A DNA stretch of 27,557 bases from a virus. The notes under the pieces were generated by a model that was not told where the DNA came from, searched no databases, and saw only the letters and a program-made list of their open reading frames with translations. The stretch spans positions 1-27,557 of IMG/VR virus record IMGVR_UViG_3300017710_000041. One strand, given 5' to 3'. The position numbers and the translations under genes were made by a program. Below, one piece after another: positions 1-27,557 of this stretch; within the stretch, counting starts at the first letter, position 1; each line of letters starts with the position of its first letter.

Positions 1-440
1 GTGCTTCGGGAGCTACATACAAGACATACGCAAATTCTTTGATACGTGCCAACAAGTTCAATCCTAATACCCAAGACTATCTAAACTATGTAGATAAGTA
101 TTGGGAAGAGAAGATGATTGCAAAAGTTAAACAAGAAAAGACTAAAAACATTAAGAGAGAACTTGCTAAAGATTTTGCAAATGAACTCAGAGGTTTAAGA
201 AAGATGATTGATAACCTAACAGTGTTTCAAGCAAATCTAGTAGAAGGTAAGATGATTATTATCAATGCTTTAAACAGAGTTAAGAGTATCGGTACATTTG
301 TAAGAACAGACAAAGGGTTTAAAGTTGTAAACCCCGAAGGTTATGTTGCAATTGATAAAGAAGGTGGTGCAGTTAAACTTGTAGACCGTATGGAATTTGC
401 ATATAATAACTTTACCGCACAAAAGAAATGGGATAAATAG
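1..440 (+). CDS. Unknown protein, C-terminal part (5' end outside window)
   Basis: The frame is open from the left edge (first full codon at base 3) to TAG at 438-440, so I read this as the 3' end of a longer gene. An internal TTG at 39 could start a 133-residue protein, but the upstream codons look equally protein-like. The visible part is lysine-rich and mostly helical, then ends in a short beta-rich module (residues like IGTFVRTDKGF and EGYVAIDKEGGAVKLVD). I recognise this tail as resembling unnamed proteins of marine T4-like phages but cannot assign a function. Its stop codon lies inside the late-promoter-like octamer of the next gene. Confidence 0.7.
   Translation, partial: ASGATYKTYANSLIRANKFNPNTQDYLNYVDKYWEEKMIAKVKQEKTKNIKRELAKDFANELRGLRKMIDNLTVFQANLVEGKMIIINALNRVKSIGTFVRTDKGFKVVNPEGYVAIDKEGGAVKLVDRMEFAYNNFTAQKKWDK
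432..439 (+). promoter_or_regulatory. T4-type late promoter octamer GATAAATA
   Basis: GATAAATA is one mismatch from the T4 late consensus TATAAATA. It lies 5 nt before ATG 445. The 15 bases ATAAATAGATATATG (433-447) recur exactly at 10213-10227 before another gene, which supports a functional element rather than chance. Transcription would start at about the ATG. Confidence 0.6.
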
Positions 441-444
441 ATAT

Positions 445-1332
445 ATGACAGACTGTACATGCAATTACGACCACGAAATTACCGAAGCAGAACACGAAGG
501 TAAAAAGGTAAAACTTAATGACCCCTTTAGACTTCCGTCTGGCAGTAAGAAAAAGTTTGGGGTCTATGTAAAAAACGACAAAGGAAACATTGTTAAGGTC
601 ACATTTGGTGACCCTAATATGGAAATCAAACGTGATGACCCAAAACGATTGAAAGCATATCGTTCAAGAATGGGTTGTGACACAGACCCAGGCCCAAAAT
701 GGAAAGCAAACTATTGGTCATGTTACCAATGGCGGTCAGGTGCTAAGGTTGACGAAGACTTTAGACTACCAACATTTGGTGAACATTTGGATGAAGTTGT
801 TTCACAGAAGACTAGAATGAAAATGAAACAAGCATTCAGAAAGAACAAAGCAAAGATTATGAGGGCGAGAAAGAAAGCTGCTAAGAAACCTCAATTACAG
901 AAAGGTCAGATTGAAAAGAAAGCAGAACTACAGGCACGAAAGTCAATTGAGAAAAAGATTCTCAAAGGTAAGTCTAAAGCAGACTTAGGTATTGGTGCAA
1001 AGGCAGCTCTTGAAAAACAAATGGCAAGAAAACAGAAAGCAATTAAGAAAATTGCTATGAAGATTCGTAAAGATGTCATTGCAAAAGAAAAGGCAAAAAT
1101 TAAAAAGAAACTTGGGGGTGTAACTGAGGAAACTAATTACGCTTTACCTTCTTACCCAGCACAAACTGATGTTAAGATGAGACATGATGATTGGTGGATT
1201 GTGGGTGACCCCGAAAAGGCATACGAATACGACACAAGTAAGACTGGTGATGAGAACATGGAAATCATGAATGATTTAGTTCGTGACCAAAGACGCACCA
1301 TGGCTAAAAATCCTAATGAGGTTAAGGACTAA
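445..1332 (+). CDS. Unknown basic phage protein with a Cys-containing N-terminal domain
   Basis: This 295-residue reading starts at ATG 445, just after the late octamer. A longer frame from 397 would overlap the previous gene by 44 nt and start upstream of the promoter, so I reject it. Residues about 15-105 form a compact domain with FGDPNMEIKRDDP followed by GCDTDPGPKWKANYWSC, a Cys/Trp pattern I have seen in other phage proteins but cannot name. Residues about 120-230 are extremely Lys/Arg/Ala-rich and helical, consistent with nucleic-acid binding or scaffold packing. A VTE-E site near residue 232 fits the T4 prohead-protease consensus. It ends by overlapping the next ATG by one base. The function is unknown and a virion or prohead role is inferred. 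Confidence 0.75.
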   Translation: MTDCTCNYDHEITEAEHEGKKVKLNDPFRLPSGSKKKFGVYVKNDKGNIVKVTFGDPNMEIKRDDPKRLKAYRSRMGCDTDPGPKWKANYWSCYQWRSGAKVDEDFRLPTFGEHLDEVVSQKTRMKMKQAFRKNKAKIMRARKKAAKKPQLQKGQIEKKAELQARKSIEKKILKGKSKADLGIGAKAALEKQMARKQKAIKKIAMKIRKDVIAKEKAKIKKKLGGVTEETNYALPSYPAQTDVKMRHDDWWIVGDPEKAYEYDTSKTGDENMEIMNDLVRDQRRTMAKNPNEVKD

Positions 1333-2618
1333 TGAAAACATTTAAATCATTCAACGAAGCAAAAGAAAAAGGTGCAACTTTTACATTCGGACGTTTTAAT
1401 CCCCCGACTACTGGTCATGCAAAACTAGTTAAGAAACTGGAAGCATCATCTAAGGGTGGGTTTACGCCTTTGATTTACACTTCACATTCAAGTGACCCTA
1501 AAAAGAATCCTCTCAGTTACAAACAAAAAATATCTTACCTTAAGAAGTTCTTCCCGAAAGTTGGTGTTATTAATACGCCTGCAAGAACTATCTTTGAAAT
1601 TGTAACAGACTTACACAACAAAGGATTCACCGATGTTCGTATGGTTGTAGGTTCAGATAGAGTTAAAGAGTTCGACATGCTTATTAAGAAGTATAACGGA
1701 CAGAAAGGTAAACACGGTTTCTATAAATTCAATTCAATACAGATTATATCTGCGGGTGAAAGAGACCCCGATGCGGATGACGTATCAGGAATGAGCGCAT
1801 CTAAAATGAGAGCACTTGCATCCGAAGATGACTTTGATGCATTCGTAGATGGTGTTCCAAGTAAGAACAAAAGAATTGCACAGTCATTATACAAAGATGT
1901 GCGAACTGGTATGGGTATCAAAGAAGAAACCGTACCATGGTATATCAGAGAAGACCTAATTACAGAGGGTGTTTATGACCCAGGCATCTTCAAAGCAGTA
2001 TTCCTAATGGGTGGGCCAGGCAGTGGTAAATCTACAGTCGTAGATAGACTTGCACTAAAACCACTAGGTTTAAAACTCGTAAACACAGACAAAGCATTTG
2101 AAGCTGGTCTTAAGAAAGCAGGAATGGGTCTAGACTTAAGGGGTGCAGACTTCTCTAAGGTTGACCCCATACGTGCAAAGGCAAAGAAGATTACAGGTAA
2201 TGCCCTTGACAGATACCTAGATGGTAGGTTAGGATTGATATTCGACACTACTGCAGCTAAGTCATCCAAGATTTCAAACTACAAAAAAATGCTTGATAAA
2301 CTAGGATACGAATACAAAATGGTATTTGTGAATGCAAACCTAGAAAACGCACAGGCACGTAATGCTATGCGTAGTAGAAAACTACCAAAGGAAATTGTAC
2401 AGGGTGATTGGGAAAACTCACAGAAGAATGCTAAAATCTTTAGAGCAATGTTTAAGAAAGACTTTGTGGAAATTCAAAATGATGATACCCCAGCAGACTT
2501 GAATAAGAAAGCAGATTCTTTGTATAGTAAACTATTGGGATGGACATCAAGATACCCTAATAACAAAATGGCACAGTCTTGGAGAGAACAGGAACTTCTA
2601 AAAAAGAAGTCTAAATAA
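1332..2618 (+). CDS. Bifunctional nucleotidyltransferase / P-loop kinase fusion
   Basis: This is a 428-residue two-domain protein. Residues about 14-190 are a cytidylyltransferase-like (NMN/pantetheine adenylyltransferase superfamily) domain: GRFNPPTTGH at 20-29 is the HxGH-type nucleotide-binding motif, and GMSASKMR near 153-160 matches the family's second ISxxxxR-type motif. Residues about 220-410 are a P-loop kinase with Walker A GGPGSGKST at 227-235, resembling zeta-toxin/AAA kinases. The architecture recalls NadR (NMN adenylyltransferase plus ribosylnicotinamide kinase), but substrate specificity cannot be read from the sequence. The N-terminus MKTFKSFNEAKE resembles T4 capsid-targeting leaders, and LITE-G (209-213) sits exactly between the domains as a possible prohead-protease site. 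The start overlaps the previous stop (TAATG). Confidence 0.85.
   Translation: MKTFKSFNEAKEKGATFTFGRFNPPTTGHAKLVKKLEASSKGGFTPLIYTSHSSDPKKNPLSYKQKISYLKKFFPKVGVINTPARTIFEIVTDLHNKGFTDVRMVVGSDRVKEFDMLIKKYNGQKGKHGFYKFNSIQIISAGERDPDADDVSGMSASKMRALASEDDFDAFVDGVPSKNKRIAQSLYKDVRTGMGIKEETVPWYIREDLITEGVYDPGIFKAVFLMGGPGSGKSTVVDRLALKPLGLKLVNTDKAFEAGLKKAGMGLDLRGADFSKVDPIRAKAKKITGNALDRYLDGRLGLIFDTTAAKSSKISNYKKMLDKLGYEYKMVFVNANLENAQARNAMRSRKLPKEIVQGDWENSQKNAKIFRAMFKKDFVEIQNDDTPADLNKKADSLYSKLLGWTSRYPNNKMAQSWREQELLKKKSK
2610..2617 (+). promoter_or_regulatory. Late promoter-like octamer TCTAAATA
   Basis: TCTAAATA overlaps the stop codon of the previous gene and lies 5 nt (aacat) before ATG 2623, the same spacing seen at 432, 9382, 10212 and 22048. 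It deviates from TATAAATA at two positions, so the support comes mainly from its spacing. Confidence 0.4.
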
Positions 2619-2622
2619 ACAT

Positions 2623-3675
2623 ATGAGAATAACAAAAACTTACAAACAATCTGAATGGTTAACCGAAGGGCCAGAGGAATCTGCGTCTTTAAAAGCTGAC
2701 CAAGCACGTGAAGTTGAAGACCTCAAACGAAGACACGAAGACGAGGTAGAATCTCTCAAAGCAAAACATGAAAGAGAATCCGACAGACAGTCTAAGAAAG
2801 ATGAAGCAGAAGCAGAGAGAGACCAACAGGAAGATACTCTGCCTGATATCGAAGACTCAAAATACTTACAAAGTATTGAAGAGGGTAAACTTGTTGCAGA
2901 TGACTTGATGGTTATTGATGTTGCAATAAAAGACATTAAGAAACAAATGGTAACGTCACTGCAAAAGAACAGAGAAGCAGGAGTTAATTTCATCAACAGT
3001 CTGTTTAGAACTGCTGGTCTCAAATCAAAAGTCAGTGCAAAAATGCAGTCTAAAGGTAGACTATTTCTCAAGAACGATAAAGAAGAACAAGACAGAGACG
3101 TAAAACATAAAGATGGTACTCAACCCAAGAAGTATTACAAAGGTCTCGACAAAAAAACTAAAGATGCTAGGGATGCACATTTTAAAGCAAAGAAAAGCGG
3201 CCCAGCTCCAGGCGATAAAGATGCTAAAACTAAGACATCGGTTCATACTAAAAAGTATAAACAAATGTTTGGAGAAGACGTATCCCAAAAACAACTCAAT
3301 GACCTTGAAAAGTTTGCTGACAGAATCCTTAAAAAGTTTGGGGTTGATATTGAGTTCACCAAACATTTCGCTGACCGCATGAATGATGACCGTAATGACC
3401 CTGCTATAACAGTTGCAGAGTTACAACGTGTGTTCAAGAAGATTGCAAAAAACAAAGCAAAGAGTATTCGACAGAATCCCGATAGTGAAGCAGTCATCAA
3501 AGACTTGCAAATGGATTTAAACTTACCTGTTGTTATCAAGTATGACCGCAACAAGGAAGAGTTTGAGGTAGTCAACAAGACTATCATGCGTAAAAAAGAT
3601 TTCAAGACTACATCTAAGACTATCACAACAGAAAAAACATTAAAAGACATTTTTGGGAGTAACCATGACAGGTAA
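2623..3675 (+). CDS. Unknown coiled-coil protein with conserved C-terminal domain, possible capsid-targeted protein
   Basis: The protein has 350 residues. The N-terminus ends in WLTE-G (12-16), a plausible T4 gp21-type cleavage site after a short leader. Residues about 20-75 are a charged heptad-like coiled coil with repeated LKxxHExE units. The middle is basic. Residues about 215-345 form a distinct domain containing FTKHFADRMNDDRNDP, then a helix ending in NPDSEAVIKDL, then beta strands ending in KTIMRKKDF. I have seen this domain in other phage proteins. The His/Arg-Arg helix followed by strands resembles barnase/EndoU/RelE-type folds, but that is inference only. The end overlaps the next start by 11 nt. 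Confidence 0.8.
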   Translation: MRITKTYKQSEWLTEGPEESASLKADQAREVEDLKRRHEDEVESLKAKHERESDRQSKKDEAEAERDQQEDTLPDIEDSKYLQSIEEGKLVADDLMVIDVAIKDIKKQMVTSLQKNREAGVNFINSLFRTAGLKSKVSAKMQSKGRLFLKNDKEEQDRDVKHKDGTQPKKYYKGLDKKTKDARDAHFKAKKSGPAPGDKDAKTKTSVHTKKYKQMFGEDVSQKQLNDLEKFADRILKKFGVDIEFTKHFADRMNDDRNDPAITVAELQRVFKKIAKNKAKSIRQNPDSEAVIKDLQMDLNLPVVIKYDRNKEEFEVVNKTIMRKKDFKTTSKTITTEKTLKDIFGSNHDR

Positions 3676-4354
3676 TAAAACAGATAACGGTGTATTAGAA
3701 CAAGGAACAGACGAAGCAAGAATCTCGTATTCCGAAGATACGCCTGGTCAAAACGTGGAATCTTTTATCAAAGAACGTGAGAAAGCATTTCACGAAACAC
3801 ATGATAGAACAAAGAAACATTTCTCATCTGTATTTGGTAATCCCTTGGAAGACTATCCTTACAATGACGCAATTAAAATTAAACCCATCAAAGAATCATT
3901 TGAAGAGTTGGAGATGGATGAAGCTAAGGGTCTAACAAAAAGAATAGCTGGTGACAGTAAGTTTGAACTACTCGCAGTGAAAAGTGGTCTTCTTAAACTA
4001 TCATTCGTTAATGTCAGAGATGGTGATATTTTTATTGGTAAGGAAGACTTTGCAAGGTTTCAGAAGTTTATAAGTAAAATTAAACCAGCTGCAGTCGATA
4101 AAGCACACCAAGAAATCGTTGAACAGATAGATGAGGAAGGTGATAACGGTCTAAAGGCAAAAGCAGAGAAGAGTGGTATATCACTTGGTATTTTGAAACA
4201 AGTCTATAATAGAGGACTTGCTGCTTATAAAACAGGACATAGACCTGGCACTACTGCACCACAATGGGCATTTGCAAGGGTAAATTCTTTCATCACAAAA
4301 GGTAAAGGTACGTGGGGCGGTGCAGACAAAGATTTAGCCGCCAAAGTTAAATAA
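3665..4354 (+). CDS. Phage protein with C-terminal DUF5824-like domain
   Basis: The 229-residue reading starts at ATG 3665, preceded by GGGAG at 3655-3659 as the ribosome binding site. An earlier non-ATG start at 3653 is less likely. The N-terminal half is acidic and probably disordered, with a central beta-rich stretch (FELLAVKSGLLKLSFVNV). The last about 70 residues, with SGISLGILKQVYNRGLAAY and TGHRPGTTAPQWAFARVNSF, match a small domain that recurs at the C-terminus of phage proteins and that I recall as DUF5824. Its biochemical role is not known to me. The gene lies in the putative virion block, so a prohead or structural role is inferred from position. Confidence 0.8.
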   Translation: MTGNKTDNGVLEQGTDEARISYSEDTPGQNVESFIKEREKAFHETHDRTKKHFSSVFGNPLEDYPYNDAIKIKPIKESFEELEMDEAKGLTKRIAGDSKFELLAVKSGLLKLSFVNVRDGDIFIGKEDFARFQKFISKIKPAAVDKAHQEIVEQIDEEGDNGLKAKAEKSGISLGILKQVYNRGLAAYKTGHRPGTTAPQWAFARVNSFITKGKGTWGGADKDLAAKVK

Positions 4355-4368
4355 TGGAGTAAACGCTA

Positions 4369-4641
4369 ATGGTCAAAGAGGAACGGCTGGAAAAACACGG
4401 GACTCACGACAAATACGTCATACGGACATATGACACAACAACACCTTGGATTCAAACTAAACGAAAAGACATGGTGTATGTTCTTTCAGGTGAAGGTTGG
4501 CAAATTCAATACGAGAACACTGAACTTGGTAATAAATTGGAAACAGGTAATAAATTTTTACTGCCTGAAAAAGTGAAATATAAACTAATGAATAAGGAGA
4601 AAGTAGATTCAAACTTGGTTCTCAAGATTGAGTTTATATAA
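4369..4641 (+). CDS. Small cupin-like protein
   Basis: This is a 90-residue, mainly beta-strand protein. DMVYVLSGEGWQIQYEN followed by TGNKFLLPEKVKYKL has the cupin pattern: a strand with VLSGEG, then a GxxFxLPxxxxY motif. The metal-binding histidines of canonical cupin motif 1 are absent, so if it is a cupin it may be non-catalytic. GGAG at 4356-4359 precedes ATG 4369 by 9 nt. It stands alone between two putative virion genes, and its stop codon is embedded in the TATAAATA octamer of the next gene. The function is unknown and the fold assignment is tentative. Confidence 0.7.
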   Translation: MVKEERLEKHGTHDKYVIRTYDTTTPWIQTKRKDMVYVLSGEGWQIQYENTELGNKLETGNKFLLPEKVKYKLMNKEKVDSNLVLKIEFI

Positions 4642-4644
4642 ATA
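4637..4644 (+). promoter_or_regulatory. Consensus late promoter TATAAATA
   Basis: This is an exact match to the T4 late promoter octamer. It overlaps the TAA stop of the cupin-like gene and lies 6 nt before ATG 4651, with no Shine-Dalgarno sequence between. It predicts a transcript with almost no 5' leader. Confidence 0.7.
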
Positions 4645-4650
4645 AAGAGT

Positions 4651-4962
4651 ATGAGTTATAAAGCAGATTGGAAATCAGAGTTAGAAAAAGTACGTTCTTT
4701 TATTAAGGATGCACCTACACCTGTCGTTGAAGAAACTATCAAGACAGATGACCAAACAATTTCAGAAGAAATTGACTTGATGTTATTAACTGATTTTGAT
4801 GAACCCATAGTAGAAGACGCTCATGAAGAATCCGATGAAGATATCAACACCAAACTTCTTGAAAAGAACATGTTAGGTAGACTTGCAAAATCATTGGAAC
4901 TAACCGAAGATAAAAAATCAATGCTTTTTAATTATTTTGAAAAGGGAGAATTAGTACAATGA
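4651..4962 (+). CDS. Small acidic protein of unknown function
   Basis: The protein has 103 residues. The central part (about 25-72) is strongly acidic and probably disordered. Helices flank it, and the C-terminal one contains LAKSLELTEDKKSMLFNYF. LTE-D fits the prohead-protease-type site seen in neighbouring proteins. It is expressed from a consensus late promoter and overlaps the next gene by four bases (ATGA), so the two are probably translationally coupled. Acidic small proteins are common among prohead core and internal head proteins, but I see no specific homology. Confidence 0.7.
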   Translation: MSYKADWKSELEKVRSFIKDAPTPVVEETIKTDDQTISEEIDLMLLTDFDEPIVEDAHEESDEDINTKLLEKNMLGRLAKSLELTEDKKSMLFNYFEKGELVQ

Positions 4963-5342
4963 GCATCAATCAACTACCAAAAGGTTTAGTAGAAGCCACT
5001 AAAGAAGTTTTAGAAGGTTCTGCTGAATATCAAGCATTCTTTAAGAAGGCACTTAAAAAGTTCGGTGTAGATTCACCCGCTGAATTAGGTGACAAAAAGA
5101 AAGAATTTTTCAACTATGTAGACAAGAACTACAAAGGTAAAGACGAAGCGGTTGAAGAAGGTAAACTTCCACCCGCTCTTCAAAAAGCAATCGACAAAAA
5201 GAAAGAAAAAGAAGAAGAAGAACAAGTCGATGAGTGGATTAAAGCAGACGGAACTAGACGTAGAGTTGCTGAAAAAGACCAAAGAAAAGTTAAAGTCGAA
5301 GACGTAGTCAGAGACATGTGGAAAAACGCAACCGAGGTTTAA
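4959..5342 (+). CDS. Small charged phage protein, possible prohead/internal protein
   Basis: This is a 127-residue, highly charged, helical protein. The first about 55 residues form a small domain (LPKGLVEATKEVLEGSAEYQ, then KKALKKFGVDSPAELGDKKK). The middle has EEGKLPPALQKAIDKKKEKE, a stretch that resembles linkers of marine phage proteins. The C-terminal part is a mixed-charge tail. The start overlaps the previous gene (ATGA). The composition suits an internal head or scaffold component, which is an inference from composition and context. No enzymatic motif is visible. Confidence 0.7.
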   Translation: MSINQLPKGLVEATKEVLEGSAEYQAFFKKALKKFGVDSPAELGDKKKEFFNYVDKNYKGKDEAVEEGKLPPALQKAIDKKKEKEEEEQVDEWIKADGTRRRVAEKDQRKVKVEDVVRDMWKNATEV

Positions 5343-5343
5343 T

Positions 5344-6390
5344 ATGAATCACTTTCAACCTAACATCTTTCAAGAGTTAAAAGAAAAGAAAGTCTTAGAT
5401 AAAGATGGAAAAGTCGATGCACTTGGCGCTTATGGTAAGATGAAACTTACTGGTCAAGAAATCGCAGCCTATTTTAAAAAGAACAAAGTTAAAGATGCAG
5501 AAGTTAAGAAAGCTGTAGGAGTTGCTTTAGACCTTAGTGGTGCAGATTCTATTGCAAGAAAAGAGATTGCAAAGTATTACGGTAACGCAATTCTAAAAAA
5601 CAAAGACGTTCAGAAAGCACTTCAATATGCAAACGAATCATATATTTCAAATCAAGAAGTAGAATCCCTAGACGAATCACTTTTAATTGAAAAGAATTTG
5701 ATGCCTGAAATCCAAAAGATTGTATCAGATAAATCAGCATCTAAAGTAGGTGGAGTCATGTTGGACATGTTCACTGCATCTATGATTTCAAAGGTTTACG
5801 ACAAAGTAAACGATGGTAACAAGAAGAAAATGGAAAGTGCAAACATTACCGTTCTTGTTAAACTTGCCCATAAGGTTATGGGTATGAAAGAAGAAGTTAC
5901 CGAAGGCAAGTACCTAAAATACTCAAACTTATTAATGAAGAAAGCAAAAGAGATGGAAGCAATCGACAAAGCACAAAATAAGTCAAAGGTTAAAAATCCT
6001 TCATTGAATGCTCTAAAAGCAATCAATAAAGAAATCGAAGCTGAGATGAAAAAACTTGGTATTACAGAATCAATCTTTGAAGCTAAATCTTCAACAGGAT
6101 ATGACCTATATCACAAAACATTTAGTGGTGCAATGCAACATGCATATGCATACTCTAAGAAAAAGTTTGGTATTGAGATAGACCCAAAAGAGATTGATGA
6201 TAAAGTCGCAATGGGGCCTAAGAGACCATCAAGTGGTAAAACAAATTCATATCGACTGAAGGGAAAGGATGGTAAGAAAGGCATCCAAGTACAAGTTGCA
6301 AACCTTGACAACAAAAGATACGAACTGAACATGTACAAAGAAGAAACTTCAAACATGGACAGATATGCATCTGCTATTAGGGAGTCCTAA
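5344..6390 (+). CDS. Unknown multi-domain lysine-rich phage protein
   Basis: This is a 348-residue, mainly helical protein. It appears to contain an N-terminal helical unit (1-100) and a second helical unit around 115-235. A separate C-terminal domain (about 250-340) begins STGYDLYHKTFSGAMQHAY and ends in beta strands GIQVQVANLDNKRYELNMY. The domains are joined by linkers with [LIV]-[TI]-E sites (LLIE-K, VTE-G, ITE-S), similar to T4 prohead protease sites in neighbouring proteins. It starts 2 nt after the previous stop and overlaps the next ATG by one base, so it belongs to the 4651-6947 cluster. The function is unknown. Confidence 0.75.
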   Translation: MNHFQPNIFQELKEKKVLDKDGKVDALGAYGKMKLTGQEIAAYFKKNKVKDAEVKKAVGVALDLSGADSIARKEIAKYYGNAILKNKDVQKALQYANESYISNQEVESLDESLLIEKNLMPEIQKIVSDKSASKVGGVMLDMFTASMISKVYDKVNDGNKKKMESANITVLVKLAHKVMGMKEEVTEGKYLKYSNLLMKKAKEMEAIDKAQNKSKVKNPSLNALKAINKEIEAEMKKLGITESIFEAKSSTGYDLYHKTFSGAMQHAYAYSKKKFGIEIDPKEIDDKVAMGPKRPSSGKTNSYRLKGKDGKKGIQVQVANLDNKRYELNMYKEETSNMDRYASAIRES

Positions 6391-6947
6391 TGACCGATAA
6401 GAATTTAGGTTTAGATGCAAGGTACAAATCTTTCAAAGAAAGAATTAAAAAACTTGGATACATCAAAGACTCGGCTAAAAAGACTGCTCAAGTAATGGAG
6501 AAAGTTGCCGATTTCGGAATGATGTCCGATGCGGGTAATAAGAAAATTGCACGTGCAGTATCAGCTGCAAAAGACGAAAAAGATTTACGTGCTCGACTAG
6601 ACAAAATCAGCAAGATGGCTGGTGGTAAGTATAGGGAAGCAGACGAAGACGAAGTTATCATGAGGGCAGTCAATGCTTTAGACTATGGTGCACAGGGAAC
6701 ACAGAAACACGCAGACGCAAATGTTCTTGTTCAACTTGCATCTATAGATGACACAGGTAAAGATACTGATGTCCGTACTGATGATATGAATAAGACTAAA
6801 GTAAAGGCAGGAGATGCTTCAAAGGTTTACAAAACTTTGATGAGTATCAAAGCGCCAATACGGTCTAAATACTTAAACATGATGCAAAAGGACTCGAAAG
6901 GGTTTAAAAAAGCATTTAACGCTATCTTAAAGGTAGCAACAAAATAA
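6390..6947 (+). CDS. Unknown helical protein of the virion block
   Basis: This 185-residue protein is rich in Lys, Ala and Asp and almost entirely helical by composition. It shows no membrane segment, signal peptide or catalytic motif I recognise. The central part (KYREADEDEVIMRAVNALDY) separates two helical halves. The C-terminal basic helix KGFKKAFNAILKVATK could bind nucleic acid or a partner. The gene closes the tightly coupled cluster that began at 4651 (overlapping TAATG at 6388-6392). An internal or scaffold role is possible from context only. Confidence 0.65.
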   Translation: MTDKNLGLDARYKSFKERIKKLGYIKDSAKKTAQVMEKVADFGMMSDAGNKKIARAVSAAKDEKDLRARLDKISKMAGGKYREADEDEVIMRAVNALDYGAQGTQKHADANVLVQLASIDDTGKDTDVRTDDMNKTKVKAGDASKVYKTLMSIKAPIRSKYLNMMQKDSKGFKKAFNAILKVATK

Positions 6948-6963
6948 AAGAGAGGAAATAGAT

Positions 6964-7518
6964 ATGCCATTATGGGGACATACAAGCGGAACAGAGAGTA
7001 AACCTAACTGGTTATCTGACTCCGACAAAACAAATACATCTGCTAAACCACACGGATGGGAACTTAAAAAAGTAGTGGGTTCAAGAACATTGACTGAGAC
7101 ATTGGTTGCATGGTCTAGTTCCGCACTCACAACTGCACTTGGTGCCGCTGATATCACTGATATCGACTGGAACATCACTGCATTTGATAAGTCAGACGGT
7201 GGAACACTATCTGTTAAGGTAGTATTCAACGAAGCAGTTGACGTAACTGGAACACCACAATTAACTGTAGTTAACAGTGTTAATTCTAACCACACATTGT
7301 CATATGCAAGTGGAACAGGTACTAACGAACTTACATTTACATTAGCAATTGCAGCTGCCAATGCCGCTACTGATGCTGATGATGTACTTTCAATTGGTGC
7401 AAACGCAGTTGCATTGAACGGTGGAACAATTAAAGATACAGGTACTAACACTGCATCAACTATTACTAATGTTGCTGGAATTGGAACTGCTGCTGGTACA
7501 ATTACAGTAGTTGCATAA
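6964..7518 (+). CDS. Virion structural protein with SWM (SwmB-type) domain
   Basis: The 184-residue protein opens with MPLWGHTSGTESKPNWL, a start typical of structural proteins of marine T4-like phages. Residues about 72-184 form a beta-sandwich repeat of the SWM/SwmB type: LSVKVVFNEAVDVTGTPQL, then LSYASGTGTNELTFTLAI, then ALNGGTIKDTGTN. Such domains occur in bacterial surface proteins and phage decoration or fibre proteins, so a capsid-surface or adhesion role is likely. A strong purine-rich site AGAGAGGAAATAG (from about 6949) precedes ATG 6964, which suits a highly expressed late protein. The Thr/Asn/Ala-rich, Lys-poor composition is very different from the upstream genes. Confidence 0.8.
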   Translation: MPLWGHTSGTESKPNWLSDSDKTNTSAKPHGWELKKVVGSRTLTETLVAWSSSALTTALGAADITDIDWNITAFDKSDGGTLSVKVVFNEAVDVTGTPQLTVVNSVNSNHTLSYASGTGTNELTFTLAIAAANAATDADDVLSIGANAVALNGGTIKDTGTNTASTITNVAGIGTAAGTITVVA

Positions 7519-7537
7519 CAGTTTAGGAATTTAAATT

Positions 7538-8404
7538 ATGAGCAATACGTTTGGGAATTGCGACCTGTCTACCATTACAACAACGGTAGACAAGGTCATG
7601 CTAACGGATGCAGAACTTGATATTCTGTGGTCAGAAGATAATCAAAAACGACTTTTTACCCACCAAGCACATAGCCCCTTTAATAACGAAGGGGATATTG
7701 ATGAGTATAACCCGCATTACACTGACGATATTAGTGAAGCAAAACTCAAAGTCAAAACATATATTTCTGACTTCTTAAGTGGGGTTATTCAGCAAACTTT
7801 TGGTTGTGATGCATATATCGTGAGAACTTTTGATGGTTCTACTATTATCGGTTTTCAGTTGATGCACTCTATTAAGGGTGAAAATGATACATACGTCATG
7901 ACAGCTGATTCAATACCCGATTTAAACACCCTATGGGCTCAAGAGGTTGGTAGTGGTGATTGGAGAGATGAATGTGTCGCTATGGATACAGTTATGTATA
8001 ACCCTATGCTTGATGGAACATCATCTTCTATTTGGGCATCATCACTGCACATATCCGATGCATTTTTAATCGCTATTCATACTGCCATTAAAGCCGATGG
8101 ATACAAAAATGTGTTACATTGTGCTACAGGATTAAAACAAAAACAATATTTTAATGCAATACGAGACCTGATGATAAATTGGGAAAACAATGGTGGTTTC
8201 CCTGCTGGTCATCCAAGTGCTGGAACAGTGATGAATGCGACTCCTGTATTCAATTATGTAGAAGACAACACTACACCCGCTTATCAGTTAGGATGTTCGC
8301 AGTTCGGGCCAGCTTATGCAAATAGATTTCCCGATGAGATTAAACCATGCGCTTGGCCGTTTACCACAACTAAAGTCGGTGGTATTTACCCACCATATGC
8401 TTAA
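7538..8404 (+). CDS. Unknown protein, possibly paired with the next gene
   Basis: This 288-residue soluble protein has no recognised motif. The middle (AYIVRTFDGSTIIGFQLMHS) looks like paired beta strands, and HISDAFLIAIHTAIKADGYK is a helix-strand that recalls acetyltransferase-like folds, though no CoA-binding RxxGxG loop is seen. The C-terminal quarter is rich in Pro and aromatic residues and ends GGIYPPYA. It follows the SWM-domain gene with a 19-nt gap containing TAGGAA, and is followed by a gene of similar size and similar order of elements. A virion role is suggested only by location. Confidence 0.7.
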   Translation: MSNTFGNCDLSTITTTVDKVMLTDAELDILWSEDNQKRLFTHQAHSPFNNEGDIDEYNPHYTDDISEAKLKVKTYISDFLSGVIQQTFGCDAYIVRTFDGSTIIGFQLMHSIKGENDTYVMTADSIPDLNTLWAQEVGSGDWRDECVAMDTVMYNPMLDGTSSSIWASSLHISDAFLIAIHTAIKADGYKNVLHCATGLKQKQYFNAIRDLMINWENNGGFPAGHPSAGTVMNATPVFNYVEDNTTPAYQLGCSQFGPAYANRFPDEIKPCAWPFTTTKVGGIYPPYA

Positions 8405-8417
8405 GGGGTAATTTGTT

Positions 8418-9368
8418 ATGCCAAAGATTTTTCATACCGCAATAGAACAAGACTTACCTAGTGAAGACCTTCTTAGGTTGATTGAAGCATCTTACGTTAG
8501 ACGTTTACACACAACTGGTTATACAACTCAAACAGACGAAGAGTTTAAAGATTTGTTTCTTGATGATATTGATTACATTAAGTCAAATTTTCCAGTCCAC
8601 GCATGGTTTGTAATGCGATACGTCCCCAATGAGACGGTATTAAAGGAAATTAGGTCAACAGGTACTACTACAGATGCTCCAATATTTGGTGCTATGTTGA
8701 TATATCCTTGTAAACAACCTTACAAGAGTTCCCCAATAACAGTGACCAAAAATGGTGTAGATGTTCAACGTGATACATTCATACCAAATTTCTTTGCAGC
8801 TGCTGATGAAGGTACTAAAGATGGTCAACCACACTATTCTTGGATGAGAAATTTCCAAACAGAATGGGAGTCAAGAGGTTTAGATGGCCACTGTTCTGAT
8901 AAACTAGCAATAGCTGATATTGTATTGTACGGTGAAATACCTGTATGTGATTACTTTACTGAAGTATTGAAGTCAAAAAACTATAGACTTTTACAGAATT
9001 ATAAAGAAACTGTTAGCGGTATTGAAAAAGACGCAATAGAAGATGCCGACAACGAAACTGAAGGTGGTCTTTCATGGTATCCTGCCATCAAATGGTTACA
9101 GGAACACGATGTTAACAGTATGATTTTTGAAGGGATGGGGTCTAAAGCACTTGAATTTGCTGCCCAAGAGTGGGATGCAAAACACACTATTGGGGGTGTC
9201 AAGAGAAGTGAAAACTCTGAATTGTTCAATTGGCCGAGTCAATGGTGGGATACATACGGACTTTCTGAAGGTGAGTCACCTACTAGTGGCGCACAGAACA
9301 TATTCTTAAACCAAGAAGACGATATTGTTAACCATACTGACTCTGAAGTTAGAACTTTTGGTCTGTAG
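8418..9368 (+). CDS. Unknown protein, possible diverged partner of the preceding gene
   Basis: The protein has 316 residues and is soluble and acidic. AAGGGG (8403-8408) is the ribosome binding site for ATG 8418. Order of elements: an N-terminal helix pair, a beta stretch HAWFVMRYVPN, a second stretch IFGAMLIYP, a helix with HYSWMRNFQTEW, then LAIADIVLYGEIPVCDYF followed by a strand ending in YRLLQNY. This order parallels the previous protein, suggesting an old duplication, but identity is low and I cannot align it by eye with confidence. The C-terminal about 90 residues are extra, with Trp-rich WPSQWWDTYG. Function unknown. Confidence 0.7.
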   Translation: MPKIFHTAIEQDLPSEDLLRLIEASYVRRLHTTGYTTQTDEEFKDLFLDDIDYIKSNFPVHAWFVMRYVPNETVLKEIRSTGTTTDAPIFGAMLIYPCKQPYKSSPITVTKNGVDVQRDTFIPNFFAAADEGTKDGQPHYSWMRNFQTEWESRGLDGHCSDKLAIADIVLYGEIPVCDYFTEVLKSKNYRLLQNYKETVSGIEKDAIEDADNETEGGLSWYPAIKWLQEHDVNSMIFEGMGSKALEFAAQEWDAKHTIGGVKRSENSELFNWPSQWWDTYGLSEGESPTSGAQNIFLNQEDDIVNHTDSEVRTFGL

Positions 9369-9381
9369 AACACGTAAAAAG

Positions 9382-9389
9382 GATAAATA
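9382..9389 (+). promoter_or_regulatory. Late promoter octamer GATAAATA
   Basis: This is one mismatch from TATAAATA, 5 nt (aaact) before ATG 9395, in a true intergenic gap (9369-9394). There is no Shine-Dalgarno sequence between it and the start codon. Confidence 0.6.
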
Positions 9390-9394
9390 AAACT

Positions 9395-9793
9395 ATGAAA
9401 ACATTTAAAGCATATCTCACAGAAGACGTTAACCCAGGCTACGAAGGCATGGCGGGTGAACATAACATCGATGACGCAGACGTTAAGGCAAGACTTAATG
9501 CTATCCTAGGTCATACCGCATCTATGGAGTTTATCAACCCTAGAGCTGCCGTTGCACAAATGGAAGCAAAACTATCTCTACTTGGTTTATCACATGATGG
9601 TAATATCAATGATATAGACATGAGTGAGAGTGGTGAGTTTGAAATCTCATTTTCACGTTACGGTGATATCATTGGTAAAACAGTTGATACCCCACATGAT
9701 GAAATTGAAGAAGAGAAGACTAACTTTACTATGAAGATTAGAACTGAAAAATTAGATACTGGTTCATTTAAAGTATACGGTTCTTTAGCATAA
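9395..9793 (+). CDS. Putative capsid-targeted internal virion protein
   Basis: The protein has 132 residues. The first ten, MKTFKAYLTE, match the length and pattern of the T4 internal-protein capsid-targeting sequence (MKTYQEFIAE in IPI-IPIII) and end in the (L/I)-x-E cleavage consensus of prohead protease gp21, so cleavage after Glu10 is predicted. The remainder has a helical half (ADVKARLNAILGHT, AAVAQMEAKLSLLGL) followed by beta strands (GEFEISFSRYGD, FTMKIRTEKLD). It has its own late-type promoter and lies alone between short intergenic gaps. What the mature protein does is unknown. In T4 such proteins are packaged with DNA and injected. Confidence 0.8.
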   Translation: MKTFKAYLTEDVNPGYEGMAGEHNIDDADVKARLNAILGHTASMEFINPRAAVAQMEAKLSLLGLSHDGNINDIDMSESGEFEISFSRYGDIIGKTVDTPHDEIEEEKTNFTMKIRTEKLDTGSFKVYGSLA

Positions 9794-9803
9794 CGCTCTT
9801 CAC

Positions 9804-9824
9804 TTGCACTAAATATTAGTGCAA
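9804..9824 (+). repeat. Perfect 9-bp inverted repeat containing an ACTAAATA octamer
   Basis: TTGCACTAA (9804-9812), ATA, TTAGTGCAA (9816-9824) forms a perfect 9-bp stem with a 3-nt centre. It lies in the gap between 9793 and 9845. No T-run follows, so it is a poor terminator. The same octamer, ACTAAATA (9808-9815), is the late-promoter-like element before iscU, so the palindrome could be a regulated promoter or a protein-binding site. Confidence 0.5.
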
Positions 9825-9844
9825 CCAAAACAATTTAATACATT

Positions 9845-10216
9845 ATGAGTCTATTTGACAAACTAACAGCAAAGAACTTTGCCGCCTACGCCATAAAACA
9901 CTATGATGACCCACAGTGTGAAGACATGGATGACTTCTATGAAGACTTACGTAGGTTTAGATACCTTAAACGACTTCTTTTCAGATACTATCAACATGAT
10001 GAACTGAGAGAACGTCTTATGCTAAATCACCTTATTTGCATCTTTAATGTCTTTGGATACGATGCATCAATGAGGATGTTAAAATTTAAAATCAAGGATG
10101 TAGAATACTGGTCATCGATTAAAACGATGCTGTTATATCTAGGATACGTAGAAGAGGGGTTTGAAGTTGAAGTTCCTATCGATGAGAAACTCGCAATGAC
10201 TCTCCGACAGGTATAA
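9845..10216 (+). CDS. Small unknown protein resembling conserved T4-like phage proteins
   Basis: This is a 123-residue helical protein. The pattern DDPQCEDMDDFYEDLRRFRY, then LFRYYQHDELRERLMLNHLI, then YLGY near the C-terminus resembles a family I recall from many marine T4-like phages, always annotated hypothetical. No catalytic motif is visible. It starts at ATG 9845, 21 nt after the palindrome, with no clear Shine-Dalgarno sequence. Its end is 8 nt before the next ATG, and the next gene's late octamer contains part of its stop codon. Adjacent placement of this gene and the next is, as I recall, also common in related phages. Confidence 0.75.
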   Translation: MSLFDKLTAKNFAAYAIKHYDDPQCEDMDDFYEDLRRFRYLKRLLFRYYQHDELRERLMLNHLICIFNVFGYDASMRMLKFKIKDVEYWSSIKTMLLYLGYVEEGFEVEVPIDEKLAMTLRQV

Positions 10217-10219
10217 ATA
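10212..10219 (+). promoter_or_regulatory. Consensus late promoter TATAAATA
   Basis: This exact T4 late octamer lies 5 nt (gatat) before ATG 10225 and overlaps the TAA stop (10214-10216) of the previous gene. The sequence 10213-10227 is identical to 433-447. Confidence 0.75.
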
Positions 10220-10224
10220 GATAT

Positions 10225-10824
10225 ATGGCCGCTAGAATTATAGACACACTAATAGTATTCCGTATCCTCAAGATGTTAACAACACCTTTTGAGAAGACGC
10301 AAGCCTTTAAATTTGGATACATAGACAAGAAGGGTAAACGGATTACACATAAGCCCGACCCTAAAAATCCTGCTGTCAAACTAGAAAACAAACCAGTCAC
10401 TGCTTCCGAAAAAGCATCATACACACCTTTACATAGACTCGTATTCAATCTAAAGAAGTTGATTGAACGAGTTCCTTTTGGTAAATCGCAGTTCGCTTCA
10501 TATGCAATTGCACTTGCACTACTTAAAGAAGAAACTAGACTGACTGAAGACCAAGCAGATGAGTTGTGTGAAAAGTTCTACAGACATTTAAAAGAAAATG
10601 AATTGGTCACATCTGAATCTATTCAAGAAACTATTAATCTAGCAGAATTACGTGTGGGAGTTACATACAATCTTAGACTTGCCATCTATCAAAATGATTG
10701 CAGATATCGACCAAAAACACCTATACAGATTGTAGCAGAACATAGTATAGTGTATGGTATTCCTGTTTACATAGGATTTCTAGAAGAACACAGAGTATTG
10801 GTAACCGCTGATGATGTTTATTGA
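10225..10824 (+). CDS. Unknown protein resembling T4-like marine phage virion-block proteins
   Basis: The protein has 199 residues. The N-terminus IIDTLIVFRILKMLTTPFEK followed by FKFGYIDKKGKR, then LVFNLKKLIERVPFGKSQFA, resembles a family I recall from T4-like cyanophages and pelagiphages without assigned function. The first about 15 residues are hydrophobic but interrupted by Arg and Lys, so I do not call a membrane segment. The C-terminal part (VYGIPVYIGFLEEHRVLVTA) is beta-rich. It is transcribed from a consensus late promoter, consistent with a structural or assembly role, and overlaps the next gene by 14 nt. Confidence 0.75.
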   Translation: MAARIIDTLIVFRILKMLTTPFEKTQAFKFGYIDKKGKRITHKPDPKNPAVKLENKPVTASEKASYTPLHRLVFNLKKLIERVPFGKSQFASYAIALALLKEETRLTEDQADELCEKFYRHLKENELVTSESIQETINLAELRVGVTYNLRLAIYQNDCRYRPKTPIQIVAEHSIVYGIPVYIGFLEEHRVLVTADDVY

Positions 10825-11566
10825 GGAAGTAACAAAAGTCAACGACATGGTGTATGGACACCAAGCGGAGTTGAAGAAACCTAAGTATAAAGACATAGAC
10901 TTATGGTCTACTGGTTGGCAAAAAATATCAGTTGCCGTACCACCAGCAAATAACTCAACTGCTACCCTAGATGACATCAAAAAAATTCAGCAATTACTTA
11001 AAAATACAACACCTGAAATCAAAAGACAGTACGTTGATTGCGATGAAGATGGTTCGTACTATATCAAAGCATACTTAGAAGAGAACAATTTAGACTTTGA
11101 AGACGCAACTATAGAGTATATTGAAAGACAATGCAGTCCTGTTGTAAGACACTTTAAAAACTTTTTTAATCGTCCAAGACCATATCAATTGGCAGATGCA
11201 TTAAAGATGGACTTTAAACCATTCGTTACACCGACTGCAAAGACTCCTGCTTATCCAAGTGGACATGCAGTACAATCTAGAGTGGTTGCTAATTACTACG
11301 CAAGTTTATATCCCGACCACCGAAAAGAATTACATGAAGCCGCTCATACATGTGGATGGGGTAGAGTTGAAGCAGGATTACATTATCCTTCAGATTATAC
11401 CGCTGGTCTACAACTTGCTGATGACTTGATGGGATATATGCGGATGGAAAAACTAAATGAAGATGCGCCAGTGAACGCAACAGGTAGTGCTATATCAATG
11501 CCTACTACAATGAAACGAAAACGAGACAAAAGATTCTACGAACTTTGGACTAGAAAACCAAAATAA
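10811..11566 (+). CDS. PAP2-superfamily phosphatase
   Basis: This 251-residue protein carries the three signature motifs of the PAP2/vanadium haloperoxidase superfamily in order: KNFFNRPRPYQ near residue 120 (KxxxxxxRP type), YPSGHA near 148-153 (PSGH), and GRVEAGLHYPSDYTAG near 184-199 (SRxxxxxHxxxD type; a Gly replaces the Ser). The catalytic His pair (PSGH and GLHYPSD) and phosphate-binding Arg residues are present. No transmembrane helices are seen, so it resembles soluble acid phosphatases rather than membrane lipid phosphatases. ATG 10811 and ATG 10814 are both possible starts. The substrate is unknown. It lies immediately before a membrane protein gene, which may hint at an envelope role. 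Confidence 0.88.
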   Translation: MMFIEEVTKVNDMVYGHQAELKKPKYKDIDLWSTGWQKISVAVPPANNSTATLDDIKKIQQLLKNTTPEIKRQYVDCDEDGSYYIKAYLEENNLDFEDATIEYIERQCSPVVRHFKNFFNRPRPYQLADALKMDFKPFVTPTAKTPAYPSGHAVQSRVVANYYASLYPDHRKELHEAAHTCGWGRVEAGLHYPSDYTAGLQLADDLMGYMRMEKLNEDAPVNATGSAISMPTTMKRKRDKRFYELWTRKPK

Positions 11567-11569
11567 ATT

Positions 11570-12367
11570 ATGCAATTTCTGAACTATTTGGCATTAGCAA
11601 CAAGTCTAATGATAGCGGGCATCGCTGCCTATTTCTCTGTTATAGGGATGGGGATTATATTTGCGGGTGCATACATGTCCACAATAGTTATGATGAGTGC
11701 ACTGGAATTTGGTAAAATAGTTACTGCAGCTTACGTTCATATGTTTTGGGACAAACTTAACTACATGAAGTATTATCTTGCTTCCGCAGTAGTTATACTC
11801 ATGTTGATTACATCGTTAGGCATATTCGGATTTCTATCAAAAGCAAACATTGAAACCGCACTAGAAGGTGATTCATATTCTCTAGAGATGTCTATCATAG
11901 ACAAAAGAATAGAGTCAAAAGAGAATCAATTACAAAGATTAGAGAGCAGAGTTTCAAGTCTAGATAATATCATAGACACTGCACAACCAAAAGACAGGAA
12001 CTATATAGATAGAAGACAGAAAGATGAACGACAAGAAATCGCTGTTTCTATTGACCAAATTGTAGATGAGATAGTAACACTCAATACTGAGAAGTTACCA
12101 TTTGAGAGACTCCAGTTACAACAAGAAGGGAAGGTTGGCCCAATCATGTACGTTGCAGAAATGATATACGGACAAGATAATGCAAAAAACTATCTCGACA
12201 ACGCAGTGAGATATGTTATAATAGCATTGATATTTGTGTTTGACCCTCTAGCATTGTTGTTATTGGTGACCGCTACAGGTCTTATATCTTCTTACAGGAA
12301 ACCCGAACCACCTAGAATAGTAGTACGAGTTCCGAAGAAAAAAGATATAAATAACATAAATAACTAA
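11570..12367 (+). CDS. Multi-pass membrane protein with central coiled coil
   Basis: The protein has 265 residues. Three hydrophobic segments lie in the first 90 residues (about 4-25, 27-48 and 67-90). They are followed by a charged helical region (about 105-170) with heptad-like spacing (IDKRIESKENQLQRLESRV), then a fourth segment near 210-235 (VIIALIFVFDPLALLLLV). The tail is basic. VFDPLA in the last helix is a motif I recall from membrane proteins of T4-like cyanophages of unknown function. Possible roles are holin-like, receptor or superinfection-related. The large coiled coil between membrane segments argues against a simple holin. It starts 3 nt after the PAP2 gene. Confidence 0.75.
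   Translation: MQFLNYLALATSLMIAGIAAYFSVIGMGIIFAGAYMSTIVMMSALEFGKIVTAAYVHMFWDKLNYMKYYLASAVVILMLITSLGIFGFLSKANIETALEGDSYSLEMSIIDKRIESKENQLQRLESRVSSLDNIIDTAQPKDRNYIDRRQKDERQEIAVSIDQIVDEIVTLNTEKLPFERLQLQQEGKVGPIMYVAEMIYGQDNAKNYLDNAVRYVIIALIFVFDPLALLLLVTATGLISSYRKPEPPRIVVRVPKKKDINNINN
12346..12362 (+). promoter_or_regulatory. Tandem late promoter octamers TATAAATA and CATAAATA
   Basis: TATAAATA (12346-12353) and CATAAATA (12355-12362) are 9 nt apart, start to start, at the end of the membrane protein gene. Unlike the other late octamers they leave a normal leader (about 24 nt) with AGGAG at 12382-12386 before ATG 12393, suggesting strong late expression of the next small protein. Confidence 0.65.
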
Positions 12368-12392
12368 CTGACATATATTTTAGGAGATAAAA

Positions 12393-12605
12393 ATGGCAGA
12401 CGAAAGAAAAGCGGAAGATTTCCATCTTCTGAAACCATCAATGGCTGATGAAGATGGCAACATGCCAGCGGAAGGTACTACTGGATACGATTTAGCTAAG
12501 GCGTCATATGACGTTGCTATGGAAGAGTATAACGAAAGACTTGACCATTGGTTAAAGACAGGTGAAGCTCCAGGCATAGCCGTAAAACCAGCTGAAGACG
12601 AATAG
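12393..12605 (+). CDS. Small acidic protein, probably late-expressed
   Basis: This 70-residue acidic protein begins MADERKAEDFHLLKPSM. The middle contains EGTTGYDLAKASYDVAMEEY, an amphipathic helix, and the C-terminus is Ala/Pro/Glu-rich. It has the clearest expression signals in this half of the window: two tandem late octamers and an AGGAG ribosome binding site 6 nt before the ATG. High late expression suggests a virion or prohead core component, which is inferred. It is the last gene before the sigma70-type promoter of the replication block. Confidence 0.75.
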   Translation: MADERKAEDFHLLKPSMADEDGNMPAEGTTGYDLAKASYDVAMEEYNERLDHWLKTGEAPGIAVKPAEDE

Positions 12606-12627
12606 TAAGATTCCTTACGAAACCCCC

Positions 12628-12656
12628 TTGTGATAATCATATCATTCTAGTATAAT
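12628..12656 (+). promoter_or_regulatory. Sigma70-type promoter before primase
   Basis: TTGTGA (12628-12633), a 17-nt spacer, then TATAAT (12651-12656), a perfect -10. The expected start site is about 12663, one base before ATG 12664, so the primase mRNA may be leaderless. It marks the switch from late to early/middle transcription. Confidence 0.7.
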
Positions 12657-12663
12657 AGCTAGT

Positions 12664-13698
12664 ATGATATGGTTAGAACGCAAATACTTAAGTATGGTAG
12701 CATCCCGTTTGGATGTTTGCAAGTGGAAGAACGAAAAAACTCTTAATCACAGATGTCCCTACTGTGGTGATTCTCAAACGAATCCTCACAAAGCACGTGG
12801 GTATCATTTTGTGGTGGAACAAAACTTTGTATACAAGTGCCACAATTGTGGTAAATCTACATCGTCTGTTCACTTCCTTAAGGATAACTTCCCCGATATC
12901 CATAGAGAATACTTGAAGGAGTATCTTCAAGAGAAGGGTGGTACAAAAATTAAAGTCAAGAAAAGAAAGATGCCTAGTGCAAATGACTTTAAATTTGTTC
13001 CAAAATCAAAACCTCTAAATACGACTGTCGAGAATAATTTACCTGCTGTCTGTGTTTCGGCATGGGAAAAAGGAGAGGCAAGAGAGTATCTCCAAGACCG
13101 AAAGATAGACGATGAAATAATTAAGAAACTGTTGTTCGTACAACAGGCACAATCTCTCTCTTTTTTACATACTAAGTATAGAGAGAGGGTCTTAGGTAAT
13201 GATTCTCGTATAGTATTTCCATTCTACGCAGAGAATGGAGAATTGATTGGTATAAGTGGTAGAGCAATAAATGATTCACCTCTGAGATACTTAACTATGA
13301 GATTCGTAGATGACGTTCCACTCATCTACAACAATAATAATGTGGACAAGTCAAAAACTATCTATGTCACAGAAGGGCCAATAGATAGTCTATTCCTACC
13401 AAACTCTATAGCAGTTGGTGGTAGTGATTTTAAAAAGATATCTAATCTTAAAGAGAATGCAATAATAATATATGATAACGAACCACGCAATGCAGTTATT
13501 CTAAAGAAAATTGAAGAGGTCATCGAAGATGGCTTCAACGTATGTCTGTGGACTGATAAAAGAGTCGATGGATTAAAAGACATAAATGATATGATAATGC
13601 ATGGAATGACCAAAGACGAAATCGTGGAGATAATCAACTCTTGCACTTACAACGGCCTTTCTGCAAAACTTAAGTTACAGGAGTATAAAAAAATATGA
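12664..13698 (+). CDS. DNA primase (DnaG-like, T4 gp61 size)
   Basis: The protein has 344 residues, close to T4 gp61. The N-terminus holds a zinc ribbon with C31/C34 (RCPYCGDS) and C59/C62 (YKCHNCGKS). A central RNA-polymerase-like region contains RIVFPFYAENGELIGISGRA. The Toprim domain has TIYVTEGPIDSLFLP (catalytic Glu in EGPID) and IIYDNEPRN, equivalent to the metal-binding acidic motif. It synthesises RNA primers for lagging-strand replication, with a helicase encoded elsewhere. The ATG lies directly after the -10 element. The gene overlaps nrdA by 4 nt, coupling replication to dNTP supply. Confidence 0.93.
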   Translation: MIWLERKYLSMVASRLDVCKWKNEKTLNHRCPYCGDSQTNPHKARGYHFVVEQNFVYKCHNCGKSTSSVHFLKDNFPDIHREYLKEYLQEKGGTKIKVKKRKMPSANDFKFVPKSKPLNTTVENNLPAVCVSAWEKGEAREYLQDRKIDDEIIKKLLFVQQAQSLSFLHTKYRERVLGNDSRIVFPFYAENGELIGISGRAINDSPLRYLTMRFVDDVPLIYNNNNVDKSKTIYVTEGPIDSLFLPNSIAVGGSDFKKISNLKENAIIIYDNEPRNAVILKKIEEVIEDGFNVCLWTDKRVDGLKDINDMIMHGMTKDEIVEIINSCTYNGLSAKLKLQEYKKI

Positions 13699-16010
13699 AA
13701 CACGAAAACGGGGACATTAAAGTAGTAAAATCCAACGGTGAGTTGGTAGACATTAATCTAGATAAAATCCATGTCATGGTATCCGCCGCTTGTAAGAACA
13801 TCACAGGCATCTCAGAATCATTAGTTGAAATGAATAGTGGTCTTCAATTTTTTGATGGTATTACCACTAAAGATATTCAAAGTATTTTAGTTCGTTCTGC
13901 CTCCGATTTGATTTCATTGGAAAATCCAAACTATCAATTTGTAGCAGCTAGACTATTGTTATTCGCACTTCAGAAACAAGTATTCGGTACGAAGTGGGAA
14001 GATGGTAAAGACATCTATCCTAGACTCTATGATATGGTTAATAAGAATATCGACAATGGTGTGTACACTAAGGAGATACATGATTATTACACAGAGGAAG
14101 AGTTTGATATTTGTAATGGTTACATTAGGCATAATAGAGATTTTGATTTCACTTATGCTGGTCTGCAACAAATTGTAGACAAGTATCTTGTACAGGACAG
14201 AAGTACAAATGAAGTGTTTGAGACACCACAGTTCATGTACATGATGATTGCTATGACATTGTTCCAAAATTATAATGGTCATGGTGAAAAGAATAGACTA
14301 TGGTATGTTAAAAGTTATTACGATGCTATCTCTACATTTAAGATTAGTATCCCCACACCCATCATGGCGGGTGTAAGAACACCACTGAAACAGTTTGCAA
14401 GTTGTGTTCTAGTTGACAGTAATGATTCATTAGATTCAATCTTCTCAAGTGACCATGCAATTGGTAAGTACGTTGCTCAGAGAGCAGGTATTGGTATCAA
14501 TGCTGGACGTATCAGAGGACTAGGTGCAAAGATTCGTGGTGGTGAAGTACAACACACAGGAGTTATACCATTCCTCAAGAAGTTTGAATCTACAGTAAGA
14601 TGTTGTACACAAAACGGTGTAAGAGGTGGGAGTGCAACAGTTCATTTTCCTATTTGGCACCAAGAAATTAACGATATCATCGTACTCAAGAACAATAAGG
14701 GTACGGAAGATAATAGAGTAAGAAAACTGGACTACTCTATTCAAATGAGTGAACTCTTTTATCAGAGATTTCTCAAAAACGAGGACATTACATTGTTCTC
14801 ACCGCATGTTGTAGATGGTCTATATGAGGCATTTGGAACACCCGAATTTGACGAAATGTACGAGAAGTATGAACGTGCAACCAGTATTCCAAAAACTAAG
14901 GTAAATGCCCGTGAATTGATAACAGATTTACTAAAAGAAAGAGCAGAGACTGGCAGAATCTATATCATGAATATAGACCACTGCAACACGCATAGTAGTT
15001 TCCTTGACAAAGTGAGCATGAGCAATCTTTGTCAAGAAATTACTTTACCTACACAACCAATCGAATCTATTGATGATACACGTGGTGAGATTGCATTATG
15101 TATTTTAAGTGCAATCAATGTTGGTATTGTGAAACTTGAAGAAGTGGGACACCTTGCTGATTTAGCAGTTAGAGCACTTGATGAACTGATTGATTACCAA
15201 CAGTATCCTGTAAAGGCCGCTGAGTTGTCAACTATTTCTAGAAGAAGTTTAGGTATTGGATATATTGGACTTGCACACTATCTTGCAAAGAATAAAGCGA
15301 ATTATGGTAGTGACGAATCATTACAAATGGTGCATGAACTTACTGAAGAATTCCAATACTCACTTATCAAAGCATCCGTTCAAGTTGCAAAAGAAAAGGG
15401 TAAGTGTGATTGGTTCCATAAGACCAAGTATTCAAAGGGAATACTGCCAATCGACACGTATAAGAAGGATGTTGATGACCTAGTCAGTGTTTCTCTTAAG
15501 AAAGACTGGGAGGCTCTACGTGGCGAAGTCCTAGAACATGGTATGAGACACTCTACATTGAGTGCACAAATGCCAAGTGAATCATCTAGTGTTGTGTCTA
15601 ATGCAACGAATGGTATTGAACCACCAAGAGACCACTTGTCAGTTAAGAAAAGTAAGAAAGGTACACTGAAACAGATTGTACCACAGTATGCACAATTGAA
15701 GAATTTCTATACATTGCTATGGGATATGGAAGATAATCTAGGATACATTAAGATTGTAGCAGTCATGCAGAAGTTTTTTGACCAAGGTATAAGTGGTAAC
15801 TGGTCTTATAACCCCGAAAACTATGATAATGGTGAAGTCCCTGTGTCTGTAATGGCAAGAGATTTACTAAACACTTACAAGTATGGATGGAAGACATCAT
15901 ACTATCATAATACAATGGATGGTAAGGAAGAGGATGTGGTGAAGGATGAACAACCACTATTACCTGCTGACCCATTTGATGATGAGGACTGTGAAGCCTG
16001 TGCCATATAA
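13695..16010 (+). CDS. nrdA: Ribonucleoside-diphosphate reductase class Ia, alpha subunit
   Basis: The 771-residue protein is close to E. coli NrdA (761). Residues 1-95 are an ATP-cone (IKVVKSNGELVDINLDKI). By motif comparison with E. coli, C237 (FASCVLVDSNDS) and C469 (IALCILSAINVG) form the substrate-reducing pair, and C446 in SNLCQEITLPT is the thiyl-radical Cys, with N444 and E448 around it. The tail DCEACAI provides the C-terminal shuttle cysteines, with spacing CxxC rather than the E. coli CxxxxC. AGGAG near 13679 precedes the ATG. It converts NDPs to dNDPs together with NrdB (16926), re-reduced probably by the nearby glutaredoxin. A 2OG oxygenase gene is inserted between nrdA and nrdB. 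Confidence 0.97.
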   Translation: MKHENGDIKVVKSNGELVDINLDKIHVMVSAACKNITGISESLVEMNSGLQFFDGITTKDIQSILVRSASDLISLENPNYQFVAARLLLFALQKQVFGTKWEDGKDIYPRLYDMVNKNIDNGVYTKEIHDYYTEEEFDICNGYIRHNRDFDFTYAGLQQIVDKYLVQDRSTNEVFETPQFMYMMIAMTLFQNYNGHGEKNRLWYVKSYYDAISTFKISIPTPIMAGVRTPLKQFASCVLVDSNDSLDSIFSSDHAIGKYVAQRAGIGINAGRIRGLGAKIRGGEVQHTGVIPFLKKFESTVRCCTQNGVRGGSATVHFPIWHQEINDIIVLKNNKGTEDNRVRKLDYSIQMSELFYQRFLKNEDITLFSPHVVDGLYEAFGTPEFDEMYEKYERATSIPKTKVNARELITDLLKERAETGRIYIMNIDHCNTHSSFLDKVSMSNLCQEITLPTQPIESIDDTRGEIALCILSAINVGIVKLEEVGHLADLAVRALDELIDYQQYPVKAAELSTISRRSLGIGYIGLAHYLAKNKANYGSDESLQMVHELTEEFQYSLIKASVQVAKEKGKCDWFHKTKYSKGILPIDTYKKDVDDLVSVSLKKDWEALRGEVLEHGMRHSTLSAQMPSESSSVVSNATNGIEPPRDHLSVKKSKKGTLKQIVPQYAQLKNFYTLLWDMEDNLGYIKIVAVMQKFFDQGISGNWSYNPENYDNGEVPVSVMARDLLNTYKYGWKTSYYHNTMDGKEEDVVKDEQPLLPADPFDDEDCEACAI

Positions 16011-16017
16011 TGTTCAG

Positions 16018-16929
16018 ATGAAAGACGGCCCAAATTATGGGAAAACTGTGAAGGGTGTGTTCAATGACCACACTCACCAGTTTGTAACGGAAGGTTATAC
16101 GATATATCGTAACTTCATACCTAAAGAAGTTATTGAGTATACTATGGATGTGTGGAAGACTATCGAACACCACCCATTAGCAGACAAACTTTTGGAATCA
16201 GAAGTCGAAGTTATTCCAAATGGGCCTGAGTCATCAAAACATACAACAACCGCTGGTCACACTATGCCTATGGGTGTTGCAATGCACAGGTATATACATA
16301 AGAAGCTCCGAAAAGAATTCGATATGCAACTAATTGAAACATACTCCTACAGTAGGAAATATACTAGGGGTTCATACCTCAGAGCTCATGCTGATAGACC
16401 ATCATGTGAAGTAAGTGCTACTATTTGTTTGGATTACCAATCAGATGATAATGAACCATGGGTAATATGGGTTGATAATACCCGCAATTGGGTAGACGAA
16501 GTTATAGATTTTGATGCGACTCAAGGTATACCAATCCGTCATAGAAAGTCTATTCCAGTTAAATTAGAAGTTGGAGATTTGCTCTTGTATCAAGGGCCAA
16601 ATGTGGTACACTGGAGAGATACCTTTATAGGAAATTACAGTTACCATATGTTCTTACATTTTGTAACCGACTTTGTTAGTAATCTATGTCAAGTTAACAA
16701 TCAAGAAACAAATGGAATGTTTCGTGTTCAATATGGCGATTCTTATGGAGATAAACGTATTGTTTTGGAAAATGATGGTAGACCCAATCGATATGTACAA
16801 AGCGATGAGGACTATAACGAGTACCATGATTTCAAAAGATGGTCAAAGGTGTATGAATCACTTCATGGACAAAAACATAGGTTCGTAAATAATTACGACC
16901 AATTAGAATTTGAGAAGATAGAAGAATGA
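16018..16929 (+). CDS. 2OG-Fe(II) oxygenase-like protein between nrdA and nrdB
   Basis: This is a 303-residue reading. The frame is open from 15946, and ATGs at 15979/15982 inside nrdA are possible, but 16018 follows the nrdA stop and gives the usual compact layout. A TATAAT (16006-16011) sits 6 nt before it, although I see no good -35. The core double-stranded beta-helix pattern is present: RAHADRPSCEVSATICLDYQ provides the H-x-D iron ligands, and VGDLLLYQGPNVVHWRD supplies the distal His region. The next strand, YHMFLHFV, lacks an obvious Arg for 2OG. The N-terminal QFVTEGYTIYRNFIPKEV resembles the start of prolyl-hydroxylase-like proteins. The last about 70 residues are an extension. The substrate is unknown. 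Placement inside the nrd operon suggests co-expression, not necessarily shared chemistry. Confidence 0.82.
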   Translation: MKDGPNYGKTVKGVFNDHTHQFVTEGYTIYRNFIPKEVIEYTMDVWKTIEHHPLADKLLESEVEVIPNGPESSKHTTTAGHTMPMGVAMHRYIHKKLRKEFDMQLIETYSYSRKYTRGSYLRAHADRPSCEVSATICLDYQSDDNEPWVIWVDNTRNWVDEVIDFDATQGIPIRHRKSIPVKLEVGDLLLYQGPNVVHWRDTFIGNYSYHMFLHFVTDFVSNLCQVNNQETNGMFRVQYGDSYGDKRIVLENDGRPNRYVQSDEDYNEYHDFKRWSKVYESLHGQKHRFVNNYDQLEFEKIEE

Positions 16930-18023
16930 CAGTATTTAATAGAAAAAAAGTAGACTATACCAAAGAATCGATGTTCTTTGGCGAACCACTAAACACCCAA
17001 AGATTTGATGACTTTAAATATCCTATATTCGATAAGTTAACACAGAAACAATTAGGTTTCTTTTGGAGGCCCGAAGAGGTATCCTTACAAAAAGATAGGA
17101 ATGACTATGCTTCGTTAAACAAGTCACAGAAACATATCTTTACATCTAATCTAAGATATCAAACTTTACTAGACTCAGTTCAAGGTAGAGCACCCGCTTT
17201 AGCGTTCTTACCATTTGTGACTCTGCCTGAACTGGAGTCTTGTATTATTACATGGGACTTCTTTGAGACTATACATTCACGTTCCTACACTCATATCATA
17301 AAGAATGTGTATAGTGACCCTAGTGATATATTTGATACAATTATAGATGAACCTGCTATTGTAAAACGTGCTGACATGGTAACAGAAAAGTACGACAGAT
17401 TCATTGAACTAGGACGCAAGAAGTCACTAGGTCATAAAGTAGATGAATATGAACTTAAGAAAGCATTGTATCTTGCACTGATATCAGTAAACATCCTAGA
17501 AGGAATTAGATTCTTTGTATCGTTTGCGTGTTCATTTGCATTTGGTGAACTGAAAGTTATGGAAGGTAGTGCGAAGATACTTTCGCTAATCGCCAGAGAC
17601 GAAGCACAACATCTTGCCGTATCACAACACATTCTAAAGTGTTACCAGTCACATGAAAAAGATAAGGTCATGAACAAGGTCATGAAAGACTGTGAAGATG
17701 AGGTATATCAAATGTACCGTGATGCAGTAGACCAAGAGAAGGAATGGGCAGAGTTCCTATTCAGAGAAGGTTCTATGATTGGATTATCTGTACCACTACT
17801 CAGTCAATACGTAGAGTACATTGCAAACAAGAGACTACGTGCGATTGGTCTCAAAGCAATCTATGATGTATCAAGTGCTAACAATCCATTACCATGGACA
17901 AAACACTGGTTTAACAGTAGAGGACTACAGAACGCACCACAAGAGACAGAGATTGAATCTTATGTCATTGGTGGTATTAAACAAGACGTACAAGACGATA
18001 CGTTTGATGACTTTAAATTATGA
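16926..18023 (+). CDS. nrdB: Ribonucleoside-diphosphate reductase class Ia, beta subunit
   Basis: This 365-residue radical-generating subunit closely follows the E. coli NrdB pattern. Y121 in FFETIHSRSYTHII corresponds to radical Tyr122. Iron ligands are found in LPELESCI and ETIHSRSY, then NILEGIRFFVSFACSFAF and IARDEAQHLAVSQH. The tail after residue 340 is acidic and ends DDTFDDFKL, the type of C-terminus that docks on NrdA. It is therefore a class Ia diiron-tyrosyl enzyme, not a Tyr-less variant. It overlaps the oxygenase gene by 4 nt and the following lipoprotein gene by 4 nt (ATGA), indicating one coupled operon. Confidence 0.97.
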   Translation: MTVFNRKKVDYTKESMFFGEPLNTQRFDDFKYPIFDKLTQKQLGFFWRPEEVSLQKDRNDYASLNKSQKHIFTSNLRYQTLLDSVQGRAPALAFLPFVTLPELESCIITWDFFETIHSRSYTHIIKNVYSDPSDIFDTIIDEPAIVKRADMVTEKYDRFIELGRKKSLGHKVDEYELKKALYLALISVNILEGIRFFVSFACSFAFGELKVMEGSAKILSLIARDEAQHLAVSQHILKCYQSHEKDKVMNKVMKDCEDEVYQMYRDAVDQEKEWAEFLFREGSMIGLSVPLLSQYVEYIANKRLRAIGLKAIYDVSSANNPLPWTKHWFNSRGLQNAPQETEIESYVIGGIKQDVQDDTFDDFKL

Positions 18024-18208
18024 AGATACTGATTAGTATATGGGCACTCAGTGTATTTACATTGATTGTACTCTTGATACCCGCCTGCAGTAATATCCCA
18101 TCTGAGGGACTGCCTAAGTATAAGTATGAAGACGTAATTGAAGAGGAATGTGATGACGAATGGAAAACATACCATGGTCATTGTTTGAAGTATAGGAATT
18201 TAGCATGA
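18020..18208 (+). CDS. Small putative lipoprotein
   Basis: This is a 62-residue protein with a lysine start, a hydrophobic segment at about 3-20 and a lipobox-like LIPAC with Cys23, so signal peptidase II processing and lipid attachment are likely. The mature part is acidic and has two more cysteines (EEECDDEW and HGHCLKY). It overlaps nrdB and the glutaredoxin gene by 4 nt each. Its position is unlike the spanin pair at 23481-24336, so I do not call it a spanin. A role at the envelope, for example superinfection exclusion, is possible but speculative. Confidence 0.7.
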   Translation: MKILISIWALSVFTLIVLLIPACSNIPSEGLPKYKYEDVIEEECDDEWKTYHGHCLKYRNLA

Positions 18209-18435
18209 TAGAAATTTATGGAAAGACACAGTGCCCTTTTTGTGACAGAGCAAAAGCATTGTGCGAACAGAATGGTTATGAATACACATATAAACAATTA
18301 GGTGTAGATTTTGGAAGAGAGGAGATACTAGAAGAATTCCCTGGCGCTCGTACTTTTCCACAGATACGCATCAATGGTGAAAATGTAGGTGGTTACACAG
18401 AATTAGATGAGATGCACAAAGGTGGGAAGTTATAA
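18205..18435 (+). CDS. Glutaredoxin
   Basis: This 76-residue small thioredoxin-fold protein has the active site CPFC (Cys10, Cys13) in KTQCPFCDRAK, the cis-proline motif TFPQI near 51-55, and the glutathione-binding VGGYTEL near 62-68. It is the size of classical glutaredoxins such as T4 NrdC and E. coli Grx1/3. It probably supplies electrons to the phage ribonucleotide reductase encoded just upstream. AGGAA at 18194 lies 7 nt upstream of the ATG. It overlaps the next frame. Confidence 0.95.
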   Translation: MIEIYGKTQCPFCDRAKALCEQNGYEYTYKQLGVDFGREEILEEFPGARTFPQIRINGENVGGYTELDEMHKGGKL

Positions 18436-18718
18436 GTTATATCTACCTGCTGAGTGGGAACAGGATGTGTATTGCGAAAGATACAAACACATGCTTAATA
18501 CCATCGACAGAGTAGAAAATGAAGTGAGAGTGTACGTTTGTGGATTAGATTTCACATACAAAGACATACCGCAAGAATCATCTTTGCCATTTGTTACGAT
18601 AGATGGTAAAAGAAAGTCATACGAAAACCTATGTAAGCATTTAGAAATGCCACACTTAATAGACAAACCAAATTATTTAATAAAAGCACAAGGAGCGTAC
18701 CAAAGTGAGTTTGATTAA
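18407..18718 (+). CDS. Small unknown protein downstream of glutaredoxin
   Basis: The protein has up to 103 residues from ATG 18407. A GTG at 18422 gives 98 residues and a 14-nt overlap with glutaredoxin, similar to other overlaps in this genome, so the start is uncertain. The sequence has beta-type stretches (EVRVYVCGLDFTYKDIP, LPFVTIDGKRKSYENL) and the ending LPFVTIDGKR is faintly glutaredoxin-like (cis-Pro followed by a strand). No CxxC is present and the N-terminal half does not fit, so I call it unknown. It is part of the nrd/glutaredoxin operon. Confidence 0.6.
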   Translation: MRCTKVGSYKLYLPAEWEQDVYCERYKHMLNTIDRVENEVRVYVCGLDFTYKDIPQESSLPFVTIDGKRKSYENLCKHLEMPHLIDKPNYLIKAQGAYQSEFD

Positions 18719-18860
18719 ACTTTATTGTACAGATTGCCAGAGTGAATGTGAAGTTTACTCTGAAATGGATGAGCACCATTATCCAATTCAACATTGCCCG
18801 TTTTGTGGTGCGGAGATAGACGAGCATCAACGTGAGGAACTAGACGATGAAACCGAGTAA
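18705..18860 (+). CDS. Short zinc-ribbon protein (GTG start)
   Basis: This 51-residue frame is easy to miss because it starts with GTG and is short. AGGAG at 18691-18695 lies 9 nt before GTG 18705. The protein has two CxxC knuckles, YCTDC (Cys8, Cys11) and HCPFCG (Cys31, Cys34), the signature of a zinc ribbon, and an acidic tail. It fills the otherwise empty space between 18718 and 18847 and overlaps the next gene by 14 nt. Phage zinc ribbons often bind nucleic acid or modify host polymerase, but its role here is unknown. Confidence 0.75.
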   Translation: MSLIKLYCTDCQSECEVYSEMDEHHYPIQHCPFCGAEIDEHQREELDDETE

Positions 18861-19662
18861 AATACTCATAACAGGACATGACGGTCATACAGACAAGAAT
18901 GTTTCAATAGGGTCTGAGATACACAGACAGTGTTTAGAAAATTGGCCTGATGCGGAGTATCTACTTGTCAGTGAAAAGACAGGATTTGATATCAACGAAA
19001 GACAAGATGAGTTCTTTGAAGCCTACGATGAATTTGAACCCGACTTGTTTTTTAACAATGCATGGGCTCAAGGTGCTAATCTACAGATTGCACGTGAAGC
19101 CATCAAGAGACGTTTCTTCACTCTCATGTTGACTACTGGTACACCTACAGGGTTCACAGAACTTACAGGTGATAATCAGAAGTATTCAACATATAAGTTT
19201 TGGCCTGAACGTACTAAAAAGTATGCACTTGACCACGGAAAATTATGGAGAGAAGCATATCAGCACAGGTCACATGCTTGTTATCATGGAAAGCCAGGCG
19301 AGATGAGAAAACTTGATGGTACGATTGATGAGATGGCAACAGTGGATGTTGATGATATCACACAACAAGGTTCAGAGAATAATGTTGGTAAGTATTATGG
19401 TGAGAATCTATTTTGGACTCACTTTGTATTTGGGCCAACGAGGACTGCTGAAACAGATGCTGACCCAACTGAACATAAGTACGACCATGTACCTATGTTA
19501 GACCCTGTTGTAATGGTCAGTAAGATGATGAACCTAGTTAAAAATGATGACTGGATATTCCAATGGGTTCAAGCCTTTGAACCACCCATGTCAAAAGACC
19601 CCATGGATTTCTTTAAAGTGTGGGGAGAAGTGCAAGCATACAACATAGAGAGAGGTTGGTAA
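18847..19662 (+). CDS. Unknown protein, Rossmann-like N-terminus
   Basis: This 271-residue protein begins KILITGHDGHTDKNVSIGSE, a strand-loop-helix start reminiscent of nucleotide-binding Rossmann folds, and continues with alternating strands and helices (AEYLLVSEKTG, PDLFFNNAWAQ). The glycine pattern is not a clean GxxGxxG. The second half has FWPERTKKYALDHGKLW and a long acidic stretch and shows no motif I recognise. It could be a glycosyltransferase- or epimerase-like enzyme, but I would not assign it. It sits in the early metabolism block, overlapping the zinc ribbon and sharing one base with the MazG gene (TAATG). Confidence 0.7.
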   Translation: MKPSKILITGHDGHTDKNVSIGSEIHRQCLENWPDAEYLLVSEKTGFDINERQDEFFEAYDEFEPDLFFNNAWAQGANLQIAREAIKRRFFTLMLTTGTPTGFTELTGDNQKYSTYKFWPERTKKYALDHGKLWREAYQHRSHACYHGKPGEMRKLDGTIDEMATVDVDDITQQGSENNVGKYYGENLFWTHFVFGPTRTAETDADPTEHKYDHVPMLDPVVMVSKMMNLVKNDDWIFQWVQAFEPPMSKDPMDFFKVWGEVQAYNIERGW

Positions 19663-19955
19663 TGCAACAATTAGTGGATAACATTAAACAATGGCATCAT
19701 GATAGAAACCTTATTGAAGGTGCAACAGATAAAGACCAAGTATGTAAACTTATCCAAGAGGTAGGTGAACTATCGGACAACGTCTGTAAAGAGAAAGATG
19801 TAGCAGATGACATAGGAGATATTATGGTTGTTCTGATAAACATTATGGTACGTAATGGTCTTTCTATGGAACATTGCTTGGAAGTCGCATATCATGATAT
19901 CAAAGACCGCAAGGGAGTAATGCGTGATGGCATCTTCATTAAAGAAGAGTCTTAG
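19662..19955 (+). CDS. MazG-like nucleotide pyrophosphohydrolase
   Basis: This is a 97-residue reading from ATG 19662, which overlaps the previous stop (TAATG). The frame extends upstream to 19620, but that part lies inside the previous gene. The all-alpha NTP-PPase signature is present: E33-x2-E36 in IQEVGELSD and D50-x2-D53 in VADDIGDIMVVL, the Mg-binding acidic residues of the MazG/dUTPase-like superfamily. The single-domain size fits phage MazG. It hydrolyses (d)NTPs or possibly alarmone-related nucleotides; the substrate is not determinable. It fits the surrounding nucleotide-metabolism genes. Confidence 0.88.
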   Translation: MQQLVDNIKQWHHDRNLIEGATDKDQVCKLIQEVGELSDNVCKEKDVADDIGDIMVVLINIMVRNGLSMEHCLEVAYHDIKDRKGVMRDGIFIKEES

Positions 19956-20109
19956 GTATTACTGGAGACTGTGGGCTAAATCTCTAGGCGAAAAAGAGGG
20001 TGCCACTGATGCAGAAGCAGATAAGGTTGCTATTATTAGAACCGTGGTTGTGGGGGTGAACTTCATAACCTGTTTCTTCATCATTGCTGGTAACATACAT
20101 CACTGGTGA
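19927..20109 (+). CDS. Small single-pass membrane protein
   Basis: The protein has 60 residues from ATG 19927 (GTG at 19924 would add one). GGGAG at 19913-19917 is the ribosome binding site. The N-terminal half is basic (SLKKSLRYYWRLWAKSLG), the middle acidic, and residues about 37-57 are a transmembrane helix (IIRTVVVGVNFITCFFIIAG). The predicted topology places the basic part in the cytoplasm. It overlaps mazG by 29 nt and the next gene by 4 nt. Function unknown. Similar short membrane proteins are frequent in T4-like early regions. Confidence 0.65.
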   Translation: MASSLKKSLRYYWRLWAKSLGEKEGATDAEADKVAIIRTVVVGVNFITCFFIIAGNIHHW

Positions 20110-20291
20110 GAGTTGTAGTTACCACAGTAGGGGATATTGTTATCTGTAGAGACCATTCTTTGGATGGTATCCCTAGATGGGTAGTTGACGATGGTGTCAG
20201 TGTGAAGATATACAATAAAGTATATTATTCACTGGACAAGGTGAAGAGTTTTTATGAGGATAAACAGCAGATACAATTCCCTAGTAGATAG
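20106..20291 (+). CDS. Small unknown protein (GTG start)
   Basis: This is a 61-residue protein starting at a GTG that overlaps the previous stop (GTGA). It is beta-rich with strands VVVTTVGDIVICR, PRWVVDDGVSVKIYNKVYY and a C-terminal helix. No motif is recognised. The next gene starts inside it at 20254 (overlap 38 nt), an unusually long overlap here, so one of the two starts may be misplaced. Confidence 0.5.
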   Translation: MRVVVTTVGDIVICRDHSLDGIPRWVVDDGVSVKIYNKVYYSLDKVKSFYEDKQQIQFPSR

Positions 20292-20589
20292 TGCTATATT
20301 TTACGCTAAACAACTAGGTATCGACCACGTTGACAACGTGCACATATCTATACTCAAACTACCCCATCCCCACCCTAAACAAGGGTACTGTGAATTCCCT
20401 ATAAACCCCCAAAACAACCTAGATATCACCCTTTTCATCAAATTAGACGAAGAAAGGGAGATAACTTTAGCCCATGAAATGGTTCATGTCATGCAAGTCA
20501 TTGAAAACAAAGACATAAATGAGTACGAAGCAGAGAATTTAGGTGAAAAATTAGCAAAAAAACGCTTGACAGTGACCCCACTTTTCTGA
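20254..20589 (+). CDS. Small HExxH metallopeptidase-like protein (first of two)
   Basis: The protein has 111 residues. ITLAHEMVHVMQ contains H74-E75-x-x-H78, the zincin motif, and YEAENLGEKLA about 15 residues later offers Glu92 or Glu94 as the third ligand, an SprT/IrrE-like arrangement. The upstream strand LDITLFIKLDEE matches the edge strand that precedes the active helix in such small zincins. The domain is minimal, without the zinc ribbon of SprT. It may be a peptidase or a catalytically quiet relative. A sigma70-type promoter for the next genes begins within its 3' end. Confidence 0.75.
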   Translation: MRINSRYNSLVDSAIFYAKQLGIDHVDNVHISILKLPHPHPKQGYCEFPINPQNNLDITLFIKLDEEREITLAHEMVHVMQVIENKDINEYEAENLGEKLAKKRLTVTPLF

Positions 20590-20595
20590 GATAAT
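20566..20595 (+). promoter_or_regulatory. Sigma70-type promoter (TTGACA, N18, GATAAT)
   Basis: TTGACA (20566-20571) is a perfect -35, and GATAAT (20590-20595) is one mismatch from the -10 consensus, with an 18-nt spacer. The first 13 bases, TTGACAGTGACCC, are identical to those of the promoter at 21282. The predicted start is near 20602, leaving a leader with a GAGAGAGAGAAAG ribosome binding site before ATG 20629. Confidence 0.75.
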
Positions 20596-20628
20596 AGTAC
20601 CCTAATGTGATGAGAGAGAGAGAAAGTG

Positions 20629-20856
20629 ATGAAAAAGTTGACCCCTTTGTTACCAACCCCGTTACCAATGTCTTACATCAAATCAGCTTACATGCGATGG
20701 AACTATGGGAATGATATCACCCAAGAGTGGTGTTCTACCCTATCTAACTTTGTTTTAAATCTGCGTAAATATTATCAACACGACCAGTGTGTCGTTCTTT
20801 ATGCAGATGTTTCAGAGTTCTGGCATAACCCCGACCTTGACATCAACCTACGGTAA
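20629..20856 (+). CDS. Small unknown early protein
   Basis: The protein has 75 residues from ATG 20629; GTG 20626 is an alternative. The start is supported by a promoter and a long purine-rich ribosome binding site (GAGAGAGAGAAAG, from 20612). Sequence features: Pro-rich N-terminus (KKLTPLLPTPLPMSYIK), then an aromatic-rich helical part (NFVLNLRKYYQHDQC), and a C-terminal beta-type stretch VVLYADVSEFWHNP. No family recognised. Having its own strong promoter suggests an early host-directed role, which is speculation. Confidence 0.65.
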   Translation: MKKLTPLLPTPLPMSYIKSAYMRWNYGNDITQEWCSTLSNFVLNLRKYYQHDQCVVLYADVSEFWHNPDLDINLR

Positions 20857-20867
20857 GGAATATTGTT

Positions 20868-21278
20868 ATGATAAACATCCAATTAGAAGGTCAAATCGCA
20901 CAGAAACGTAGGGTTACCACCTACATACGGTCAATATTGACCTTTTTAATGCCTGAACTACGCCGTGATGTTGATGTTACAGTGACTACTGTCCGTGAAT
21001 GTGAGGGTGGTGCTCTAGGACTGTGTTACGGTGCACGTAACAGTGTTGAAATAGAGTTGTCTAGGACTCTAATGGGTGACAAGATACCCTTAGAAGAGAT
21101 GATGCAGACTCTGGCACACGAATTGGTACATGCCAAACAGTTCATTAAGGGAGAATTGTCCCCTAAAATGACTCGATTTAAGACCATTTACCATGCTCAT
21201 ACCCCCTATTCTAAACAACCTTGGGAACATGAAGCATACCGAAAAGAGGTTAAATTATATAAGATATTTTGGGAATAA
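20868..21278 (+). CDS. SprT-like HExxH metallopeptidase (second of two)
   Basis: The protein has 136 residues. QTLAHELVHAKQFIKGEL carries H84-E85-x-x-H88, and PWEHEAYRKE supplies Glu120 or Glu122 as third zinc ligand, the usual spacing for SprT-like/wss metallopeptidases. The strand SVEIELSRTL precedes the active helix, as in the family. No C-terminal zinc ribbon is present. TAAGGA at 20854-20859 is the ribosome binding site. It shares the zincin core with the 20254 protein one gene upstream (AHE-[ML]-VH-[AV]-[KM]-Q), implying an old duplication or parallel recruitment. The target proteins are unknown. Confidence 0.85.
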   Translation: MINIQLEGQIAQKRRVTTYIRSILTFLMPELRRDVDVTVTTVRECEGGALGLCYGARNSVEIELSRTLMGDKIPLEEMMQTLAHELVHAKQFIKGELSPKMTRFKTIYHAHTPYSKQPWEHEAYRKEVKLYKIFWE

Positions 21279-21281
21279 CAC

Positions 21282-21311
21282 TTGACAGTGACCCTACAAA
21301 AAGGTTATACT
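21282..21311 (+). promoter_or_regulatory. Sigma70-type promoter (TTGACA, N18, TATACT), predicted leaderless
   Basis: TTGACA (21282-21287) and TATACT (21306-21311) are separated by 18 nt. The predicted start site, 7 nt after the -10, is base 21318, exactly the A of the ATG. The TTGACAGTGACCC element is shared with 20566-20578. Confidence 0.75.
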
Positions 21312-21317
21312 ATACGT

Positions 21318-21866
21318 ATGGAAAATAAGAGAGTAAAGAGAATATTCATTGATATGGACGGAGTCTTGGTTGACTTCATTAAGGGTGTTTCTGAGATGAT
21401 TGGGAAACCTTTGACAGCGGATGATGCTGGTCACAGTGAATACGATGAGAGAAAACAAGAACTGACGGACAAGAGATTGTTCAGAAATTTACCACCAATG
21501 GTTGACTACCATGAGTTGATTGGTTATGTAAAACATACTCAACTTCCTTGGGAAATCTTGACTGCTGCTGGTAAAGTAAACAGACAAACAGTTGTCTATG
21601 ACAAGTGTGAGTGGATTAAACAGTATGTTGACCCATTCATCGTGACTACTTGTACTTACAGTGGAACACAGAAAGGTGCTTTCGCTGAGAAAGGTAGTGT
21701 TTTGATAGACGATAGACAAGTTAACATCGATGCTTGGGAAGCTAACGGTGGTATTGGTATCCTTCACACTAGTGCGGAGAATACAATCAACCAGTTGAAA
21801 GCACTCAGAAGTGGTGCTGACGTTGTCGAGTTAAAAAAAGAAGTCCCTGTAGTGAAACATAAGTAA
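21318..21866 (+). CDS. HAD-type 5'(3')-deoxyribonucleotidase
   Basis: This is a 182-residue reading from ATG 21318. A longer frame begins with TTG at 21282, but that TTG is the -35 box, so I reject it. HAD motif I is IFIDMDGVLVDF (Asp12, Asp14). Motif II corresponds to EILTAAGK, and SVLIDDRQVNIDAW is motif IV with the acidic pair. The length and the DMDGVLVDF form fit the NT5C/5'-nucleotidase C family that removes phosphate from dNMPs. It would adjust dNTP pools during infection, in keeping with nrdAB and mazG upstream and thyX downstream. It is the last gene before a terminator. Confidence 0.88.
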   Translation: MENKRVKRIFIDMDGVLVDFIKGVSEMIGKPLTADDAGHSEYDERKQELTDKRLFRNLPPMVDYHELIGYVKHTQLPWEILTAAGKVNRQTVVYDKCEWIKQYVDPFIVTTCTYSGTQKGAFAEKGSVLIDDRQVNIDAWEANGGIGILHTSAENTINQLKALRSGADVVELKKEVPVVKHK

Positions 21867-21867
21867 C

Positions 21868-21965
21868 TATTCATCGTGCATGGATGAGAGGGGAGCTCTG
21901 ACCTGTCGCAAGGGAAGAGAAAGGACGGGTCTTGAGCATTTGCGCCCAGTTATACGTCCGTAGGA
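21868..21965 (+). ncRNA. Candidate structured RNA / leader element
   Basis: This stretch is non-coding and clearly more GC-rich than its surroundings. Visible pairings: TTCATC/GATGAG near 21870-21888; GCTC (21895-21898) with GAGC (21934-21937), enclosing GACCTGTC (21900-21907) with GACGGGTC (21924-21931) over a purine loop; and a possible pseudoknot GGACG (21923-21927) with CGTCC (21955-21959). CGCAA (21907-21911) can alternatively pair with TTGCG (21940-21944). Competing helices followed by a terminator are the layout of a riboswitch or of a small RNA processed from the early transcript. I cannot match it to a named RNA family. Confidence 0.45.
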
Positions 21966-22006
21966 AAAAATACAATAACTGAAATTGCGAGACAATTTTT
22001 CGGGGT

Positions 22007-22041
22007 GGGGGTTTAGTCTTTAAAGAAACTCCCCCGTTTTT
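22007..22041 (+). terminator. Rho-independent terminator
   Basis: GGGGGTTT (22007-22014) pairs with AAA (22026-22028) and CCCCC (22031-22035), with a 2-nt bulge, and is followed by TTTTT (22037-22041). A weaker hairpin AAATTG/CAATTT lies just upstream (21982-21998). It should end the early transcript running from the primase or deoxyribonucleotidase promoters. Confidence 0.85.
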
Positions 22042-22047
22042 GTATCC

Positions 22048-22055
22048 ACTAAATA
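22048..22055 (+). promoter_or_regulatory. Late promoter-like octamer ACTAAATA before iscU
   Basis: ACTAAATA lies 5 nt (aggct) before ATG 22061, the same spacing as other late octamers, and directly after the terminator, so downstream genes need a promoter here. It is two mismatches from TATAAATA; the identical octamer occurs at 9808. Confidence 0.5.
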
Positions 22056-22060
22056 AGGCT

Positions 22061-22501
22061 ATGGCATATTCACAAAAAGTAATTGATAGATTCAATGACG
22101 TACTAGAGAATCCTCAGAAACATTCAGTCGGTAGGTTTGACCCTAATGACCCTAATGTTGCAACAGGAATGGCAGGAGCACCCGCCTGCGGTGATGTTAT
22201 GAAACTAGACCTTCTTATGGATGGTGATTACATAACAGATGTCAAGTTCAAAACATATGGTTGCGGTAGTGCAATAGCATCATCCACCATGTTTGTTGAG
22301 ATGTTAAAGGGTAAGACAATAGAACAAGCAAAAGAAATCAAAGATAAAGATATTGCAGACGCTCTTGAACTACCACCAATTAAATTACATTGTAGTGTTC
22401 TTGCGGAAGAATCTATAAGAAAAGCGATAACCCATTGGGAAGAAAAGTCTGACCATAGGAAACATAATTATTATGAAACAACCGAAAACAATACAGACTG
22501 A
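22061..22501 (+). CDS. iscU: Fe-S cluster assembly scaffold IscU
   Basis: The protein has 146 residues. The frame is open from 22040, but ATG 22061 follows the terminator and octamer. The three cluster-binding cysteines of IscU are present: C43 in APACGDVMK, C68 in YGCGSAIASS and C111 in LHCSVLAEE, with the Asp after the first Cys (D45) and His110 before the third. LPPIK, just before C111, matches the LPPVK motif recognised by the HscA chaperone. It is therefore likely functional with the host IscS/HscAB machinery, since no cysteine desulfurase is seen here. The C-terminus is extended by an Asn/His-rich tail. It overlaps the next gene by 29 nt. Confidence 0.92.
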   Translation: MAYSQKVIDRFNDVLENPQKHSVGRFDPNDPNVATGMAGAPACGDVMKLDLLMDGDYITDVKFKTYGCGSAIASSTMFVEMLKGKTIEQAKEIKDKDIADALELPPIKLHCSVLAEESIRKAITHWEEKSDHRKHNYYETTENNTD

Positions 22502-23093
22502 CGACATACGGGTAACGTTTAGTCAACACATTGCTCACTATGAGAATGCCTTCCACGATAAACATTGCAAAGACTTCATAGAATTCTTTGAATATCACAA
22601 AAAACTTGGTGTAACAGAACTTCGCTCAGACTATGATGAGGGTGCTGGTGCCCAAAAGAAGAAAGACGAATCAATGTCTTATCATCAAGTGCCTGAAAGC
22701 ACAAAATTTACACAACAGTTTGGTGGTTTCATTGACTACACCATCAACCGATTATTGCCCATCTATGCAACTGAATACTTTGATGAACTTGCATCCAATA
22801 TGTTAACCATGTATGAGGGTAAGGTACAACTTACACAACCTTCTGAAGGGTATCATATATGGCATTGTGAAAGTTATGGTAATCTAGCAAAGAATAGAGT
22901 TCTTGCATGGTCTCTATTTCTGAATGATGTAGAAGAAGGTGGTGAGACAGAGTTTATAGAACAATGTCTGAGGTTTAAACCTAAGATGGGTGACTTCCTA
23001 ATGTGGCCAGCAGGATTTACGCACCTTCATAGAGGAAATCCACCTCTTTCGGGGCATAAATACATTGCTACAGGATGGATAGAATACAAATAG
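22473..23093 (+). CDS. 2OG-Fe(II) oxygenase (prolyl-hydroxylase-like), HxE variant
   Basis: The protein has 206 residues. The double-stranded beta-helix core is clear: GYHIWHCES, then LAWSLFLNDVEEGGETEF, then KPKMGDFLMWPAGFTHLHRG and HKYIATGWIEY. The iron ligands would be His and Glu in WHCE (HxE where most relatives have HxD) and the distal His in FTHLHRG, with Lys in GHKYIATGW as the 2OG carboxylate partner. The N-terminal half is helical (ENAFHDKHCKDFIEFFEYHK). The start overlaps iscU by 29 nt. It would need Fe(II), O2 and 2-oxoglutarate. The substrate is unknown. Confidence 0.85.
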   Translation: MKQPKTIQTDDIRVTFSQHIAHYENAFHDKHCKDFIEFFEYHKKLGVTELRSDYDEGAGAQKKKDESMSYHQVPESTKFTQQFGGFIDYTINRLLPIYATEYFDELASNMLTMYEGKVQLTQPSEGYHIWHCESYGNLAKNRVLAWSLFLNDVEEGGETEFIEQCLRFKPKMGDFLMWPAGFTHLHRGNPPLSGHKYIATGWIEYK

Positions 23094-23101
23094 GAGAAAA
23101 T

Positions 23102-23248
23102 ATGCAATATTTACAGAAATTCCTAGATTGGCATGAACGCATGTGTTATAAGTTCATTGACCATTTTGACATAACCGAATACCAATGTATGTGGTTAATG
23201 TTTGCAGAGGGATTCTTTTTAGCATTGTTATTACTATGGATTTTTTAA
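23102..23248 (+). CDS. Very short membrane protein
   Basis: This is a 48-residue frame in the gap after the oxygenase. AGGAG (23092-23096) lies 5 nt before ATG 23102, a textbook ribosome binding site. The N-terminal part is aromatic and charged (LQKFLDWHERMCYKF) and residues about 29-48 are a transmembrane helix (CMWLMFAEGFFLALLLLWIF), which ends the protein. It overlaps the next start by 13 nt. The position just upstream of the spanins makes a lysis-related (holin-like) role conceivable, but one helix and no charged tail do not prove it. Confidence 0.65.
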   Translation: MQYLQKFLDWHERMCYKFIDHFDITEYQCMWLMFAEGFFLALLLLWIF

Positions 23249-23481
23249 AACGACAATTAAAAAAGTTTTGGTCATGGGTAAAATCATTATTCATGACACG
23301 TTACACTGTGTCTGTATCGTACAACGCCGAATGGGGTGATAAGGACGATAGAGTATACACAGGTGTAAGAAAGATAATCACGAAGAAAGAGAAATTACTA
23401 TCTTTCATTGATTCTGAAAAGAGACCAGTAGAGATTCGTGGTGCTGCTGGACTCAATTACAAGATAGAGGTAGAAGACTAA
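23236..23481 (+). CDS. Small unknown basic protein
   Basis: This is an 81-residue reading from ATG 23236; the frame is open from 23185, but that part overlaps the previous short gene almost entirely. The N-terminus is an amphipathic aromatic-basic helix (FLKRQLKKFWSWVKSLF), which could lie on a membrane surface. The rest is beta-rich (YTVSVSYNAEWGD, RPVEIRGAAGLNYKIEVED) and predicted to be one small domain. It ends one base into the i-spanin start (TAATG). Function unknown. Confidence 0.65.
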   Translation: MDFLKRQLKKFWSWVKSLFMTRYTVSVSYNAEWGDKDDRVYTGVRKIITKKEKLLSFIDSEKRPVEIRGAAGLNYKIEVED

Positions 23482-23864
23482 TGCAACAGTTATTAATAGG
23501 CATAATCTTAGTTCTTGGTCTTGGTGGATATTACCTGTATAATCAAAACCAAACATTGTTAGCAAACAATCAGAAGTTAGAGTATGCAGTAGAAGAACAG
23601 AAAGCCGCCATGACTGCCTTAAAGGAGAACTTTGAGAAGCAGGGTAAAGCACTGCTAAACATGTCACGCAAGAATGCGGAGATAGAGGCAGAGAAACAAG
23701 AATACTTAGCAATCTTTGCTAGACACAATTTAGATATGCTTGCATTGAAGAAGCCAGGTTTGATTACAAATAGGTTTAACAATGGAAGTCAAAAAGTGAT
23801 GGAGGGCATGGAAAATGATACAGAAGAACTTTATAAGCTTACTGTTCCTAGTGACAGTGATTAG
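23481..23864 (+). CDS. Inner-membrane spanin (Rz-like)
   Basis: The protein has 127 residues. One N-terminal transmembrane helix (about 2-20, LLIGIILVLGLGGYYLY) is followed by a long coiled coil (about 25-75) and a short conserved module, KKPGLITNRFNNGSQKVMEG, of the type found in i-spanins of T4-like and cyanophages. The topology (N-in, coiled coil in the periplasm) and the overlapping downstream lipoprotein gene define a two-component spanin. It links the inner membrane to the o-spanin to disrupt the outer membrane at lysis. This implies a Gram-negative host. No holin or endolysin is recognised in the window. Confidence 0.85.
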   Translation: MQQLLIGIILVLGLGGYYLYNQNQTLLANNQKLEYAVEEQKAAMTALKENFEKQGKALLNMSRKNAEIEAEKQEYLAIFARHNLDMLALKKPGLITNRFNNGSQKVMEGMENDTEELYKLTVPSDSD

Positions 23865-24336
23865 TGGTTGTTCACTATTACCACAAAAACAGATTGAGAT
23901 AGTCTCTAAACCAATAGAGATTGAAATCATGCAACCTACATTGCCTAGACCTGTAGATTTAACTGCACCCGAATGGTGGGTAGTATCGGAAGCAAAGATT
24001 ACAAATCCGTGTAGGAAAACAATCTCTTTTGAACCACCTAAGTATAATGAGAAGGGTGAAGAGGTCTTAAAGAGACCTAAGAGTTGCGACAAAGCAGACA
24101 CAGAAAACCCCGATTGGCCAGATGGTTATACCTACCTAGACCAGTTCTTAGATGAAATGAAAGAACAGAACAATGGTGAGGTACTATTTGTAGGTACTAC
24201 CATTGGTGATTACAAAATCATGTCAGAAGATATGCAAGAATTGAAAAGGTATATCAAACAGCTGGGTGAAGTAATAATTTATTATCGTGATGTAACAGTG
24301 AAAAATGATGAGACCAAACCGACAGACAAAGACTAA
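23815..24336 (+). CDS. Outer-membrane spanin lipoprotein (Rz1-like), long form
   Basis: This 173-residue protein starts 50 nt inside the i-spanin gene. The signal peptide MIQKNFISLLFLVTVISGC ends in lipobox ISGC (Cys19). The mature N-terminus is Pro-rich (KPIEIEIMQPTLPRPVDL), typical of o-spanins. Lambda Rz1 is only 60 residues, but here about 110 further residues follow, including NPDWPDGYTYLDQFLDEM and a terminal helix ending in charged residues. The extra part may have another periplasmic role. It overlaps the next gene by 32 nt. Confidence 0.85.
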   Translation: MIQKNFISLLFLVTVISGCSLLPQKQIEIVSKPIEIEIMQPTLPRPVDLTAPEWWVVSEAKITNPCRKTISFEPPKYNEKGEEVLKRPKSCDKADTENPDWPDGYTYLDQFLDEMKEQNNGEVLFVGTTIGDYKIMSEDMQELKRYIKQLGEVIIYYRDVTVKNDETKPTDKD

Positions 24337-25081
24337 TCAATTCCAACCACTAGAGGCGTATCGCACAGAACTATTTGCGACACCTTTTTGGAAGATGAGG
24401 TTCAACTACAATCTAGACGAGATTGTTCGTGATGTGCGTAAAGCAGTTTCTGTTGTAGAAAGGCAAAGTGGGGGTGATAACAAAAGAAACTACACCACCT
24501 ATTTCGATAGAGATATCCACGATGAATACATTGGTCAAACAGAGTGGTGTAAACAACTAACCACTAATCTCAAAGATACCTATGTCGATATCATGCACAA
24601 AGAGTTCTTGAAAGACCCTAGAGAACATAACATGCTACGCAGTAACATACACTGCTGTCTATGGGTCAACCGTTATACAGACCAACATGAACACAGTGTT
24701 CACAATCACAAAGGCACAATACTCAGTGGTACGTTCTACGTGAAGACATCACAACCCTGTGCACCTATCATATTTGAAAGTCCTAATGAATATGCAAACA
24801 TGTTATTCATGACAACGGATAGACATCATCAAAGTGACAACGGACAAGACAATCATTACGGTGTGCCTGCAATACAGAAAGAGTTTCAATTTCAACCAAG
24901 AGATGGTGACATTGCTCTATGGCCTTCATACCTGTACCATCATGTACCATCCCAAGAAAACCAAGAAGAACGTATATCCATAAGTTTCAATCTTGCACAT
25001 TCTGAAATGTATGGCCCAAGTACAACAGATAAATTGCTGGATGAGTGTGACTATTCATTCTTAACACAAGGGGAATGTTAA
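24305..25081 (+). CDS. 2OG-Fe(II) oxygenase-like protein (TIGR02466 type)
   Basis: The protein has 258 residues (ATG 24305 or 24308). The opening LEAYRTELFATPFWKMRF is typical of the TIGR02466-like family of putative 2OG oxygenases. The core has NRYTDQHEHSVHNHKG, then ILSGTFYVKTSQPCAPIIF, then GDIALWPSYLYHHVPSQENQ and ERISISFNL. The family's HxH-type motif, distal His (YHHV) and 2OG-binding Arg (ERISISFN) are present. A His/Asp/Asn-rich insert (DRHHQSDNGQDNHYG) separates strands. The protein at 26549 shares the same core, so the two are probably paralogous. The substrate is unknown. Confidence 0.82.
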   Translation: MMRPNRQTKTNQFQPLEAYRTELFATPFWKMRFNYNLDEIVRDVRKAVSVVERQSGGDNKRNYTTYFDRDIHDEYIGQTEWCKQLTTNLKDTYVDIMHKEFLKDPREHNMLRSNIHCCLWVNRYTDQHEHSVHNHKGTILSGTFYVKTSQPCAPIIFESPNEYANMLFMTTDRHHQSDNGQDNHYGVPAIQKEFQFQPRDGDIALWPSYLYHHVPSQENQEERISISFNLAHSEMYGPSTTDKLLDECDYSFLTQGEC

Positions 25082-25770
25082 TGAAACACTATTCAAACGA
25101 TGAACTTTTTAGATTCAATAAGAAGTTAGACCCAGTTGTAAAGGATGGGGTAGTCTATATTGATAATCTATACGAGAATGCTGATGATATACATGACTGG
25201 TTGACTAGTCAGCAATATCCTTTATGGAAGTATAACGAAGAAAGAACCACATCAAGAAATGGTAAGGACTATCTAGACTGTAGACTGATACACAAGATTG
25301 GTTATCCTACACGACTTTATCAAAATCAAATGAACATGTTGCAGAATATATGCAGAGACCAAGGTTGGTGGAATTATGGGTACTCTTACGATAATGCCTA
25401 TGAATTCAATTGTTTCCAATCATTAGAAAACCATGACCCTGCTATACAGCATTACCCACATATCGATAGTGCTCTCAATGCCTTGGATTCCGAATCTGTG
25501 ATTAACGTTATCACTTACATGGACAAACAAGAAAACGGTGGAACTGCCGTTTACGAGGGGACATGGATAAGTAATGACGAACAAGAGAATTTATTGTACC
25601 CAGTGGAAGAGTTGTTTGATATCAAACAGATTATCCCACATAAGTTCAATAGACTAGTCATGTTCCCAGGCAATCAATTGCATGGTGGATACATAGAGGA
25701 TTACTCCAAGTATATGGGTGAAAATTGGAGATATACTCAAGTAACATTTTTTCACCCGCAGAGAAGATAA
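25081..25770 (+). CDS. 2OG-Fe(II) oxygenase-like protein (DUF6445-like)
   Basis: This is a 229-residue reading from ATG 25081, chosen over 25075 because AAGGGG (25068-25073) lies 7 nt upstream. The core pattern has HYPHIDSALNALDS (H-x-D iron ligands), NVITYMDKQENGGTAVYEG, then NRLVMFPGNQLHGGYI with the distal His, and WRYTQVTFF with the Arg for 2OG. This matches a family I recall as DUF6445. The N-terminal part (ENADDIHDWLTSQQYPLW) is helical. It overlaps the previous stop and shares one base with the next start. The substrate is unknown. Confidence 0.8.
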   Translation: MKHYSNDELFRFNKKLDPVVKDGVVYIDNLYENADDIHDWLTSQQYPLWKYNEERTTSRNGKDYLDCRLIHKIGYPTRLYQNQMNMLQNICRDQGWWNYGYSYDNAYEFNCFQSLENHDPAIQHYPHIDSALNALDSESVINVITYMDKQENGGTAVYEGTWISNDEQENLLYPVEELFDIKQIIPHKFNRLVMFPGNQLHGGYIEDYSKYMGENWRYTQVTFFHPQRR

Positions 25771-25988
25771 TGCCAACAAAATATAAACCCAGTGCAACGA
25801 GAGTTGATAGAGCAACCAAGAAAGTAGAGATTGACCATTTCTATGTCAAACAAATATCCAAGACAGAAGCATTCAAAATGTTGAATGACCGTAATGTCAA
25901 ACCAAAGGTTAAGCGTAAGATACGCAACGAATTAGTCAGAAGGGGTATTGAAATTGTATACGTACCTAAAACTTTAGGAAATGTTTAA
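25770..25988 (+). CDS. Small basic unknown protein, T4-like phage type
   Basis: This is a 72-residue reading from ATG 25770 (TAATG with the previous stop); the longer frame from 25725 lies inside the oxygenase gene. The protein is basic and helical, with KYKPSATRVDRATKKVEI at the start and VKPKVKRKIRNELVRRGIEI near the end. I recognise this pattern as a short protein common in T4-like marine phages but without known function. The high Lys/Arg content suits nucleic acid binding. It overlaps the SET-domain gene by 8 nt. Confidence 0.75.
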   Translation: MPTKYKPSATRVDRATKKVEIDHFYVKQISKTEAFKMLNDRNVKPKVKRKIRNELVRRGIEIVYVPKTLGNV

Positions 25989-26334
25989 AGAAACCCACTA
26001 TCGCCCGTTACCCAAATCTGTTACAATAGCTATGTCCTCTATACAGGGACTAGGTTTATTTGCTACAGAAGATATACCAAAGGGTACTGATTTAGGGATG
26101 ACACATTTGTGGTTCCTTAATCAATGGATAAGAACGCCATTAGGTGGATTCATCAATCATGCAGAGAACCCTAACGCAGAAGCGAAAGAGAGAACAGATA
26201 CTGTTTATCAAGGTAAGATTATTAGAGAAGTAACAATTAGAACATTGGTAACCGTGACGGACATCAAGAAAGGTGAAGAAATCACATTTTATTACACTTT
26301 GAAGGAATACTTCAACAAACCTATAGCAACATGA
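25981..26334 (+). CDS. SET-domain protein (putative lysine methyltransferase)
   Basis: This is a 117-residue protein composed almost only of a minimal SET domain: MSSIQGLGLFATEDIPKGTD (SAM-binding RGxGxFA-type loop), GGFINHAENPNAEAK (the FINHxxxPN motif, RFxNHSC-like, SAM contact), and DIKKGEEITFYYT (GEELxxDY-like motif with the catalytic Tyr region). No pre-SET or post-SET zinc clusters are present. It probably methylates a lysine in a host or phage protein using S-adenosylmethionine. The target is unknown. It is embedded between oxygenase genes, and the overlaps at both ends indicate co-translation. Confidence 0.88.
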   Translation: MFKETHYRPLPKSVTIAMSSIQGLGLFATEDIPKGTDLGMTHLWFLNQWIRTPLGGFINHAENPNAEAKERTDTVYQGKIIREVTIRTLVTVTDIKKGEEITFYYTLKEYFNKPIAT

Positions 26335-26552
26335 GAAAAGAAGAACTGGTAGAATTATTTGAAAAATTACATAAAGAGGATACAACAGGAAACATTGAGG
26401 CAGTAGTCCATGATGTGAATGGTGGTACATTTACCACTGATAGTATTAGATTGGATATGGATGGGGGTAGACTCATTATATGCCAGATGAATAGTCCTTG
26501 TTATGATTCAAATAAAGAGAACTGGAAGACTGAATTGGAGTTCATTAGATGA
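26331..26552 (+). CDS. Small unknown protein
   Basis: The protein has 73 residues and is acidic. The N-terminal helix EELVELFEKLHKEDT is followed by beta strands (EAVVHDVNGGTFTTDSIRL, DGGRLIICQMNS). The two-part layout could be a small alpha/beta domain. It overlaps the SET gene (ATGA) and the next gene (ATGA) by 4 nt each. No family recognised. It might be an accessory protein to one of its neighbours, an inference from coupling alone. Confidence 0.65.
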   Translation: MRKEELVELFEKLHKEDTTGNIEAVVHDVNGGTFTTDSIRLDMDGGRLIICQMNSPCYDSNKENWKTELEFIR

Positions 26553-27157
26553 GAGAGGGGATGTTTAGTCCTATAATGCTGTGTAGTCGATATGTGACTA
26601 TGCTAGACGAGATAGACAATGATGCTCTAGAACGTCAGATTCATAATCGAGCATTGATGAAAGAACCATATTACCCTTCGGGGGTGCATAGTATGGATAC
26701 AGCACCAGGCGAAGAGTTCAGTCATGACGCCAATGGACTACCTATGAGTGGTGAGAGCAAGAAATTAGTTGACCTTATTCATAAAGTTATAGACGAGGAA
26801 ATAGTTGAGGGGTTTAGGACATATGCATGTTGGGTTCATCTAGTCGGAGCTAATGAACAAACTTCATTACATTCTCATTCTGTATATCATGAACTAGACC
26901 CACATTTATCATGGTGCTATTATGTTAAGACACCACCCGACTGCGGTAATCTATCGTTTGACACTACAATTCACACTAGACATATTTGGATGGAAGAAGA
27001 ATCTGTAGCAGGTAAATTGGTGGTGTTCCCATGGTGGATGCCTCATGGTACTACAAAAAATAACAGTGGTGATATGAGAATATCTATCAGTGGTAATTGC
27101 ACAGGTAAATTTGATGACCCTAAAAATCTATACAACATAGTAGGACTTACAGACTAA
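26549..27157 (+). CDS. 2OG-Fe(II) oxygenase / cupin-fold protein (TIGR02466-like)
   Basis: The protein has 202 residues. The core is EQTSLHSHSVYHE, then LSWCYYVKTPPDCGNLSF, then GKLVVFPWWMPHGTTKNN and DMRISISGNC, paralleling the 24305 protein (HxH motif, distal His in the PHGT turn, and Arg in RISIS). The first half is helical and variable. A Met-rich N-terminus (MREGMFSPIMLCSRYVTM) may include an alternative start. It overlaps neighbours by 4 nt and 1 nt. The substrate is unknown; the iron and 2OG requirement is inferred from the family. Confidence 0.75.
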   Translation: MREGMFSPIMLCSRYVTMLDEIDNDALERQIHNRALMKEPYYPSGVHSMDTAPGEEFSHDANGLPMSGESKKLVDLIHKVIDEEIVEGFRTYACWVHLVGANEQTSLHSHSVYHELDPHLSWCYYVKTPPDCGNLSFDTTIHTRHIWMEEESVAGKLVVFPWWMPHGTTKNNSGDMRISISGNCTGKFDDPKNLYNIVGLTD

Positions 27158-27396
27158 TGATAATAAGATTCTTAAAGACACTTAAAAATTGGATAGACCC
27201 TAACCATTGGGCTAACAAGATAGGAGAAAATAGTGGTGCCTATGATAAAGCAAGAAACAGTAAACTCAGACAGTGGGTAGACAGTTTAGAAGGATGGAAA
27301 TGGTGGGCATGGCAATTAGGCCCATGTCTATTAGTATTCATATTATTAGAGTTGGGTTTGAACCAACTCGGTATGACAATGTTACCTTGGAGATAA
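27157..27396 (+). CDS. Small membrane protein
   Basis: This 79-residue protein has a basic aromatic N-terminus (FLKTLKNWIDPNHWANKIG), a charged helix, and one transmembrane segment at about 52-70 (LGPCLLVFILLELGLNQLG) preceded by a Trp-rich stretch (WKWWAWQ). It shares one base with the previous stop (TAATG) and ends 3 nt before thyX. Similar small Trp-rich membrane proteins occur in marine T4-like phages, but I cannot assign a role. Confidence 0.7.
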   Translation: MIIRFLKTLKNWIDPNHWANKIGENSGAYDKARNSKLRQWVDSLEGWKWWAWQLGPCLLVFILLELGLNQLGMTMLPWR

Positions 27397-27399
27397 TAA

Positions 27400-27557
27400 A
27401 TGGAAGTTAAACTGGTTAATTACAGTCAGTCAGATGGTAACTATCTTATTGATAGTGCTAACGTACAGGAGATGATAGCCTTTTGTGCAAGAGTCTCTAA
27501 TCCCGAAAATCAGTATAGTGAGAAGAGTGACGGTCTTATCAAGTATTTGATTAAGCA
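27400..27557 (+). CDS. thyX: Flavin-dependent thymidylate synthase, N-terminal part
   Basis: The frame starts at ATG 27400 and runs off the right edge (52 codons visible). The sequence MEVKLVNYSQSDG, then MIAFCARVSNPENQ, then DGLIKYLIK is characteristic of ThyX of T4-like marine phages (CxRVSNPxNQ motif). It converts dUMP to dTMP with FAD, NADPH and methylenetetrahydrofolate. The catalytic RHRxxSxNxxSxR motif lies beyond the window. It belongs functionally with nrdAB, mazG and the deoxyribonucleotidase, but is placed in the downstream unit. Confidence 0.88.
   Translation, partial: MEVKLVNYSQSDGNYLIDSANVQEMIAFCARVSNPENQYSEKSDGLIKYLIK

Follow-up and report, generated by a model that had tools for sequence, protein, structure and literature searches.

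A conserved non-coding RNA with two predicted tandem pseudoknots next to the NT5C gene of T4-like marine phages

In IMG/VR record IMGVR_UViG_3300017710_000041 (positions 1 to 27,557; this whole stretch is called the window, and all features given below lie on its + strand), about 180 non-coding bases separate the stop codon of one gene (21864-21866) from the start of the next (22061). The preliminary description of this DNA had placed a structured RNA and a terminator there. The question raised by the locus is whether such an RNA is a riboswitch or attenuator of the downstream gene, or a small RNA made from the end of the upstream transcript. The window covers part of the genome of a T4-like marine phage, whose primase has its nearest relatives in cyanophages and Methylophilales phages (37-40% identity). 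The upstream gene (21321-21866) encodes a 5'(3')-deoxyribonucleotidase of the NT5C family (Pfam NT5C, E 1.2e-6; phrog_2643, E 2e-37) and the downstream gene (22061-22501) is iscU (Pfam NifU_N, E 3.4e-38). That T4-like marine viruses carry iscU genes has been reported before (PMC5332604), and the novelty of this locus lies elsewhere. The non-coding status of the space between the NT5C stop and a late-promoter box at 22049 was confirmed; a coding element was rejected, as only short frames with no convincing protein family or phage match are present. ARAGORN and Rfam found no tRNA or tmRNA in the window. The region had also been called GC-rich, and GC content does reach about 50% at 21850-21949, but the enrichment is modest against surroundings of 35-46%.

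Pattern and covariance-model searches recovered the same core from eight further IMG/VR contigs, in each of which it occurs once and lies between NT5C and iscU. These contigs yield a near-twin of the window (L082), the L084 group and L083. When the search was widened with an NT5C alignment, two distant alleles were added, L256 and L227/L228; four distinct cores besides that of the window (the L084 group, L083, L256 and L227/L228) were thus reached via relatives of the upstream gene, of which 80 of the 259 found were examined. Each phage record searched holds a single copy. The covariance model R1 was built from the window, L082, L084 and L083 before the distant alleles were known, and it matches L256 (E 2.8e-16) and L227 (E 3.2e-9), both in the slot directly after NT5C, with scores that lean slightly the wrong way because R1 still contained a helix, P2, that was later rejected. 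This helix (GTCTTG at 21929-21934 with CGAGAC) is present in the first three alleles and lost in L256. A pattern match in Rhizobiales (L146) and 28 matches to a looser pattern were judged to be chance, since L146 and the new pattern loci have no covariance-model match.

No convincing DNA match to the element was found in cultured phages. Moreover, Rfam 15 gave no family at gathering score anywhere in the window, with only an unrelated match at E 8 within 21800-22100, and likewise no match for the elements of L084 and L256/L227, so the earlier remark that the RNA fits no known class holds. Judged from these sequences, the element is an uncatalogued conserved RNA that would represent a new RNA family. 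Its folding energy does not stand out (z = -0.85); the evidence is therefore comparative and comes from the relatives.

The first structure supported in this way is a pseudoknot, PK1, of which one helix (P1, GGACG at 21923-21927 with CGTCC at 21955-21959) had been proposed from the window alone and is now backed by covariation. Across four independent alleles, all from metagenome contigs and with helices aligned by hand and eye, P1 reads GGACG/CGTCC, AGTGG/CCACT, GTCGT/ACGAC and GTCTA/TAGAC. All 20 of its 20 pairs are Watson-Crick and all five positions have changed on both sides, and arms swapped between alleles pair on average at only 2.0 of 5 positions. In shuffle tests P1 gave p values of 0.048 (L083), 0.016 (L256) and 0.011 (L227). 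The second helix, P3 (CAGTTAT at 21947-21953 with ATAACTG at 21975-21981), becomes CGATTAT/ATAATCG in L083 and TGTTT/AAACA in L227; it also has 20 of 20 Watson-Crick pairs, with three positions changed on both sides and swapped arms pairing at 3.0 of 5, and in L083 it reached 0.004 in a shuffle test under random substitution. P1 and P3 cross, the 3' strand of P1 begins 0-2 bases after the 5' strand of P3, and loop 3 (21960-21974) is A-rich in all alleles and varies in length. From this arrangement PK1 is predicted to be a classical H-type pseudoknot. Its loop 1 holds a small hairpin (21936-21945, GC-[AUUUGC]-GC in the window) with a stem that varies between alleles (GC/GC, AC/GT, TTAC/GTAG, CCTC/GAGG) and a hexaloop, AYNUGC, that is kept.

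When the core upstream of the terminator is compared between the window and L083, almost every difference is located in P1, P3, the small hairpin or loop 3, and the pairing is preserved. A lack of conservation or compensatory changes in relatives, named at the outset as part of what would refute the RNA, was not observed: the fold is kept and the paired letters have changed. The identity between the window and L084 has to be read with more caution. Their cores are 94.8% identical, while the two flanking genes agree at 56-62% of their third codon positions. However, the siblings L083 and L084 (94% over NT5C and iscU) differ in PK1, that of L084 resembling the window's, which indicates that PK1 has been exchanged and that identity alone overstates selection for this pair. 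Part of the window/L084 identity may thus come from recent exchange, of which the covariation in L083, L256 and L227 is independent.

The same covariation bears on the idea of an ordinary terminator with chance structure, or of a remnant of the 3' end of a gene. Nine residues, EIARQFFGV, that match the end of an L185 cytosine methyltransferase could speak for a remnant, but about one such chance DNA match is expected in the collection by our estimate, the short frames have no conserved starts and carry a 7-base indel, and no convincing protein family match exists. With P1 and P3 covarying, we regard this explanation as the least credible of those considered. The single L185 match was judged to be chance and a methyltransferase remnant was rejected; the cultured-phage relatives of that methyltransferase are Flavobacterium phage enzymes.

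The terminator (22007-22041) is real, as had been claimed, and its stem covaries. The stem-loop, GGGGGTTT-A-GTCTT-TAAAG-AAACTCCC (22007-22033), forms 32 of 32 standard pairs over the four alleles with four positions changed on both sides, and CTTTAAAG in its loop is kept in all alleles. A GC-containing stem, kept in every allele, is followed by a U tract (22037-22041), as in an intrinsic terminator; a simple pattern scan did not list it because three bases lie between stem and tract. The terminator loop may also take part in a second pseudoknot, PK2, in which GAGAC (21989-21993) would pair with GTCTT (22016-22020). This pair becomes GAGTC/GACTT in L256, and L227 keeps four of five pairs. Since there is one compensatory change, in L256, and swapped arms still pair at 3.9 of 5 positions, support for PK2 is only moderate. 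Between its 5' strand and the terminator lies a U-rich conserved loop, AATTTTTCGGGGT (21994-22006), of which ATTTTTCGG and the following GTG occur in every allele. If PK2 forms, the terminator sits within a second H-type pseudoknot, and its loop 1, with AUUUUUCGG in every allele, faces a UUU/AAA stem end, where a U.A-U triple helix would be possible by geometry.

Two further structures of the preliminary description fared less well. The long hairpin (21895-21937) folds well, with 12 pairs and -17.8 kcal/mol, and a slightly larger stretch (21890-21942) has -19.3 against -11.6 kcal/mol for shuffles, a value reached by 4 of 1000 shuffles; nevertheless it is specific to window/L081 and the near-twin L082, and is absent from L083, L084, L256 and L227. 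The alternative helix CGCAA/TTGCG is unsupported, as it uses 21908-21912 within this unconserved part. In the phages of the window and L082 the hairpin would preclude P1 and the small hairpin of loop 1, and may be either a switch or a recent acquisition.

These competing folds would be expected if a ligand bound PK1 and controlled read-through of the terminator into iscU, or into whichever gene follows, and the order of pseudoknot, terminator and gene also suits such a riboswitch or attenuator. However, the competing hairpin is the one missing from L083, L084, L256 and L227, and a conserved anti-terminator was not seen on inspection by eye. In addition, a cis-acting riboswitch should sit in the leader of a gene or pathway that is conserved downstream of it, and here the downstream genes differ: iscU, a protein of 80 residues and unknown function in L256, or a CxxCxxCC zinc/iron-chelating protein in L227. 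The element directly follows NT5C in every phage found, L256 and L227 included, among the 80 of 259 NT5C relatives examined, and it is absent beside other iscU genes, which have different upstream regions. The downstream gene moreover has its own late-promoter box past the terminator, in the window the T4-like CTAAATA (22049-22055) 5 nt before the ATG. With a constant NT5C, a changing downstream gene and a late box after the terminator, the proposed switch for iscU is disfavoured, and we consider it distinctly unlikely.

The promoters argue for a link with NT5C. A sigma70-type early promoter, TTGACA-18-TATACT (21282-21311; 11 of 12 consensus matches), precedes NT5C, and a TTGACA-18 nt promoter lies upstream of NT5C in all the phages with an RNA in this slot that were checked (window, L083, L084, L256, L227, L250, L257, L204, L101 and L116), that of L256 being a perfect consensus match; L089 has no slot RNA and also misses this promoter. 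The late box [CA]TAAATA has 12 copies on the + strand of the window and none on the - strand, several of them 5-6 nt before an ATG. With a promoter before NT5C and a late box beyond the terminator, the element would be part of the early NT5C transcript and the next gene could be read from its own late promoter, the early and late timing in the window phage being carried over from T4. As a separate observation, the boxes at 433, 2611, 4638, 9383, 10213 and 22049 each stand 5-6 bases before an ATG, a spacing which suggests that this phage makes many late mRNAs with little or no leader.

The reading we prefer, to which we give an even chance, is that an early transcript ends in a conserved non-coding RNA (21923-22041), which folds into tandem pseudoknots and persists as a small RNA. 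Transcription would start at the promoter at 21282, pass through NT5C and the RNA and end at the U tract of the terminator. The transcript would fold into two tandem H-type pseudoknots, PK1 with P1 crossing P3 and then PK2 with the terminator loop pairing to the upstream GAGAC, and such a knotted 3' end should give a stable RNA. This RNA could persist either cut from the NT5C mRNA or retained on it, and might act in trans through the AYNUGC loop and AUUUUUCGG, conserved segments that would be exposed. Sequence comparison establishes that the element is conserved, that P1, P3 and the terminator stem covary, and what its genomic slot and promoter layout are; this anatomy suits a small RNA derived from the end of the early transcript. 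The long 5' hairpin of the window allele, which would compete with PK1, counts against it. A search for antisense targets within the phage's own genome fragment, the window, gave no match above chance. A bolder version seems to us unlikely: a new phage RNA family with two tandem pseudoknots, the second a pseudoknotted terminator perhaps stabilised by a triple helix, that would act on a host target in trans soon after infection, with PK1 exchanged between phages as a specificity module.

The element could alternatively be only a cis-acting 3' UTR, in which the pseudoknots sharpen termination and shield the NT5C mRNA from 3' exonucleases, with no separate RNA and no function in trans. Its constant position after NT5C, the terminator at its end and the inclusion of that terminator in PK2 agree with this, and a triple helix between the U-rich loop and the three A-U pairs opposite it is conceivable, as in known 3'-end protecting elements. 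Nevertheless many NT5C relatives, among the 80 of 259 examined, lack the element or have a tRNA or another RNA instead; moreover a terminator alone is normally enough and PK1 would be superfluous. We regard a purely protective role as possible but rather doubtful. Judged by its place and by the layout of the locus, the element is more likely to be a non-coding RNA that ends the early transcript, be it small RNA or protective tail, than a switch for iscU; the split between small RNA and tail is a matter of judgement.

The contents of the slot in other phages are in line with a stable RNA being made there, as relatives carry a tRNA in the same place: tRNA-Arg(TCT) followed by a CTAAATA box in L101, L102, L109-L111, L116-L120 and L124-L126, confirmed by ARAGORN in L101, L116 and L124. 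Another structured RNA follows NT5C in L250 (2499-2650), L253 and L257 (2493-2640); it is closed by GACTGTGGAAT/ATTCCAGTC, and after it comes a terminator-like hairpin bearing GAAGAGTATTGGATGG, a motif that is also found upstream of the double pseudoknot of L227. A small hairpin with a loop like AGAAANNNGCCC lies just after NT5C in L083 and L084 (both at 3593), L256 (2541), L227 (2519) and L204 (2517), with varying stems (GCAAC/GTTGT, CCAAC/GTTGG, CGAGG/CCTCG, GCAGG/CCTGC), and is a further module common to these slot RNAs. Directly before the iscU late promoter of L009, L011, L016, L017 (2830-3000), L020, L024 and L034, phages with glutamine riboswitches, stands a conserved non-coding stretch of another kind, about 170 bases long; it reads GTAGTTG/CAACTAC in some and GCAGTTG/CAACTGC in others (covariation by eye) and has no Rfam match. 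The slot after NT5C, which holds a tRNA, the double-pseudoknot RNA or other structured RNAs depending on the phage, is thus a simple place to find more phage RNAs.

Among known systems, type III antitoxin RNAs are built of tandem repeats of a 34-40 nt pseudoknot, and the element shares with ToxI a pseudoknot RNA followed by a terminator. An RNA that served as a decoy or in counter-defence by binding a host protein, much as these antitoxins bind theirs in pseudoknot form, would agree with H-type pseudoknots with A-rich loops, with early timing and with PK1 differing between the siblings L083 and L084 as if variants were swapped. Unlike ToxI, however, the element has no tandem repeats (none at 21800-22100) and no ToxN-like gene, the gene directly downstream being NifU_N/IscU instead of a toxin endoribonuclease; the proposal is purely speculative and we hold it to be very improbable. 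The preQ1, SAM-II and SAM-V riboswitches also combine an H-type pseudoknot with an A-rich loop, but the element has no Rfam match to them and is not in the leader of a conserved gene. To our knowledge the small stable RNAs RNAC and RNAD of T4 have not been described as double pseudoknots, and they are set beside the element by description and not by sequence. Like the small RNA proposed here they are small phage RNAs, of the tRNA region (PMC3014915), and the slot of the element is used for a tRNA in relatives. The autoregulatory pseudoknot of T4 gene 32 is, like the predicted PK1 and PK2, of H-type and in the mRNA of a T4-like phage (PMC3014915). It binds gp32 and is placed 5' of its regulated gene, whereas the element comes 3' of NT5C and is followed by a terminator. 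According to a 2010 review of post-transcriptional control in T4, the roles of RNAC and RNAD were unknown and no riboswitch or trans-acting regulatory RNA from T4 had been functionally characterised (PMC3014915). Beside these, the element described here is a concrete candidate: a conserved, single-copy, structured RNA that marine T4-like phages carry in what is probably an early transcription unit.
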